DNA from: Mycobacteroides abscessus ATCC 19977
Lineage (GTDB): Bacteria; Actinomycetota; Actinomycetes; Mycobacteriales; Mycobacteriaceae
DNA length: 64,000 nucleotides
Direction of reading: 5' to 3'
Assembly: GCF_000069185.1 (NCBI RefSeq)
Contig: NC_010397.1
Coordinates: 186,001 to 250,000 of the forward strand
Below are positions 1 through 64,000 of this stretch, piece by piece. Position 1 is the first letter of the stretch, and each line of letters opens with the position of its first letter. The notes beneath the pieces were generated by a model, which was not told the DNA's origin, ran no database searches, and worked only from the letters and a program-made list of their open reading frames with translations. The translations under genes and the position numbers were made by a program.

Positions 1-887
1 TGGTCGACCTGCAAGGTGGTGTGGTCGATGTCGTACTGCGTATGGAGCAACTCCTCGATCTCACGCCGTATTCCGTGGCAGTCCGCATTGGGCGCCACCA
101 ATATGTGGGCCGACAGCGCCGGCTGGCCGGAGGTGATCTGCCAGATGTGGAGATCGTGCACCTCGGCCACCGCGTGCACCGCCGCGAGCTGGGTTCCGAT
201 GGTGCCGGGGTCTAGGCCTACAGGCGCGGCTTCCAAGAAGATCCGTCCCGATTCGCGGACCAGGCCCCAGCCCGCCTTGAGCATCAGCGCGGCCACGACA
301 AGTGCGGCGATGGCATCCGCGCGGGTGAAGCCGGTGAGCCACACCACGGCGCCGGCGACGGCGGTGGCGATGAATGCGTAGAGGTCGTTGAGGATGTGCT
401 GGAAGGCGCCCTCGACGTTGAGGCTGGAACGGTTGGCCTTGCTGATGCACCACGTGGCTGCCACGTTGACGGCGATTCCGGCCAGTGCGGTGATGAACAC
501 CAGCAGGCCTGAGACCTCCGGGGGAGTGATCAGCCGGCGGATGCCCTCGTAGATGAAGAAGGCGGCCAGTAGGAACAGCGTCACGCCGTTGGCCTGTGCC
601 GACAGGATCTCGGCGCGCTTGAGGCCGAACGTATAGCTACCCCGCGCCGGACGCGACGAGAGGCGAATGGCGATGAGCGCCAATACGATCGATGCCGCGT
701 CGGTCAGCATATGCCCGGCGTCGGAGATCAACGCCAGCGATTGGGCGATGATGCCGATGACGACCTCGATGGCCATGAATCCGCCGATCAGGATCAAGGC
801 GATGGTCAGCCATTTCCGATCGGCGTCGGCGTTCACGCCGTGACCATGGGAGTGCCCGGAGCCGTGCTCGTGTGCGTCCGCTGCCAT
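1..887 (-). CDS. Cation diffusion facilitator (CDF) metal exporter, partial
   Basis: The reading frame begins at ATG 887 and runs off the left edge of the window, so the C-terminus is missing. An AAGGAG ribosome site lies just upstream on the minus strand. The N-terminus is His-rich (HEHGSGHSHGHG), followed by several hydrophobic segments. The motif SDAGHMLTDA in an early membrane segment is the metal-binding HxxxD-type site of Zn/Co/Cd CDF antiporters (CzcD/ZitB-like). A cytoplasmic domain with HDLHIWQI follows, as usual in the family. It should export divalent metal ions from the cytoplasm in exchange for protons. The upstream region is shared with a divergent zinc-ribbon gene and contains a short dyad. 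The exact metal cannot be told from sequence. Confidence 0.9.
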   Translation of the reverse strand, partial: MAADAHEHGSGHSHGHGVNADADRKWLTIALILIGGFMAIEVVIGIIAQSLALISDAGHMLTDAASIVLALIAIRLSSRPARGSYTFGLKRAEILSAQANGVTLFLLAAFFIYEGIRRLITPPEVSGLLVFITALAGIAVNVAATWCISKANRSSLNVEGAFQHILNDLYAFIATAVAGAVVWLTGFTRADAIAALVVAALMLKAGWGLVRESGRIFLEAAPVGLDPGTIGTQLAAVHAVAEVHDLHIWQITSGQPALSAHILVAPNADCHGIRREIEELLHTQYDIDHTTLQVD

Positions 888-904
888 GTCCGCTCCTTCT
901 TACG

Positions 905-937
905 ATTCATGCAAACATATGCATGCTAGCATTTGTC
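905..937. promoter_or_regulatory. Divergent promoter with dyad between CDF exporter and zinc-ribbon gene
   Basis: The 50-bp gap contains ATGCA-N6-TGCAT (909-924), followed by TAGCAT (927-932), which is spaced like a -10 box for a leaderless transcript starting at the ATG at 938. A short dyad over a metal-exporter promoter is typical of ArsR/SmtB-family metal sensors. Which regulator binds, and whether it serves both genes, is inference. Confidence 0.4.
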
Positions 938-1228
938 ATGACAAACGTTCAGCCCTTGACCTGTCCGAAGTGTGAATCACAGATGCTGTCGACGAAATGG
1001 TTCGGCGTACGCACATTTCAATGCACGGGATGTGCGGCGCTGTTACTGGAGCAGGACAGCCTGCAGCAGTTCGTGGATGGAGCCGCGCGTTTCGGCCCGT
1101 CGGCGCATATCGACCAGCCGCCCACGGCGCAGCCGTACCCACCCGCGCCTCCTCAGGACTACCGGGGATTTATGGGCGGACTCTTCGGCGGAGGCGGCCA
1201 CGGATATCGCCGCCGGGGCCACCACTGA
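938..1228 (+). CDS. Small zinc-ribbon protein
   Basis: This is a 96-residue protein. The N-terminal 40 residues hold two Cys pairs, CPKC and CTGC, about 20 residues apart, the layout of a TFIIB-type zinc ribbon. The middle is Pro-rich and the tail is Gly/Arg/His-rich (GGLFGGGGHGYRRRGHH), which could also bind metal. I chose ATG 938 because a TAGCAT -10-like hexamer ends five bases upstream, which suggests a leaderless mRNA; an in-frame upstream extension would run through the promoter. The gene diverges from a metal exporter, so a role in metal handling is possible but unproven. Confidence 0.75.
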   Translation: MTNVQPLTCPKCESQMLSTKWFGVRTFQCTGCAALLLEQDSLQQFVDGAARFGPSAHIDQPPTAQPYPPAPPQDYRGFMGGLFGGGGHGYRRRGHH

Positions 1229-1241
1229 CTCACCGGGCGTC

Positions 1242-1299
1242 TCGAATGTGCGGATTGTGTCGATATCACGTCGGAAATCGACACAATCCGCACACTCGA
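1242..1299. terminator. Long hairpin between convergent genes
   Basis: A perfect 17-bp inverted repeat (1248-1264 with 1277-1293, loop 12 nt) extends to about 22 bp with one mismatch. It sits between the convergent zinc-ribbon gene and embB, and has no T-run. It is most simply a bidirectional terminator. Confidence 0.65.
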
Positions 1300-1306
1300 C
1301 GTGCCG

Positions 1307-4300
1307 TTACGGCTTGATCCGGATCTGGTTCGGCTTCCAGAGCCCACTGTGTACCTGCGAGCCGTACTCGATCTGCGCGGGTTGGGCATCGACGATGGTG
1401 TCGAGCTTGCGCAGCGAGCCCCAGTCGCGGCCCCAGTCCTTGGACAGGTAGGTCGGCATCACGTGTGCCCGCAGCAGCAGGTCGGTGATGCCGAGCAGGC
1501 CACCGTTCTCGCCGTCCTGCCAGGTGTCGGTGTCCTTGCGCTTCTGGTCGTAGTCCGGCGTGATGCGGAACTCGGGAACTTCGGTGATCCCGTACTGATG
1601 CAGCATCGGGTGCTGGCACGGGAAGACCAGTCCCACGGTCCAGTCCAGCAGCACCGGCCGGGTGCTGCCCACGTACTCCTGCAGTGACTTCAGCTCCGGC
1701 ACCCGGGGTGGCGCAAAGGCCAGCCAGTCGCCCGGAGTCAGCGAGCCGTCAATCGCGACAATCCGCACGGCGGTCGCGGTCTCGGGGATATCCGAACGGG
1801 CGAAGCGCAGGTTGCGCCAGGATGGCGCGGGCCCAAGGTCGTAGGGCGTCAGGCGTCCCAAGGGGCTGAACGCACCGTCGGGGCCCGCCGTGCCGTACTC
1901 CAATTGCAGTGTCTGCCCGGAGAGTTCGCCCTTGACGTTCTTGGCCGCGATGGTGCCGGCTGCCGTCACCACGATCAGTGGATGGGCGGCATCGCGCGCG
2001 GGGAGCCGGTACCAATCGGAAGTCACCTTCGCCTGCTGCTGCGGACCGACGCGGTAGGAGCCCACGATCGGTACCCGGGCCGGATCCAGCCCGTAGGGCA
2101 GCCGCACCGTGGAGCCATTGACGCCCGGGGTTGTGTTGCGATCCTTGGAATCCCAGTCGTAGTCGGTTCCCGGCCGTGAGTCATTCATCCGGATGGATTC
2201 GGCGACGATCTTGTCCGGTACCCCGTCGGCGGTAAAGCCTGACGGGGCGGAGCCGCCGAGCGGCCCCAGCGCGCCGGTCTCTTGCTCGCCGATCGCGGGC
2301 AGGAATCCGGCATTCGCGTCGGGCTCGACGAGAACGTCGTCGGCCAGCCCACATCCGCCCGCCAGTTCGCGGATGTTCGCCCATCCGTTGGAATACGACG
2401 GGTACTGACGGGCGACGCCGATCGCCAGCTGGCAGATGGACGTGAGCACCATGAATCCGGCGGCCCAGGCGACCGGCGCGGAGGTGATGGACCGCGTGAT
2501 GCGGTTGTCCTCACGCCGCGGCGAGAAGTGCAGCCATGCTGCGTAGCCGACCGCGAGCGCGAACAGCGCGAAAAATATTGTGCTGACGCTTATTCCGGCG
2601 ATCTTGGGCATGCTGCTGTTGAACGGAATACCGAAACTCGAGACGTACCACCAGCCTGCGGCGCTGGCCCAGCTGAGAGCCAGCACGAACAGCACCGTGG
2701 CCACGACGGCCATGCGGTTGCGACTCCAGCGCAACACCTGTGGTGACACCAGCACCGTGGCCAACGCCGCCACGGCGGCGCCCAGGGCGGCGAACAGCCC
2801 GAAGTGGTGTACCCACTTGGTGGGCGCGAACATCAGGAAGAAGATGGTGCCAAAGACGACGCCCAGCACACGCCAGGCCGGCCCGCGGGCCACCCCGGGA
2901 ACGCGCTTGCGGCGCAGGAGAATGAACATCGCGATGAACAGGCACGCCGCGATCAGCAGGAAGCCGAAGCGCCGCGATACCGAACCGTCCACCGTCGGCA
3001 GGAACATGTAGTAGTACCGCAGGTTGTCCGTGTACCACGCCTGCGATGGGCCGATGGCGGTGCGGATCCTGGTCGCCTCGAAAACCGTTGCCAGTGTTTG
3101 ATCGGAGAACACCACGGGCAGGATGACGGTTCCAGCGGCCAGCATGGGCGCCACCAGCGGCCAGGTGCCCACCTGACGGTGCTTGGTCACGATGATCCGC
3201 AGGATCGGCCGGCCACCGGCGAGCAGCGCGGCGACGGCGATCAGACCGGTCGGCTGTATCCCGAGAGTAAAGGCAGCGGTGATGGTCGCCAGCGCGGCGG
3301 GAGTCAGTCGCCGGGAGGTGATGGCCCGCTCGATGAGCACCCAGGTGATCAGCGACCCGACCGCGATCTGTCCCTCGGGGCGCAGACCGTTGTTGAACGG
3401 GAACCAGGACGCCAGCAGCACGAAGCCGGCCGCCCATGCCGCCGGCTTGCTGCGTGCGACAGCGGGCCCCAAGCGGGGCAACACTTCCCGGCTGATCAAA
3501 AGCCAGCAGACCAGCGAGGCGATCAGGTCGGGCAGCCGGATCCACAGGCTGATATCGCTGAACTTGGTCATGATGGCCAGCAGGTTGTAGTACCAGCCGA
3601 ACGGGTCTTCCGGGCTGCCGAACCAGCGGAAGTAGTTGGCCATGTACCCCGCGTGCTCGGCGGTACGCGCCATACCCATCTGGTAGCCGTCGTCCGACGA
3701 CCCCGCTCCGATCACGTACCAGAGCACCAGTGCGCTCATGATGACGGTGTCGGTCAGATCGAAGCGCCGCCAGCGGGTCGGAATGAGCCGCCGCATGCGG
3801 TGGCCATCGGTCTGGTCGATCCGCCACAGCGCCAGCACCGCGATGATGGTGGAGATGACCGCGCCTACCATCGCCGCGAGCTTGAGAAGTGTTGGACTGG
3901 AGGAGAATCGGGTGTCGATATGGGCGGTAAGGCTCAGGCCCTGGGGCGCCGGCCCGCTGAGCTGGGTGAAGACCCCGACAATCTGTGGGCGCAGGTTGGG
4001 ATCGGGGAATCCGCTGCGCAGATCGGCGGACTTCTCGGCGCCGTCACCGTGAAGCCCCTCGAATGTAGCGAAGGTGCCCTTATCCGATGAGGTGATGACG
4101 ATCCGTCGGCAGTCGGGAGAGGCGACCTTGGTGCGCGGGACGCTCGCGATGACCACATTGCGGTCGGTGATATCGAGCCGCTCCTTGGTGACCCGGACAA
4201 AAAGGCTTTGTAGTGCTGCCTCTTTGCCCTCGGGAGGCGCGGTACCCAGGATGACGGCCCCGTCGGCCGGGGCGGAGTTGACCACGGCGCACGGCACGAT

Positions 4301-4522
4301 CACCGTCATGTCCATGGGCGTCTGGGAGATCAGCGGCGCGGTGACGTTGTTGAGCCGGCCCTGCTGTGGCCAGTCGAGGGTCGCGGTGGACACCTTGACG
4401 GGCAGCAGCGGGATCGAGACGCTCAGCACGAACCCGAGCAGACCGAAAACGGTTGCCGTCCAACGTGCGATGTTTAGCTTGCGGGCCTCGGCTGCGGTAT
4501 CTGTCACGGAATTCTCTGTCAT
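1307..4522 (-). CDS. embB: Arabinosyltransferase EmbB
   Basis: This 1071-residue GT-C arabinosyltransferase uses decaprenylphosphoryl-arabinose to build the branched arabinan of arabinogalactan at the outer face of the membrane. Multiple membrane helices (first about residues 22-44) are followed by a periplasmic C-terminal carbohydrate-binding region, and length matches the family. The catalytic-site loop reads SSDDGY (residues 275-280) followed by QMGMAR. In M. tuberculosis the equivalent is DDGYILGMAR, so Gln281 and Met282 replace Ile303 and Leu304 of the ethambutol resistance-determining region. The ATG overlaps the embA stop (ATGA), so the two genes are translationally coupled. embB rather than embC or embA is called from its last position in the cluster and the downstream motif [17 protein letters not shown]. 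Confidence 0.96.
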
Positions 4523-7500
4523 GGCAGGGCTCGAATCGGTCCTTTACGGGTCCAGCCGTTCACGACGACGGTGCCCTCGGTGAGTTGTGCGTCGGGTGCC
4601 AGATTCGGAGCCACGATGGGCTCGTACTTCTCTATCGAGCCCCAGTCGCGATACCAGTCGTTGCGCAGGTAGGTGGGCACCGACGAGGTTCGCAGCAGCG
4701 CGGTGGTGAACATGAACGGGCCACCGTCTTCGGCCGACATCCACATGTTCGACGAGGTCGCCACCTGCTTGTGCTCGGGCATCACGCGGAACTTGGGCAG
4801 TTCGGCCACCCCAAGATGCTCGCTGAACGGCCGTTGGCACGGGAAGTTTTGTGCCACAGCCATATCCAGCAGCACGGGTGTGTCGGACCCCAAGAGATCC
4901 TGTGCCGTCTTCAGGGTTGGTACCCGCGGCGGGGTGAACGCGAGCCATTGGTCACTGGACAGGTTGGGGTCGTCGGCGACGATACGGACCACGTTGGCCC
5001 CGGGCGGCGCGGTCTTGGTGGGGAACCGCAGGTTGCGCCAGACTGTTTGCGGCCCAATGTCAATGGGGTAATCCTGGCGAAGTGGCTTGAAACCGCCGGG
5101 GCTCTGGGGGTCGCGGACACCCCACTCCAGCTTGAGCTGCTGGCCGTAGTTGATCTCGGGGCTGAAGGTGCCGTCCTGCTGGAACGACCAGATCGCACCG
5201 GCGGCCGAGATCACCACCAGCGGTCGATCGGGGCTGGGCGGTGGAAGCTCGTACCAGGACGACTTGAGGTGCGCGGCAATCGAGTTCTCCCCGTAGCTGC
5301 CCATCACCGGGGTGCGGGCCGGGTCCAGCCCGAACGGCAGCTGCATGCTGGAGCCGTTGATGCCGGTGGGGCCGACGCCGCCGGTGGTTCCCGCTCCGTC
5401 GCTTACCTCCATGATCGGCGCGTTCGGGGAGGCATCGGAGTTCACCAGGCCCGGCTTGCCGACGACGGGCAAGGACGTCATGCCGATGCGCACTCCGTCG
5501 GGGACGAAGCCGACGGGATCCAGGCCTCCGAGCGGCCCGTACTTGCCCGCTTGCTGGCCGGGAATGGGTTGCAGCAGGCCCTCGTTGGCGTCTGGCTCGA
5601 CTAACACGTCGCTGGCCATGGCGCACGGATCGCTGCCGGTCAGCGCCAACAGGTTGGCCTTGCCGGTGGTGTAGGTGTCGCTACGCGCGTAGACCCCCTT
5701 GGCCATCGAGGTCACTTCGAGAATCACCATGATGGCGGCGACGATCATCAGTGGGGTCGAGGCCAGCAAGCGATTGCGCCGGGTGTTCTCGACCTCGGTG
5801 TGCCCGGCATAGTCCAGACGGAAGTGCAGCCAGCCGGCGATCAATGCGGTGATCACCGAGAGCACCAGGAACATGTTGGTGACGGGATGGCTGGCGATCA
5901 CCGGTTGCTTGTCGAACCATGGCACGCCGTAGTTGCCGACGTAGAACCAGCCGTTGATGCCCGAGGTCGACCAGGCCAGGATGAACAGCAGAGCCGTCAC
6001 GTACAGCGCCAAATTGCGCCGCGAATGCAGACCGACTCGCGCAAAGGTGAATGCCGCGACCGCTCCGAGCGCGCCCGACAACCCCGCGAAAATGCCGAAC
6101 TGGATGGCCCACTTGGTGGGGGTGAAGGTCAGTAGCAGCAATCCGATCGCGGTGCTGCCGATGAGGCGCCACACCGGTCCGCTGGCCAGGCCCGGTAGTA
6201 CGCCGCGGCGCAGCAGTACCGCAAGGGTGCCGAAGAGGCAGAGCAGCAGGATGAACACCGCGATACGCCGGGTCAGTGAGCCGTCGACATTGGATTCGAC
6301 GGTCAGGAAGTAGTAGCGCAGGAATTCCTGGTACCAGGCGATCGTCGGACCGACCACATATTTGATGCGCGCGGATTCGGCGACGGTGGCCAGGGTCTGG
6401 TCCCGGAAGGTGAAGGCGAGCACGCCCGCGACCGAGGCCGCCAGGACCGCGATAGGGGTGAATCGCCCGTACCGCAGGCGGCGCACGGCGACGACGCGGG
6501 CGATGGCGCGGCCGCCGGCCAGTAGCGGTCCCAGCGCGATGAGGCCTTGGGGGGCCACCGTCGCGGCCAGCAGGGCTACCACGATCGCCAGCGTGGCGGG
6601 CGAGAGGCGGCGGGTGGCGATGGCGCGTTCCACCAGGATCCAGGTGAGCACGGTGCCGAACACGATGATGGGCTCCGGGCGCAGGCCGTTGTTGAACGGA
6701 AGCCAGGCGGTGAGGAAGACCAGCGCGGCGGTCCACACGGCGGTCCGGCTGGCGGCGAGTTGCTCGCCCAGCCGGGGCAGCATCTTCTTACGCAGGATGT
6801 ACCAGGTGCCGATGCCCGCCAGGGTGGCCGGCACGCGCATCCACACCCCGACGGTGCTCACCTGTGTGAGCCAGCTCAAAAGGGTTGCGTACCAATCGAA
6901 TGGAGACGCGGTGGCACCGAAGTAGCGGTAGTACTCCGCGACGTACCCGGCCTGATGCGCGACGCGCGCCTCGACCAGCACGTTGCCGTCATCGGAGGTG
7001 ATGGCGCCGATGACATGCCAAAGCAGAAGTGTGCCAACGACTCCGATGTCGGCCACACCGTTGGTCAGTAGTGTGGCGCGGCCCGGCAGCCGGAATGGTT
7101 TGCGCGGGAGTTTGCGCCCGCCGCGTTCCAGCACGGCCAGGGCCGCGATGGCGATAGCGACGGCGCCGATGCCGAGCACCATGGCCGCCAGCTTCAAAGT
7201 GGTTGGACTGCTGATGAATCGGGTATCGACCACCACATGGGCGGTTGGGCCGCCCGCCGCGGGCACCTTGAGGTCGGTGAACAAGCCGGTGACCTGAGGC
7301 TTGTTTTCGATGGACAGGGTGCCGCTGGCATTGGGTAGCCCGGCGAAGTTGGCGCCCACCCCGCCGGCATTGGCCCAGATGTCCAGGGTGGTGCAGCCGC
7401 CGGACTCCACGGCCTTGCGTGGCGCGACCGTCGCGACGTTGTCGCGGAATGCCACAACCACCAGATCGGTGGTTGCCCGCACGAACAATGCGTGCCGGCT

Positions 7501-7812
7501 TGCTTCGAAGCCGCCGTCGGGGCTGGTGGACAGCACCACACCGCCGCTGGCGGGCAGCGTCGCGACGGCGGTGCAGGGTATGTGTGCCTCGAAGGACAGC
7601 GGGGCGCCGGACACCAGTGGCGCGGTGATGCCGGTGATGTTCCCGTCGGCGCCGGCTCCCTGGGGCCAGTTGATGTCGACGGTGGACTGACGGACCGGCA
7701 GCAGGGGAACGAGCACGCACAACAGCACACCGATGGTGGCCGCAGCCAAAGAAATCAGACGTGCCCGCTGGGCTGTACCTGCTGTCGCGGACTGTGAAAG
7801 CTGCGAAGGCAC
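4519..7812 (-). CDS. embA: Arabinosyltransferase EmbA
   Basis: A 1097-residue integral membrane GT-C arabinosyltransferase, partner of EmbB in a heterodimer that makes the 3,5-branched arabinan of arabinogalactan. The membrane helices and large C-terminal periplasmic part are as in the family. The active-site loop is [12 protein letters not shown], the EmbA-type divergent form. It starts with GTG at 7812 without a clear Shine-Dalgarno sequence, and its stop overlaps the embB start by four bases. Unlike in M. tuberculosis, embA does not follow embC directly: an ATPase gene of opposite orientation and a small secreted-protein gene lie between them, so embA-embB must have their own promoter in 7813-7995, where an array of GATAC/GTATC words lies. 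Confidence 0.96.
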
Positions 7813-7889
7813 GAGGGCGATGGTATGTGACGAAGCTTCGCGCCCCTGAACGCAGCGCGCGCGTTGGCCGGATTGAGACCTCTAAAACC

Positions 7890-7979
7890 GATACCAGTCG
7901 ATAACTCGGTAGAAGTATCGGAAAGTATCCAGAATGTCGGCCCCACCTGATACCTATTGATACGGCACCGAGAAGTATC
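7890..7979. promoter_or_regulatory. Phased GATAC/GTATC repeat array in embA/ATPase divergent promoter
   Basis: Seven GATAC-like words occur in 90 bp: GATAC 7890 and GATAA 7900, GTATC 7915 and 7925, GATAC 7949 and 7959, GTATC 7975. Within each pair the words repeat every 10 bp (one helical turn). The first two pairs form a dyad centred between 7909 and 7910. This is the pattern expected for cooperative binding of a regulator to one face of DNA. The last word ends 16 bases before the ATPase start codon at 7996. The binding protein is unknown; the ATPase itself has a C-terminal winged-helix-like part and is one candidate. Confidence 0.55.
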
Positions 7980-7995
7980 AAGTGAGGATTTCGGT

Positions 7996-9162
7996 ATGCA
8001 GCCCAGTCCGTACACGCCAGGCCAGGTGGCACGTGAGGTCGTCGGCCGCGCCGAGCAGCTGGCCGAGATCGGCGAGCGACTGATGTACATGACGGAGCTT
8101 GGGCGGCTGATCGGCCGCATCCGTGTCGACACCGGGCCGCGTGGTGTGGGAAAGACCTCACTGCTGCGTGAGGTCCAGCGTGCGGCCGAGGCGCGCGGTG
8201 TGGTGACGGTGTGGGTGACCGCAGGCGGCGAGGAGCCGCTGACGGCGGCGATCGCCACCCAGATCCGCGCCCGCACCGCGGGGTGGAAGAAGAAGTCACG
8301 CGGCCGGTTACTGCGAGCCATCGATCAGGTGAGCATCACCGCCGGTGTGCCGGGGGTGGCGCAACTCGGTGCGACGGTCAAACCGGCGCAGTCCGCCGAG
8401 GGGGCGTCACCGGAGCCATCCTTCAAGGAACTGATCGTCGAGACGGTCAAGGCGGCGCGCGACGAGGGACACCGGGGTCTGGTGCTGTTGATCGACGAGG
8501 TGCAGGACGCTGACCGGCAGGGATTGCGCACCCTGGCCGTCACCTGGCAGGACCTGCAGGCCGAGGCCGACGCCCTGCCTGCCGGGTTGTTCGCGGCGGG
8601 CCTCCCGCAGACGCCGGAGATCATCAGCGCCGCAGCCACCTTCAGCGAGCGGTTCGCATACCGCACATTGCATCGGCTAGGCCCCGACGCATCGCGGGTG
8701 GCGCTGGTCAAGCCCGCCGGCCAGGTCGGGGTGGACTGGGCGCCGGACGCGCTCGAGGCAGTCATCGCGCAGACGAACGGATATCCGCACACGCTGCAGC
8801 TCTACGCGGACGCCGCGTGGGCACGCGCCGGGTATCCGGATCCGGGAGGCCAGATCGGGATGCCCGATGTCGAGCACGCCGCCCGACAGGTCGCCGAGGA
8901 TATGGACGCACTCTTTCGCGCGCGCTGGAACAACGCGACCCCGGTGCAGCGGCGCTTCATGACGGCGATGGCGCAGTCATTGACCGACGATCGGGTGTCC
9001 AGCCGGTCCGATATCGCGGCCGCGTTGGGCCGTGATTCGCGGGCTATCAGCGCCGCCCGCGCCGGGCTCATCGACAAGGGGCTCATCGCCGTGGCCGGCC
9101 ACGGGCTGCTGGAGTTCAGCATCCCCGGTTTCGCGGAGTTCGTGCACGCGCAGGAGGGCTAG
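7996..9162 (+). CDS. P-loop ATPase with C-terminal winged-helix-like domain (ORC1/AAA_16-like)
   Basis: This 388-residue protein has Walker A GPRGVGKTS near residue 47 and Walker B LVLLIDEVQDAD near residue 160, followed by an AAA-like lid region. The last 70 residues look like a winged helix (SDIAALGRDSRAI-type alternation), as in archaeal ORC1/Cdc6-like and AAA_16 ATPases. I chose ATG 7996 over the earlier in-frame codon at 7957 because the protein family begins near here and the upstream part lies within the repeat array. The gene is inserted between embC and embA on the opposite strand, which breaks the ancestral embCAB order. Function is unknown; DNA binding or a switch role is inference. 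Confidence 0.85.
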   Translation: MQPSPYTPGQVAREVVGRAEQLAEIGERLMYMTELGRLIGRIRVDTGPRGVGKTSLLREVQRAAEARGVVTVWVTAGGEEPLTAAIATQIRARTAGWKKKSRGRLLRAIDQVSITAGVPGVAQLGATVKPAQSAEGASPEPSFKELIVETVKAARDEGHRGLVLLIDEVQDADRQGLRTLAVTWQDLQAEADALPAGLFAAGLPQTPEIISAAATFSERFAYRTLHRLGPDASRVALVKPAGQVGVDWAPDALEAVIAQTNGYPHTLQLYADAAWARAGYPDPGGQIGMPDVEHAARQVAEDMDALFRARWNNATPVQRRFMTAMAQSLTDDRVSSRSDIAAALGRDSRAISAARAGLIDKGLIAVAGHGLLEFSIPGFAEFVHAQEG

Positions 9163-9236
9163 CCACTCCGCCGACACGCCGTGTTCTGCGTTTCGCACGT
9201 GGGAAACGCGTCAGAAACCGTAGTCTCGGCGCCCGG

Positions 9237-9419
9237 TCAGTCGTTATGCGGTGACTTCTCGCGAATCGCTCCCGAGCGTTCACATTTCGGATCGACCTTG
9301 ACCGGGTGGTGCGGACAGGGCTCGTCGTCCTTGGGCTTGGCGTGGCTGGGCAACGCCGTCACCAGATATGACGCCAGGGATGCAGTCACCAGGAATTGCC
9401 AGGCGATTTGTCGCAGCAT
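9237..9419 (-). CDS. Small secreted protein, unknown
   Basis: A 60-residue product starts at ATG 9419, preceded by an AAAGGAAGG ribosome site. The first 27 residues form a classic Sec signal peptide (hydrophobic core FLVTASLASYLVTAL, cleavage-like SHA/KP). The mature part is only about 33 residues, charged, with two Cys and two adjacent His. It lies between the embC terminator-like hairpin and the convergent ATPase gene. I do not recognise a family. A longer in-frame start at 9482 is possible but would place 21 residues before the signal peptide. Confidence 0.65.
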   Translation of the reverse strand: MLRQIAWQFLVTASLASYLVTALPSHAKPKDDEPCPHHPVKVDPKCERSGAIREKSPHND

Positions 9420-9478
9420 GGGCCGCACCTTCCTTTGGGATGTCTTTGCTGACAACCCCATTGAAGTCGGCGCGGGCG

Positions 9479-9527
9479 CCACTGGCTTCCGATAAATTGC
9501 CAGGTTTTATCGAAAAGCGGCCAGTGG
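9479..9527 (-). terminator. Hairpin downstream of embC
   Basis: CCACTGGC (9479-9486) pairs with GCCAGTGG (9520-9527), and inside it CGATAAA (9490-9496) pairs with TTTATCG (9506-9512). The structure begins 14 bases past the embC stop on the minus strand. It would stop transcription before the small secreted-protein gene and separate embC from embA-embB. Confidence 0.6.
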
Positions 9528-9540
9528 GCAGTGGTGCGGG

Positions 9541-12500
9541 CTACCGGCTCTTGCGCAACGGTCCGGGTGTCCAGAGTCCGCTGTGCACGGCAGTACCGAG
9601 CTGCAGCTGCGCCTCGGTGGCGTTCCGGTAGTACGGCGTGAACCGTTGCAGCGCACCCCAATCGCGGAACCAGTCGTTCTGCAAGTAGGTCGGTACCGGG
9701 GTGGCCTTGAGGAGCAGTTCGGTGATGCCCAGCGGGCCCCCGCCGAGGTAGTCCATCACCGGCGAGTTGGCCTCCGCGCCGAAACGATCGGGGAGGATGC
9801 GCCACTTCGGGATCTCGATGACACCGTTCTTGTGGCCGAACGGCCGCTGGCACGGGAAGGCAAGCCCCACGAGCCAATCCAGGAACACCGGATCGGAGCC
9901 CACCACCGCCTGCAGCGAGCGCAGCGACGGCACCCGGGGCGGGGTGATCGCCACCCAGTGCTGTGGCGCTAGGTCGTCATCGGTGACCAGCAGCCGGATC
10001 CGGGTGGCCTGGGTCGGGATGGCGTCACGCGACATCCGCAGGTTCCGCCAGGCGGGAGACGGGCCCAGATCGGCGAATGAGATGGCGCCCAAGACCTTTC
10101 CGTCCTCACCGGCGAACTGCACCTGCAGCTCGACCGGATCGAACCGGCCCGCCGCGGCCAGTACCAACAGCGGCTTGGTGGCGTCCTTCGGGGGCAGCCG
10201 GTACCACGACGACAGCAGCCGGGCCGAGCGCTGCGGGCCCACCTGGTAGCTGCCCATGACGGGCGTGGTCTCCGGCTTCAGGTCGAAGGGCAGCCGGGCG
10301 CGCGAGCCGTTGACGCCGGCGGCGATGGTGGTGCCGCCCTCGGTGTCTTGACTGCCGTTGGCGTTGCCGCTCTTGTCGCGTTCGACGAAGCTGTCCGAGC
10401 CCTGTGGGTTGTTCTCTTCATCGGCCGACACATCCGACGGAATTCCGTTGGGGTCGAACATGATATTGGTATCGGCGGCCAATGCCTGCCCGATCGGGGC
10501 GTCGATCGGCTGTAGCATCCCGGCGTTGGGGTCCTCTTCGACCATCACGTCGTTGGCCAGCCCGCAGCCGTTGCCGCGCAGCGCGTCGAGGTTGGAGCGT
10601 CCTACCGACCAGGCGGGGTACTGGTTGATCATGCCGGCGGTCAGCGAGAAGATCGACCAGACCACGACGATCCAGGTGCCGACGGCAAGCGGAGACTCGG
10701 CGAGGCGCGCCAGCACCGGATGCACCGGTGTGCGGCCGGGATGGTCGCGGCCGGTGAAATGCATCCACGCCGCGATCAGGATGGCGAGCACCGAGAGCCC
10801 AAAGAAGACCGTGCTGATGCCGAAGTGCCACTGCGGGAACGAATTCGACCAGGGCACACCGAAGTTGGAGACGTACCACCAGCCGTTGACGCTGGAGAAC
10901 GACAACGACAGCACAAAGAGCACGATGGCGGCGTAGAGCGTGCGGTTGCGCGGGGAGCGCATGGCCGCGGCGGTCACGGCCACCGCGGCCAGCGCACCGA
11001 GTGACCCGGCCAGGCCCGCGAACACGCCGAAGTGGTGGGTCCACTTGGTGGGGGTGAACATGATCGCGACGAACGAGATCAGGGTGATGCCGATGATCCG
11101 CCGGCTGGGCCCGCTAGCGGTGCCGGGAATCTTGTTCTTGCGCAATGTCATTGCCACAGCCACGCCGAGGGCGATGACCAGGGCCAGCACGGGGAACCGG
11201 CGGGAGATGGCACCGTCGGTGGTGGGCAGGAACAGACGCTCGTACCTGACGTGTTCGTCGAACCAGTTCAGCGACGGCCCGACGGCCGACTTGAGCGCGT
11301 TGGCCTGGATCTCCCCGACGAGAGTCTGATCGCGGAAGATGACGATCAGCGTCACCAGCCCGGCGGCCAGGATCGGTGCCAGCAGGGCGGCATAGCCGAA
11401 GCGCTTCGCGCGCTTGGACACGATGGTGCGCAGCGGTCCGATCGCGACCAGCAGCGCGCCGATGGACGCGATACCGGTGGGGCCGGAGAACAAGGTGAGC
11501 GCGCCGATGATGCAGGCGGCGGCGGCAGGCAGCAGCCGGTTGGTGGCGATGGACCGTTCCACCGAGCACCAGGTCAACAGGATGCCGAGGGCAATGATCG
11601 GTTCGGGGCGCAGTCCGTTGTTGAACGGCAGCCAGAACGCCAGGAACATCGCCGCCGCGGTCCACGGCACCACCGGGTTGGTGCGGGCAGCGTGGCCCAA
11701 CCGGGGGATGACCTCGCGGCTGATCACCGCCCAGCACAACAGGCCCATCGCCAGGGTGGGCAGCCGCATCCAGACGCTGGCAGTACTGACATGAGCCCAG
11801 ATGGTCAGCAGGTCGTAGTACCAGCCGAACGGCGACTCGGGGGTGCCGAACCAGCGGTAGTAGTTGGCCATGTAGCCCGATCCCTCGGCGACCCGGGCCA
11901 TGGTGAGGATGTAGCCGTCATCGGACGTGTTCGCCCCGACGAAATGCCACCACACCAGCACCGCCCCGACGAGCGCGTCCAGCGGCCGCGGCTTCCACCA
12001 GCCCTCGGGCATGAAGCGCTTGTGTCTGCGGCCGTCGGCCGTGTCCAGCGTGTGCAGCGCGACCAGCGAGACAGCGGTGAGCAGGACGCCGAGGATCATC
12101 GCGATGAGCTTGGCGACGGTGGGCGAGCTGCTGTACCGGGTGTCGACGGTGGCCGAGAGCTTCAGGCCCGCGGGTGCGGGGCCGGATAGATCGGTGAAGA
12201 TGCCGACGATCTGCGGCCGGAAGTCGTAACCGCCGCGCTCCCCGGCACGTGGCTGTCCGGGCTTGGCGTCCTTGGGGCCTTGCGTGAGCCCGACGAACTT
12301 ACCGGTCACCTTGTCCGAATGCGCGCTGACCTCGAGTCGCTGACAGTTCGGGCCGAGAACCTCGGAGAACGGTGCCGAGACCACCGGCACATTGCGCACG
12401 ATCACCACGAGATCGCCACCGCTGCGCTGAATCAGCATGCCGCGGTCTACCGCGTTGGGCGCCTGCTTGGGCACAGTGGACAGCAACACGTTGTTGTGTG

Positions 12501-12798
12501 CGTCAAGGCCCTTGGCTGCCGCGCAGGGCACCGTGATGGTGAGATCGGTGGGTACGTATCCGATGAGGGGCGCATCGACGCTGGCGAGGGTGTTGTTCTG
12601 CGGCCAGTTGAGCTGCGCGGTGTCCTGGCGGACCGGCAGCAGCGGGGTGGCGATGGCCAGCAGTGCGCCCAGGAAGCCGGTGACGATGGCGAGCAGTCGG
12701 GCCTTGCGGTATTCGCCGTCGCCGTTCCCGGCGACCTTTTCCGTCGCGTTGCCCGCTGTGCTGTCGCCTCTTCGCGCAAGCGGCTCATCGGTCGTCAC
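9541..12798 (-). CDS. embC: Arabinosyltransferase EmbC
   Basis: A 1085-residue GT-C arabinosyltransferase which in mycobacteria elongates the arabinan of lipoarabinomannan. It is an integral membrane protein with a large C-terminal extracytoplasmic part. The active-site loop is TSDDGYILTMAR, keeping the Ile-Leu pair that EmbB has lost. It begins with GTG at 12798, 48 bases after aftA, in the same orientation as aftA and dprE2/dprE1. A terminator-like hairpin follows at once. Assignment to EmbC rests on its place next to aftA and the motif YYRWFGTPESPFGWYYD. Confidence 0.95.
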   Translation of the reverse strand: MTTDEPLARRGDSTAGNATEKVAGNGDGEYRKARLLAIVTGFLGALLAIATPLLPVRQDTAQLNWPQNNTLASVDAPLIGYVPTDLTITVPCAAAKGLDAHNNVLLSTVPKQAPNAVDRGMLIQRSGGDLVVIVRNVPVVSAPFSEVLGPNCQRLEVSAHSDKVTGKFVGLTQGPKDAKPGQPRAGERGGYDFRPQIVGIFTDLSGPAPAGLKLSATVDTRYSSSPTVAKLIAMILGVLLTAVSLVALHTLDTADGRRHKRFMPEGWWKPRPLDALVGAVLVWWHFVGANTSDDGYILTMARVAEGSGYMANYYRWFGTPESPFGWYYDLLTIWAHVSTASVWMRLPTLAMGLLCWAVISREVIPRLGHAARTNPVVPWTAAAMFLAFWLPFNNGLRPEPIIALGILLTWCSVERSIATNRLLPAAAACIIGALTLFSGPTGIASIGALLVAIGPLRTIVSKRAKRFGYAALLAPILAAGLVTLIVIFRDQTLVGEIQANALKSAVGPSLNWFDEHVRYERLFLPTTDGAISRRFPVLALVIALGVAVAMTLRKNKIPGTASGPSRRIIGITLISFVAIMFTPTKWTHHFGVFAGLAGSLGALAAVAVTAAAMRSPRNRTLYAAIVLFVLSLSFSSVNGWWYVSNFGVPWSNSFPQWHFGISTVFFGLSVLAILIAAWMHFTGRDHPGRTPVHPVLARLAESPLAVGTWIVVVWSIFSLTAGMINQYPAWSVGRSNLDALRGNGCGLANDVMVEEDPNAGMLQPIDAPIGQALAADTNIMFDPNGIPSDVSADEENNPQGSDSFVERDKSGNANGSQDTEGGTTIAAGVNGSRARLPFDLKPETTPVMGSYQVGPQRSARLLSSWYRLPPKDATKPLLVLAAAGRFDPVELQVQFAGEDGKVLGAISFADLGPSPAWRNLRMSRDAIPTQATRIRLLVTDDDLAPQHWVAITPPRVPSLRSLQAVVGSDPVFLDWLVGLAFPCQRPFGHKNGVIEIPKWRILPDRFGAEANSPVMDYLGGGPLGITELLLKATPVPTYLQNDWFRDWGALQRFTPYYRNATEAQLQLGTAVHSGLWTPGPLRKSR

Positions 12799-12846
12799 GG
12801 AGGAAGATGTTAGTTGGCGCGCAACGAGCCCCTTGCGCGACGAGCG

Positions 12847-14739
12847 CTAAGCGTGCGGCGGCACCCGCACCACGAGCACGAACGGACCGATGGTGCGGAC
12901 GGTGAACCGGGGATCGGCGAACAACTGCTTGTTCAGCGTGACGGTGTACCGCTTCACGTTCGGCTGGTTGGGGTAGACGTCCTTGGCGAGCCGCAGCGAG
13001 TAGTTGTCGCCGGACTGGCGCATCAGCAGCACGGTAGGGGCCCGCCACGGCAGGGCGTCGAGCGCACGCACCATCTCGTCGGCGGTATGCAGGTCTTCCC
13101 AGCTCTTGATCGCGGCCGCGCGCTTGTCGAACTGTGCCAGCGGGTTCGCATAGTGCGGGGTGAGTCCCTGGAAGCCGTAATAGGGATAGAACGCCAGGAA
13201 GCTGTAGTCGGCGGTCAGCACGACAGTCTCATCGCGGGGCTTTCCGGTGATCTCGGTGATCGCCTTGTCGATGGCGATGTAGTGGCTTTCCGGGCCGGGC
13301 GGCCGGCGATCGGCGCGTTGTCCGGTGCCGTCGGTATCGGCGTAGGCGATGACGATGTCGGAGCGCAGCACGTCGGGGATGTCCTGGCTGAAGGCCAGGG
13401 CCCCGGCCAGGCCGATGGCCGTGGCCACCAGTGTGGCGTGTTTGGTGCGTTTTGCCGCTACCGCAGTGAGCTCCAGGAAGGCGAACACACCCGCGGCCGC
13501 GAGCAGCACGGTGAGGGTGGGCACCAGCCGGAACGACAGCAGGGTGGTCTTGGCGAGGGTGGCGAGCATGGACAGCAACGACCACAGATACACGGACGTC
13601 ACACCGATGGCGAGCGCCCCGGCACGCACCGAGCTACGCGCACGTGCCACCAGCCACACGGTGCCGATCAAACACAGACCGCCCAGCATGGTGGGTTGCA
13701 GCATCGGGAAGGACAGCTCGGCACCCTCGTTGGGCAGATAGTGCTGTGCCGAGGCCGCCTTCTCCAGAGAAGCGTGGGCGACGGCGACGAGATACGGGCC
13801 CCAGAAGACCAGGGCGATGACAATAGAGATTGCGGCGATGGCGAGCCAGCGCAACAGGGGCTCTTTGACGCCCGGCCACCAACCGTTCTGCCGGACGCGG
13901 CCCATCGCGACCACTGCGGCGGCGACGGTGATGGCGAGCGCGCCGAACGCGGTGAGCAGTGTGTAGAACAGTGCCGCGAAGCCCAGGAACACGCCCGTCC
14001 CCACGACGGCCCCCCAGCCCGCGCCGCGATCCGCGCGCAGTGCGCTGTACCCCAACACCAGCACGGGTGGAAGCAACACCGTGACGATCGCGCCATAGGG
14101 CTCGGTGGAGGCATACGCCAGGGTGACGGCGGCGGTCGCAGTGCTCACGATGAGTGCGTATTCGAAACGAATCATCCTGTTCCACAAGATGAATGCCGCG
14201 CAAACCGCGATTGCCAGAGAGGTGATGGCCCACGGCTTGTACATCTCCCAACCGGAGGTTCCGGTGAGCGCCGCGAGACGCCCACCGATCCAGAACCAGC
14301 CCGCCGGGTAGAACGGGGGCATATCCGGGTAGGTCATATCGTGCAGTGCGGGCGAATCGGTGAAGCGGGTCAGGTACTCGGTACGGAACTGCTGATCCAC
14401 CGAGATCCCGAACAGGTACAGCTTGGTGGCGCCCAGCGGCATCCCGACGGTGACCACGGTGAACGTGGCCAGGAAGAGCAGCGATAGCCACTTCGAGACG
14501 GCCCGGTGCCCTCGGCGCCAGAGCACCCCGGCCAGCACCAATCCGGCGATGGCGCCGAACTGTCCGACCGTGGTGAGTGCGTGCAGCTGGTTGGACGAGC
14601 CGAAGGCCGGCCACTCGACGCGCGCGATCGCGGTGAGTGCGACCACGCTGACGGCGGCGGCTGTGACGACAGCGAGCGTCAGGTCCTTGGTGGTGTCCAG
14701 TACGTGCCGACGTGCCGCCTCTGCTGTCTGGGCCGTCAT
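12847..14739 (-). CDS. aftA: Arabinofuranosyltransferase AftA
   Basis: This 630-residue multi-pass membrane GT-C enzyme attaches the first arabinofuranose residues from decaprenylphosphoryl-arabinose to the galactan chain. About a dozen hydrophobic segments occupy the first 450 residues, followed by a soluble C-terminal domain of about 180 residues facing outside. A conserved loop after the second or third segment reads [22 protein letters not shown], with acidic residues as in GT-C donors' sites. The gene lies 7 bases after dprE2 and 48 before embC, the same order as in M. tuberculosis (Rv3790-Rv3793). Length fits the family (about 640). Confidence 0.95.
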
Positions 14740-14746
14740 CGCGCGC

Positions 14747-15526
14747 CTAGACGGGCAGCTTGCGGAAGAGGGGGCGAGGGACGTGGCGCAGCACAGACAT
14801 CACGAAGCGCCACTGACCCGGTGCCCAGATCAGTTCCTTGCCGGCGGCGGCCGATGCCACCACCAGCTCGGCGATCTCTTCCTTGTCGACCGTGAACGGT
14901 GCCTCCTTGGCGCCGGTGGCCTTCCAGTGCTCGATTGTCGTGGTGGTGCGCACCTGGCCGGGCCGGACCACCAGCACGCGAACACCGAACTCGCGCAGGG
15001 CTTCTCCGAGGCCGAGGTAGAACCCGTCCAGGCCGGCCTTGGTGGAGCCGTAGACGAAGTTGGAGCGGCGTACCCGCTCGCCGGCGACCGAGGACATCGC
15101 GATGACCTGCCCGAAGCCCTGAGCCTTCATCTTCTGGCCGATCAGCACGCCGACGGAGACGGCGGCGGTGTAGTTCACCTGCGCGCTCAGCACCGCCTTG
15201 GTCTGGTCCTGCCATAGTTCTTCGGCATCGCCGAGAATGCCGAAGGCGACAATGGCCACATCCACATCGCCTTGTGCCCAGGCGGATTCGATCAGCGCGG
15301 GGTGGGACTTGGTATCCAGGGCGTCAAACTCTACGTACTGGACCTCCTTGGCGCCCGCGGCCCTGATCTGCTCGATGGCGGCCTCACGCTTGGGGGCATT
15401 CGGCAGGTCGGCCAGGATGACGCGCGCCTTGGCGTTCTTGAGGTAGCGCTCGACGATGGCGAGGCCGATCTCCGAGGTGCCGCCGAATAGCAGGATGGTC
15501 TGGGGGTTGCCCGTGGCATCAATCAT
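14747..15526 (-). CDS. dprE2: Decaprenylphosphoryl-2-keto-ribose reductase DprE2
   Basis: A 259-residue short-chain dehydrogenase. The nucleotide-binding motif GGTSEIG is near residue 15 and the catalytic YxxxK is YGSTK near residue 160, with Ser in MSSVAGER before it. It reduces the keto intermediate made by DprE1, completing epimerisation of decaprenylphosphoryl-ribose to decaprenylphosphoryl-arabinose, the only arabinan donor in mycobacteria. It lies 18 bases after dprE1 and 7 before aftA. Confidence 0.96.
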
Positions 15527-15544
15527 GTTGTTACAAAAGCCTTT

Positions 15545-16954
15545 CTAGAGCAGCTCGAGGCGGCGGGCCATGTCGGAGGCAAAGACACCGTGTGGGTCGG
15601 CCTTGCGTCGGGTGGCGATCCACTCGTCGACGCGCGGGTACATCCTGTGGAACTTCTCCGCGCTTACCCGGGAATCCTTGGCGGTGTAGACCCGCCCACC
15701 GAACTCCATCGCACGATTGTCCAGTTCATTGAGGAACTCGTTGACGCCGGGCTTGTTCGGGAAGTCCATCGCGACGTTCCAGCCCTTCATCGGGAAGCTC
15801 AGTGGCGCTTTATTTCCCGGGCCGAACAGCTTGAAGACGTTCAGTGCCGAGTACTGGCCCTGGGTCTGGATCCAGCGGATGATGCCCTTGAATTCCTCAA
15901 GTGCGTCGGGTGGGACCAGGAATTGGTGCTGGGCGAAACCTGCTGGGCCGTAAGCGTATTGCCATCCGGTTGTGATGTCGAGCATGTGATAGAACTGCGT
16001 CAGGTTGACGATCTTGCCCTGGTAGTTCCCGCTCATCCGGTAGAACGCCTCGCCGATCGCCATGAGCGACGGCTTGATCATGAAGTTGACCGGGAAGAGG
16101 TCGGGCAATCCGGGTAGCTGTGGCGCACTGAACTTCAGCGGATCCTTGGCGAGCTTCGGCGGCAGCTGATCCAGCTTAGCCAGGCTTCCCCGGCTGACGG
16201 CGGCACGGCCCAGCTTCGGCGGGGGGTTGATGAGGTCGAACCAGGCGCTCGAATAGGTGTAGTTGTCCTCGGTGCCGTCCTGGTGCACCGCGATGGTCTC
16301 GTCCAGGTCGCGGGTGGCCACCCCGTCGGCGATGAAATACGCGGTCTCGGTGCGAGTCATGGCGATGCGGGCGCGCACCACGATGCCGGTCAAACCGTTG
16401 CCGCCCACGGTGGCCCAGAACAACTCGCTGGCGGGCCCGTCAGGGGTGATGGTGTGCACCTCGCCGTCGGCCATCAACAGATCCATGGACAGCACGTGGT
16501 TGCCGAAGCTGCCCGCGCTGTGATGGTTCTTGCCGTGAATGTCCGAGCCGATGGCCCCACCCACGGTCACCTGGCGGGTGCCCGGCAGCACCGGTACCCA
16601 CAGGCCGAACGGCAGTGCGGCCTTCATCAGCTGATCCAGGCTTACGCCCGCGTCGACGTCCGCGACCGCGGTCTCGGCGCTGATCGAGTGCACGCGCTTC
16701 AGCGGCGTCATGTCGACGACGATGCCGCCGCCGTTGCACGCGTGGTCGCCGTAGGAGCGGCCCAGACCGCGCGCCACGATGCCACGTCGCAGATGGGCGG
16801 GGCTGTGGGAGCTCGCGTCGGCCACCTGGCGCACCGCCTCGGCAATGACGTCGACGTCCGGGGTGGAGAGCACATGCGCCACGGTGGGTGCGGTGCGGCC
16901 GAACCCGGTCAGGGCGCGCGGAGTGAGAGGTAGCTCAGACTTCGGAGTTGTCAT
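15545..16954 (-). CDS. dprE1: Decaprenylphosphoryl-ribose oxidase DprE1
   Basis: This 469-residue FAD-dependent oxidase has the FAD-binding N-terminal domain ([12 protein letters not shown] near residue 61, DIHGKNHH near residue 138) and a substrate-binding C-terminal domain ending in [10 protein letters not shown]. It oxidises the 2'-hydroxyl of decaprenylphosphoryl-ribose. At the position of the benzothiazinone-target Cys387 of M. tuberculosis (context GWNICVDF) this protein has Ala395 (GWNVAMDF, codon 15770-15772). ATG 16954 was chosen because homologues start there; 38 further in-frame codons upstream run into the preceding gene. It is followed closely by dprE2. Confidence 0.96.
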
Positions 16955-16974
16955 CGGTAATTGAGCGTAGCGGC

Positions 16975-17388
16975 TCAGCGGATTCGGAAGATCACCGCGC
17001 GCTGGACGATGAAATTGATGACTGTCGCAGTCCCCTGGGCGATGACAAAGGCCACTGGCACGCGCCATGGCTTGTCCTCAAACTGCATGTAAAACAGGTA
17101 ATTGATGCCTACCTGGACGGCGTAGGTCAGGCCATAGAGCGCCATCACCGCGATGAACCGGGCCCGGCTGGGTTCTGCCTGGAAGGTCCAGCGCCGGTTG
17201 ATCAGATAGGCAGTGGTGGTTCCCGCCACAAAACTGATGGACTTGGCCACGTTGACCTGCAGTCCCACGTGCAGGAACAGCACATACAGGCCGAAGTCGA
17301 CGATCGCCGAAAGCCCGCCGGTGATGACGAAACGGGCCGCTTGCGTGGTCAGCGGCAGCGGCTCCTGATCGGCTGAGACATCTGACAC
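16975..17388 (-). CDS. GtrA-family membrane protein (Rv3789-like)
   Basis: The 137-residue product has four hydrophobic helices, and motifs [13 protein letters not shown] and INRRWTFQ are typical of GtrA. The orthologue next to dprE1 in M. tuberculosis (Rv3789) has been linked to arabinan assembly, first proposed as a flippase for decaprenylphosphoryl-arabinose and later as an anchor for AftA. The start is taken as GTG 17388, close to family length; ORF extension upstream to 17535 overlaps the promoter of the divergent small gene. The stop is 20 bases before the dprE1 start. Confidence 0.85.
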
Positions 17389-17508
17389 GGGCCAGAGCCT
17401 ATGACAGGTCCTTGCCGAGGGCGCTGCTCGCCGCGGCGCGGGCGCGGCCTGCCCCGCGCGGGTAGGGTCGCGGAGGATTGCTGGAACATCGACATATGAG
17501 GGGCAGCT

Positions 17509-17628
17509 ATGACGACTCCACAGCACGGACGGCACGAACGGGCCGAAGGAGAGGGCGTCGATCCGCTGATCGACCTGTCACGCGATCCGAATCCGGGCGT
17601 TGCCGACCACGCCAAGGATGACGAGTAG
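17509..17628 (+). CDS. Small acidic ORF upstream of dihydroxyacetone kinase
   Basis: This is a 39-residue ORF with a good ribosome site (GAGGGG, 5 bases before ATG 17509). The product is hydrophilic and acidic with no membrane segment or motif (ends HAKDDE). It diverges from the GtrA gene and precedes the kinase gene by 43 bases. The start signal and codon pattern make it credible, but no function can be assigned. Confidence 0.45.
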
Positions 17629-17671
17629 GTCGCCATAGCTTTTGGCCGCAGGTGAGCCATACGGTTGCCGT

Positions 17672-19336
17672 ATGGTCCCGTTGCGGAACTTCCTGAACAC
17701 CACGGAAAGCTTCATCCCCGACGCGCTGCGGGGACTGGTCGCGGCCACCGCCGACCTGTGGTGGGATCGTGAGCACGGATATCTGATCCGGGATTCGCCA
17801 TTGCGGCCCGGCCAGGTGGCCATCGTGTCGGGCGGCGGCTCGGGGCACGAGCCCCTGCACGCCGGATTCATCGGTCGGGGCATGCTGACCGCCGCATGTC
17901 CCGGACTGATTTTCACCTCGCCGAACGCCTTGCAGATCGCAGGCGCCACTGTCGCGGCCGATGCCGGTGGTGGCGTGCTGCACGTGGTGAAGAACTACAC
18001 CGGTGACGTGATGAACTTCTCCATCGCGCGCCAGATCGCCGGCGAATCCTCGGTGCGTACCGAGGTGGTGTTGGTCGATGACGACGTGGCCACCGAGGTG
18101 GCGGACGCCGCCAAACCGGGCCGCCGTGGCACGGCCGCCACCGTGGTGGTCGAAAAGCTGTGTGGCGCCGCCGCCGAACGTGGTGACCAGCTGGCCGCGG
18201 TGGCCGCGCTGGGACGTCGGGTCGCGGCGTCCGCACGCAGCATGGCGGTCGCGCTGTCGCCGTGCACGGTCCCCGGTGCGCCGGTGCCGTCATTCGATCT
18301 GCCCACGGGCGAGATGGAAATTGGGGTCGGGATCCACGGCGAGCGCGGTGTCGATCGTGCGCCGGTCGCCCCCGCCGCAGAGATCGTGGCCGCGCTGCTG
18401 GCTCGCATCCTGCCGGCGGCGCAGGTGCGGTCCGGGGATGAGGTGATCGTTGTCGTCAACGGGCTCGGGGCCACCCACTCGCTGGAGCTCAATCTCCTCT
18501 TCGGCGAGGTGGCCGCGCAGCTGGCGGCCGCAGGAATCGCCGTGGGCCGCAGCCTTGTCGGCAGCTTCGTGACCGCGCTGGACATGGCGGGTGCTTCGAT
18601 CACCGTGGTGCGCGCAGACCCGGAGATGTTCGAGCTGTGGGACGCGCCCACCAGCGCCCCGGGCTGGCCGGCGGTGACGGGTCCGCCCGTCGGCAGGCTC
18701 ATCGACGGGACAATCGTCGAGCCCACGGACAGGGCCGACCGCGGTGGGGAAAATCGTTGGCTCTCCGCGTTTGTGGAGCGCGTGCGGGCATCCGTGGGCA
18801 TGCTCACCGACTTGGACCGGCGCGCCGGAGACGGTGATTTCGGGACGAATATGGCCGCCGCGCTGCGGCACTACGAGCTGCCGCTGCGCGGAACCGATGC
18901 CGATGTGCTGCTTGCCCTGTCGACCTCGTATTTCGTGCGCGCGGGCGGCACCTCCGGTGCGGTATTCGGCACCTTCTTCCGTGCGTTGTACGGCGGGCTC
19001 GGCAGCGAGCCCTGGTCTACCGAGCGGGTGGCCCATGCCGTGCGGCACGGTCTGGATCGGATCCAGGCGCTGGGCGGCGCTCGGGTCGGCGACAAGACCG
19101 TGGTCGACGCCGTGTCGCCGGCCGCGGACGCCCTCGATGCCGCTGTGCGACAGGGCATCCCACTGGCCCTGGCCCTGCGGTCCGCCGCCGATGCGGCCGC
19201 GGCGGGTGTCCAGGCCACCAGGGATGCGATAGCCGCGCGCGGCCGGGCCAGCTACGTGGGTGAGGCGGCCCGCGGCGTCGAAGATCCCGGTGCCCTGGTC
19301 ATGTCGTGGTTCTTCGAGGCGGCCGCCGGCCGCTGA
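17672..19336 (+). CDS. dhaK: ATP-dependent dihydroxyacetone kinase (DhaK-DhaL fusion)
   Basis: A 554-residue soluble enzyme that phosphorylates dihydroxyacetone to DHAP. The N-terminal DhaK domain has SGGGSGHEPLHAGF near residue 45 and GLGATHSLEL near residue 265, the latter carrying the His that binds substrate covalently. The C-terminal DhaL domain begins near residue 345 and has GDGDFGTNM, whose Asp residues bind Mg-ATP. The fusion matches the single-chain Citrobacter-type kinase (about 552 residues). ATG 17672 is chosen; the in-frame codon at 17642 adds ten residues before the family's N-terminus. Confidence 0.92.
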   Translation: MVPLRNFLNTTESFIPDALRGLVAATADLWWDREHGYLIRDSPLRPGQVAIVSGGGSGHEPLHAGFIGRGMLTAACPGLIFTSPNALQIAGATVAADAGGGVLHVVKNYTGDVMNFSIARQIAGESSVRTEVVLVDDDVATEVADAAKPGRRGTAATVVVEKLCGAAAERGDQLAAVAALGRRVAASARSMAVALSPCTVPGAPVPSFDLPTGEMEIGVGIHGERGVDRAPVAPAAEIVAALLARILPAAQVRSGDEVIVVVNGLGATHSLELNLLFGEVAAQLAAAGIAVGRSLVGSFVTALDMAGASITVVRADPEMFELWDAPTSAPGWPAVTGPPVGRLIDGTIVEPTDRADRGGENRWLSAFVERVRASVGMLTDLDRRAGDGDFGTNMAAALRHYELPLRGTDADVLLALSTSYFVRAGGTSGAVFGTFFRALYGGLGSEPWSTERVAHAVRHGLDRIQALGGARVGDKTVVDAVSPAADALDAAVRQGIPLALALRSAADAAAAGVQATRDAIAARGRASYVGEAARGVEDPGALVMSWFFEAAAGR

Positions 19337-19339
19337 CGT

Positions 19340-20194
19340 CTACACGCGCTGCCCGACAAATGTCTCTATTTCGCGCACCATCAGCTCCGGTTGGTCCTCG
19401 CTGACAAACGTGTAGCTGTCGGGCACCTCGACGAGCTTGGCGTTGGGCAGCAGCCGCAGCCAGCGCTCGGCATGTGCGAACGGGAAGAACGGCAACGTGC
19501 GTGGCCACAGCAGCAGCACCGGTCGCTCGAAGCCACGCAATATCTCGGCGGCGGCCAGCGTGTCTCGGTTGTCGATACCGCGCAGGAATGCCCGGACATC
19601 GCGCCGGATGCCCTGCTGTGCCAAGAGCGGTGCGACCCATTCGCCGAGCACCGCGTCCGGAATCGAGTGTTTGGCAAGGGTGTTGCCCAGCGCGCGCCGC
19701 GCCAGCCGCAGTTTGAACGGCTGCAGCACGAAGTCGGTACCGGGAACGCGCGCCCAGTACTGAAAGATGCGTATCGATTTCGGCAGGAAGTTGTCGAAAG
19801 AATCGCACGGCGTCAGGACCACGCGCCCGATCCGGTCGCAGCCGTCTGCCAGGAGAAGCTGAGTGATGGCGCCGCCGGTGTCGGTGGCGACCACGGTGAC
19901 GTCGTCGAGATCCAGGTTCACGATCAAGTCACGGACCAAACCGGCCACCGCGCGGGGACCGAGCTCTACGCCCGGGTTCATCGGGGTCTTGTGCGCGCCG
20001 AGCGGAAGATCCGGTGCGATGCAGCGGAAGCGGCCGCTCAAGGGTTCAACGATCTTGCGCCACATGGTGCCGGTGACGAAAAGCCCGTGCACAAAGACGA
20101 TTGGCGGGCCGTCTCCGCTATCGCGGTACTGGATGGGGCCGGCGGCGGATTCGAAGGTTGGCATGTCTTGAGCATCGTCGTGACCTGCTGCCAT
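19340..20194 (-). CDS. Alpha/beta-hydrolase-fold protein with atypical active site
   Basis: A 284-residue alpha/beta-hydrolase. The oxyanion motif VHGLFVTGTMW is near residue 35. At the nucleophile elbow the sequence is VATDTGGA, putting Asp where lipases have Ser, as in haloalkane dehalogenases. The usual later acid and His are not evident: the strand LLWPRTLPFFP lacks the Asp of WGxxD, and DSYTFVSEDQP has Thr/Tyr where His is expected. It may be an altered or inactive enzyme. The gene lies 38 bases after the MocR regulator on the same strand and is probably co-transcribed with it. Starts at 20194 or 20164 are both possible. Confidence 0.75.
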   Translation of the reverse strand: MAAGHDDAQDMPTFESAAGPIQYRDSGDGPPIVFVHGLFVTGTMWRKIVEPLSGRFRCIAPDLPLGAHKTPMNPGVELGPRAVAGLVRDLIVNLDLDDVTVVATDTGGAITQLLLADGCDRIGRVVLTPCDSFDNFLPKSIRIFQYWARVPGTDFVLQPFKLRLARRALGNTLAKHSIPDAVLGEWVAPLLAQQGIRRDVRAFLRGIDNRDTLAAAEILRGFERPVLLLWPRTLPFFPFAHAERWLRLLPNAKLVEVPDSYTFVSEDQPELMVREIETFVGQRV

Positions 20195-20232
20195 GACGAG
20201 GCATGGCACTGCCAGACGGTGCCATCGCGCGG

Positions 20233-21666
20233 TTAGAGTCCGGTGGCCGCCAGCACGCGGCAAAGCGCGTCGACGGCCGGGCCAAAACCGTGATCGGCCG
20301 GGGTGCCGAAGCTGACCACCACGCCGTCCGGATTGGGGATGTGCGGACCGGCCAGTGGATGGCGCAGCCGAGCCAGCCCGGCGAGCGCCACCCCGGCCTC
20401 GCCGGCCCGGTACAGCACATCGGATTCAGTGCCCTCGGGCAGTGTCAGCAGCAGGTGTAGCCCGGCCGACAGACCGCGTACGCCGACGTTGTAACCGGCG
20501 AGGCGCTGCACGAGCAGGTCGCGCCGGCGCCGGTATCGGCCGCGCATGCGGCGGATGTGGCGGTCATAGTGGCCGCCCGCGATGAAATCCGCCATGGTCA
20601 GCTGGGAGATCGCGCCGACGTACCACTGTGCGCCACCCGTGGCCGCCACCGCGGCGTCCATCTGCTCCGGGGGGAGCACCATCCAGCCCAGACGCAGTGC
20701 CGGTGCCAGGCTCTTGCTCGCCGAACCCAGGTACACCACGCGATCCGGATCGAGGCTCTGCAGCGCGCCGACGGGTTGACGGTCGTATCGGAACTCGCCG
20801 TCGTAGTCGTCTTCGAGGACATAGGAGTCGGTGCGCCGCGCCCAGTCCACCACCGCGGTACGCCGGGCGGGGTGCAGCGGCAGCCCGTGGGGGAAGTGGT
20901 GGGCCGGGGTAATCAGCGCGGCGGAGGTATCGAGATTCTCCAGGTCGCTGACGACGGCGCCCTCCCCGTCGAACCCGATCGGGGTGCTGGAGCCCCCGGT
21001 CGCCTCGATGCAATCCCGAAAGATGAAGAGGCCGTATGCCTCCACTGCTATCGGCCGGGCCAGGCCGTACATCCGCGTCAGTATCTCCACGGCGTGACGG
21101 GTGCCGGCGCAGATCAGAATCGAGTCCGGTGTGGTGCGCACACCGCGCACCCGGGACACGTATTCGGCTACAGCAGAACGTAATTCATGTCGCCCGCGAG
21201 GATCGCCGACCCGCAGGGCCTCGTGCGGCGCATGGTTCAGCGCCCTGCGCGCGGAGGCGAGCCAGTCGGCGCGCGGAAAGGCGGTGACGTCGCCGGAGCC
21301 GGGCATGAGGTTGTGTGGTGGTGGCGTGCCCGCGCCGCGCGGGCGGGGCGGCAGCTGGTCCTTGCCACGATTGACCACCCGGGTTCCCGAGCCCTGCCGA
21401 GACTCGAGCCAGCCCTCGGCGACGAGTTCGGCATATGCCTCGGCGACCGTGTTGCGTGCCAGCCCCAGGTCACTGGCCAGGGTCCGAGATGGCGGGAGCA
21501 TGGACCCGACGGTGAGGCGACCCGAGCGGACGGCGTCGCGCAGCGCGGAGGTCAGCAGCTCACGCACGCCGCGGGTGCCGGGCGTGATGCTCTGGCGCAG
21601 GTCGAGATGCAGATCGTGGCTGAGGGGCCGGGATTCCGCCTTGGCTGAATTGGCCCACGAACTCAT
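20233..21666 (-). CDS. MocR-type GntR regulator with aminotransferase domain
   Basis: A 477-residue fusion. Residues 20-90 form a GntR winged helix (PPSRTLASDLGLARNTVAEAY), and residues 120-470 a fold-type I aminotransferase domain. The PLP lysine is visible in YLGSASKSLAPALRLGW. Such proteins sense pyridoxal phosphate or an amino compound and control a neighbouring gene. It diverges from the AhpD-like gene with 49 bases between starts and is followed by the hydrolase-like gene, so either could be its target. Confidence 0.9.
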   Translation of the reverse strand: MSSWANSAKAESRPLSHDLHLDLRQSITPGTRGVRELLTSALRDAVRSGRLTVGSMLPPSRTLASDLGLARNTVAEAYAELVAEGWLESRQGSGTRVVNRGKDQLPPRPRGAGTPPPHNLMPGSGDVTAFPRADWLASARRALNHAPHEALRVGDPRGRHELRSAVAEYVSRVRGVRTTPDSILICAGTRHAVEILTRMYGLARPIAVEAYGLFIFRDCIEATGGSSTPIGFDGEGAVVSDLENLDTSAALITPAHHFPHGLPLHPARRTAVVDWARRTDSYVLEDDYDGEFRYDRQPVGALQSLDPDRVVYLGSASKSLAPALRLGWMVLPPEQMDAAVAATGGAQWYVGAISQLTMADFIAGGHYDRHIRRMRGRYRRRRDLLVQRLAGYNVGVRGLSAGLHLLLTLPEGTESDVLYRAGEAGVALAGLARLRHPLAGPHIPNPDGVVVSFGTPADHGFGPAVDALCRVLAATGL

Positions 21667-21715
21667 GCTGGAATTGAACCATGAGAATGGGCCTTTGCGG
21701 TCTTAGCGTTGAGGG

Positions 21716-22180
21716 ATGACAAGCACACTGAATTCACCGCGCATCCGGATGGACAAGGTCTCGCCCGAGGTTTATGAGGCCATGATGGCGCTGAGTATCG
21801 CCTCGGCCAAGGATGTCGAGCCCAGCCTCGCCGAACTCATCAAGATCCGTGCCTCTCAGCTCAATCACTGCGCCTTCTGTCTCGATATGCATACCCACGA
21901 TGCCCGCAAGCAAGGCGAGACCGAGCAGCGCATCTACCTGCTGAACGCCTGGGCTGAGGCGGGGGATATTTACACCGACCGGGAGAAGGCCGCGTTGGCG
22001 CTCACGGAGGAAGCGACCGTACTTTCCGCTGGTGAGCACGTGTCCGATGCCACCTATGCCCGGGCTGCCGCCGAGTTCACCGAGCGTGAGTTGGGGCAAA
22101 TCATCGGGATGATCCTGACGATCAACGCGTGGAATCGCATCGCTGTCACTACCCGCAACGCACCTGTGCGCCGCGGATAG
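21716..22180 (+). CDS. AhpD-like carboxymuconolactone decarboxylase family protein
   Basis: A 154-residue all-helical protein with the redox motif HCAFCLDMH near residue 52, the CxxC plus His signature of the AhpD/CMD family. These act as thiol peroxidase partners or lactone decarboxylases; the CxxC suggests peroxidatic or disulfide activity. It diverges from the MocR regulator and is a likely target of it, a common pairing in actinobacteria. Confidence 0.88.
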   Translation: MTSTLNSPRIRMDKVSPEVYEAMMALSIASAKDVEPSLAELIKIRASQLNHCAFCLDMHTHDARKQGETEQRIYLLNAWAEAGDIYTDREKAALALTEEATVLSAGEHVSDATYARAAAEFTERELGQIIGMILTINAWNRIAVTTRNAPVRRG

Positions 22181-22240
22181 ATTTGCCACAATCTTTGCCG
22201 TCGGCGTGACAGACGCGTGATCGTTTCGTAATCTGACCGG

Positions 22241-22870
22241 GTGATCTTGGCGAGATGGCGTGCGAAGGACGGTGAGAAGAGGCCCGCGACGCCCCTTTCG
22301 CGCGTCGCGGGCCTTACCGTGTCACTCGTTGCCGGTGCCGCCGTGATGGGCATCGTGAGCGAAGTCGAGAAGCCGCAAGTTCAGCTGTCCATCAAGCCGC
22401 CGCAGAACGCCATCGCATTCATCGCCGAGCTGCCGCGGGCGCAGCGGGACCGCCGTTACATCTCGGGCGAGGCGCTTGCCATGGAGGCCCGGGCCCGAGC
22501 CATCAAGCCGTGTTCGACGGTGTTGGCGGGTGCGCGGCCGGCGGTGGCCCAGGCCGGAAACTTTCTGAAGGGAATGTTCGGGATCGGTGACATCGGCGGC
22601 GCCAACGGCCGCGGCGGTGGCGGCGATCACGGTCGTGGGCTGGCGCTGGATTTCATGACAAGCTCCTACTCGACGGGCACCGCACTCGCGAATTTCGTTC
22701 TGGCCAACCGTGATCGGTTGGGCGTCACCTATGTGATCTGGCAGCAGCGATACAACGACGGCAACGGCTGGTCGATGATGGAGAACCGTGGCAGCCCGAC
22801 CGCCAATCACATGGATCACGTGCACGTGTCCTTCCGGGCCGATGCCAAGCCCCCTGCCGTCAACTGCTGA
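22241..22870 (+). CDS. Exported protein with VanY-like (ARB_07466-type) C-terminal domain
   Basis: A 209-residue protein starting with GTG 22241. A basic N-terminus is followed by one membrane segment (residues about 20-40), consistent with export or anchoring. The C-terminal 120 residues hold HGRGLALDF and HMDHVHVSF, the metal-site-like His/Asp pattern of VanY/M15-like domains. A Gly-rich stretch (ANGRGGGGDHG) precedes it. It probably acts on or binds cell wall peptides; catalysis is not proven. A related domain occurs inside the prophage tape measure protein at about 56270-56590. Confidence 0.75.
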   Translation: MILARWRAKDGEKRPATPLSRVAGLTVSLVAGAAVMGIVSEVEKPQVQLSIKPPQNAIAFIAELPRAQRDRRYISGEALAMEARARAIKPCSTVLAGARPAVAQAGNFLKGMFGIGDIGGANGRGGGGDHGRGLALDFMTSSYSTGTALANFVLANRDRLGVTYVIWQQRYNDGNGWSMMENRGSPTANHMDHVHVSFRADAKPPAVNC

Positions 22871-22891
22871 CAGACCACCCAGCCGTGCGGT

Positions 22892-24406
22892 GTGCGGGAT
22901 ATGTTGGGCTGCATGGGTTTGTTGCCGTCACGGAATTCTTTGAAGGGTCTGCGCCAGATAGGTGACGGGCTGGGCACGCTAGATCGGGAAGTCTTCGAAG
23001 CCGTCGCGGAGTCACCGAGCCCGTTGCTTGACGCCGTCATGCCGCGCCTCACCCGCGCCGCCGACCACTCCAAGCTGTGGATCGGAATCGGCGTCGGGCT
23101 GGCACTGTTCGGCAAGCCTGCCGCTGCCCGTGGTGCCACCCGTGGGCTGCTCACGTTGGCGGTGACCAGCGCCGTCACCAACCAGGTGGCCAAGCGGCTA
23201 CGGCGGCGCGAGCGGCCGAACCACCTCTCGGTGCCGCTGACGCGGCGCAGCCGGCGGGTGCCGACGTCGTCGTCATTGCCCTCAGGGCATTCGGCGAGTG
23301 CCGCGGCGTTCGCGGTGGGAGTCGGCCTGGAAAGCCCGCCGCTGGGCTTTGGGCTCTCGCTGCTCGCCGGTTTGGTGGGGCTGTCCCGGGTGGCGACCGG
23401 CGTCCACTACCCCGGCGACGTCTTCGCGGGATTTGGGATCGGTGCGGGACTGGCAGTCCTGGGCGCGCGCGTGGTGCCGCCGATCGTGACGACGTCTGTT
23501 CCGACGGGCGAGCCGCTGCGGGTGGAAACACCCGCACGGCCCGGGGGCGAGGGTGTCGTATTGGTGGTCAATCCGGCGTCCGGCGATGGCACCGGGCAGC
23601 GGATCCTGGAACAGGTGCGCAAAGCGCTGCCGCGCACCGAAATTGTCGAGCTGAGCAAGGACGATGACGTCATCGAAGTGATGCGTGCGGCCGCGGGCCG
23701 GGCGGAGGTGCTCGCGGTGGGAGGCGGCGACGGCACGGTGGCATGCGCTGCCGGTGTGGCGGTCGAGACCGACAGGCCGCTGGCGGTTTTCCCCGGCGGC
23801 ACCTTCAATCACTTCGCCAAGGACATCGGCTGCGAGAGCGTGGCCAAGACCGTCGACGCGATCCGACGGGGCAGTGTCAGCCGAGTCGACCTGGTCTACC
23901 TGAACGAGCGCCAGGTGGTGATCAATACGGCGAGCATCGGTTCCTACCCCAAGTTCGTGCAGGTCCGCGAGAAGCTCGAGCGCCGCATAGGCAAACCGCT
24001 GGCCGCCGTGTACGCGATGCTGTACGTGTTGCGGCGCGATCACCCGGTGCGTATCCGGTTCGACAACAAGACGATTCAGACCTCACTGTTCTTTCTGGGT
24101 AATTCGGTCTATCTCCCGGCGGGTTTCGCGCCGTCCCTGCGCAGCCGGCTGGACGATGGCCTGATCGATGTGCGGATCCTGGAAACCGGTCGCCGGTTCA
24201 GCGGTGTGCGGATCCTGACTGCGCTGGCACTGGGACGCTTGCAACGCAGCCCGCTCTACCACGAGCTGCAGGTGCCCGAATTCACGTTCACCGCGGTGGA
24301 TGGCCCTACCGTGCTCGCCCGCGATGGGGAAGCGGGCGACAGGTACACCGAGGCGCACTTCACGGTGCGTTACCGGGCGCTGGCGGTGTTCCGTCCGCTG
24401 CCGTGA
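22892..24406 (+). CDS. PAP2 phosphatase-diacylglycerol kinase fusion
   Basis: A protein of about 504 residues. The N-terminal PAP2 half has KRLRRRERP, PSGHSAS and SRVATGVHYPGDV (the three motifs of the phosphatase site) with hydrophobic helices. The C-terminal half is a lipid kinase of the diacylglycerol/sphingosine type with VVNPASGDG, the nucleotide loop GGGDGTV and FPGGTFNHFAKD. It likely turns over lipid phosphates in the membrane. Possible starts are GTG 22892, ATG 22901 and ATG 22913; the choice is uncertain. The 3' end overlaps the convergent PAP2 gene by 47 bases. Confidence 0.88.
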   Translation: MRDMLGCMGLLPSRNSLKGLRQIGDGLGTLDREVFEAVAESPSPLLDAVMPRLTRAADHSKLWIGIGVGLALFGKPAAARGATRGLLTLAVTSAVTNQVAKRLRRRERPNHLSVPLTRRSRRVPTSSSLPSGHSASAAAFAVGVGLESPPLGFGLSLLAGLVGLSRVATGVHYPGDVFAGFGIGAGLAVLGARVVPPIVTTSVPTGEPLRVETPARPGGEGVVLVVNPASGDGTGQRILEQVRKALPRTEIVELSKDDDVIEVMRAAAGRAEVLAVGGGDGTVACAAGVAVETDRPLAVFPGGTFNHFAKDIGCESVAKTVDAIRRGSVSRVDLVYLNERQVVINTASIGSYPKFVQVREKLERRIGKPLAAVYAMLYVLRRDHPVRIRFDNKTIQTSLFFLGNSVYLPAGFAPSLRSRLDDGLIDVRILETGRRFSGVRILTALALGRLQRSPLYHELQVPEFTFTAVDGPTVLARDGEAGDRYTEAHFTVRYRALAVFRPLP

Positions 24407-25040
24407 CGGTCCACGGCGGCAGCGCCAACAGACACACGATGAAGTACGCGTAGCCCAGCGCCCACCCCGCCAGCACATCGGAGGGGTTGTGCACGTTGAG
24501 TAGGACTCTGCTGATGCCGATCAGCAGAATCAGCACGCCGCCGAGCACGCCGAGCCAGGGACGCCACGCGGCAACCACTTTCGGTGTGAACACCGTGAGT
24601 AATGCCAGTACACAGACCATGATGCCGAGTGCGTGCCCGGAGGGAAATGAGGTTCCGTATGCGTCGACCAACTTGGTTGCCGGCCGCGGTCGCCCCGCCA
24701 GCAGTTTGGCCAACTCGGTGACCAGTGCGCTCAGCTCGATCGTGACGAGCAGGAACACGGCCGGTCGCCGCTGGCCGCGCACCAGCAGCACGATGATGAT
24801 GATGGCGCCGCCGATGCGGAAGGCGCCGGGCCCCAGGGCGGTAGCGAACACATCCCAGACGGTGACCCAGCCGGGGTGGGCGATTCCGTAGTGATGCGCC
24901 GGCGTCAGCGCCCCGACGTCCAGCCGGGACAACCCATTCCACTGTTGGGCATAGCCCAGCCAGAGCAGTGCGAACACGATGAGGGCAGCGGCAGCCGACA
25001 GCAGCGGCCATACGTACCCTCGGTCGGATCTCGCTGGCAT
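24360..25040 (-). CDS. PAP2-family membrane phosphatase in galactan export operon
   Basis: A 226-residue protein with about six hydrophobic helices. The PAP2 motifs are KLLAGRPRP, PSGHALG and SRVLLNVHNPSDV. It starts at ATG 25040, two bases after the stop of the ABC permease, so it is translationally linked to the exporter operon. PAP2 enzymes in such settings often dephosphorylate polyprenyl pyrophosphate or polyprenyl-linked sugars. Recycling of decaprenyl carrier after galactan export is a reasonable inference. The last 47 bases overlap the convergent fusion gene. Confidence 0.88.
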   Translation of the reverse strand: MPARSDRGYVWPLLSAAAALIVFALLWLGYAQQWNGLSRLDVGALTPAHHYGIAHPGWVTVWDVFATALGPGAFRIGGAIIIIVLLVRGQRRPAVFLLVTIELSALVTELAKLLAGRPRPATKLVDAYGTSFPSGHALGIMVCVLALLTVFTPKVVAAWRPWLGVLGGVLILLIGISRVLLNVHNPSDVLAGWALGYAYFIVCLLALPPWTVTAADGTPPAPGNAP

Positions 25041-25042
25041 GA

Positions 25043-25876
25043 CTAAACCCAATACGGGACCCTGGCCCGATACTGGCGCATCACCACGATCGCAACGATC
25101 CAACCGACCACCGTGATCGACAGCGCGATGATCCAGTGGTGCAGCTGCTGATCAAGCCCCAGCAGCGGGTCACGGATGATGGCAAGGAAGTGCACAAACG
25201 GGTTGAGCTGCACCACGGTGGCCAACTTGCCCACCCGCTGGTTGAGCATGTTCTCGTTCCAGATGATCGGCGTCATGAAGAACAGCAGTTGCACCAGGCT
25301 GCCCAACAGCGGTGAGATATCCCGATAGCGGGTGGCCAGCACGCCGAAAACCAGGGAAACCCACAGGCAATTCAGCGTGATCAACACCAGCGCGGGGATG
25401 AAACTGAGATCGGTGAAATGCCAATGCGGCGTGTATACCGCGACCACGATCAGGAAAATGATGATGTTGTGCGCGAACAGCAGCAGCTGTCGCCAGACCA
25501 GCCGATAGACGTGCACACTCAGAGGAGTCGGGAGCTGTTTGATCAGGCCCTCATTCGCGACGAAGACGTCCGAACCCTCGAGGATCGCCGCGTTGAAGAG
25601 GTTCCAGACGATCAAACCGATTGTCACGTAAGGCAGATGTTCAGCCAGCGGCAGCTTGAACAGTTGCGAGTACAGGATGCCCATGGCCAGCGCTGTCGAT
25701 CCGGTGGCGATGGTGATCCAGAACGGTCCCAGCACCGAACGCCGATAGCGCTGCTTGATGTCCTGCCAGCCGAGCTGTAACCAGAGCTGCCGATGCTCGA
25801 AACCCTCTGACAGGTCACGCCATGCGCGCTTGAAGGTACGGGAGTCCGATGATAGTTCGATCAGTTCGTTCGCCAT
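25043..25876 (-). CDS. Galactan ABC exporter, membrane subunit (Wzm/RfbD-like)
   Basis: A 277-residue ABC-2-type permease with six hydrophobic segments (for example ITIATGSTALAMGILY and LLFFMTPIIW), like Rv3783. With its ATPase partner it flips the lipid-linked galactan precursor to the periplasmic face for arabinan addition. ATG 25876 has a clear AAGGAG site; upstream in-frame codons overlap glfT1. The glfT1 stop ends one base before this start. Confidence 0.93.
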   Translation of the reverse strand: MANELIELSSDSRTFKRAWRDLSEGFEHRQLWLQLGWQDIKQRYRRSVLGPFWITIATGSTALAMGILYSQLFKLPLAEHLPYVTIGLIVWNLFNAAILEGSDVFVANEGLIKQLPTPLSVHVYRLVWRQLLLFAHNIIIFLIVVAVYTPHWHFTDLSFIPALVLITLNCLWVSLVFGVLATRYRDISPLLGSLVQLLFFMTPIIWNENMLNQRVGKLATVVQLNPFVHFLAIIRDPLLGLDQQLHHWIIALSITVVGWIVAIVVMRQYRARVPYWV

Positions 25877-25877
25877 G

Positions 25878-26816
25878 TCATTCTCCTTCGACCCTGGGCG
25901 CTGGCTTGTCAGGCCGGCCGAACTGCTCACGCCGGCCCAAGCGCCGCAGCGCGATCCACTCACGCAGTCCGGCAGGGTCACGCCGGGTGATCAAGAAGTA
26001 CCATCCGAAACGCACCCATTCCTGCGCCAGCAGCTTGCGCATGCCGGGCTGGGACATCAGATAGCCGCGGTTGCGGTAGGTGAAGTACCGCTTCGTGGCG
26101 TCGTCGGGGTACTGCGTGTGCATGCGCCCGCCCAGAATCGGCTTGAACTCGGCGGCACCGTTGGGATGCAGGTAGGTGGCGTCCAGGCAGGTGCCGAACG
26201 GCAGGCCGGAGCGCACGAGTCGCCGGTGCACGTCCACCTCGTCGCCGCGCACGAACAAGCGCAAGTCGGGAACCCCCACGGCCTCAAGGGTTTCCGCACG
26301 GAACAGGGCGCCATTGAAGAGTGACGCAATGCCGGGTAGCAGGTCTTGGCTCGCTTCGGTGCGCAGTTCGTCGACCCGGCGGCGCCACACCAGGCCACGC
26401 CGCAGTGGGAACGCCAACCGCCCTGGATCATCGATATCGCACACCATGGGCGACACTTCCGCCAGGCGATGTGTGCGGGCGCAGGCCAGCAGTTTCTCCA
26501 AAACGTCGGTACCGCCCGGGCGGCCGTCGTCGTCGGCAAGCCAGACCCAATCGGCGCCCAGGGTGAGCGCGTGGAGCATGCCCAGCGCGAATCCTCCTGC
26601 ACCGCCGAGGTTTCGGTTCGATCCCAGGTAGGTGGTCGCGATGGGTTGACCCTCGACCAGTGTCTTGATGGCGGGGTCGTTGTCGTTGTCCACCACCACA
26701 AGGTGGTTCGGGGCGACGGTCTGCGCGGCGACTATCTGCAGCGATTGCGCCAATTCCGCCGCGCGGCGGTAGGTGACGACGACGGCGACAACGTTGTTCC
26801 GTGAGGGACTAGCCAT
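25878..26816 (-). CDS. glfT1: Galactofuranosyltransferase GlfT1
   Basis: A 312-residue GT2-family enzyme that adds the first two galactofuranose units to decaprenyl-PP-GlcNAc-Rha, initiating galactan on the cytoplasmic face. The GT-A fold shows VVTYRR at the start, VVDNDND, and the metal-binding DDD in WVWLADDDGRPG. The acceptor region contains FVRGDEVDVHRR. ATG 26816 overlaps the upstream ATPase gene by eight bases. It corresponds to Rv3782 in position and length. Confidence 0.94.
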   Translation of the reverse strand: MASPSRNNVVAVVVTYRRAAELAQSLQIVAAQTVAPNHLVVVDNDNDPAIKTLVEGQPIATTYLGSNRNLGGAGGFALGMLHALTLGADWVWLADDDGRPGGTDVLEKLLACARTHRLAEVSPMVCDIDDPGRLAFPLRRGLVWRRRVDELRTEASQDLLPGIASLFNGALFRAETLEAVGVPDLRLFVRGDEVDVHRRLVRSGLPFGTCLDATYLHPNGAAEFKPILGGRMHTQYPDDATKRYFTYRNRGYLMSQPGMRKLLAQEWVRFGWYFLITRRDPAGLREWIALRRLGRREQFGRPDKPAPRVEGE

Positions 26817-27600
26817 CGTGCGCGTCTTCGGCAAGGATCTGGGCCACGTGATCTCCGGCCTCATCGCCTTCGTAGGCACGGACCACGTCCTCGATGCCGC
26901 CGCTCATCTTGATGGTGCCGTGGTCGATCCACATCGCCGTGTTGCACAGCCGGGCCAAGAACTCATTGGAGTGGCTGGCGAAGACCAGCATGCCGGAGCG
27001 CTCTACCAACTGCTGCAACCGGATTCGCGCCTTCTTCATGAACTCTGCGTCGACGGCACCGATGCCCTCATCGAGTAGCAGGATCTCGGGGTCGATGCTG
27101 GTGACCACGCCCATGGCCAGGCGCACGCGCATACCGGTGGAATACGTACGCAGCGGCATGGACAGGTACTCGCCGAGCTCGGTGAAGTCGGCGATCTCGT
27201 CGACCTTGGCTTGCATTTGCTTGCGGGTCTGTCCCAGGAACATGCCGCGGATGATGATGTTCTCGTACCCGGAGATTTCCGGATCCATACCCACGCCCAG
27301 GTCGAACACGGGTGCGACGCGGCCCTTGATGTAGGAGCTGCCCCGCGTGGGTTCGTAGATTCCCGAAAGGAGCCGCAGCAGAGTCGATTTACCCGCGCCG
27401 TTGTGGCCGACGAGCCCAACGCGGTCGCCCTCCTTGAGGGACAGCGTGATGTCACGCAGGGCCTCGATGACCACGACATTGGACTCGTTGCGCCCGATGG
27501 CGCCGCCCGCCTTGCCCAGGAACGCCTTCTTGAGCGAGCGTGACTTGGCGTCGAATATGGGGAATTCCACCCACGCCTGGTGAGTTTGGATACTGACCAT
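26809..27600 (-). CDS. Galactan ABC exporter, ATPase subunit (Wzt/RfbE-like)
   Basis: A 263-residue ABC ATPase with Walker A GHNGAGKST near residue 66, a signature-like YSTGMRVRLAMG and Walker B ILLLDEGIGAVD. It lacks the C-terminal sugar-binding domain found in many O-antigen exporters. It matches Rv3781 and works with the permease at 25043-25876. The start is nine bases after the bpa stop, and the 3' end overlaps glfT1. Confidence 0.94.
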   Translation of the reverse strand: MVSIQTHQAWVEFPIFDAKSRSLKKAFLGKAGGAIGRNESNVVVIEALRDITLSLKEGDRVGLVGHNGAGKSTLLRLLSGIYEPTRGSSYIKGRVAPVFDLGVGMDPEISGYENIIIRGMFLGQTRKQMQAKVDEIADFTELGEYLSMPLRTYSTGMRVRLAMGVVTSIDPEILLLDEGIGAVDAEFMKKARIRLQQLVERSGMLVFASHSNEFLARLCNTAMWIDHGTIKMSGGIEDVVRAYEGDEAGDHVAQILAEDAHDG

Positions 27601-27609
27601 GTTTCGGAC

Positions 27610-28128
27610 TTACAGGTACTGGCCGGTGCCGCTGCCGCCGCCCTGTGCGGGAACCGAAAGCCCTGGGGGCAGAGCTCCTTTGCGCATCTGCTGCAGCTGT
27701 GCGCGGGCCGCCATCTGCTGGGCGAAGAGGGCGGTCTGGATACCGTGGAACAGACCCTCCAGCCAGCCGACCAGCTGTGCCTGCGCGATGCGCAGCTCCG
27801 CGTCGGAGGGGATGGTGTCCTCATTGAAGGGCAACGCCAGACGCTCCAGTTCCTCGCGCAGCTCGGGGGCCAGCCCCTCCTCAAGCTCGCGGATGGAGGT
27901 GGCGTGGATCTCGCGCAGCCGGGAACGGCTGGCGTCGTCGAGAGGGGCCGCGCGCACTTCCTCGAGCAGCTGCTTGATCATCGTGCCGATGCGCATCACC
28001 TTGGCAGGCTGTTCGACGAGATCAGTGACCGACAGATCATCGTCCAGGCCGTCGGCACCCTTGTCGGAGTCGTCTGCGCCCAGGATGATCACCTGGTCGT
28101 CGTCCTCGTCATGACCGGGATTGGTCAT
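27610..28128 (-). CDS. bpa: Bacterial proteasome activator Bpa (PafE)
   Basis: A 172-residue helical protein with a very acidic N-terminus (HDEDDDQVI). It ends in GQYL, the C-terminal tail with which Bpa/PafE docks into the 20S proteasome alpha ring and opens its gate without ATP. The helical core (residues 40-140) forms the dodecameric ring in known structures, and the C-terminal linker is Gly/Pro-rich. It matches Rv3780. The gene sits between a membrane protein (ATGA overlap) and the galactan exporter ATPase. Confidence 0.95.
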   Translation of the reverse strand: MTNPGHDEDDDQVIILGADDSDKGADGLDDDLSVTDLVEQPAKVMRIGTMIKQLLEEVRAAPLDDASRSRLREIHATSIRELEEGLAPELREELERLALPFNEDTIPSDAELRIAQAQLVGWLEGLFHGIQTALFAQQMAARAQLQQMRKGALPPGLSVPAQGGGSGTGQYL

Positions 28129-30113
28129 TTGTCACCTTCCGCGTCTGGTTTCCGGTCGCCAACCCATTCGTAGATCTGGGCGGCGCCGTTGTCGTACAGC
28201 TTTCTCCATGATCGGGATATGTCCAACGACCTTAGTCCGTCGGGAACCTTGAAGCCTTGGACCACGGGAGTACTGGTCATGACATAGCGAATATTCAGCG
28301 CATGCACGGCCTCCGTCACGCGTCTGTCGGTATCGGCGTCGTCGGCGTAGGCCCAGAAGATGTACCTGTGGTAACCCGGCCCCTGCTGCTGCGGGAAGTC
28401 GTAATGCGTCCACAGCGGGTGCAGGCCGGCCACCGCGTACATCCAGCCCGAACCGTCCACGTTTCCGTCGCCGATCGTGGTGGTCTTGGCGCCGGGCAGC
28501 GTCGCCAGATACGCGAAGGCATCGAGCTTCTTGGGTCCGACCATCACCTGGTCATACTTGGCTCCAACGAGGTATTTATGCGGCAGGAAGTAGTGCCGGG
28601 CAGAGAAACCGCAGATCGCGGCCAACACGATCGCAGCGGCCACCAGCGTCCAGCGCGAATCGGCCCGCGTCTTGCGTGCCCGTCTCAGTGTGGCCAGCGC
28701 GGCGGCGGCCAGTGCGAACAGTCCGATTCCGGCGGCCGGGGCCAGCAACAGACACACGATGGCGGACAGACGGCGGGGGTCGCTGTAGAAGGCGTCGGAG
28801 AAGAGGGCCACCGCGTGGCCGACGAAACCGCCAAAGGGTTTGGAGGAGTGCACAATCGCGATGACCAGTAGCAGCCAGACGGCGACCGGCCAGTACACGC
28901 GCTTGACGATCAACACGACCGCGCCGATCAGGGCCAGCCCCAACAGAGCAGACTGCACCGGGTAATCGGCCAGGTGGCGGGTGTGCTGCGTGAGGGCGTC
29001 CAGCAGGGCACGCTTCTTGCCCCACGGCGTGGTGAACTGATGTCCCGCGATGATCTCGGAGAGCTGCATCAGAGTGCGCAGTTGCGGGTAGAGCAGCACC
29101 AGCGAGCCCACCCCAGCAACGGCCAGTGGCGTGAATCCACTTCCCAAGCGGTGCTTATCTTTTGACTTGGTACCGGGATACCGCGACAGTGGTGCGAGCA
29201 CCCACCAGGCGGCCACGAAAACCACGACCACGATGGCGCCAGAGGTATGCACCGACGCCACTCCGGTGAAGGCCAGGATCGCCGCCGGTATGCGGCTGCG
29301 GTCGGCGACGACGCTAGTGATGGCGAGCAGCGCCGGGCCGACGAGGGCAAAGGACATCAAGTTGGGGATCGCCGATACGTGGAACTCGACGTACGGCAGC
29401 GCGCTGAACGAGGCGGACAGCGCTGCGGCGGTGGCCGCGGCGCCCGCCTGGAAGGTGCGGGTGGTCCGGCCCCGCAGCATCTGCCAAGCGAGCGCCGCGG
29501 ACCCCAGCGGGAAGAGCAGCGACCCGGCGACGGCATAGAGCGTGTAGCTCGTGGTGGGAGCGGCCCCGGTCAGCTGGCAGAGCACCGCGGCCAGTCCGTG
29601 GAAGGCCGACGGGTAGTAGAGGGTGGCGTGCGTCTCGACGTTGCGGAGGTCACCCATTCGGGTCGACGATGCTTGCCCGGTATCGAGGATGTAGCGGATG
29701 GTGTTGCCGTGCCACATCGAGTCCCAGGTGCTGGGGATCGATTGCCAGTGGGTGAGCCCGCGCAGGAACGCGTAGAAGATGAGCGCCATCCCGAGCGCGA
29801 CGCCGAATGTGACGGCGACGAGCGCGGCGCGATTTTGTGACGGGGTTTGTTCGGCCTGCCTTTTTGGCCGCAGCCAGCGCCACAGCAGGCGCGCGATGAT
29901 GACCGCACCGACAAGCGCAAACCCCGCGGAAAGTGAGTTCCACGGTATGCCAATTGAGCCGAAGGCGACGATGCAGAGTCCAACTAGCCCGTAGGTCAAC
30001 GCAGGAGCGGTGACGGCGGCCGAATGTGTTGGTAGCCCGAGGGCTCGGCCAATCAACCAGCCTGGGATGAACAGCAACAGCAGTGCCGCAGCCACCCCGA
30101 ACGCAAACGACAT
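28125..30113 (-). CDS. Large multi-pass membrane protein, Rv3779-like
   Basis: A 662-residue integral membrane protein with about twelve hydrophobic segments and a soluble C-terminal part after residue 540. The general layout and the loop WQSIPSTWDSMWHGNTIRYI resemble GT-C-type membrane glycosyltransferases, and it matches Rv3779, which has been linked to polyprenyl-mannose metabolism. ATG 30113 is chosen because it opens with the first membrane helix (FGVAAALLLLFIPGW). It heads the operon with bpa, the galactan exporter, glfT1 and PAP2. The substrate cannot be told from sequence. Confidence 0.8.
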   Translation of the reverse strand: MSFAFGVAAALLLLFIPGWLIGRALGLPTHSAAVTAPALTYGLVGLCIVAFGSIGIPWNSLSAGFALVGAVIIARLLWRWLRPKRQAEQTPSQNRAALVAVTFGVALGMALIFYAFLRGLTHWQSIPSTWDSMWHGNTIRYILDTGQASSTRMGDLRNVETHATLYYPSAFHGLAAVLCQLTGAAPTTSYTLYAVAGSLLFPLGSAALAWQMLRGRTTRTFQAGAAATAAALSASFSALPYVEFHVSAIPNLMSFALVGPALLAITSVVADRSRIPAAILAFTGVASVHTSGAIVVVVFVAAWWVLAPLSRYPGTKSKDKHRLGSGFTPLAVAGVGSLVLLYPQLRTLMQLSEIIAGHQFTTPWGKKRALLDALTQHTRHLADYPVQSALLGLALIGAVVLIVKRVYWPVAVWLLLVIAIVHSSKPFGGFVGHAVALFSDAFYSDPRRLSAIVCLLLAPAAGIGLFALAAAALATLRRARKTRADSRWTLVAAAIVLAAICGFSARHYFLPHKYLVGAKYDQVMVGPKKLDAFAYLATLPGAKTTTIGDGNVDGSGWMYAVAGLHPLWTHYDFPQQQGPGYHRYIFWAYADDADTDRRVTEAVHALNIRYVMTSTPVVQGFKVPDGLRSLDISRSWRKLYDNGAAQIYEWVGDRKPDAEGDK

Positions 30114-30222
30114 TGTTCTAGTATGACTACACGAGACGGCGCCGCTAACCGTCGTCCGTCGGGGCATGGTGCAACGACGGGTTCAGCGCCGTGACCTGTG
30201 GTGAGCATCTAAGGTGTCTGGC

Positions 30223-31419
30223 ATGGCATATGACGTCGCCCGGGTGCGTGGTTTGCACCCGACCCTCGGCGACGGGTGGGTACATTTCGATACCCAGGCC
30301 GGGATGTTGATTCCCGATGCGGTTGCTACGACTGTATCCACAGCTTTCCGGGGATCCTTTTCCGACACGCGGGGCCCGCACCCCAGCGCGCGCCGCAGCG
30401 CTGCCGTTCTGGAGGCCGCCCGACACGCCGCCGCCGACCTGGTGGGCGCTGACGCGCGCGGCGTGGTGCTGGGCAGCGATCGTGCGATTCTGCTCAACTC
30501 CCTGGCCGAGGGATCGTCGTCCAAGGCGGGACTCGGCTATGAGCTGGTGGTATCCAGACTCGACGAAGAGGCCAACGTGCAGCCATGGCTGCGGTCCGCC
30601 AACCGGTACGGCGCCAAGGTCAAGTGGGCCGAGGTCGACATCGAGTCGGGTGATCTGCCGTCCTGGCAGTGGGAGTCTTTGATTACCAAGCCGACTCGTC
30701 TGGTGGCGGTGACGGCAGCGTCGTCGACGCTGGGCACGGTGCCGGACCTGCAGCAGGCCACCAAGCTCGCACACGCGGTCGGTGGCCTGGTGGTGATGGA
30801 CTGCTCAAGCCTGGTGCCGTATCGGGCCTTCGATATCGAAGACCTGGACGCCGACGTGATCGCCTTCAACGCAACCGCCTGGGGCGGACCGCCGGTGGGC
30901 GCGTTGGTCTTCCGCGACCCCGCTCTACTGGATTCGATCAGCTCCATCTCGCTCAACCCGCTGGCGAGCGGACCCGCGCGGTTGGAGCTGGGTGGACACC
31001 AGTTCGCGATGCTGGCCGGACTGGTGGCCAGTGTGGAATACCTGGCCGGTTTAGACGAGTCGGCGTCCGGCACCCGGCGTGAGCGGCTGCTGACGTCTCT
31101 GAACTCTGCGGGCGCATATCTGGACTGGCTGTTCCGGTACCTGGTGAGCGCGCTGAGGACTCTGCCACGGGTCATGGTCATCGGTGCCCCCGAGGACCGG
31201 ATTCCGGCGCTCAGCTTCACCGTGATCGGGGTTCCGGCGGATCGGGTGGTGCAGCGGTTGGCCGACAACGGGGTCTGCGCGATCGCCAACACCAGCTCCC
31301 GGGTGCTCGATGCCATCGGCGTAAACGAGATCGGCGGCGCGATAACAGTTGGTCTGGGCCACTATTCGACGGCCGCCGAGGTCGATCAACTGGTGCGCGC
31401 GGTCGCCTCGCTGGGCTGA
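30223..31419 (+). CDS. Class V aminotransferase-fold protein lacking the PLP lysine
   Basis: A 398-residue homologue of cysteine desulfurase/class V aminotransferases, matching Rv3778. The fold motifs [26 protein letters not shown] are present. At the usual SGHKxxGP cofactor site it reads [12 protein letters not shown], with Ala in place of Lys (codon about 30877-30879). The protein therefore cannot form the normal internal aldimine and may be a regulatory or structural paralogue. The start is ATG 30223, preceded by AAGGTG; a GTG at 30214 would add three residues. The gene ends 16 bases from the convergent oxidoreductase. Confidence 0.85.
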
Positions 31420-31435
31420 TCCACCCCCTGCCGGG

Positions 31436-32422
31436 TCAGCGGGTCAGCAGCACCTTGCCCACCACCGCGCCGTTCTCCAGCAGGCGATGTGCCTCGGCGG
31501 CCTGGCTCAGCGGGATCTCGGCACCGACCACGGGCCGGACCTTGCCCGCCTCGACGAGCGGCCAGAGGTTCTGTGCCACCGACTCGACGATCGCGGCCTT
31601 ACCGCAGGGACCCGCGATGGGGCGGGCGCGCAGGGTGGTGGCGGTGAGCGAGCCACGTTTGGCGATGAGCTTGGCAATGTTCAGTTCGGCGGTCACGCCG
31701 CCCTGCATGCCGATGATGACGAGGTGACCGTCGTTGCCGAGGGCGTCGACGTTCCGGCTCAGATACTTCGCTCCCATGATGTCGAGAATCCGATCGACGC
31801 CGGAGCCGTCGGTAAAACTGTGAACAGCCTGTACAAAATCTGTGTCGCGGTAGTTGATGGCCAGGTCTGCACCAAGATCGCGGCAGGCGTCCAGCTTCTC
31901 GGGTGTGCCGGCCGTTACCGCTACCCGCAGGCCGAGGGCCTTGGCCACCTGGATGGTGTGGGTGCCAATGCCGCTGGCGCCGCCGTGAATCAGGATGGAT
32001 TGCCCCGCTGACATTTTCGTGGTCATCATCATGTTGGACCAGACCGTGCACGCGACTTCGGGAAGCGCGGCGGCCACGTCGAGCTGGACATTCGTCGGTA
32101 CCGGCAGCAACTGGGTAGCGGGCGCCACCACTTTTTCGGCGTATCCACCTCCGGAAAGCAGTGCGCAAACAGGTTGTCCCACAGACCAATGCGCAACGTC
32201 GGCGCCAAGTGCCGCGACGGTTCCGGAACACTCGAGCCCGAGAATGGAGCTTGCTCCGGGCGGCGGGCTGTACAAGCCCCGACGTTGCAGCAGATCGGCG
32301 CGATTAGCTGCCGCTGCGGTGACGTCGATCAAGATCTCGCCCGGACCCGGGACTGGATCGGGAACTTCCGTCCAGCGCAGCGCTTCTGGCCCACCCGGAT
32401 TGTCAACGGTGATAGCGTGCAT
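31436..32422 (-). CDS. NAD(P)H quinone oxidoreductase (QOR/PIG3 type)
   Basis: A 328-residue zinc-independent MDR-superfamily reductase. The catalytic domain (GPGEILIDVTAAAANRADLLQR) is followed by a Rossmann domain with HGGASGIGTHTIQVAKALG near residue 145. It resembles human PIG3 (TP53I3) and mycobacterial Rv3777, and should reduce quinones with NADPH. It diverges from the MarR gene, a likely regulator. Confidence 0.92.
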   Translation of the reverse strand: MHAITVDNPGGPEALRWTEVPDPVPGPGEILIDVTAAAANRADLLQRRGLYSPPPGASSILGLECSGTVAALGADVAHWSVGQPVCALLSGGGYAEKVVAPATQLLPVPTNVQLDVAAALPEVACTVWSNMMMTTKMSAGQSILIHGGASGIGTHTIQVAKALGLRVAVTAGTPEKLDACRDLGADLAINYRDTDFVQAVHSFTDGSGVDRILDIMGAKYLSRNVDALGNDGHLVIIGMQGGVTAELNIAKLIAKRGSLTATTLRARPIAGPCGKAAIVESVAQNLWPLVEAGKVRPVVGAEIPLSQAAEAHRLLENGAVVGKVLLTR

Positions 32423-32524
32423 AGCATCCAGACTATGCCGAGCTATCGGTCGCTGGGTTGTTGGACGCAGCGTACGGAGGCGCGGTCTAGGCCACAGCGT
32501 GGTCGGCGGGAAGGGGGATGGCGT

Positions 32525-33028
32525 ATGAGTACGCGTTCGGAGAGTGAAGTTCCGGGGCTCGATCTTGCGGAATTTCGTTCATGGCAAAACTTTTGGGTGG
32601 CAACAAATCGGTTGAACTTTCTATTGAATCGCAAGATGGTTGCATCGCACAGTATTTCGCTCACGGATTTTCATGTGTTGCAGCAGTTGTTGCGATCCGC
32701 GAACGGCAGTTGCCGGATGGGGGATATAGCCAACAGCCTGTTGGCCTCACGCAGCCGGATCACCCATCAGGTGCGCCGACTGGAGGAGCAGGGCCTGGTG
32801 AAGCGGGGGTCGATGCCCCAGGACCGCCGGGCGGTATTGGCCGCGCTCACCGAGCAGGGCCGCACGCTGGGCGAGGCGGCGATGCGGACGTACTCCGAGT
32901 GCGTGCGTGAGCACTATCTGATGCGCCTGACACGGCCACAGCAGGCCGCCATCGCCGAGAGCTTCCGCAGGGTGGGCGAGGGGGCCGAAGAGGCGCTTCA
33001 CGACGGCGACGGACGCGGCGGGGAGTAG
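32525..33028 (+). CDS. MarR-family regulator
   Basis: A 167-residue winged-helix protein. The HTH runs MGDIANSLLASRSRITHQVRR, followed by the wing KRGSMPQDRRAVLAALTEQG, the conserved MarR DxR signature. ATG 32525 follows a run of G (AAGGGGG). The first 200 bases of the longer ORF upstream are non-coding. It diverges from the oxidoreductase and probably controls it and itself. Confidence 0.9.
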   Translation: MSTRSESEVPGLDLAEFRSWQNFWVATNRLNFLLNRKMVASHSISLTDFHVLQQLLRSANGSCRMGDIANSLLASRSRITHQVRRLEEQGLVKRGSMPQDRRAVLAALTEQGRTLGEAAMRTYSECVREHYLMRLTRPQQAAIAESFRRVGEGAEEALHDGDGRGGE

Positions 33029-33059
33029 GTCACCGAGCGGAGCCGCTAGGCTTGCCGAC

Positions 33060-33146
33060 GGTGGCGTGGCAGAGCGGCCTAATGCACTCGCCTTGAAAGC
33101 GAGAGACGGCTAACACCGTCCGGGGGTTCAAATCCCTCCGCCACCG
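33060..33146 (+). tRNA. tRNA-Ser(TGA)
   Basis: The acceptor arms GGTGGCG (33060-33066) and CGCCACC (33139-33145) pair with discriminator G. The anticodon loop CTTGAAAG gives TGA, and the long variable arm and T-loop GGTTCAAATCC are typical of class II tRNA-Ser. The CCA tail is not encoded. Confidence 0.95.
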
Positions 33147-33601
33147 CTCTTCGGGGTGTATTTCCGCCGTTCGGCGAGATGTCGGCAATCCTGGAAATGT
33201 CGCACCTCGCCACATGGCGCCGGGAGCGCGTCTCCGCCCGGGCGGCGTGTCCCGTACTGAAGCCGGCCTCATCGCTGTGTCGGGGCGGGTTTTCCTGGTA
33301 GCACGACTGCCCAGGTTTATCCGGCATCGCATACGGCGTTAGGTTGTGGCGCACGCGCTGCAGGATGGCCGACGATATGAACGCCTGGTTCCCGCGAACT
33401 TGCAGCTACAAGCCAGGACGAGGCGGTGCACAGCAGTCCGGGCGTCTGCAGAAGATCCCGCCGACTCCTCTGCCTGAGCAATCGTCAGCCACTACTGCCA
33501 TCATTCGCGGTTGGCGCCTCTACCGCAGTAGTTGATATTTGCTGTGCGTGTGGACACGTCTGGGTGCCTAGGCGTAGTGTCACGTCCCTGAGGGCTTTGC
33601 G
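33147..33601. other. Gene-free stretch after tRNA-Ser(TGA)
   Basis: No convincing ORF, RNA gene or repeat is visible. It leads into an acquired-looking toxin cluster, and its position directly 3' of a tRNA is typical of an island boundary, but I see no second copy of the tRNA 3' end in the window. Confidence 0.4.
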
Positions 33602-36600
33602 GTGGCTGACGGAGGCGATGTGTCGGGGAATGAGAGATCAACTAAACAGCTGATAGCAGTGACCGACTGCCGTGATCTGGTCCGCCCCGCTGCGGCGGCG
33701 CAGAGGTTGCCGTCTGGCGATCTTGACACGTCACTTGTGTCGGGACATGAGCGCGGCCGACGTGCTGCAGCTTTCGCTAGCGGGGGCGTTCTGGTTGTTG
33801 GCGCGGTCGCGGCGCTGCACAACCTGTATCGCAGCGGTGACGATGCTGCCGAACTGATCGCTTGGTCCGGCCTGTTGTTGCTGGCGTTGACCGCCCTTGG
33901 TGGGGGAATCAAGCTTGCGATGTGGGGTGCGCGGCCGGTCATCGCCGCGTTGTTCGATCGGGCCAAGGAGCGTTTGGCGGAGCCGGTGTTAGCGGTGGTC
34001 GCGTCGGGGGCGGTCATTGTCGGCGCGTTGGGTATGTGGTGGACGTTCCGCGGCGGATATGCGGGTTGGTGGCAGCAGCTGTCCGGCGAGAGCCAGTGGT
34101 CACTGTCGCTGGGGGTTGGCCAGATGCTGGTGGCGGTTCTTGCCGGTGCTGCGCTGTTCACTGGTGGCCGGTATGTGACCGGTTTGGCCAGGGAGGCGCT
34201 CACCGAGTCGGGTCTGTTGATCGAGCGTGATCGGGCGGCGGGCAGGCGCCGGGTTCCGGAGGGGTTGTGGCATCCGGGTCTGGTGGCCGCGCTTGTCGGC
34301 GGTGGGTTGGCGCTCGTGGTGATGACAGCGTGGCTGACCCCGAAAGTGGGGCCCACCATCGTCGGTGCCAACACGCTGGCGGCGGTCGCTGCGATTGTCG
34401 CGGTGTTGGTTTGGGGTGTGGGGGCCAATCTGGGGTGGTGGAAAGGTCTTGCGGGTCTGTGGAAGTGGGCTACTGATGCTTCGCATAAGGCGGCCGCGAC
34501 GTCCGGTGTTGTTGCGTTGTTGATGTTCTCGGCGGGTGGGTTGGGTTTGGGTTGGTTTACTCCGGCCACGGTGCCCCAAGCGCATGCGCAGTGTCCGCCG
34601 GATTGTGGGGGTGGTTCGAACGGGTCTGGTTCGTATGGGCCGGATGCTTCGCAGTTTCAGCCGCCGCAGATGCCCGGTCAGATGCCGGATTATCAGGGTG
34701 GGATCAATCAGCCGCCGCTGGATCAAAACAGCTCGATATCGATCTATAACACGCAGGCTCCGTCGGTCAGTAATAACGGGGTTCAGGGGTCTAGTGGGCA
34801 GCAGGGGCCTCAGCAGGGCTGGGATCAGCCCGCGCATGGCACTCAAATCCCGGACTATCAGAACGCCGCCCCGTATACGCAGGGGCCGGGTAGGCCGAAT
34901 CCGGACTTCAACCCGGGATCTGATGCGGGATCGCAAGGTGGGCAGTCGAATCAGGGCGCACAGCAGCCTGTGCAACAACCGCAACAGGCATCGCAACAAC
35001 CGCCGCAACAAGATGCTGGGCAGCAGCCCAACCAATCGCCGAATCAGTCCTCCGATCAGCAGAAGATCGACGACTTGACCCGGCAGCTGCAGGATCAGCA
35101 GCAGCTATCCAGTCAGGATCGTCAACGCATTGATGATCTGACCAAACAGCTGCAGCAGGGTCAGCAGAGGCAGAACGGCAATCAGAAGCTGCCGAAAGCC
35201 CCGTCCAGGGACAAAAAGCAGGACGACAAGGACCAGCAGGATCGCGACGATCAGTCTGGTGACAATGATCTGTCGGCGTTGTTGTTGGGTGCGGCCTCCA
35301 CGCGGCGCCGCAAGCAGGACGAGCAAGACTTGTCTGACCAACAACAGCCGCAAGGCCCCGATACCCAGGCGCTGGCGCAAGATGGTGCGCAGCTGGGTCA
35401 GTCGCTGCCCGGCGATATCGCCAATACCGTCTCTGACAGCGTGAATTTGGGGCAGTCGGCGGGCTCGGCGGCACAAAACTTCGGCTCGGCTGCCCAGGCC
35501 GGGGCCTCGCTGGCTTCTAGCGCTCAGTCGGGTGCGGTTAATCCGATGGACGCTGTTGCGTTGGTACAAGGGGTTTCTGGAGGGATCAGCGATACCGCTG
35601 ATGCGGTGGGCTCGGGTGCCTCGATTGCCTCCACCTGGCTCAATGAAGCCGGGCAGGGCGCACAACTGGCCGCCGACGCCAACCCGCAGCTCAAGGCCGA
35701 GGCCGAGCAGGTTCGGCAGCTCACCCAGGCCGGTAGCCAAGTCGCCGACCTGACCGGCAAGGTCGCAGGCGGTGTCTCCCAGGTTTCCGGGATGGTCAAC
35801 ACCGCATCCAGCCTGGGCACATCCGGTATGCCCGACACCTCAGGGGCCACCGATGCACTCTCGGGGACGGCGACCGCTGTCAACGGGCCCGGCGATGTCC
35901 CCAAACCGCCTACGCCACCGTCTGTGCCGTCGCAATCGCCCTCGAGCGTGCAGGCGCTCGACAGCACCACCACTCGGGCACCCCAGCAGCCGCCTCAGCC
36001 GTCTAACCCGTCGACACCGAAGACCGCCAACCAGAGCTCAACCTCTAAGCCGCTATCGCCGCTAGAGGCTTCCACATTCCCGGCACCGCTGCAGGCCCTG
36101 AACACGGCGCAGGCGGCCAGCACACCAGATCCGAATGCAGGCCGTTTGTCATCGATGCCCGGGGTGCGTGACGTCAGCCAGCCCCCGCTGCGGCCGGCGC
36201 CGACATTGCAGCCTGATCAGGTGGACGCATTCAGGGCCATCACCCGTCAGAACCTGGAAAACCAGAACGTACCTGCCGACCAGATCGAGCAACGCGTCAA
36301 TGATGCGGTTAAACAAGCACAAACCCCACGGTTCATGCCTGACCCCCAACCGATGCGCACACCCGGCGCGCAGCCATTGGACCGGCCGCTTGGCGACAAG
36401 TTCAACGATGTCATGGGCCGCGCCAATGATCGGGCCTACGACGACATCGACGGGCTAGGGCAACTCGGCAAAAACCTCACCGGACAAGGCGGCCCAGGTG
36501 CACCCGGTGTCGCTGAATCCTGGAAAGACCTCGGTACCAACACAGTCAAGGGGCTTCCCGACGCAGTTGGCGGCGGCTTCGTCGCGGACGGTAAACGCCT

Positions 36601-37093
36601 GTACGAGGAACCCGGAAACTTCATCGGCGACAAGATGGTCGAGCTCCCGCTTGCGGCCGTATCCGTGCCCCTCGGCGGCGAAGGCGCAGCCATCGAACGC
36701 GGCGTACTAGGCGACCTTGCCTCCACCGAAACCAAAGCAGTAACCAGGGGCCCAGTTGAGACCCCTCCGGTACAGCTGCCTGCTGTCGATGTGCCCAAGC
36801 CCCGCCTAGCCGACTATTTTCAGCCAGGCAGTCCGCCGAAGGCGAGTGAACTAGAAAAGTATGCCCTTTCTCAGGGCTGGAAAAAATCACAGACGCCAAG
36901 CGGACCCGCAAAATATTCGGACAATAATGGTATTGTGCGAATGACGATAAAAGAGGGAAGTCAACGAGCACCAGGTAGTGAGCTTCCTCATGTGGAGCTC
37001 CGTGATCCAAACGGTCAACGGATTGATCCATTTGGGAATCCGGTGGCGCGAAAAAGCCCAGACAACCATACTGCAATTGGATGGGATTGGTAA
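33602..37093 (+). CDS. Seven-TM protein with C-terminal toxin-like module
   Basis: This 1163-residue protein has seven hydrophobic segments (about 54-73, 84-106, 128-147, 167-188, 226-247, 256-275, 299-319). A signal-peptidase-like site VPQAHAQ follows near 324-330, then CPPDC. Residues 335-500 are Gln/Pro/Asn-rich, and a doubled IDDLTxQLQ motif lies near 490-515. A long Ala/Gly/Ser helical stretch follows. The last about 82 residues (from KASELEKY) form a separate, more AT-rich module with TPSGPAKY, GIVRMTIK, PHVELRDPNGQRIDPFGNP and NHTAIGWDW, resembling nuclease-type C-termini of polymorphic toxins. A short ORF follows four bases later, as expected of immunity. GTG 33602 or GTG 33620 (with GGAGG ahead) may be the start. 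The toxin call is inference. Confidence 0.75.
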   Translation: MADGGDVSGNERSTKQLIAVTDCRDLVRPAAAAQRLPSGDLDTSLVSGHERGRRAAAFASGGVLVVGAVAALHNLYRSGDDAAELIAWSGLLLLALTALGGGIKLAMWGARPVIAALFDRAKERLAEPVLAVVASGAVIVGALGMWWTFRGGYAGWWQQLSGESQWSLSLGVGQMLVAVLAGAALFTGGRYVTGLAREALTESGLLIERDRAAGRRRVPEGLWHPGLVAALVGGGLALVVMTAWLTPKVGPTIVGANTLAAVAAIVAVLVWGVGANLGWWKGLAGLWKWATDASHKAAATSGVVALLMFSAGGLGLGWFTPATVPQAHAQCPPDCGGGSNGSGSYGPDASQFQPPQMPGQMPDYQGGINQPPLDQNSSISIYNTQAPSVSNNGVQGSSGQQGPQQGWDQPAHGTQIPDYQNAAPYTQGPGRPNPDFNPGSDAGSQGGQSNQGAQQPVQQPQQASQQPPQQDAGQQPNQSPNQSSDQQKIDDLTRQLQDQQQLSSQDRQRIDDLTKQLQQGQQRQNGNQKLPKAPSRDKKQDDKDQQDRDDQSGDNDLSALLLGAASTRRRKQDEQDLSDQQQPQGPDTQALAQDGAQLGQSLPGDIANTVSDSVNLGQSAGSAAQNFGSAAQAGASLASSAQSGAVNPMDAVALVQGVSGGISDTADAVGSGASIASTWLNEAGQGAQLAADANPQLKAEAEQVRQLTQAGSQVADLTGKVAGGVSQVSGMVNTASSLGTSGMPDTSGATDALSGTATAVNGPGDVPKPPTPPSVPSQSPSSVQALDSTTTRAPQQPPQPSNPSTPKTANQSSTSKPLSPLEASTFPAPLQALNTAQAASTPDPNAGRLSSMPGVRDVSQPPLRPAPTLQPDQVDAFRAITRQNLENQNVPADQIEQRVNDAVKQAQTPRFMPDPQPMRTPGAQPLDRPLGDKFNDVMGRANDRAYDDIDGLGQLGKNLTGQGGPGAPGVAESWKDLGTNTVKGLPDAVGGGFVADGKRLYEEPGNFIGDKMVELPLAAVSVPLGGEGAAIERGVLGDLASTETKAVTRGPVETPPVQLPAVDVPKPRLADYFQPGSPPKASELEKYALSQGWKKSQTPSGPAKYSDNNGIVRMTIKEGSQRAPGSELPHVELRDPNGQRIDPFGNPVARKSPDNHTAIGWDW

Positions 37094-37097
37094 ATTC

Positions 37098-37472
37098 ATG
37101 ATCGATTACTCCCAGTTTCCGCAACTTGACGGCGTATATCTTGAAGACAGCTTTGTGCTAGGCATCTCTGAGATCGCCGGGGAACTGTCTTTCAAGTTAG
37201 AAGCAGTATTGACACCCCAGCACCCCAATTACCATGAGCCGCTACCTGGTACCCAGTATTGCTATGCCGATGGTGAGTTACTTTTTTCGGACGCTACGAG
37301 TATCGACTGGATTCGCCGTTCAGCCAATAGTTATATAGACGCGGCTGGCGAGGAAGACCTTGGTAATATTGATAGTCTTACAGATGATGGAGGCACATAT
37401 ACTGTAGAAGGTGATTGGGGTGAGGTTCGGATTTGTAGTACGTCCGAACCGCGATTTATCCTCATAGCTTAG
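37098..37472 (+). CDS. Putative immunity protein to the preceding toxin
   Basis: A 124-residue acidic soluble protein starting four bases after the toxin-like gene. It is rich in Asp/Glu (for example DAAGEEDLGNIDSLTDDGG), with alternating beta-type segments and no membrane helix. Its DNA is markedly AT-richer than the surrounding chromosome. Small acidic proteins directly after polymorphic toxin tips are usually cognate immunity factors that bind the toxin module. I do not recognise the immunity family. Confidence 0.65.
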   Translation: MIDYSQFPQLDGVYLEDSFVLGISEIAGELSFKLEAVLTPQHPNYHEPLPGTQYCYADGELLFSDATSIDWIRRSANSYIDAAGEEDLGNIDSLTDDGGTYTVEGDWGEVRICSTSEPRFILIA

Positions 37473-37567
37473 CGGGAACTGTTCAGTAGACGGCGAGTGA
37501 CCCTCCGAGTTATGGATATTGCTCCTGTGTCTCTATCCTCGACTTCGAAATCTATGTTCTTGTGGCG

Positions 37568-38103
37568 ATGAAGTTGGGGATGATCAATCGAGAAGCCAGA
37601 ATGGAAGCCAAGTTAGCTGACCATGGATTCACAATGCGCGATGCCGAAGCTATTGCTGAGAGGGTGGCGCAGGCTCTTGGCGACGAATGGACCTTCTTCA
37701 ATGGTCTGACGCACGGCCTAGCTGCCGATGCAGACTCCGCTTCTGTGGGATTCACCAGTGTTTTGTGGCCGGAGTTCGACTTTGAAGCTACTCGCGACGC
37801 GAACGGAGTGATTCAGTCGGCGCGCCATCGACGTGTTCGGGGCCGAGCCCCCGAGGCTGATTCTCCCGAGGATCTGCTGTCTTGGAGCGTGAGTGTGCAA
37901 GAGTTCGCAGATCGCTTCGGCCCAGCCACACTCAACTACAGCTCCGCTTTCAGCGAAAAAGTACTGCCGGCGCACGAGCACGACAAGTTCGAGTGGAACC
38001 CGCACCCGACAATTCCCGCATCGGCGTGACTGTTACCGCCAGCAAGGTTGAAGGCAGCACGGTGGAGTTCGACATCCAAGTCGATAACAACAAGCTGCCG
38101 TAA
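37568..38103 (+). pseudogene. Unknown protein gene, apparently frameshifted near its 3' end
   Basis: The open frame runs 37568-38029 (153 residues, stopping after NPHPTIPASA). If the reading slips back one base at about 38006-38010, it continues as NPHPDNSRIGVTVTASKVEG and ends at 38103 with VDNNKLP, a beta-rich tail far more natural than the actual C-terminus. The N-terminal part is helical (EAKLADHGFTMRDAEAIAER) and soluble. It follows the toxin and immunity genes and could be a second, decayed immunity or orphan gene. GTG 37562 is an alternative start. Confidence 0.5.
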
Positions 38104-38222
38104 CGGGGTGTCTCACGGGAATAGCTGCCGCCTTATTGAGGGTGGAAGCCGACTCCAACCCAAGAAGGTGTCCTCGTCGGTTGGTGCTTGCGTACGCAAG
38201 CACCAAGATCGGGAAGGAAACC

Positions 38223-38687
38223 ATGCAACTGTTCTCACAGATGATTGCTAGGCCGGAGCGTCTAGTGTGTGCGATAGCTGTCACCGTTGGCCTGGTCTTC
38301 GCGAGTATCGGTGGTGCAACTGCGCTGTATGAATCTAAATTCCAACAGCGCAGTGCGATTGTGAATGGACGCGTCGTCGACCAGCAGCCACGTCGCAGTT
38401 GTAACTCCAGTGATGACTGCCACACATCGATGTATCCCGTCGTGCAGTTCGACGTCGACGGGCAGCGCATCACGTTTGCGTCCGATACCACGGGGTTGCT
38501 GTCACCGAGAACTGGAGAGACAGTCCCTGTTCGATACGACCCTGCGAATCCGTACGATGCTGAGATCAGTTCGTTTGAGTCGGAGTGGGGACTCTCCCTG
38601 ATCTTCGGCCTTATAGGCCTGGCGCTTGTTGGCGTTGGAGTCGTAGTTCTCGTCCAGGCCCGTCAGACGTCAACATACAACGAGTAA
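38223..38687 (+). CDS. DUF3592-type membrane protein
   Basis: A 154-residue protein with one hydrophobic segment near residues 15-36, an extracytoplasmic domain with paired Cys (SCNSSDDCHTS) and PVVQFDVDGQRITF, VRYDPANPYDAEI, then a second hydrophobic segment near 125-145. This is the standard DUF3592 layout. ATG 38223 follows GGGAAGGAAACC. Function is unknown; related genes often lie near toxin clusters in actinobacteria. Confidence 0.75.
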   Translation: MQLFSQMIARPERLVCAIAVTVGLVFASIGGATALYESKFQQRSAIVNGRVVDQQPRRSCNSSDDCHTSMYPVVQFDVDGQRITFASDTTGLLSPRTGETVPVRYDPANPYDAEISSFESEWGLSLIFGLIGLALVGVGVVVLVQARQTSTYNE

Positions 38688-38803
38688 ATCCCATCATCTA
38701 GGGGTGGGTGGGTACTCCAAATCCGGGCTCCGTGGATGGGCCTTCAAACTCGGTTCAATGCCCTCGAAGCTACCGAACGCGTCCGATCCGGCGGTTGCTT
38801 GGG

Positions 38804-39715
38804 CTACCGCTTAGCGGCCGTCACCATATTGGTGTAGCGCAAGGTATCCCAGCCCACGCTGCTGTACGCCGGGAGCTCGAATCCAGATGTGTTCATGTAG
38901 TCGAGCAGCGCGATCCGCTCAGCAGCCCACCCTCGGCCCCGGAGCCAGGTCGCTGCCTCGCTCCGAGATTCGTTGTAGATCAATGCGAGAAAGTCCGCCA
39001 GCGGAGAGCCGCCGGGTTCTGCGGAATCCGCGGCCGCTGCCCGGCGCATCTCAAATTCGATGTCGGGGTACGTGTCACGCTGTTCCACGGCGATATGACT
39101 GCCCGGCGCGGCGAGGCTGTCGATGGTTTCCAGCAGTAGATCCTGAGCAGAGGATTTGAGGAAGAACAGCAGACCCTCAACCAGCCATGCCGAGGGCCTC
39201 GACGGATCGAACCCGCTTTCTTGCAAGATGGTTGACCAATCCTGTCGTAGGTCAACCGAAATGGGATGACGTACGGCGCTGGGAGCCGCTCCGTGGGCAT
39301 CCAGCGTCTCCTGCTTGAACTGTTGAACCAGCGGCTGATCCAACTCGTAGACCTCTGTTTCGGCCGGCCACTGCAAGCGATACGCGCGGCAGTCCAGGCC
39401 CGAGGCCAACAACACGACCTGACGCACTCCCGTATCACTGGTGGTCGTGAAGAAGTTGTCGAAGAACGCCGTGCGTGCGGCCTGAAAATTTGCGAAGCTG
39501 CGCCCGAAGTCTTCACTGGAGAGCGCGTGATCCGACTGCTTGCCCTGTACCAGGTCGCTCCACTGGCCTCCTGCCGCGCGGCAGAACAACTCGGCATAAG
39601 GGTCGATCGGCGCTCCGTTGGCGGGATGCCGTGCGAGCGCGCGGCCGGCGGCCACGGCCAGTGCTGTCGAGCCCACGCTCGTTTGGATATCCCAGGTGTC
39701 CGTATCGGTTCGCAT
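38804..39715 (-). CDS. SAM-dependent methyltransferase, TIGR00027/leucine carboxyl methyltransferase type
   Basis: A 303-residue class I methyltransferase of the large mycobacterial family. The N-terminus (DTWDIQTSVGSTALAVAAGRA) and DPYAELFCRAAGG are diagnostic. The SAM-binding motif is VVLLASGLDCRAYRLQWP near residue 100, and YELDQP follows. The substrate is unknown for most members. A TAGCAT -10-like hexamer six bases before ATG 39715 suggests a leaderless mRNA. Confidence 0.92.
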   Translation of the reverse strand: MRTDTDTWDIQTSVGSTALAVAAGRALARHPANGAPIDPYAELFCRAAGGQWSDLVQGKQSDHALSSEDFGRSFANFQAARTAFFDNFFTTTSDTGVRQVVLLASGLDCRAYRLQWPAETEVYELDQPLVQQFKQETLDAHGAAPSAVRHPISVDLRQDWSTILQESGFDPSRPSAWLVEGLLFFLKSSAQDLLLETIDSLAAPGSHIAVEQRDTYPDIEFEMRRAAAADSAEPGGSPLADFLALIYNESRSEAATWLRGRGWAAERIALLDYMNTSGFELPAYSSVGWDTLRYTNMVTAAKR

Positions 39716-39937
39716 ACTTCGATGCTACGTACGCAAGGGCGCCTCACCGCTGTGAGTCTGCTGTGAAAAAGTTTGCTAAAATAGCGGGCCGAGCTAGCTC
39801 CCTCGCTGGAGCGGAGCCCTGTTAGCTTGGTATTGGGCTGCTGTGATTGTCGATATCGCTAAGCGCGCATGTCATGAATGTGCGCGGCGGGCGGCGCGTA
39901 CGGTGCTTTTTCCTTTGCTGGCTGGCCCACCAATGTT

Positions 39938-40465
39938 CTACGGCCGCCCCTGGGTAATCAGTGTGGTGTGTACCGGTGTCGTCCCGGTGGTCAGATCTAG
40001 TACGGGGCAGTGGGCATCGACGGCTTCCTGTAGTTCCCGGTACCGCGCATCGGTGTCGGGACCGGCGACCGTCACCGTCACCCTGATCTGCTGAAAGCCG
40101 GGCCGGACGCTGTCGTCCAGGCCGAAGAAGCCACGCACATCGAGATCGCCCTCCGCGCTGGCGCTGAGTGAATCAACCTGAATGCCAAGCCTTTCGGCCC
40201 AGAAACGGTAGGTGACCACTTGGCAGGACAGCAATGAGGCGAGGTAATACTCGACGGGGTTGGGTGCCGTGTTCTGCCCACCGAGGCTTGGCGGTTCATC
40301 AACGTGTACGCGGTACTTGCCCAGGCTGATCTCGCTGCCGACAGCGCCCTCCGGCTGGGCCGATGCCGTGAACACCACGTGCGCCGCGGCGGGTTTGTCG
40401 GCCACGGCCTCGCGGGTGGCATCGGTGATGGCATTGAGGGAGGTTGTCGACGCAGTCACGTGCAT
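39938..40465 (-). CDS. OsmC-like peroxidase-family protein
   Basis: A 175-residue OsmC/YhfA-family protein. The two active cysteines are in LLSCQVV and AHCPVLD. Such proteins reduce organic hydroperoxides. Three in-frame starts exist (40528, 40480, 40465); I prefer ATG 40465 by family length. It diverges from the HTH regulator operon, with a short dyad in the gap at 40555-40570, suggesting shared redox control. Confidence 0.88.
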   Translation of the reverse strand: MHVTASTTSLNAITDATREAVADKPAAAHVVFTASAQPEGAVGSEISLGKYRVHVDEPPSLGGQNTAPNPVEYYLASLLSCQVVTYRFWAERLGIQVDSLSASAEGDLDVRGFFGLDDSVRPGFQQIRVTVTVAGPDTDARYRELQEAVDAHCPVLDLTTGTTPVHTTLITQGRP

Positions 40466-40571
40466 CAACGCTAGTTGCATCGATGCCGGAGGTGCACAGT
40501 TGCAGCCGTGATGAATACAACTCCGCAACGTGGACCTATTTAAAAGGACAGTTTTCCTCTAAATTGGAGGT

Positions 40572-40670
40572 ATGGCCGATAAAGGAACGCTCCCCCTGGC
40601 CGGGCGCAGACATGAGGATCTTCCCGGGCACTGGCTGCTCGCGCGGCTGGGCAAGCGCGTGCTCGAATGA
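40572..40670 (+). pseudogene. Short ORF resembling the N-terminus of a methyltransferase
   Basis: A 32-residue ORF follows GGAGG (one base before ATG) and its stop overlaps the start of the HTH regulator (ATGA). The segment LPGHWLLARLGKRVLE resembles the start of a family of actinobacterial SAM-dependent methyltransferases, in which a Gly-rich stretch normally follows the KRVL motif. Here the frame stops there. It may be a truncated relic retained as a coupling leader for the regulator. The family match is from memory. Confidence 0.45.
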
Positions 40671-41335
40671 CCGGCAGTCGTGGGGCAGGTCAACAGCGGG
40701 CGCGCGTCCTGAAGGTGCTGCAAGAGGCAGCGGCGCCAGTGGGCGCACGGGAAGTGGCCGACAGCTTGGGGTTGCACATCACCACGGTGCGGTTTCACCT
40801 CAAGACCCTCGAAGAGCAGGGACATATTGTCCGGCGTGGTGGCACCGGCGAGCAGAGGGCGGGAAGGCCCAGTCTGTCCTACGCGGTCGCGCCCCGCCTC
40901 GACTATGCCGATGTGGTGGCGTTGTTCGCGGTACATCTCGGTGGCACAGCCGCCGAGCGTGAATCGCGCGCCGCGTTGGTCGGGGCCGACCTAGCGCACC
41001 GGGTGAATGTGGCGAGGCGCCGGACGCCGCTGCAGGTCACCGACTTGGTGGTGGAAACCCTTGGAGAGCTCGGATTTACCGTGCGCTCGACGTTGATGTC
41101 CTTTGGACGGGTCACCGTGCAGATCTGCTCATGCCCACTGGCGGAAATCGCAACGACCGCCCCAGAAGTGGTCCGCGGTATCCAGCGGGGCCTGATCCAA
41201 GAGGTGCTCGACGTCAACGCCGACGCGATCGGCGGACAGTTTCAGGTCACCGTGTCCCCCGATGCCGGTCACGGTGATTGCACGGTCAACCTGGCGTTGG
41301 TGCCACTGGGAAAAGAGAGTTGGCCGTGGACGTGA
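40667..41335 (+). CDS. HTH regulator with C-terminal cysteines (SufR/ArsR-like)
   Basis: A 222-residue regulator. The N-terminal winged helix is REVADSLGLHITTVRFHLKTL. The C-terminal half has ICSCPL near residue 146 and GDCTVNLALVPLG near the end, the arrangement of Fe-S-binding or thiol-sensing members of the SufR-like group. Only three of the usual four cysteines are visible. It starts by overlapping the small upstream ORF, diverges from osmC and is followed by a cupin gene that overlaps its end. Confidence 0.82.
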   Translation: MTGSRGAGQQRARVLKVLQEAAAPVGAREVADSLGLHITTVRFHLKTLEEQGHIVRRGGTGEQRAGRPSLSYAVAPRLDYADVVALFAVHLGGTAAERESRAALVGADLAHRVNVARRRTPLQVTDLVVETLGELGFTVRSTLMSFGRVTVQICSCPLAEIATTAPEVVRGIQRGLIQEVLDVNADAIGGQFQVTVSPDAGHGDCTVNLALVPLGKESWPWT

Positions 41336-41661
41336 TCTCGATGACGGCCCTGGCAAATGCACAGGCCGCAACGGCACGCAACGCGCCCAGTGGCCGGGCC
41401 GCACACACCGTGCACGGCGGCAGCGGTCATGCGCTCCGGCAGGTGATCATGGCGCTTGCCGCCAGGCACAAGCTGGCCGAACATGAAAATCCCGGCGAGG
41501 CCACACTATTGGTGCTCAGCGGACTGGTCGAGCTGGCGACGTCAACCGCTAGGGCCACCCTCGCGGCGGGAGAGTATGTGGTCTTTCCGCAAGAGCGCCA
41601 CGAACTTACAGCGATCGAGGATTCCGTGGTACTGCTGACGGTGGTGAGCCGGGCGGGGTGA
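41326..41661 (+). CDS. Small cupin-domain protein
   Basis: A 111-residue single-domain cupin with HTVHGGSGHALRQVIMAL, LAEHENPGEATLLVLSG and GEYVVFPQERHELTAIED. Conserved metal-ligand His positions are partly kept. It overlaps the regulator's end by ten bases if GTG 41326 is used; ATG 41341 is the alternative. A terminator-like hairpin lies over the stop codon. Function is unknown. Confidence 0.75.
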   Translation: MDVISMTALANAQAATARNAPSGRAAHTVHGGSGHALRQVIMALAARHKLAEHENPGEATLLVLSGLVELATSTARATLAAGEYVVFPQERHELTAIEDSVVLLTVVSRAG

Positions 41662-41672
41662 ACCGCCCGGCT
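41647..41672. terminator. Terminator hairpin between cupin and cysteine desulfurase
   Basis: A perfect 10-bp stem AGCCGGGCGG (41647-41656) with CCGCCCGGCT (41663-41672) and loop GGTGAA that contains the cupin stop. It lies between convergent genes and can serve both strands. There is no T-run. Confidence 0.7.
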
Positions 41673-41682
41673 GCCTGCCCCA

Positions 41683-43566
41683 CTACGCCTTCGGGCCACC
41701 GCTTTCCGCCAGGCGCCGTACCGCGTCGATGAACACGTCGATCTCGTCGAAGGTGTTGTAGAACGCGAACGACGGCCGCACCGTCTGCTCCAGGCCCAGC
41801 CGACGCAGGATCGGCTGCGCGCAGTGGTGTCCGGCGCGCACCGCGATGCCATCGGCGTTCAGGGCCTTCCCGACTTCCACCGGATCATGCCCGTCGAGCA
41901 CGAACGACAGCACGGATGCCTTGTGATCTGCCGTGCCCACCAGCGTCACGCCCGGGATTGCGGCCAACCGCGGTGTCGCGTATTCCAGTAGCGCGTGCTC
42001 GTATTCGGCGATCCTGTCGATGCCGATCCGCTCCACGTACCGCAGTGCTTCACCCAGTCCGACAGCATCGGCGATGTTGCCGGTGCCCGCCTCGAACTTG
42101 TTCGGCGGGCCCTGGAACACCGCACGCTGTAGGGTGACGTCCGCGATCATGTTGCCGCCGCCTTGCCACGGTGGCGTCTCGGCGAGTGCGTCTTCGCTGC
42201 CATAGAGCACGCCGATTCCGGTGGGGCCGTAGATCTTATGGCCCGAGAAGACGAAGAAGTCGGCGCCGAGCTCCTGCAGGTTGACCGCCAGATGCGGCAC
42301 CGACTGTGCGCCGTCGATGAGCACACGTGCGCCATATCGGTGTGCGATCTCGACGATCTGCTTGGCAGGGGTCACCGTTCCCAACGCGTTGGAAACCTGA
42401 GTGGCCGCAACTAGTTTGGTGCGTGGTCCAACCAGATCCTCCAGCTCGGAGAGCAGCAGGTTGCCGGCATCGTCCACCGGGGCCACCTTGATCACGGCGC
42501 CGGTCTTTTGCGCAATCAGTTGCCACGGAACGATATTGGCGTGGTGTTCCAGGTGGGTAATGACGATCTCGTCGCCGTGCCCCAGGTTCTTGCCGCCCCA
42601 GGCATAGGCCACCAGATTGATGGCCTCGGTGGCGCCGCGCACGAAGATGATGTTCTCGTCCGCTTCGGCACCCAGGAACTTGCGGGCCGCTCCGCGTGCG
42701 TCCTCGTACGCGTCGGTGGCGCGTGCCGCCAACTCATGTGCGGCGCGGTGGATGTTCGAGTTCTCATGCTGGTAGAAGTGCACCAGCCGGTCGATCACGG
42801 ACTGGGGCTTCTGCGTGGTGGCGGCGTTGTCGAACCAGATCAGAGGCTTGCCATTGACGGTCTCGGACAGGATGGGGAAGTCCGCCCGGATGGCGGTGAC
42901 GTCGAAGGCACGTGCGTCCTCGTGGGTGGGTGCCGCGGCCGGAGCACCACCCAGGAAGTAGTAGTTCGCCTCGTCACCAGCCCGGTCACCACCGCTGGGC
43001 GCGGCTGGGGGAGCCCATCCCAGATCCGGTACCGACAACCCCTCCGAATACGGAGCGGTCCGCGGCGATGCTGTGACCGGGGCCGTGGCCGGGCTCGCCA
43101 ACACGCCCGGGATTGTTGGCACCAGTCCGGAGGGGACGGCGAAATCTGCGAGACCCGTTGTCGGATAGCCCGTTGCGGCGGTGTGTGCCGCAGATGTCCC
43201 CGAGCTCAGATCGCCGCCACCACCGCGCGGAGCTACCGGCACGGCACCGGGAATGCCATCGGGTGTGGCCGAGCTGAAGGCTGCTACCGGCGGGGCCACC
43301 GTAGCCGTCGACAGCGCATCGGCCAGCGGAGCAGGGACATATGGGCTGGCCCACGAACCCGTGGTGGCTGCCGCGGAGGAACCCGCCGTCGCGTCCGGCA
43401 CGGTGCCCCGGGGCGCGACGGGAACCGCCGGTCCCGGGGTGTCGATACCAGGCGCTCCGGAAGGTGTTGCCTCCCAGAACAGCTGAGTGGCCAGTGCGGC
43501 CAGCTCGGCCGACGACGGGAATCCCGGCGGGCTGTCCGCTACTGGAATCTCATCACTTGTAGGCAT
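41683..43566 (-). CDS. Cysteine desulfurase cargo of family 2A encapsulin (SufS-type)
   Basis: This 627-residue protein has a normal SufS-type cysteine desulfurase in its C-terminal 410 residues: PLP lysine Lys444 in FSGHKIYGP and catalytic Cys582 in RAGHHCAQPI. It releases sulfur from cysteine. The N-terminal 210 residues are a low-complexity Ala/Pro/Gly/Thr extension with a twice-repeated AVPVAPRG motif. Such disordered extensions are known to target the enzyme into family 2A encapsulin shells. The start (ATG 43566) overlaps the shell gene by 14 bases, so the two are translationally coupled. It ends by convergence with the cupin gene. Confidence 0.92.
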   Translation of the reverse strand: MPTSDEIPVADSPPGFPSSAELAALATQLFWEATPSGAPGIDTPGPAVPVAPRGTVPDATAGSSAAATTGSWASPYVPAPLADALSTATVAPPVAAFSSATPDGIPGAVPVAPRGGGGDLSSGTSAAHTAATGYPTTGLADFAVPSGLVPTIPGVLASPATAPVTASPRTAPYSEGLSVPDLGWAPPAAPSGGDRAGDEANYYFLGGAPAAAPTHEDARAFDVTAIRADFPILSETVNGKPLIWFDNAATTQKPQSVIDRLVHFYQHENSNIHRAAHELAARATDAYEDARGAARKFLGAEADENIIFVRGATEAINLVAYAWGGKNLGHGDEIVITHLEHHANIVPWQLIAQKTGAVIKVAPVDDAGNLLLSELEDLVGPRTKLVAATQVSNALGTVTPAKQIVEIAHRYGARVLIDGAQSVPHLAVNLQELGADFFVFSGHKIYGPTGIGVLYGSEDALAETPPWQGGGNMIADVTLQRAVFQGPPNKFEAGTGNIADAVGLGEALRYVERIGIDRIAEYEHALLEYATPRLAAIPGVTLVGTADHKASVLSFVLDGHDPVEVGKALNADGIAVRAGHHCAQPILRRLGLEQTVRPSFAFYNTFDEIDVFIDAVRRLAESGGPKA

Positions 43567-44476
43567 GGAACTTGTCCACCTGCACGTCGTCGAGAACGGC
43601 CAGTGCGTCATCGGTCAGCACAGCCAGCGACGAATACAGGGTGACGAGGTACGAGGCGATGGCCGATCGGTTGATACCGGTGAAACGGACCGACAGACCC
43701 GGCGCCTGCTCGCCGACCAGACCGGGCTGGAACAGGCCGACGACGCCCTGACGCTCCTCGCCCGTGCGCACCAGCAGGAACTTGGTCTTGGCGTCCTTCA
43801 CGGGAACCTTGTCCGAGGGGATGATCGGGATGCCGCGCCAGGTGATGAACTGGGCGCCGAACAGGCTCACCACCACCGGGGGCACGCCGCGGCGGGTGGC
43901 CTCACGGCCGAACGCGGCCACACCCAGCGGGTGGGTCAGGAAGAAACCGGGTGTCTTCCAGACCTTGGTGATCAGGGCATCCAGGTCGTCCGGGGTGGGA
44001 GGGCCACCGAGCGTCTTGATGGTCTGCTCCGGGGTCGCCTGGGCCAGCAGGCCGTATTCGGCGTTGTTGATGAGTTCGTTTTCCTGACGTTCCTTGATGG
44101 ACTCGATGGTCAGGCGCAGCTGTTGGGCGATCTGGTCGTGCGGGCTGGAGTACAGGTCAGAGACCCGGGTGTTGATATCCAGCAGGGTCGAGATGGTCCG
44201 CAGCGTGTATTCGCGCGGGTTGGTCTCGTAGTCGACGTAGGTCTGCGGCAGCGGGGCCTCGCCCTCACCCTGCTCCTCGCTGTGGATCGCGACCTTGTCG
44301 GGGTTGATCACACGGTTGACGCGGTAGATGCCCGCTTCGACGGGAACCCAGTTCAGCAAATGCAGCAGCCACCGCGGGGTGATCGTCGACAGCTGGGGAA
44401 CTGTCTTGGTGGCATTGGCTAGCTGCCGTGCAGCGAGATCGCCGAGGGCCTGAGATTCGTTCTGGGCAGCGGGCAC
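43553..44476 (-). CDS. Family 2A encapsulin shell protein (SrpI/MMP-I type)
   Basis: A 307-residue shell protein of the HK97-fold encapsulin family 2A, related to cyanobacterial SrpI and the major membrane protein I of M. leprae. Recognisable segments are TPRWLLHLLNWVPVEAGIYR, PREYTLRTISTLLDINTRV, GVPPVVVSLFGAQFITWRG and the C-terminal GINRSAIASYLVTLYSSLA. It assembles into a protein nanocompartment around the desulfurase and may aid sulfur storage or protect the enzyme. GTG 44476 has AGGAGG nine bases upstream. It diverges from the polycysteine leader ORF. Confidence 0.93.
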   Translation of the reverse strand: MPAAQNESQALGDLAARQLANATKTVPQLSTITPRWLLHLLNWVPVEAGIYRVNRVINPDKVAIHSEEQGEGEAPLPQTYVDYETNPREYTLRTISTLLDINTRVSDLYSSPHDQIAQQLRLTIESIKERQENELINNAEYGLLAQATPEQTIKTLGGPPTPDDLDALITKVWKTPGFFLTHPLGVAAFGREATRRGVPPVVVSLFGAQFITWRGIPIIPSDKVPVKDAKTKFLLVRTGEERQGVVGLFQPGLVGEQAPGLSVRFTGINRSAIASYLVTLYSSLAVLTDDALAVLDDVQVDKFHAYK

Positions 44477-44520
44477 AGCAGTTTCCTCCTCAGCGACGGG
44501 TTCAAGAACTGATGGCTGAA

Positions 44521-44526
44521 ATCCTA
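44521..44526 (-). promoter_or_regulatory. Possible -10 of the encapsulin operon
   Basis: TAGGAT on the minus strand (44526 down to 44521) would start transcription about 40 bases before the shell start codon. No good -35 is visible. A weak prediction. Confidence 0.25.
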
Positions 44527-44593
44527 ATGGCGATCACCGCATCGCATCAGGTAACTAACACCCATGCGCCAAACTCGCCCGGCCCGTTTTCAC

Positions 44594-44652
44594 CGACACG
44601 CCGCCTCATGGCGGGTGCGTACCGCACGTGTCCGCCGAAAGGCGGCGTGTCG
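44594..44652. promoter_or_regulatory. Inverted repeat between encapsulin and leader ORF
   Basis: CGACACGCCGCC (44594-44605) pairs with GGCGGCGTGTCG (44641-44652), perfect over 12 bp with a 35-nt loop. Inside it GTGCG and CGCAC around TAC form a small second hairpin. It sits between two divergent promoters, so it may be a regulator site or an insulating structure rather than a normal terminator. Confidence 0.45.
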
Positions 44653-44683
44653 AAGGAGACATGGCCGAGTGCTCGGACGTACG

Positions 44684-44697
44684 TAGACTGAATGGCA
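44684..44697 (+). promoter_or_regulatory. -10 box for leaderless transcription of the polycysteine ORF
   Basis: TAGACT (44684-44689) lies seven bases before the A of ATG 44697, the spacing seen for mycobacterial leaderless mRNAs that begin with the start codon. Confidence 0.5.
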
Positions 44698-44798
44698 TGC
44701 AGCACGTCGCACCGTCGCACCGACTCCGGGCGATCCACGCGCTGCGCGCCGACACCACCGGGGCGCGCAGCGCTTCCGTGTGTTGCTGTTGTTGTTGA
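44697..44798 (+). CDS. Polycysteine leader peptide (candidate cysteine-responsive attenuator)
   Basis: A 33-codon ORF, apparently leaderless, ends in Ser-Val followed by five consecutive Cys and then TGA. The Cys codons are TGT TGC TGT TGT TGT; TGT is disfavoured in this GC-rich genome, so the run looks selected. Leaderless ORFs ending in cysteine tracts have been described in mycobacteria as sensors of cysteine supply: ribosomes stalled at the Cys run change folding of the mRNA and release the downstream ribosome site. The downstream gene starts 94 bases later at 44893. The neighbouring divergent operon encodes an encapsulated cysteine desulfurase, which fits cysteine regulation of this locus. 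Confidence 0.8.
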   Translation: MQHVAPSHRLRAIHALRADTTGARSASVCCCCC

Positions 44799-44892
44799 TT
44801 CCCTAACCCCGCCCCTAGCATCCCGGCTCACCGTTTTTCGACGGTATCGAGTTATTGGGCTGCATTCCGCCGGCACAAGGATCAACCAAACC
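44799..44892 (+). promoter_or_regulatory. Attenuator region after the polycysteine ORF
   Basis: This 94-base leader holds a pyrimidine-rich stretch (CCCTAACCCCGCCCCT, from 44801), a small hairpin ACCGT/ACGGT (44830-44834 with 44841-44845) and an AAGGA ribosome-site-like word 11 bases before the ATG at 44893. Alternative pairing between pyrimidine and purine-rich parts could hide the ribosome site; I could not fold it. Confidence 0.4.
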
Positions 44893-46164
44893 ATGACCAC
44901 TCATTCTTTGCTATCGCTCGTCGAATGGCCGTCGGCCCGCATCACGGGCAGCCGTCGCCGCTCGAACGCCGAGGTGTTGCCGCGCCGTTTGACGAGGTAC
45001 CGCGGCGGCACCTATTCGTCCACTGTGGACGAGGTTGTGTTCACCGACGGAACTTCTGCTCGCACAGATTTAATTCGCCTGAACCCGACGATCACCGCGT
45101 ACTCGCTCGATATCGCCGGGATCGCCCCCAACCTGCCGTCCGGCTACGCGGTGGCGGATTGGCTGTCGGTGGCCAACCTGCGGGCACGCACCCGCGAATC
45201 GCAGGTGGCCTGGATCTTGGCCAACTCCTTTCCGGCGCTCTCCACGGCGCGGCTGAGCCGCCGGCTGCGCGCGGCCGGATATCTGGGTGAGGCCAACATC
45301 AAGGACCACGAGGCGATCGCCGGAACCCAGGCGGCCATCTGGTTCCTCACCAACGGGGTGGAGCTGGATACCGCAGCACGCAATGTGCCGACGGCAACGC
45401 GAAAGTCGCCGTCGTTCATCGAGTTTGAATTCCCGGAGCGGCCACAGTTGGGCGGCTTGACGATCCGCACCGGCGTGGGGCAGCAGCCAGCGGATGTCCG
45501 GCTGCACGCGTCCGTGAACGGTGCCGTGTGGCGTGAGGTCTCCTCCTCGGAGCTGAGCTTGTCGGCTGGTGCCGCACAGTACGCCAAGGTATTGGGTGTG
45601 GGTGCGACGGTCGCCGAAACCCAGTACGGCGCACCGGATCGCGGCTACCGGTTCTATCGCCTTTACGTGCAGGGTGGCACTGCCGACGTTGAGACCGTCG
45701 AGTTCTGGTTGCATGACGCGCGCAACCACCGCAACGCCGACCGTGTCGTTCAGCTGTACCGGTACCTGCTGGAGCAGTCGCTACTCGCCGCCGGTCAGGC
45801 GGAACACGCGCCCACCATCGATGACTCGCAGGCGGTGATGGCCGCGGGCCTGATGGGGCCGTTCGTGGTGGACTCGCAGCGTCCCGTGGTGCTTTCGCTC
45901 TCCGAGGGCGCCAAGGCGATGGACATTTCCGGGGCTGAGCTCTCCGGTCCGGTGGATCCGGGCACCCGCTTCTATGTACGCCCCGCGGAGTGCGTTGCGA
46001 CGGTGACGGTCTCGGTGGTCGATCTGGCCGCGACGGCTCGGGTGCTCACCGGGGTGGCTGACGGGCCGTTGACCCCCTTGGCGCTGGTACATCCCGGTGC
46101 ACATGACGTCGTGGAATTGACGGTCGAATGGGCCCCGGCCGCGGAACTGTCGCGGGTGAGCTAG
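44893..46164 (+). CDS. Thioester-domain-like protein lacking the thioester cysteine
   Basis: A 423-residue protein. Residues 40-160 resemble a thioester (TED/TQXA) domain: the motif AGTQAAIWFLTNG carries Gln146. At the position of the partner Cys (usually aYCID) it has AYSLD, Ser71, so the internal thioester cannot form. No signal peptide is apparent. Residues 180-330 look beta-rich (galactose-binding-like) and a beta-sandwich follows to the C-terminus. Only one Cys is in the whole protein. The gene follows the polycysteine leader, and its stop codon shares CTAG with that of the convergent hisC2. Confidence 0.7.
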   Translation: MTTHSLLSLVEWPSARITGSRRRSNAEVLPRRLTRYRGGTYSSTVDEVVFTDGTSARTDLIRLNPTITAYSLDIAGIAPNLPSGYAVADWLSVANLRARTRESQVAWILANSFPALSTARLSRRLRAAGYLGEANIKDHEAIAGTQAAIWFLTNGVELDTAARNVPTATRKSPSFIEFEFPERPQLGGLTIRTGVGQQPADVRLHASVNGAVWREVSSSELSLSAGAAQYAKVLGVGATVAETQYGAPDRGYRFYRLYVQGGTADVETVEFWLHDARNHRNADRVVQLYRYLLEQSLLAAGQAEHAPTIDDSQAVMAAGLMGPFVVDSQRPVVLSLSEGAKAMDISGAELSGPVDPGTRFYVRPAECVATVTVSVVDLAATARVLTGVADGPLTPLALVHPGAHDVVELTVEWAPAAELSRVS

Positions 46165-47204
46165 CGCCAGGCGCGCGAGAACTTCAGGAACGCGTCGTTT
46201 TCCATCGGTGCTCCGATGGTCACCCGGACGCCATCGGTTCCAAAGGGGCGCACAATGATTCGGGCCTCGGCGGAGGCTTGCGCGAATTCGGTGGAGCGCT
46301 CGCCCAGCGGCAACCACACGAAGTTCGCCTGCGACGGCGGCACCTGATAGCCGGCTTCCCGCAGCGCACTGGTCACCCGGGCGCGTTCGGTGACAACGTC
46401 ATTGGTGCGCGCGAGCAGCTCTTCGGCGGCGCCGAGGGAAGCCACCGCGGCAGCTTGCGCCAGGCTCGACGCGCTGAACGGTACGTACACCTTGCCCAGT
46501 GTGGTGATCACATCGGGATCGCCGACCGCGTAGCCGACTCGCAGCCCCGCCAGGCCGTATGCCTTTGAGAAGGTGCGTAAGACAACGACATTGGGGTGCT
46601 CACGCACCAGTGCGAGGCTGTCGGTGAAGTCCTCGCGTACGTACTCGACGTAGGCCTCGTCGATCGCGATCAGGATATGCGGCGGCACCGACTCGACGAA
46701 CCGCCGCAGTTCGGCGGGCCGCACCACGGTGCCGGTCGGGTTGTTGGGGTTGCAGACGAAGATCAGCCGGGTGACGTCGGTTACGGCGGCCGCCATGGCG
46801 GCGAGGTCATAGGTGTGGTCGACCAGCGGTACCTGCACCGGAGTCGCCCCCGCGACCCGCACCACCAACGGATAGGTCTCAAAGGACCGCCAGCCGAACA
46901 GCACCTCGTCGCCCACCGTTGCGGTGATCTGGACCAGCTGCTGGCATAGGCTCACCGACCCGCACCCCACCGCGATGTGCTCGGGCGGCATGTCGACGTG
47001 CTTGGCCAGGTGCGAGCGCAGCTCGGCGTAGCCATTATCGGGGTACCGATTGATCAGCGACCCCGCCTCGGCGAGGGCGGCCCGCACGCTCGGCAGCGGC
47101 TCCTGCACGGTCTCATTACTGGCGAGCTTGATGGCGCCGGGGACGTTTCGGCCCGGTGTGTAGGCCGGTAGTTCGGTCAGTTCGGGGCGAAGTCGTGCGG
47201 GCAC
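46161..47204 (-). CDS. hisC2: Histidinol-phosphate/aromatic aminotransferase
   Basis: A 347-residue fold-type I PLP enzyme. The cofactor lysine is in RTFSKAYGLAGLRVGY, and NPNNPTGTVV, DEAYVEY and the N-terminal substrate region PAYTPGR fit HisC/aromatic aminotransferase (Pat), Rv3772-like. It may make phenylalanine or histidinol phosphate. It starts with GTG 47204. Confidence 0.88.
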   Translation of the reverse strand: MPARLRPELTELPAYTPGRNVPGAIKLASNETVQEPLPSVRAALAEAGSLINRYPDNGYAELRSHLAKHVDMPPEHIAVGCGSVSLCQQLVQITATVGDEVLFGWRSFETYPLVVRVAGATPVQVPLVDHTYDLAAMAAAVTDVTRLIFVCNPNNPTGTVVRPAELRRFVESVPPHILIAIDEAYVEYVREDFTDSLALVREHPNVVVLRTFSKAYGLAGLRVGYAVGDPDVITTLGKVYVPFSASSLAQAAAVASLGAAEELLARTNDVVTERARVTSALREAGYQVPPSQANFVWLPLGERSTEFAQASAEARIIVRPFGTDGVRVTIGAPMENDAFLKFSRAWR

Positions 47205-47251
47205 GTGACCAGACTATCGGGGCACGTGGGGCCCGATGACGACCAACGGCT

Positions 47252-47281
47252 TTGCCTTTGGGGCGCGCGGCCCTGTACTCT
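47252..47281 (+). promoter_or_regulatory. Promoter of the tRNA-Ser(GCT)/tRNA-Arg genes
   Basis: TTGCCT (47252-47257) and TACTCT (47276-47281) are spaced by 18 bases, a usable sigma-70-type promoter about 60 bases before the tRNA. Confidence 0.4.
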
Positions 47282-47340
47282 GTGCCCTCGGCGGTTCGGG
47301 ATCCATTTTTATGGGTCCGGAGTCCCGCTCAGGAAGTTCA

Positions 47341-47429
47341 GGAGGCGTGCCAGAGCGGCCGAATGGGACTCACTGCTAATGAGTTGTCCCCTTTACGGGG
47401 GACCGGAGGTTCAAATCCTCTCGCCTCCG
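47341..47429 (+). tRNA. tRNA-Ser(GCT)
   Basis: The acceptor GGAGGCG (47341-47347) pairs with CGCCTCC (47422-47428), discriminator G. The anticodon is GCT in CTGCTAAT, with a long variable arm. The CCA is not encoded. Confidence 0.95.
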
Positions 47430-47477
47430 CGTCGGTCTGCAGGCCAAACCTGTTGACCTGCAACAATTGAATAGTAA

Positions 47478-47550
47478 GCGCCCGTAGCTCAACGGATAGA
47501 GCATCTGACTACGGATCAGAAGGTTAGGGGTTCGAATCCCTTCGGGCGCA
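47478..47550 (+). tRNA. tRNA-Arg(ACG), integration site
   Basis: The acceptor GCGCCCG (47478-47484) pairs with CGGGCGC (47543-47549), discriminator A, followed by an encoded CCA (47551-47553). The anticodon ACG is in CTACGGAT. A phage integrase gene ends 71 bases downstream, so this tRNA's 3' end is the likely attB core restored by integration. Confidence 0.95.
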
Positions 47551-47604
47551 CCATTTATCAGGGGGAATGGGAAAATCAGGGCAGGCGACACGCCCGCAAC
47601 TTGA

Positions 47605-47635
47605 TACTTTCCCGCTACTTTCAGGCGCTACTTTC
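47605..47635. repeat. Three TACTTTC repeats at the left end (integrase arm-type sites)
   Basis: TACTTTC occurs at 47605, 47616 and 47629, spaced by 11 and 13 bases, between the tRNA and the 3' end of the integrase gene. The last two are preceded by CGC, and CGCTACTTTCC recurs at 63898-63908. Short direct repeats near an att core bind the N-terminal domain of tyrosine recombinases. Confidence 0.55.
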
Positions 47636-48784
47636 CCAGTACTGCTCCAGAGCACTCCGGGCGTCCGGGCCTTGAGTCTGGCGCTGTAGGTAGTGGGCCT
47701 CGGTCGTCGCCAGCTTGGCGTGGGATAGCTGCTGCTGGGCCTTATCTGGACCTAGCTCGTCGCGGATCACCGTGGCGACTGTGCGCCGGAAACTGTGCGG
47801 CGTGACCCAACTCAGTTCTTCCGGCAACGCAGCGCGCATGGAGCGCCGCAGATTGGCCAAGCTCATCCATCCACCGTCGCGATTAACAAACACGGGGCCG
47901 TCCATGCCCGACTCACCGATGAGTGCTGTCAGCGTCTCAACGCCGAACTTGGGCAATATCACGGTGTGGTCGGGGGCGCCGGCTTTGCGCTCGTCCTGCC
48001 GGTGTAGTGACTTTCCCGCGATGCGCCCGTGGTCGATCAAGGTTCCGGTGATCGTCAACGTCGGCGGGTCGGCAAGGAGGTCTACGTCGCACCACCGCGT
48101 GGCCAACACTTCATTGGGCCGACAACCCGTGGCGATGAGAAGCTCCACGAATGCGGGCAGTAGACGGCCGGGGCGCGGCCCCGATCCCTTCCGGTTCGCG
48201 TACTCGTGGACGGCGGCACGGATCTGCCTAAGCTCAGTCGCGTCAGCCGAGCGAGGCTTTCTCCTGCCGGTGCCAACAGTCTTGGTCTCCCGCATCGGGT
48301 TCACGGGCATCACATCGAACCGGCAAGCCATCGAGAACATGCCCATGAGCACCATGCGCAACCGCTTGGCCTGACTCTTGGAGGCCATGCCCTGTATGTA
48401 ATTGTGGGCGTTCTGCGTCTCCAGCTCCGTCACGCGCAGAGACCCCAGCTGCGCGGCTCCGTGCGTTCTCCACACCGCCCGATACTGATCTACCGTCTGT
48501 TGCTTAACGCCGTCCTCGGCAGCCTTCGCTTCGACCCACAGGTCGAACAGGTCGCCGAGGACGGTTTTTTCGTTCACCAGCTGCCCGGACTTTGGTGGGC
48601 GACGCTTCGCCAAGTGCCGCTGTAGGGTACGCCGTGCATCCTCGGCAGACTTCTCACTCGACCGCTCCACCCGCCGACGTTTACCGTCATGATCACGGAC
48701 GTAGGTGACGGCGAAATACTTACCACCAGAGGATCGTTCGGTGATGCGACCGTGCTCGCCAGGTCGAAGCCGTTCCCTAGGCAT
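47621..48784 (-). CDS. int: Tyrosine integrase
   Basis: A 387-residue tyrosine recombinase. The N-terminal arm-binding and core-binding domains (residues 1-160) precede the catalytic domain. Catalytic residues are Arg in ATGCRPNEV, His/Arg in TPHSFRRT, His in LSHAKLATTE and the nucleophile Tyr365 in EAHYLQR. It integrates the element at the adjacent tRNA-Arg. ATG 48784 overlaps the repressor stop by eight bases; the longer frame upstream is inside the repressor gene. Confidence 0.95.
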   Translation of the reverse strand: MPRERLRPGEHGRITERSSGGKYFAVTYVRDHDGKRRRVERSSEKSAEDARRTLQRHLAKRRPPKSGQLVNEKTVLGDLFDLWVEAKAAEDGVKQQTVDQYRAVWRTHGAAQLGSLRVTELETQNAHNYIQGMASKSQAKRLRMVLMGMFSMACRFDVMPVNPMRETKTVGTGRRKPRSADATELRQIRAAVHEYANRKGSGPRPGRLLPAFVELLIATGCRPNEVLATRWCDVDLLADPPTLTITGTLIDHGRIAGKSLHRQDERKAGAPDHTVILPKFGVETLTALIGESGMDGPVFVNRDGGWMSLANLRRSMRAALPEELSWVTPHSFRRTVATVIRDELGPDKAQQQLSHAKLATTEAHYLQRQTQGPDARSALEQYWESSA

Positions 48785-49388
48785 CGAGATTCCACCCCCG
48801 AGCGGACATTTCAGACTCCATCCGCTCCATTCTTTCTTGATAGATCTCAATGAGCGACCGGATTGCCTGGGGGTTGGCATCGGTTGCGCCGCCCTCAACG
48901 AACTCCTGCGAAATCCGCTCACTGCTCATCGCAGTGCGAATCGTCTTCTGCATCGTTTCTCGATTGCGGGACAACTGAAGTCGCCGCAAGTTGGATAGTT
49001 CGGCATCCATGCGTGACGGATCGATGGCACCCGCGCTGCCAATCCCTGACCGCGGTGTGTGTCCCGAAAACCACTCCACTGCATTCAATGACCGAACGGG
49101 CTCCCCCGGCAAGAGGTCTACTTCTCCATCTGGGAGTGCGGGATACAGCAATGCGACCGGTGGCATATCCAGTGCAGCGGCCAACACGACCAGCTCTGCA
49201 ACCCCAAGCACGCTGCCTCGGTGGCCCGAGTCCAGCTTGGAGATAACTGTGGCGGGTACCCGGTAGCCAAGTTCTGCTGTCCGATCGCTTAGCCATGTGG
49301 CGGATCGCCCGTTTCGCGCATCCTTCATGGCCTTGCCGACACGCTTCACCAGTTCGGCGGCCCAGTCGTCGTCTCGCTCATTCTTCAC
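48777..49388 (-). CDS. Phage repressor-like HTH protein
   Basis: A 203-residue protein if it starts at GTG 49388, up to 226 if ATG 49457 is used. An N-terminal HTH (SATWLSDRTAELGYRVPATVI, SKLDSG) is followed by a helical C-terminal part. It diverges from the excisionase and lies next to the integrase, the normal place of an immunity repressor. A start at 49388 keeps the 112-base gap with two CGTGTCACG sites outside the gene. Confidence 0.75.
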   Translation of the reverse strand: MKNERDDDWAAELVKRVGKAMKDARNGRSATWLSDRTAELGYRVPATVISKLDSGHRGSVLGVAELVVLAAALDMPPVALLYPALPDGEVDLLPGEPVRSLNAVEWFSGHTPRSGIGSAGAIDPSRMDAELSNLRRLQLSRNRETMQKTIRTAMSSERISQEFVEGGATDANPQAIRSLIEIYQERMERMESEMSARGWNLDA

Positions 49389-49442
49389 GCGCCGAGTATC
49401 CACCGATTCTATGCGCCTGTCGAATTTAGGTGTACCGTCATA

Positions 49443-49482
49443 CGTGTCACGCAACATTCCACAGCATTCTCTGCGTGTCACG
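49443..49482. promoter_or_regulatory. Two CGTGTCACG operator-like sites in the repressor/excisionase gap
   Basis: CGTGTCACG occurs at 49443-49451 and 49474-49482, 31 bases apart (about three helical turns). Each is a near-perfect palindrome (CGTG-N-CACG). They lie between the divergent repressor and excisionase starts, where phage operators are expected. Confidence 0.6.
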
Positions 49483-49500
49483 AATGGAAAGGAGGGAAGC

Positions 49501-49665
49501 ATGAACAACTGCTCCGCAGTTCAACGAGCGCTTGGCGACGTGAGCCTGTCAACCGTCCGCCGTCTTTGGAGAACCGGTGAGCTCGAATCGGTGACTATCG
49601 GCAGGAGAAGGTTCAGCACCGACCGTCAGCTGGCCGACTTTATCGCCAAGCTGGAGGCCGTCTAA
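49501..49665 (+). CDS. Excisionase-like HTH protein
   Basis: A 54-residue winged-helix/MerR-type protein (VSLSTVRRLWRTGELESVTIGRRRFST) typical of recombination directionality factors that bend att DNA for excision. A strong ribosome site AAAGGAGGG precedes ATG 49501. Its stop overlaps the next start (TAATG). Confidence 0.8.
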   Translation: MNNCSAVQRALGDVSLSTVRRLWRTGELESVTIGRRRFSTDRQLADFIAKLEAV

Positions 49666-49976
49666 TGACCCAGCCAGCGTCCCCGACCGGCAGCAGCACG
49701 AGTGTCGAGACCTTGATCAGGCATGCGCATGGCCTTCTTGATCGGTGTGGGATTCGTTTGTCCCCGTCGAAGGTCAGCCGCCTGGTGCGTGAGTACAAGC
49801 ACCGGGTGGAGCAGAACGGCTTTCCGTTCGAGGCATTCCTCGTCAACACCGTGCAATTGACGGCAGAGCAGCGCGCACAGGCCAGGCAGAACCCGGAGAT
49901 CGCCCGCGTCATCAACTACGTCGACCGGACCGGGGAGACGGCGGTCAACAACGTAGTGCGGGAGCGGGGGTTCTGA
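49665..49976 (+). CDS. Early phage protein, unknown
   Basis: A 103-residue soluble helical protein. The stretch SPSKVSRLVREYKHRVEQNGFPFEAFL suggests a nucleic-acid or protein-binding helix pair. It overlaps the genes on both sides by a single base each, part of a tightly coupled early operon. I recognise no family. Confidence 0.75.
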   Translation: MTQPASPTGSSTSVETLIRHAHGLLDRCGIRLSPSKVSRLVREYKHRVEQNGFPFEAFLVNTVQLTAEQRAQARQNPEIARVINYVDRTGETAVNNVVRERGF

Positions 49977-50137
49977 TGCGCCATCTACCGCAGTCCGAAC
50001 ACTGCGACCTCGGCCTAGATCCACGGGCCGATCACACACCGGACCTACGCCCGGAAAAAGAACTGCCCCCGACCAGCACCGCCAAGCACCAGGTCGAGGG
50101 CAACCAACCAATTCCATTGAGAGGAATCGATCTCTAA
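49976..50137 (+). CDS. Small early protein, unknown
   Basis: A 53-residue ORF from ATG 49976 to TAA 50137, overlapping its neighbours by one base each. The product is rich in Pro, Asp and Glu (RPEKELPPTS) and has no membrane segment. The exact coupling makes it credible despite its size. Confidence 0.65.
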   Translation: MRHLPQSEHCDLGLDPRADHTPDLRPEKELPPTSTAKHQVEGNQPIPLRGIDL

Positions 50138-50853
50138 TGAGTGTAAGCACCGGGTACGACGAGCGGCAAGCGCTCTGCTGCGAGTGCGGGAACCTGCGCA
50201 GCTGCCGTCGACCCAAAAACTATCGTGAAGAGAACTTCTGGCTGAACCGACCAGTGGACCGAAGCTGGCACCGGGAAACCGGTGACCTCAAATGCGAGCA
50301 CTGCGCGCGGACTACTCGGCACGCCCTCCTCTACCGGGAAGGTGACGGCTTCAAGGATCACGCCGAGCGGCTGGAGCGGATCGCGCTCGGAGGCAGTGAC
50401 CCGCTCGATGCGGAATCGTCGGGCGTCACCGAGCAGATCAAGAAGAACTACCGGATCGGGCGCCAGACCAACCCCCACCTACGTCACTCGTGGTGGACCG
50501 GTGACGCCGATCAGGCGCGGGCGCTGGGTACGTCCACGGTCGTCACTCTTTGCGGCGACAAGTATGAAATACCCGACAACCCAGTGGCATACGACGACGA
50601 TGAAGACGAGATCGGCCCCGCCCAGACTCGCGCCGCCCAGTACCACCGGCAGATCTTTTCCGATGATTCCCCACCCGAGGGATGGGACTATCAGGACTGC
50701 CCAGACTGCACGCGCGTAGTCAATGAATGGGTCATAGAACGCAATCGCAACTACTTGATGGCCAAGCTCACCAAGTTGATGCGCACCGCCTTTGATCTGA
50801 ATGCACCTGCGCTGGAGCGCCTTATCGCAGTCGTTGAGCAGGCGGAGCTATGA
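50137..50853 (+). CDS. Zinc-finger-like early phage protein
   Basis: A 238-residue protein with several Cys pairs: CCECG with SCRRP, CEHC and CPDC, so it probably binds zinc. The C-terminal 50 residues are helical. It resembles small Cys-rich early proteins seen in mycobacteriophages. A role in DNA metabolism is likely only by context. Confidence 0.75.
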   Translation: MSVSTGYDERQALCCECGNLRSCRRPKNYREENFWLNRPVDRSWHRETGDLKCEHCARTTRHALLYREGDGFKDHAERLERIALGGSDPLDAESSGVTEQIKKNYRIGRQTNPHLRHSWWTGDADQARALGTSTVVTLCGDKYEIPDNPVAYDDDEDEIGPAQTRAAQYHRQIFSDDSPPEGWDYQDCPDCTRVVNEWVIERNRNYLMAKLTKLMRTAFDLNAPALERLIAVVEQAEL

Positions 50854-51158
50854 CGAACTTAGGCAGCATGCCCACACAGGCTCTTCATGATGAGTTGTTC
50901 AAACGCATCATCGCGAACTACGAGCACGCCAAGATCCCTTGCCAATACAGGAATCTCGGGTGCCGTCGCCCGGCAAAGTGGTTGTGGATTCGGAAGCACT
51001 CACACGGTGGCGAGCGGTTCACCCTCTGTGGTCGCCACAAGAACTATTGGCGCCGAGGGGTAAACACGCTCATCGCCGTCCAGGGCTACTACAAGTGCCC
51101 GGGGTGCGAGACGCGGTACCACAGCGCCGATGAGGTCGCGTCTGTGAGGCGGCTCTGA
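50850..51158 (+). CDS. Small Cys-rich early protein
   Basis: A 102-residue basic protein with CQYRNLGC, CGRHKNY and CPGCETRYH, a two-part zinc-binding pattern. It overlaps its upstream neighbour by four bases and its downstream one by one. The function is unknown; zinc-dependent nucleic acid binding is a fair guess. Confidence 0.75.
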   Translation: MTNLGSMPTQALHDELFKRIIANYEHAKIPCQYRNLGCRRPAKWLWIRKHSHGGERFTLCGRHKNYWRRGVNTLIAVQGYYKCPGCETRYHSADEVASVRRL

Positions 51159-51334
51159 TGACTGACCACGAAGAAGAAACCGGGCGACACGACCGGCCCA
51201 CCCTCTACGACATTCTCGGCGCTGATGGTGAGTGCACGGAATGCGGTGCAGGCGTGGGCGAGGTGTGCCGGTTCACCAATGGCGTGAAGAAGAAGGTGCC
51301 GCACGGATCACGGTGGAGGAGGCGGGCCGGATGA
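51158..51334 (+). CDS. Small zinc-ribbon-like early protein
   Basis: A 58-residue ORF from ATG 51158 with CTECGAGVGEVC, a single zinc-knuckle-like motif, and a basic C-terminus (KKKVPHGSRWRRR). It overlaps the neighbours at both ends. Confidence 0.65.
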   Translation: MTDHEEETGRHDRPTLYDILGADGECTECGAGVGEVCRFTNGVKKKVPHGSRWRRRAG

Positions 51335-51867
51335 CAGATGCAAGGTTCCCGGATCGGTGGCTGACAGACCGACGTCTCCAGCGGTTAAGTGACGGCCACT
51401 TCCGGGCCTTCATCACCTCGCTCACATGGTCGGTATCCAACCGCACAGACGGGGTGATTGAACCCGAAGATCTGGCGCTGATTCCGAACTTCGCAGCCGG
51501 GGCGGTGAAGGCGTTTATCGCGGCTGGACTGTGGTCGCCCAAGGGAAAGAGCTGGCACATCACGGAGTTCACGGTGACCCAGACGACCAAAGAGCAGCTC
51601 AATGCCATCGAACAGCAGCGGGCCAATGAACGGGAAAAGAAAGCACGGCAGCGGGCAGCCAAGCTGGACGCGGCTACCAGCACTAATGCCGATGTCCCCG
51701 TACCTGTCCCGGCGCCTGTCCCCACCCCTGTCCCGGGGGACGTCCCCGGGGACAACCCAGGCAAGGACAGGCCAGGCAAGGACAGGCCAGGACACTCGCC
51801 CAACGTCCTTCCCTTCCCTGACGACTGGCACGGCACCGGAGATAACCCCTACACCGAATACAAGTAG
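51331..51867 (+). CDS. Phage replication-associated protein (HTH type)
   Basis: A 178-residue protein whose first 95 residues resemble the N-terminal domain of mycobacteriophage replication/helicase-loader proteins (RFPDRWLTDRRLQRLSDGHFRA, LIPNFAAGAVKAFIAAGLW). The C-terminal part is a long helix and then a Pro/Val-rich repeat (PVPVPAPVPTPVPGDVPGD), with a duplicated KDRPG element. It overlaps the preceding gene by four bases. Confidence 0.6.
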   Translation: MTDARFPDRWLTDRRLQRLSDGHFRAFITSLTWSVSNRTDGVIEPEDLALIPNFAAGAVKAFIAAGLWSPKGKSWHITEFTVTQTTKEQLNAIEQQRANEREKKARQRAAKLDAATSTNADVPVPVPAPVPTPVPGDVPGDNPGKDRPGKDRPGHSPNVLPFPDDWHGTGDNPYTEYK

Positions 51868-51900
51868 TTCCCCCACAACATCTTTCAGAGGAGTAGATCA

Positions 51901-52659
51901 ATGAGTGAAGTAGCAGTACTAGAGCAGGGTGCCGACGTTGAGGTCGTCGTACCTATGGACCGGCGTTCAGCAGAACGACTAGATCAGCGCATCCGTCAGG
52001 TTGCCGGGACAGTCAGGGACAACTTCGTGAAGCTGGCCGCGTTCGTGGAAGAGGCTAAGGCTGGAAATATCCATGAGGTACTTGGGTTCGCCAGTTGGAC
52101 AGCGTATCTCGCCGACGCCCTCGGTGGTCAGCTGGAAGTGCGCGGGCCGGTGCGTCTGGAGGTCGTGCAGTTCCTAGCCGGTGAAGGGATGAGTACACGC
52201 GGTATAGCTGCGATCACCGGGGCGTCGAAGTCCACTATCGCGAATGACCTTGCGCAGGTGTCCAATTCTGGACACGTGGATTCGGACGGCGATCAATCAG
52301 CTGTCCCAAATGGGACACCTGCCGATGAGCAGAAGACGGTCGGGCTAGACGGCAAGGAATACCGGAAGCCCAAGCCGCGTAAGAAGCCAGAGCCCAAGCC
52401 AGTAGAGGAGACCGCACAAACCGAGGACACTCCCCCGGCACGTGCAGTCCAAATACCCACCGCTATACGGCAGCTCACGGTGAAGCTCAAGGGCGCGACG
52501 GACGAACTCACGGCACTGACCTACGACAAGCGTTGGGACAAGGCGTTAGGCCGTCTCACCGATGCGGACGCCGAAGCACTGCAGACCATCGCAGTCACCA
52601 TCGCCGACATACACGCGGGCATCGCAACCGCCCTGGCCCGGACAGAGGAGGAGGTGTGA
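51901..52659 (+). CDS. HTH protein, ParB-like
   Basis: A 252-residue protein. Residues 90-125 form an HTH (STRGIAAITGASKSTIANDL). It is followed by LDGKEYRKPKPRKKPEPKPVEE, a charged linker seen in ParB-like or replication-control proteins of actinobacterial elements. A helical C-terminus follows. A good ribosome site (AGAGGAG) precedes ATG 51901. Confidence 0.7.
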   Translation: MSEVAVLEQGADVEVVVPMDRRSAERLDQRIRQVAGTVRDNFVKLAAFVEEAKAGNIHEVLGFASWTAYLADALGGQLEVRGPVRLEVVQFLAGEGMSTRGIAAITGASKSTIANDLAQVSNSGHVDSDGDQSAVPNGTPADEQKTVGLDGKEYRKPKPRKKPEPKPVEETAQTEDTPPARAVQIPTAIRQLTVKLKGATDELTALTYDKRWDKALGRLTDADAEALQTIAVTIADIHAGIATALARTEEEV

Positions 52660-53084
52660 GGGTGGGGCCACAAGAGGATCGGCTTGCAGCTGCCCGTGAT
52701 CAGGCAGCGCAGGCGAAAGCTCAAGCGTTGCAGGATCAGCCGTGGTCCACGTTGTGTGATGTCTACGCGAGTGAGGGGGGTGTGGTGGCAGTGCCCACCC
52801 CCGCCGCGTCGGAGTTGATGGGTCGGCGGATGGCGTTCGACATGCTGGCATCCTCGGGTACCGCCGAGGACGTGCACCGCGTGTTCTACGAGTACGTCTC
52901 GATTGTGGGTTCGCCCGCGTATGTGCTGCCGGTAGTGACCGGGGCGCTGATGGTGCTGGCGATAGAGATCTGCCAGGCCATGATTGGCGAGCTGGAGAAC
53001 AAGAGCGACCCCGACCAGCGCATCCATCTGGCCGACGCCGCGCGCATCGCGTGGTCTCTGCGGCTTGAGGGGGGCTCCATTTGA
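52656..53084 (+). CDS. Unknown phage protein
   Basis: A 142-residue protein starting at GTG 52656, overlapping the previous stop and preceded by GAGGAGGAG. The N-terminus is a charged helix, and the rest is mixed helix with a hydrophobic stretch (AYVLPVVTGALMVLAIEI) that could be a membrane segment or buried helix. No family recognised. Confidence 0.65.
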   Translation: MRVGPQEDRLAAARDQAAQAKAQALQDQPWSTLCDVYASEGGVVAVPTPAASELMGRRMAFDMLASSGTAEDVHRVFYEYVSIVGSPAYVLPVVTGALMVLAIEICQAMIGELENKSDPDQRIHLADAARIAWSLRLEGGSI

Positions 53085-53464
53085 AGGATCTGCCCGACTT
53101 CGGCGACTACCTTGACGAACACGGGAATCTGCGTGTGCCTCCCCGCTACGCGAGGTACTTGGAGAACCGGGCGGAGATAACGTCGGCGGTGCGTGACCGG
53201 GTGAAGATGTCCGATCCTGCAGGCTGGTTGTTCCTGCAGGCGCTGCATGTTTCAGCATCCCTTGCCGCTAGCGGAAGTAAATCGCCTGTCGTGCAACCAG
53301 GTCAGGCATCATTGCTGACAACAGCGGAAGCTGCTGCTGAGATTGGAAAGTCGGCTCGGTGCGTCCGCCAGTGGTGCAAGACAGGGTACCTACGGGCGGA
53401 ACGTCGAGGTCGTGACTGGATGATCCGGCGCATGGAGCTAGAAGCGCTTAAAGCGTCGATGTAG
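53081..53464 (+). CDS. Helix-turn-helix protein (MerR/HTH_17 type)
   Basis: A 127-residue protein with TTG start 53081. The C-terminal 50 residues carry LLTTAEAAAEIGKSARCVRQW, an HTH_17 domain as in excisionases and regulators. The N-terminal half is helical. It is the second small HTH protein of this element and the last gene before the tape measure, so it may regulate late transcription. Confidence 0.75.
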   Translation: MKDLPDFGDYLDEHGNLRVPPRYARYLENRAEITSAVRDRVKMSDPAGWLFLQALHVSASLAASGSKSPVVQPGQASLLTTAEAAAEIGKSARCVRQWCKTGYLRAERRGRDWMIRRMELEALKASM

Positions 53465-53528
53465 CCCGCTCACAACTGAATACCCCCTCAATGGCTCGGC
53501 TGCACCGATTGCCCGAAGGGGGCAACAG

Positions 53529-56500
53529 ATGGCAGTTGAACTCGCATCAGGGTATGTGTCCCTGTCGGTTAGGGTCGGGGCCACCTCGGGTTTGGGCAAG
53601 CTCTTTGATAACGCGCAGAAGCAAGCCACGAGCGCAGGTAAGAAGACCGGCGAAGCCTTCGCCAAAGCTCTTGCTTCCGAAGCGAAAGCCGCCGAGGAGC
53701 AGGTAAAGAAGCTCACCGACACCGTAACCAAGTCTCGGGACAAAGAAGCTGACCAGGCAGGCAAGCTCAAGGTAGCGCTGGAAAAGCTCAACGAGGCCCG
53801 CCAGGGCGGTGTCTCAGGGTCGAAACTCACCGCCCTGGAGGAATCCCACGCCGCCGCGCTACGCAAGCAACAGGCCGCCGCACAGGATCTAGCCAAGGAT
53901 CTAGATGCTGTCACCCGCGCACAGAGGCGGGCCACCGATGCTCAAGCCGCCGTGGGGCGCGCGCCGAAGAATGTTCAGAACCGTGTCTCGCAGCTGCTCT
54001 CCGGCTCTGCTGATGCAGCGGGGCACGCCGGGGGTTTAGCCGGTCGCAGGTTCGGTGATTCATTCTCTGGCGCTTTGCGTTCCACAGGCATTGTGGCAGC
54101 CGGTACAGCAGTGGGAAACCTGGCCGCCAATGCGATGACCAAGGCTGCCAGTTTCGCCACCAGCGGAGTTTCCGCGGTGGTGACTAAGGGTCTGGACTTC
54201 GAGAAGACCATGAACACCCTCTCGGGTGTCACAGGTGCTTCGGCAGACGTGATGCAGCGGTTCCGCGACACCGCCAAGGCCCTCGGCAACGACATGACGT
54301 TGTCGAACACCTCGGCTGCTGATGCTGCACAGGCCATGACCGAACTCGCCAAGGCCGGTTTCTCAGTGGATGAGTCGATTGCCGGCGCCAAGGGCACCCT
54401 GCAGCTGGCCGCTGCTGCGCAAGTCGATGCGGGCAAGGCTGCCGAGATTCAAGCCAACGCCCTGTTGGCCTTCGGTCTCAAAGCCGACTACGCCTCTAAG
54501 GCCGCAGATGTGTTGTCGAATGCGGCCAACGCATCCTCGGCGGAAATCACCGACGTGGCACAGGCATTGCAGTCCGGTGGCGCGGTCGCCAACCAGTTCG
54601 GCCTCAAGCTCGAAGACACCGCCGCCGCGATCGGCCTGCTGGCCAACAACGGCATCAAAGGCTCCGATGCCGGAACCCTGCTCAAGTCCGCGCTGCTGGC
54701 ACTGACGGACACCAGCAACCCGGCACAAGGCGCTATTGAAGAGCTCGGTCTGACCGTCTATGACGCCCAAGGCCGATTCGTGGGGCTGGAGAAGCTATTC
54801 GGGGACTTGCAGGCCGCCTCCCAGCGGATGACACCAGAGATGTACCAGGCGGCCACCACAACCCTGTTCGGCTCCGATGCGGCCCGCCTGGCCGGCATCG
54901 CCGCCAAGGACGGTGCCGCTGGATATGACCAGATGCGCGACGCCATGGAAAAGCAAGGCTCGGCTGCCAAGCTCGCCGCAGCGCAGAACCAAGGACTACC
55001 GGGGGTCATTGAACGGCTAAAGAACGCCGCCGAAACCCTGGCCATCACCCTGTTTGAGAAGGTCCAAGGCCCGTTGTCGAGCATCGGGGACGGACTGACC
55101 GGGTTTACCAACAAGATGCAGGACGCTTTCGAGAACCCTGCCGTAAGCCAGGCAGCCGGGGCTATCGGTGCCGCCCTGTCCGGTATCGGGGCCGCGTTCG
55201 GACGGATCCTGTCAGCCGTGGGTCCGGCGTTGGTGGGCGGGTTGTCGAACGCTGTCAACCTGATCGTCCGCTTCAAAGACTTCCTAATCCCTCTCGTCGC
55301 CGGTCTAGTTGCTTACAAGACGGTGATGCTCGCTATCACCGTGGCCACGAAAGCGTGGGCCGCAGTCCAAGCCCTGCTGAATATCGCTTTGACCGCCAAC
55401 CCAATTGGTTTGATCATCGCCGCCATCGCAGGTTTGGTCGCCGGAATCGTAGTGCTATACAACCGCAACGAGACATTCCGAAAGATTGTCCAAACCACTT
55501 GGGCGGCAATAAAGACAGCGATATCGGCAGTGTGGAATTGGCTATCGACCACCGTATTCCCCGGCCTGAAACTGGCATTCACCGCTATCGGGACCGCCGC
55601 CACCTGGTTGTGGAATAACGCGATAACCCCGGCCTGGAATGGCATCAAAGCCGTCATCGGTGTCGCGTGGGAGGTTGTCTCCGACATCTTCAACAACTGG
55701 GTGCGGGTCGGCCAGCTCGTCGGACAAGGTGCAATGTGGTTGTGGAACAACGCAATCCAACCGGCATGGGACGGAATCAAGAACGCGATCAGCGCCGCGT
55801 GGGACTTTGTATCGCCCATTCTCGATAAGTTCTCCGCCGGATGGGATGCACTCAAGTCCGGCATTTCCAGCGCCTCCAGCGCGATCAAAGATGCTGTCAC
55901 ATCCGCATTCTCGGGACTAGCCGCAGTCATCAAAGCGCCCCTGAAATTGCTGGGCACATTCCTTGCCTCTATCCCGTCTGAGGTATTCGGGTTCCAGATC
56001 CCCGGCGCAGACAAACTCAACTCGTGGGGTAAATCCCTACAGGGCTTCGCCGCAGGCGGATTGGTGCGCGGACCCGGCTCGGGTACTTCTGATTCCATCC
56101 TGGCGTGGCTATCCAACGGCGAAGGAGTGGTCACCGCCAAGGGAATGAAGCACGGCGCGGGAATCGTCGCGGCCCTGAACTCAGGCTGGGTGCCATCGCC
56201 CGCATACCTGGCCGACATGATGCGCGCCCCCGGATATGCCGAGGGCCTGAATCCCGGCGCGGACTATCTGCGGTCCCTGGTGATGCGGATGTGGCCGCAG
56301 ATCAAATCCATCGGCGGCAGGCGCTCCGAGGACGGCTTTGGCGAGCACTCCACGGGGAACGCGATTGACATCATGATTCCGAACTACCAAACCCCGCAAG
56401 GTATGGCGCTCGGAAACGCAATCGCAGCTTTCCTGGCCAACAACGCCAGCGCCCTAGACCTCAACGGATTCATCTGGCGTCGGCAAAGTTACGGCTACGG

Positions 56501-57512
56501 CGGTTCGTTCACTAGCGGCACCCCAATGGATGATCGCGGCGACGACAACAAGAACCACATGAACCACGTGCACGTGATTCTGGGCTCTGGCAGAGGATCT
56601 GGCGCCGCAGCGGTAGGACTACCGACAAGCAACATCTCTCTGCCGTCCGGTGGGTCCGTGGCCGCACGAGCGATGGGCAACACCGGATCTTCCGGCGGCT
56701 CATCGAAACAGGCCCGCGAGGCCGATGACCGGATCACGGACCTGTCGAACCGGCTCGATGTCACCGAGCAGGAATTGGCCGACCTGGAGTCCAACCCGAA
56801 GGCTAAAGAGACCACCAAGCAGCGCAAGCGTGACATGGTCGACAAGCTCAAGCGCGACCTGCAGCAGGCCAAGGATGATCGGGCATCGCTAGACCTGGGT
56901 GGTTCCAGTGGTGGATTCGGTGGCGGCAACAACCCGTACGCCAAGATCATGGAGGGAATCTCCGAGATCTTGCCGGACTTCGGCGGCCTGGCCGACATTG
57001 GTATCGGTGGGCTCAAGGAATCGCTTCTGCCTCCAGGGTTCTCGGACCCGATGCAGTGGGGCTTTATGCAAGCCGGTTCGACCCTGCTGAAGTTCTTCGG
57101 GGGCCTGCGCAACGTCTCCGATGGGAAACCCCTACTTGGTGAGGGCGGGGCGCTCATGGCCAACATCACCGGCGCTGCGATGTCCGGGTCTGGCAGCGGA
57201 ATCGTCGACGCGATCAAGACAATCATTCCGGCTCCGTTCGGCAGCATGGACGCCGCTCAACTCCAAGGGGCACCAGGCGATATCAATCCCGTTATCGCGG
57301 GTGCTCAAATCCCCGGCACCGGATTCGGCGACATGGGTTCGGCCTTCTCGCAAGGCAGTGCGGCACCCAACGGCAACGGGTCTCCGGTCGACCAGTCCAT
57401 CAACTTCAACGCCCCAGTAGGTACGGGAGTGGATCAGGCGATGCAGAAAGCCCAGTCCGCGCAGAACCAGCAGTACCGCCGCAACAACGGCACACGGACG
57501 ATGCCGAGCTGA
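53529..57512 (+). CDS. Phage tape measure protein with VanY-like domain
   Basis: A 1327-residue tape measure protein. The N-terminal 150 residues are coiled coil (repeats of EAKAAEEQVKKLTDTVTK). The TP901-type core follows (LDFEKTMNTLSGVTGASADV near residue 220). Hydrophobic segments at about 590-680 include repeats of WLWNNAI and AWDGIKN. A VanY-like domain lies at about residues 914-1020 (GFGEHSTGNAIDIMIPN, NHMNHVHVIL). C-terminal coiled coil and Gly-rich regions end the protein. It should set tail length and help DNA entry. It is not preceded by the usual frameshifted chaperone pair or a major tail protein. ATG 53529 follows AAGGGGG. Confidence 0.9.
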   Translation: MAVELASGYVSLSVRVGATSGLGKLFDNAQKQATSAGKKTGEAFAKALASEAKAAEEQVKKLTDTVTKSRDKEADQAGKLKVALEKLNEARQGGVSGSKLTALEESHAAALRKQQAAAQDLAKDLDAVTRAQRRATDAQAAVGRAPKNVQNRVSQLLSGSADAAGHAGGLAGRRFGDSFSGALRSTGIVAAGTAVGNLAANAMTKAASFATSGVSAVVTKGLDFEKTMNTLSGVTGASADVMQRFRDTAKALGNDMTLSNTSAADAAQAMTELAKAGFSVDESIAGAKGTLQLAAAAQVDAGKAAEIQANALLAFGLKADYASKAADVLSNAANASSAEITDVAQALQSGGAVANQFGLKLEDTAAAIGLLANNGIKGSDAGTLLKSALLALTDTSNPAQGAIEELGLTVYDAQGRFVGLEKLFGDLQAASQRMTPEMYQAATTTLFGSDAARLAGIAAKDGAAGYDQMRDAMEKQGSAAKLAAAQNQGLPGVIERLKNAAETLAITLFEKVQGPLSSIGDGLTGFTNKMQDAFENPAVSQAAGAIGAALSGIGAAFGRILSAVGPALVGGLSNAVNLIVRFKDFLIPLVAGLVAYKTVMLAITVATKAWAAVQALLNIALTANPIGLIIAAIAGLVAGIVVLYNRNETFRKIVQTTWAAIKTAISAVWNWLSTTVFPGLKLAFTAIGTAATWLWNNAITPAWNGIKAVIGVAWEVVSDIFNNWVRVGQLVGQGAMWLWNNAIQPAWDGIKNAISAAWDFVSPILDKFSAGWDALKSGISSASSAIKDAVTSAFSGLAAVIKAPLKLLGTFLASIPSEVFGFQIPGADKLNSWGKSLQGFAAGGLVRGPGSGTSDSILAWLSNGEGVVTAKGMKHGAGIVAALNSGWVPSPAYLADMMRAPGYAEGLNPGADYLRSLVMRMWPQIKSIGGRRSEDGFGEHSTGNAIDIMIPNYQTPQGMALGNAIAAFLANNASALDLNGFIWRRQSYGYGGSFTSGTPMDDRGDDNKNHMNHVHVILGSGRGSGAAAVGLPTSNISLPSGGSVAARAMGNTGSSGGSSKQAREADDRITDLSNRLDVTEQELADLESNPKAKETTKQRKRDMVDKLKRDLQQAKDDRASLDLGGSSGGFGGGNNPYAKIMEGISEILPDFGGLADIGIGGLKESLLPPGFSDPMQWGFMQAGSTLLKFFGGLRNVSDGKPLLGEGGALMANITGAAMSGSGSGIVDAIKTIIPAPFGSMDAAQLQGAPGDINPVIAGAQIPGTGFGDMGSAFSQGSAAPNGNGSPVDQSINFNAPVGTGVDQAMQKAQSAQNQQYRRNNGTRTMPS

Positions 57513-57581
57513 TTTCCCCTAGCGGCACAAAACATGTGGCCGAGCAACGGGATACCGCACCATCAAACCATGGAGGCAACA

Positions 57582-57893
57582 ATGACGACCGCCGAGACCC
57601 GGCGCGAAGCACTGGCCGCGCAGCTGCTCAACCAACCGCGCCCCGACAACATTCTGGGCGTCCTGGAACAGCGCGACGCTATCGACCGCGTAGCCGGTGT
57701 CGAAAACGACGACGTAGCACAGCGGCTCATCACCCTAGCCCTGTCCGTCGATGACGAAACGATGGTGCGAGCTCTACTGCACGGCGCCTACCGATACCGC
57801 TGGCATCACGCCGTGGCCGCATACGCGGAGGGCAGGCCCGAAAATGCCACGGCTGCAATGGAATTGTGGCAACTCACAGCAAAGGACGAATGA
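57582..57893 (+). CDS. Small helical phage protein
   Basis: A 103-residue protein starting at ATG 57582 after GGAGGCAACA. Three or more helices (RREALAAQLLNQ, DETMVRALLHGAYRYRW, NATAAMELWQL). It is soluble and has no recognised domain. Confidence 0.7.
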   Translation: MTTAETRREALAAQLLNQPRPDNILGVLEQRDAIDRVAGVENDDVAQRLITLALSVDDETMVRALLHGAYRYRWHHAVAAYAEGRPENATAAMELWQLTAKDE

Positions 57894-57895
57894 TC

Positions 57896-58633
57896 ATGAC
57901 CGATCTATCTACCGCAGCACCCCAGAGCATGTACCCGCACCAACCCGGTTACGTGCCCTCCCCACCGCCTGACGACATGCGGCTAGAGCCGGGGGCGCGA
58001 TCCCATGAACCCAAGTTCGACGGCACCCACTACGAGCAGGCAGAAGCGCTATTCGCCCATGTGCAAAAGGAACTGAAAAAGCACATCGAAAAGACGGCTG
58101 CGAATGCGCACCTCTACAGCCAAGAGGGGCTGAGGAAGCAACTAGCGGCATTTCAGCACACCGACGCGGCCAAGGGCATCGACAAGGCATTGGCTCGGGT
58201 GGAAGCAGTACACGAGCAGGCTAAGGCAGACATGGAACGCGTCTATCGCGAGCTCACACCCCCCGGGGATGCAGTCGCGGAGTCCCGCGCCGCACGGTAC
58301 TGGCACCGTTCCGAGCGCCTACTTGACGCATCTAAGGACAAGCAGGGCATCGCAAGGCAACTCATTGAGAAGTCAAGCAATGAAGAGCTCGCAGTGCTAC
58401 TCGAAGAGCTGCCCGTTTACTTGGCAAGCGTTGGTGCGCAGGGGTCCTGGCTAGATGAAGAGGTGGCCAAGCGGTCTCCCGCGTACGGCATGGCGAAGCG
58501 CCGCGAGCATCGGGCAAGTCAGGCCGTAGTTCAGGTCAAGAGCTCGGCGCTTCTCCTGCAAAGCGCACTGAGGGAAGGCCGCGCAATGCATGTGCCCATC
58601 CGCTTCAACCGCAGCATCGACCCCGACAAGTGA
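57896..58633 (+). CDS. Unknown phage protein, helical
   Basis: A 245-residue mostly helical protein. A Pro-rich N-terminus (PHQPGYVPSPPPDD) is followed by long charged helices. It could be a scaffold-like or tail-associated protein, but there is no clear signature. ATG 57896 gives nine bases from AAAGGA; ATG 57890 is possible. Confidence 0.65.
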   Translation: MTDLSTAAPQSMYPHQPGYVPSPPPDDMRLEPGARSHEPKFDGTHYEQAEALFAHVQKELKKHIEKTAANAHLYSQEGLRKQLAAFQHTDAAKGIDKALARVEAVHEQAKADMERVYRELTPPGDAVAESRAARYWHRSERLLDASKDKQGIARQLIEKSSNEELAVLLEELPVYLASVGAQGSWLDEEVAKRSPAYGMAKRREHRASQAVVQVKSSALLLQSALREGRAMHVPIRFNRSIDPDK

Positions 58634-58896
58634 CTTCGGTGTTGACGATGCCACCAGCCGCAACGGCTACCGGTGTCGTGACCACAACGCCGGACGGTGC
58701 CGAGGACGGTCACACCTCGCGCACCAACCCCGGCCCGTCCACGTGCACCGCGCCCGGTTCCCGCGTGGTGCCGCACAGGCGAGCCACCGGCCCCGCGCTC
58801 TGGTCCTCAGACAAACCAGGGTGCGGGGCCAACACCAAGCAAGGAGAACCCCATTGCCTAGAGCCCCAAAGCTCTGCGCCGACAAGGACTGCATAG
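58630..58896 (+). CDS. Doubtful small ORF
   Basis: An 88-residue low-complexity Thr/Pro/Ser-rich product starting at GTG 58630 in the GTGA overlap with the previous stop and running 43 bases into the HNH gene. The overlap favours it, but composition is not convincing. Confidence 0.3.
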   Translation: MTSVLTMPPAATATGVVTTTPDGAEDGHTSRTNPGPSTCTAPGSRVVPHRRATGPALWSSDKPGCGANTKQGEPHCLEPQSSAPTRTA

Positions 58897-59198
58897 CCCT
58901 CGTCCACCCGCCGCTGCGCTACTGCCCCGAGCACACCAACCGATGGAAGCACTCACCCCGAACAGTCGGCGCCAAGCGCTGCTCCACAACCGAGTGGAAG
59001 CACCAGCGCATCAAGTGCCTACAACGCGACGAACGCAAGTGCCAGATCCGCGGACCCCGCTGCACCGTCATAGCCACCGAGGTAGATCACGTCACCGCAG
59101 TCGCATTCGGCGGCACAGACGACCTAGAGAACCTGCAAGCGGCATGCCACAACTGCCACGCCACCAAGAGCGGACGCGAAGGAAGGAGCGCCCAATGA
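58854..59198 (+). CDS. HNH endonuclease
   Basis: A 114-residue HNH nuclease. Zinc or Cys pairs (CADKDC, CPEH) and ATEVDHVTAVAFGGTDDLENLQ then CHNCHATK contain the HNH His and Asn. The start is TTG 58854, after AAGGAG at eight bases. HNH proteins beside the terminase genes help long-tailed phages cut DNA for packaging. Confidence 0.88.
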   Translation: MPRAPKLCADKDCIALVHPPLRYCPEHTNRWKHSPRTVGAKRCSTTEWKHQRIKCLQRDERKCQIRGPRCTVIATEVDHVTAVAFGGTDDLENLQAACHNCHATKSGREGRSAQ

Positions 59199-59308
59199 CC
59201 CCGGCCTCCACCCCCTACCCGGCATGCCGGCTCCCTGACGGCCCACGCTCTAAATCCCGTCTCTGCACGCATAAACGCACCGTTTTGATTGGAGGACACC
59301 ATGGCTAG
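59195..59308 (+). CDS. Tiny ORF before the small-terminase-like gene
   Basis: A 37-residue ORF from ATG 59195, overlapping the HNH stop by four bases and the next start by eight. Basic, with two Cys. The coupling suggests it may be translated; otherwise it is a chance frame. Confidence 0.4.
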   Translation: MTPASTPYPACRLPDGPRSKSRLCTHKRTVLIGGHHG

Positions 59309-59642
59309 GTCCCCAGAGGCCCGTCGCATAGTCCGTGAGCTGGAAAAAGAGCTCGAATCAGCGTCCGTAAGGGCGCAAAGAAAGCTGTCATTTACGGCCA
59401 CAGAACGGGCCATTTTGGACCTGATTTGCGCCAATATTGACCGAATTTCGGACCTAAAAGCGGCCTACGACGAGACCACAGAGGTCAAGGTACGCATCAA
59501 GCTCTCCACCGAGATGCGGTTACTTGAGTCGTCGGCGGCCCGGATGCTCAAGGGATTCAAGACCGATCTTCCTGCCGCCGAGACGAGCACGACGCAGAAG
59601 GCGCGCAAGGCTGCCGACGTTAGATGGCTGAACCGTGCCTAG
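59301..59642 (+). CDS. Small-terminase-like protein
   Basis: A 113-residue helical protein with SD GGAGG before ATG 59301. The region ATERAILDLICANIDRISDL and KVRIKLSTEMRLLESSAARML resembles small terminase subunits by composition and length, and the position after an HNH gene fits. No large terminase follows, which is unusual. The call rests partly on context. Confidence 0.45.
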   Translation: MARSPEARRIVRELEKELESASVRAQRKLSFTATERAILDLICANIDRISDLKAAYDETTEVKVRIKLSTEMRLLESSAARMLKGFKTDLPAAETSTTQKARKAADVRWLNRA

Positions 59643-59997
59643 GGTCAGTGACGAGTCTTGGGGTACTTACGCGCAATACCGCCATCCGGGCGCGTGGGCT
59701 GCCGTGGTGTCCGAGGAGCGGTCACGACAGTCGGAAAGCATCTCCCCGTACTTGGAAGATCCTCGGATGTTCCTGACGCTGTCCGAGGCCGAGGCCAAGG
59801 TGCTGAAAGCCAAGGCGGTGCGAGACGCAGGCGCCCTGTTTGCCCAGCGGCACCAGGACCCCCAGCCCGTCACGGTCTCTCGTGCGGTGCTGCGATGCCT
59901 GCGCTTACCGAACGACCTGCCGATGCTCGAAGACCGCAGCATCCACTGGTACACCGTGCATCCTGACGACACGATCGAGGCAGCTGATGCGCCCTGA
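59635..59997 (+). CDS. Unknown phage protein
   Basis: A 120-residue soluble protein from GTG 59635, overlapping the previous gene by eight bases. It contains FLTLSEAEAKVLKAKAVRDAG (helix) and RCLRLPNDLPML. The next gene starts eleven bases before its stop. No family recognised. Confidence 0.6.
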   Translation: MPRVSDESWGTYAQYRHPGAWAAVVSEERSRQSESISPYLEDPRMFLTLSEAEAKVLKAKAVRDAGALFAQRHQDPQPVTVSRAVLRCLRLPNDLPMLEDRSIHWYTVHPDDTIEAADAP

Positions 59998-60655
59998 CGG
60001 TCCGGGGTTCTTCGCCGAACTCATGTACGCGGTGAATGCGGCGCCGTGGGACATCGGCGGGCCTCAGCCGGTGATCCGGCAGCTGGTCGCCCTCGGCGCG
60101 GTACGAGGTGAGGTGCTAGATCCCGGCTGCGGGACGGGCTGGCATGCCATCGAATACGCCCGCGCCGGATGCTCGGTGACCGGCGTTGATCTAGCCCCGA
60201 CCGCGATAGCAAGAGCCCGGAACAACACCCGAACCGCGGGCGTAGAAGCGCAGTTCGTTCTAGGTGATGCCACCACACTGGACTACGAGGCCCGCTTTGA
60301 CACCGTGGTCGATTCCAAGCTCCTCGACAACTTGGACAGCGCAGAGGCCAGAGGGCGCTATCTACGGTCGCTGTACCGCGCTATGAAACCGCAAGGGCGG
60401 TTGTTCCTGTACGGATTCAGCGATGGACACGTCAACGGGTTCCATAACCACGAACTCGACGGCATCGACTACGAGATGGCCCTGACGGCAGCCGGATTCA
60501 CCATCACCTACCTCGGTGAGACCACCTACCGGCTGTCCATCCCAAGCTATCGACGTATCTGCACGGACTGCCCAGACCAGGTGCCGCCCGATGGACAGAT
60601 CCACATTCCCATGATTGAAATACACGCAGTTAGGAACGGACTATGGCAGGCATAA
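59987..60655 (+). CDS. Phage SAM-dependent methyltransferase
   Basis: A 222-residue class I methyltransferase. SAM-binding motif VLDPGCGTGWHAIEYA near residue 40 and VTGVDLAPTAIARARNN follow the normal pattern. The substrate is unknown. Small-molecule or DNA methylation are both possible; no amino-methyltransferase NPPY motif is visible, so DNA adenine methylation is unlikely. It overlaps both neighbours. Confidence 0.85.
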   Translation: MRPDGPGFFAELMYAVNAAPWDIGGPQPVIRQLVALGAVRGEVLDPGCGTGWHAIEYARAGCSVTGVDLAPTAIARARNNTRTAGVEAQFVLGDATTLDYEARFDTVVDSKLLDNLDSAEARGRYLRSLYRAMKPQGRLFLYGFSDGHVNGFHNHELDGIDYEMALTAAGFTITYLGETTYRLSIPSYRRICTDCPDQVPPDGQIHIPMIEIHAVRNGLWQA

Positions 60656-61602
60656 CAGGCTGGTGGGCAGAGATTTTCATCGAACCCGAACCGGCAGTCA
60701 TCACCATCACGGGAGGCGTGCCGAACGTTGAGATAACCCAAGACGTTTTCATTGAGCCAACCCCAGCTCAATTGACGCTGACCGGTGGACAACCCGCCAT
60801 CCATCAAACGCTACGACCGGAAGCAGCGGCATTGACCCTCACGGGCGGTGTTCCGAATGTGTCAGTGGGACGGACGATTACACCGGCCCCGGCTAACCTG
60901 ACCCTTGCCGGCGGAACACCATCGCTCGGACTGAAGATAGCCCCTGCAGCGGCCACACTCACACTCACTGGCGGCACACCTACGGTTCGCATCACAACCC
61001 CGCTTTCGTATGTCTCTGCCAACGCCAGTACGGCCAATTCGGTAACCATCCCAGCCCATCAAGTCGGGGATCTGATTGTGCTGTGCGCGTTCGATTCACA
61101 GAACACCGCGCCCACGAAACCTTCAGCAGGTGGGACTGTCCCTGACTGGAACTACATCGACAACACCAACACCGTTGCCGGGCAAGGGGCTGTGACAACG
61201 GCGTGGTTCAAAGCCACCGCCACCAACACCACGTCGGGCACGTGGACCTGGACAGAGCAGATGATCGCCGTAGTGGTGCGCGGAACTATGCCCGCTTCCC
61301 CAATTGGCGGGCATGCCGCCGTGGGTGGCGCTGCCGTCAACGTCACCGCACCGGCAGTGACCCTCGCGCACACCGATGGATCATCGATCCTGCTGCATTT
61401 CCACGCCACCGCGTTCCTGAACGCCAGCGGGTGGAGTTCCGCGCCTGCTGGCTACACGCGCCGGATCGTCGCAGGGTCGTCGAGTTCACGGTCAATGGTG
61501 CTGAACACGAAAGACTCAACAACCACGGACGGGTCGGTTACCCAACCAGATGGATCCGCGGGTTGGGCATTCGCCGCCGCCACCGTCGAGATCATCAACT
61601 GA
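60643..61602 (+). CDS. Beta-repeat minor tail protein
   Basis: A 319-residue protein. Residues 10-120 contain five imperfect repeats of about 20-23 residues built around LTLTGGxPxV (TITGGVPNV, TLTGGQPAI, TLTGGVPNV, TLAGGTPSL, TLTGGTPTV). The rest is a beta-sandwich (IVLCAFDSQNTAPTKP) like those of phage tail-tip or fibre proteins. It may bind the cell surface. It starts inside the methyltransferase stop region. Confidence 0.75.
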   Translation: MAGITGWWAEIFIEPEPAVITITGGVPNVEITQDVFIEPTPAQLTLTGGQPAIHQTLRPEAAALTLTGGVPNVSVGRTITPAPANLTLAGGTPSLGLKIAPAAATLTLTGGTPTVRITTPLSYVSANASTANSVTIPAHQVGDLIVLCAFDSQNTAPTKPSAGGTVPDWNYIDNTNTVAGQGAVTTAWFKATATNTTSGTWTWTEQMIAVVVRGTMPASPIGGHAAVGGAAVNVTAPAVTLAHTDGSSILLHFHATAFLNASGWSSAPAGYTRRIVAGSSSSRSMVLNTKDSTTTDGSVTQPDGSAGWAFAAATVEIIN

Positions 61603-61687
61603 CACCCGCCCCTCACTACGGGCGCAGTGTTACGCTCGCCTGGCAAACAGGGTGACGGGCGTCACCGAGTCGGGCGGGAGGTCTGTT

Positions 61688-61981
61688 ATGGATGGGCGCA
61701 GTGACAGCGGTGGGGTTATTCGAGTACGGCCAGAAGAACTGCACCACTCGGCGGCCATGCTGCACGAAATTGCGCAGGACCTCAAAACCGCCCACGGCCA
61801 GGCGCACGGCCAATTGACAGACCTGTTGTCCGAGTTCGGGGAAGGGCCTGCCCGCTCCATGCTTGCTGAGCATCTGTCTACGTGGGAAGAAGAGACCCGC
61901 TCGCACCACGAGCACCTGACTGGCCAAGCAGAGTTCCACACGACGATGGCCCACAAGTTCGTTGAAATTGACAAGCTATAG
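61688..61981 (+). CDS. WXG100-like (ESX substrate type) protein
   Basis: A 97-residue helical-hairpin protein. The central turn has FGEG where ESX proteins have WxG, and the size fits the WXG100 family. Such proteins pair with toxins that are exported by type VII secretion. A GGGAGG ribosome site precedes ATG 61688. The 61991 gene follows after nine bases. Confidence 0.65.
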   Translation: MDGRSDSGGVIRVRPEELHHSAAMLHEIAQDLKTAHGQAHGQLTDLLSEFGEGPARSMLAEHLSTWEEETRSHHEHLTGQAEFHTTMAHKFVEIDKL

Positions 61982-61990
61982 GGCCTTTTC

Positions 61991-63091
61991 GTGACCACAT
62001 TGCAGCAGATGCTTAAGGCCCCGCAGCTATTCCAAGAGGTGTCCGACGCCGTGCGGAAACGACTTCTGGGTACCGTTGCCGCTGCCGAAAGGGCTGACGC
62101 GGTACGCGTTCTGTCTGAGTGGGAAGGGGTTAGCGCCGACGCGGCTCACGAGGCCGGTAAGCGCACCGTGAAGGTGTTCGGCGATTCTCAGGCATCGGAT
62201 TTGAACCTGATTCGGCGAGCTGACGCGGCGGTAGAAAGCGCCACCAAGAATGCTCAGGACGTAAGGGCGATGCTGGAGAAAGCCGATGCATACCCGGCGA
62301 TAGAGGTGAATTTAGACACCAACGAAGTTATGCAACCTGACGTGACGGGGATGAATAAAGGGGCTCTTGATCGTATATGGCGAAAATATCAAGACCTTAA
62401 AGACGAGGTGAAGCGGTTAGTAGGGGCTGGCGATGAGACTGAATCACAGTTCGCTTCCGGTGTGCAGGATGGGGCCATCGTTGACCCTTCGAGCGCTTTC
62501 AAGAATTACCCGATTCCAGACGGATTGAAGCTCCCTCCCCCGGACGGGAAGTCTGAGAATATGGGCCACTGGGTGTTCAAGCAGTATCGAGAAGGTGACC
62601 CGGAGACCGTGCCCGCGACAGCGGGATTCAAAGAGTACGCGCCGGGAATGGTCCCAGGGTTCGATAAGCCACCGACCGTCGGAACCCATTGGTTCGTTAA
62701 GGATCAGAGCTGGACTGAAGATCAATCCGCTGCCGTTTCGTACGTCGAGCAGAGATACGAGATACGACTCGCTGGACAGGATTACACGAATATTCAGCAG
62801 GTTGTGACGGACAGTCAGGGCCGTACGTTCACCGGGCAGTGGGTGGATAATTCGTATGAGGGCCGCTGGAGCAGTCGATCAGTTTCAGCAAATGTCCCAT
62901 CGCTCGACCAGAGTCAGGTGGGCAGTTGGCAACCCATTTCACATGCCGGTATATCGGACATCTCCAAGGAGTTTCCGAAAGAGACCTTTCGGTACCCGAT
63001 AGCGCAGCCCTGGAGGTTCCCTGAATACAATGGGATGCCCAGCGGCGGTGTGGTTGAGATCGTCAACGGGCAGCAAAAAAAGGTTTATTGA
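61991..63091 (+). CDS. Putative ESX-type polymorphic toxin
   Basis: A 366-residue protein starting with GTG 61991. Residues 1-150 form a helical ESX-like region (ADAVRVLSEWEGVSADAAHEAG), a linker holds PPPDGKSENMGH, and the C-terminal 170 residues are aromatic-rich (GTHWFVKDQSW, FTGQWVDNSYEGRWSS). The toxin part is unidentified. The DNA is AT-richer than its surroundings. It overlaps the next gene by one base, as expected for toxin-immunity pairs. Confidence 0.65.
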   Translation: MTTLQQMLKAPQLFQEVSDAVRKRLLGTVAAAERADAVRVLSEWEGVSADAAHEAGKRTVKVFGDSQASDLNLIRRADAAVESATKNAQDVRAMLEKADAYPAIEVNLDTNEVMQPDVTGMNKGALDRIWRKYQDLKDEVKRLVGAGDETESQFASGVQDGAIVDPSSAFKNYPIPDGLKLPPPDGKSENMGHWVFKQYREGDPETVPATAGFKEYAPGMVPGFDKPPTVGTHWFVKDQSWTEDQSAAVSYVEQRYEIRLAGQDYTNIQQVVTDSQGRTFTGQWVDNSYEGRWSSRSVSANVPSLDQSQVGSWQPISHAGISDISKEFPKETFRYPIAQPWRFPEYNGMPSGGVVEIVNGQQKKVY

Positions 63092-63594
63092 TGTCACGTA
63101 AGAATGTATTACTTGCAGTCTCAGCCGTCTTGGCGGTAATTGTCTTAGCACTCGGCGGGGTGTACTTTACGCGCTCGTCCGATGCTCCGGTAGACGCGGG
63201 CTGCCAAACCACCAAGGATCTCATCAAGTACTCCGATGACAAGATGGCCGACATCGCCAAGGTCATCAAAGAGAACGACGAAGGCGTCACAAACGACCGG
63301 TACGAACATCAAGACACAACTCCGATGTACCGCGAATGGGCCGACAAGATTCGCAACTACGCTGACAGCATCTCCGATTCGGAAACCAAGGCAGAAGCAT
63401 CCACGGTCGCTGGCAAGGCTGATGACTTGGCGAAGGTGCAAGAGAAGTACTCGGCACCCGTCCCAGACGCACAACTGCAGCAGGCCGCTATCGAGAAGTC
63501 GAATGACCTGAACAAGGCTTGGGATGCTTACAAAGCAGCGGAGAACCGGCTACGGAACAAATGCCATATGGACTCCAACGATCCGAAGTTGTAG
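63091..63594 (+). CDS. Membrane-anchored putative immunity protein
   Basis: A 167-residue protein from ATG 63091. One N-terminal hydrophobic segment (residues 6-25) is followed by a soluble helical domain with two Cys (GCQTTKDLIKYSDD and NKCHMDSN). It lies directly behind the toxin-like gene and would sit outside the membrane, consistent with guarding against an exported toxin. The immunity role is inference. Confidence 0.6.
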   Translation: MSRKNVLLAVSAVLAVIVLALGGVYFTRSSDAPVDAGCQTTKDLIKYSDDKMADIAKVIKENDEGVTNDRYEHQDTTPMYREWADKIRNYADSISDSETKAEASTVAGKADDLAKVQEKYSAPVPDAQLQQAAIEKSNDLNKAWDAYKAAENRLRNKCHMDSNDPKL

Positions 63595-63831
63595 CTAGCG
63601 CTCGGCGGCCTCGTCCACATCTATCGGATTCCCGTCATCGTCAACCGGCCACGGCGGTCGTGGAGTGTCAGGCCAGTCCGGCGCGCCACGCCACAGGTAA
63701 GGGCTCGGCATATAAGGGTTCCGCCACAGCCGACGCCGTGGCTGTTTGCGTTGCCGATAGGCGACGTACATCATCAGGCCGAAGAACAGGAACATGCCCA
63801 GAGTCAGCAGCGGGGCCACATCCCCAAACAT
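63595..63831 (-). CDS. Small membrane protein near the right end
   Basis: A 78-residue protein from ATG 63831 with one membrane helix (PLLTLGMFLFFGLMMYVAY) followed by a basic, Pro-rich tail. GTG 63879 would add 16 residues. It is oriented opposite to the toxin cassette, as are lysogenically expressed genes near attR in other actinobacterial prophages, some of which give superinfection exclusion. Confidence 0.5.
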   Translation of the reverse strand: MFGDVAPLLTLGMFLFFGLMMYVAYRQRKQPRRRLWRNPYMPSPYLWRGAPDWPDTPRPPWPVDDDGNPIDVDEAAER

Positions 63832-63896
63832 ATAGCACCCAACGTCAAGACCCCCAGTGGTTCGTAGGTGCTTGGACACCTTGATTTGACTTCATT

Positions 63897-64000
63897 CCGC
63901 TACTTTCCTGTCATAAACACCCGTGACACCCACTGAATACCCCTGACACCTAGTGATCACCAGGCAAGGCAATTCGATTGTGGCGGTGACACTTCCAGAC
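63897..64000. other. Right-end region with arm-type and operator-like words
   Basis: CCGCTACTTTCC (63897-63908) matches the left-end integrase repeats. CGTGACACC (63922), CTGACACC (63943) and GGTGACAC (63985) are related to the CGTGTCACG operators by the repressor gene. No ORF is seen. attR is expected shortly after 64000. Confidence 0.45.

Follow-up and report, generated by a model that had tools for sequence, protein, structure and literature searches.

Why should a short open reading frame with a string of cysteine codons at its 3′ end stand ahead of a TED-like gene, back to back with an encapsulin and its cysteine desulfurase cargo? The segment in question (44697-44798) is most likely a cysteine-sensing leader which would control the TED-like gene by translational attenuation. 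We give this reading a probability of about 0.85; the stalling of the ribosome, the response to cysteine and the direction of control are deduced from sequence and folding models. All positions refer to the window, that is, the whole 64,000-nt stretch of Mycobacteroides abscessus ATCC 19977 DNA that was analysed.

Layout of the locus

The leader, its putative control elements and the neighbouring genes are arranged as follows.

41683-43566, minus strand: encapsulin cargo cysteine desulfurase with a long N-terminal extension (NF041166, 836 bits, cut-off 800)
43553-44476, minus strand: family 2A encapsulin shell protein (NF041162, 503.2 bits, cut-off 380)
44684-44689, plus strand: putative -10 element TAGACT of a leaderless promoter, 7 nt 5′ of the ATG of the upstream ORF (uORF), from sequence
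44697-44798, plus strand: leaderless-type polycysteine uORF, 33 codons and TGA, from sequence and conservation over loci
44781-44795, plus strand: Cys-codon run TGT TGC TGT TGT TGT, the proposed stalling tract, from sequence
44794-44801, plus strand: 5′ arm of a predicted helix sequestering the ribosome binding site, formed by the last two nucleotides of the last Cys codon, the stop codon and the next 3 nt (minimum-energy fold)
44877-44881, plus strand: putative Shine-Dalgarno sequence AAGGA of the TED-like gene, 11 nt before its ATG, from sequence
44879-44886, plus strand: 3′ arm of the predicted helix, covering the GGA of the Shine-Dalgarno sequence (minimum-energy fold)
44893-46164, plus strand: TED/TQXA-fold protein of 423 aa with Ser at the thioester Cys position (TIGR03934, 55.6 bits; PF08341, 39.9 bits)

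The original prediction had described a 33-codon ORF with five terminal Cys codons, four of them TGT, and a TGA stop, all of which are present. The encoded peptide is MQHVAPSHRLRAIHALRADTTGARSASVCCCCC, and searches of NCBIfam and Pfam with this short ORF matched zero families. The leaderless-type promoter sequence claimed for it is also found: TAGACT lies 7 nt before the ATG, and a TANNNT element precedes the uORF start in each of the 44 leaders counted below, at a distance of 6 nt in 25 and 7 nt in 19. From the spacing of the -10 element we infer a leaderless start of the M. abscessus uORF. A gap of 94 nt separates the end of the uORF from the start of the TED-like gene. A longer frame for this gene, from 44692 (490 aa), was rejected, as the frame in a related locus (L012) is open only from 3 nt before the equivalent start. 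Two matches in an Rfam scan of 44400-45000 were likewise rejected (18.6 against a gathering score of 84, and 17.2 against 178).

The leader was also said to be divergent from an encapsulated cysteine desulfurase. The system does lie on the opposite strand; the nearest divergent gene is that of the shell, and the desulfurase comes after the shell. A desulfurase start at 43566 would overlap the end of the shell gene (43553-43566), which suggests coupled translation.

Conservation of the cysteine run and its published relatives

A short Cys run alone is weak evidence, because three Cys codons followed by TRR occur at 82 sites in the genome against 58 for the control pattern. This abundance is what favours a chance run of TGY codons ahead of a constitutively expressed gene. 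Longer runs are scarce: five Cys codons followed by TRR occur at two sites in the 5.09 Mb genome and the reversed control pattern at 0. Among the 82 three-Cys sites, 31 end in a true stop, and inspection of each of these 31 showed just 2 in which TANNNT precedes a start codon by 5-8 nt; the scarcity of such leaderless-type starts argues against chance.

The comparison with relatives carries more weight. The locus scan covered 53 loci (L010-L062), of which 44 (L010-L053) were counted. The excluded loci (L054-L062) comprise those of other genera with their second pieces, a locus whose TED protein has no encapsulin beside it (L058) and two in which tblastn gave no TED match (L057, L059). All 44 counted loci have a leaderless-type uORF whose last eight codons include three or more Cys, and a divergent encapsulin shell match on the opposite side; as these loci are mutually related, neither the counts nor the p-values over them are independent. 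A further TED-encapsulin locus, L161 of genome G073, has a uORF ending in CCCR. Thus, in 45 of 45 mycobacterial TED-encapsulin loci examined, the TED gene stands behind a leaderless-type Cys-tailed uORF. Nowhere among them is the run lost while the downstream gene is kept, the reverse of the outcome that the original prediction had named as a refutation. At the level of sequence this conservation settles that the run is no chance event, and it leaves a chance origin with a negligible probability. In three more distant genera the upstream Cys ORF is weak, with two Cys at the very end (G292, G139), or was not found (G452), so these genomes are not counted as leader carriers.

Codon choice adds a second line of evidence. 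TGT had been called unusual here, and 25 long high-GC3 stop-to-stop frames of the window indeed use 17 TGT against 72 TGC (89 Cys codons). The ratio is reversed in the 44 uORFs, with 192 TGT and 53 TGC (245 Cys codons). Part of this shift may be due to pairing of the predicted helix, because the stop codon and the last two nucleotides of the Cys run belong to the helix.

Could the peptide itself act in trans, for example as a small Cys-rich metal or redox protein? Conservation of the Cys tail would agree with such a role, as would translation of the ORF, provided that the ribosome protection reported in PMC4974804 refers to 44697-44798. Against this, the peptides beyond the Cys tail diverge widely by clade, ranging from 21 to 33 residues and beginning MQHVA..., MQQAVQL... 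or MSNITLP..., and the skewed choice of Cys codons is what a sensor at the RNA level would show. We consider a function in trans very improbable. The attenuation leader remains our preferred reading, and the segment has the form by which attenuators are recognised, a short ORF with contiguous Cys codons before a downstream gene.

In the M. smegmatis loci of Canestrari from 2020, a ribosome on the Cys run is said to undo an RNA pairing that otherwise hides the downstream ribosome binding site. A counterpart of the M. abscessus leader may be among these loci. Polycysteine ORFs of M. smegmatis are described as controlling downstream translation via cysteine-dependent attenuation (cited in PMC9031893), and translation attenuation is also stated for polycysteine leaderless ORFs in PMC13236596. 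Leaderless Cys-rich uORFs are reported ahead of cysA2, Rv0485 and nirA in M. smegmatis and M. tuberculosis (Shell 2015, PMC4633059). Like the ORFs described there, the M. abscessus leader is a short leaderless-type ORF that precedes a gene and has its Cys codons grouped near the end; what sets it apart from the cysA2, Rv0485 and nirA leaders of that report is its downstream gene, which is TED-like and divergently oriented to a 2A encapsulin. The original prediction had already likened the ORF to the mycobacterial cysteine-responsive attenuators, and this remains the best-supported reading.

The M. abscessus leader is probably in part already in print. A ribosome-protected uORF ahead of MAB_0219, called a TQXA-domain protein, was reported in 2016 (PMC4974804). 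Because that report names a TQXA-domain protein and the genome has one TQXA gene, we take the gene at 44893-46164 to be MAB_0219, and the reported uORF is probably the ORF at 44697-44798. The relevant section of PMC4974804 gives no sequence for a comparison, and the words ‘cysteine’ and ‘encapsulin’ are absent from its main text. The leader would be a further, partly already reported, mycobacterial polycysteine attenuator.

One other leaderless-type Cys-run ORF, VLARLEPMLTKRRAVDLCRVAGCCCCCC, was found in the genome (L002, genome C2 near 742,800, minus strand). The operon behind it encodes a membrane protein and a sulfurtransferase-like protein, the latter being, as we take it from its sequence, CysA2. 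This ORF is probably a known cysA2-type leader and probably also the uORF of MAB_0741, a gene included in the uORF list of PMC4974804.

Predicted pairing and the proposed switch

The proposed mechanism would comprise two alternative states. Transcription would start at or beside the ATG of the uORF, and a ribosome would translate from the 5′ end. With ample Cys-tRNA, the ribosome would pass through and depart, and the TED-like gene, its Shine-Dalgarno region paired with the stretch around the stop codon, would be poorly translated. With scarce Cys-tRNA, the ribosome would halt on the Cys run and its footprint would mask the stop-codon stretch, so that the Shine-Dalgarno sequence opens and the TED-like protein is made. 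The setting would most likely be a response to cysteine shortage, the TED-like protein acting alongside the compartment formed by the 2A encapsulin and the cysteine desulfurase.

In many leaders GUUGAUUUCCUGA or a variant spans the uORF stop and a near-complement, UCAGGAAGAUCAAC, lies in the Shine-Dalgarno region of the TED gene; in a second clade the arms are UUUUCUGA and CAGAAA. Split by their Shine-Dalgarno sequences, the 44 loci form clades A (20 loci), B (15) and M (9, including M. abscessus).

The predicted energy needed to open the Shine-Dalgarno sequence has a median over the 44 loci of 5.75 kcal/mol in the free leader. With a footprint on the first, third or last Cys codon, the predicted median falls to 3.03, 2.53 or 2.49 kcal/mol, and the loci that gain more than 1 kcal/mol in this way number 29, 33 and 34 of the 44, respectively. 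Control footprints gave such a drop in 7 (upstream) and 20 (downstream) of 44. It speaks against the attenuator that 10 of 44 loci lack a drop of more than 1 kcal/mol with the footprint on the last Cys codon. When the 16 nt after the stop were shuffled, the median drop shrank from 3.39 to 0.63, and 38 of the 44 natural leaders gave the larger value. As a partner of the Shine-Dalgarno sequence, the stop region ranks in the top three in only 15 of 44 loci, a count in which the start of L048 is misassigned.

The two arms were also compared between loci. Mean arm pairing is -12.79 kcal/mol within the same locus against -11.20 kcal/mol between different loci (permutation p 5e-5, relatedness ignored), and permutation within clades gives no signal (p 0.29). 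Exchange of arms yields -8.62 for the A 5′ arm with the B Shine-Dalgarno sequence and -12.70 for the B 5′ arm with that of A, the matched B pair having -12.15. Since the signal within clades is absent and the swap is harmful in one direction only, the co-change of the arms is a matter of few ancient steps.

In M. abscessus itself the effect of the helix hiding the Shine-Dalgarno sequence is, by these models, modest. As the block is shifted from the start to the end of the Cys run, the opening energy drops from 5.7 to 2.3, then to 1.2 and then stands at 1.9, with two controls at 5.7 and 5.0. The duplex alone is unremarkable (z -0.9, stronger in 43 of 143 other windows compared), and shuffled leaders keep a drop of 2.80 against the natural 3.82.

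Control might instead act on transcription, a stalled or missing ribosome setting whether RNA polymerase stops in the leader by intrinsic or Rho-dependent termination. A published comparison in which the RNA level of MAB_0219 differs (PMC13340314) would suit such a mechanism, and this change is not predicted by a purely translational switch by itself. One weak terminator-like stem followed by a TGT tract is present at 44767-44786, although shuffled sequences yield 0.4 such sites (sd 0.9) and this one falls within the uORF, its tail being the Cys run. The influence that the 16 nt past the stop have on Shine-Dalgarno access fits translational control better, and we regard control by termination as unlikely.

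The same comparison carries a hint on physiology. In Table 2 of PMC13340314, the complemented strain is the reference for two log2 RNA values of MAB_0219, -4.07 for the wild type and -0.49 for the sigH mutant; the one other MAB_0219 cell is misprinted, and the comparisons of this table do not seem consistent in sign. The pattern recurs there in an alkanesulfonate monooxygenase and five sulfonate/sulfate ABC transporter genes (-3.78 to -4.68 and -0.18 to 0.47). It is shared by some genes with no evident link to sulfur, an amino acid permease and an acyl-CoA dehydrogenase among them. These entries hint that MAB_0219 belongs to a sulfur-status group at the RNA level and are no proof of leader action.

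The TED-like protein and the encapsulin compartment

What would the leader control? The downstream gene had been described as of unknown role. This holds only in part: profiles recognise a TED/TQXA-fold protein, here lacking the thioester Cys. Like the thioester-domain adhesins (TIE/TEP proteins) described in PMC4450167, the protein has the TED fold and the TQxA helix motif; unlike them, it carries a Ser where the thioester Cys would be, a discoidin/CBM32-like part (residues 162-278) and, judged by eye, no export signal, signal peptide or anchor. The replacement by Ser is found at 44 of 44 loci (41 by pattern, 3 by reading), and the [YFL]C thioester motif which defines TED proteins is absent from the mycobacterial protein; two TED proteins from other genera have YC at this position. 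Cys and Met are few in the TED-like proteins of mycobacterial encapsulin loci. An ester bond formed by the Ser was considered and dropped, as a conserved partner Gln was not found: judging by the 18-row alignment A1 alone, there is no invariant or near-invariant Gln besides that of the TQ motif. A profile of A1 gave 0 matches to PDB sequences.

The TED-like gene and the 2A encapsulin co-occur in the genus, as judged from genome sequences, and physical contact is no part of this claim. Among 98 sampled genomes of the genus, 34 have TED-like genes and 32 a 2A encapsulin, 31 of them above the cut-off and one (G076) below it in two pieces, its shell gene being split at the counted locus L038. Both genes are present in 32 genomes, encapsulin alone in 0 and TED pieces only in 2. 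The original prediction suggested that the locus is linked to cysteine or sulfur status. The tie to the encapsulin is stronger than that prediction could show, with a TED gene in 32 of 32 encapsulin genomes, but the leader precedes the TED gene and not the encapsulin and desulfurase genes on the opposite strand.

At an E-value of 1e-20, TED-like matches fell in the own genus only in the order-wide (13 of 397 genomes) and class-wide (8 of 394) samples. The family sample has matches in 21 of 401 genomes, including three closer relatives from other genera and three weak matches. Absences in the family, order and class samples are soft, because the best 4 candidates per genome were scored. In the three closer relatives (G292, G139 and G452), an encapsulin match lies in the same locus as the TED-like gene. 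Three loci from other genera of the family (L054, L055 and L056) have Ser-type TED-like genes near 2A encapsulins, with a weak Cys tail or none upstream.

A family 2A encapsulin with a cysteine desulfurase cargo, SrpI of S. elongatus, is reported to be raised under sulfur starvation (PMC8049743). The M. abscessus locus has the same shell and cargo families as the system described there; unlike it, the mycobacterial locus adds a Cys leader and a TED-like gene on the opposite strand. PMC8049743 also lists a family 2A encapsulin for M. smegmatis mc2 155. In the openly licensed literature we found no joint report of an encapsulin with a TQXA or thioester domain and nothing relevant on MSMEG_4536-4538 or the ribulon. 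Measured against that literature, the newer part of these results appears to be the close association, as seen in the genomes, between a 2A encapsulin and a TED-fold protein of the Ser-for-Cys type.

A tentative extension, to which we give slightly less than even odds, is that the mycobacterial compartment of 2A encapsulin and desulfurase has a dedicated third component. This would be a cytosolic, thioester-Cys-less, Cys- and Met-poor TED-fold protein, induced through the polycysteine leader when cysteine runs out, and hence a starvation-side partner. Its role would be, for example, shell gating, restraint of the desulfurase or release of stored sulfur. If the TED-like protein is such a cysteine-starvation-induced partner of the encapsulin, it offers a handle on the purpose and timing of the desulfurase compartment. 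It would also explain why a TED protein without its thioester Cys is retained beside the encapsulin in 32 of 98 sampled genomes of the genus, G075 included.

Single genomes provide further observations. G070 (73% complete, short contig) has TED pieces only. G089, a genome of 3.2 Mb, is left with TED fragments, 41 residues of the encapsulin and an ORF that ends in Cys (L158), remnants which look as if one unit had decayed jointly. G075, whose genome is of M. leprae size, has retained the TED gene, the uORF, the shell and the desulfurase.
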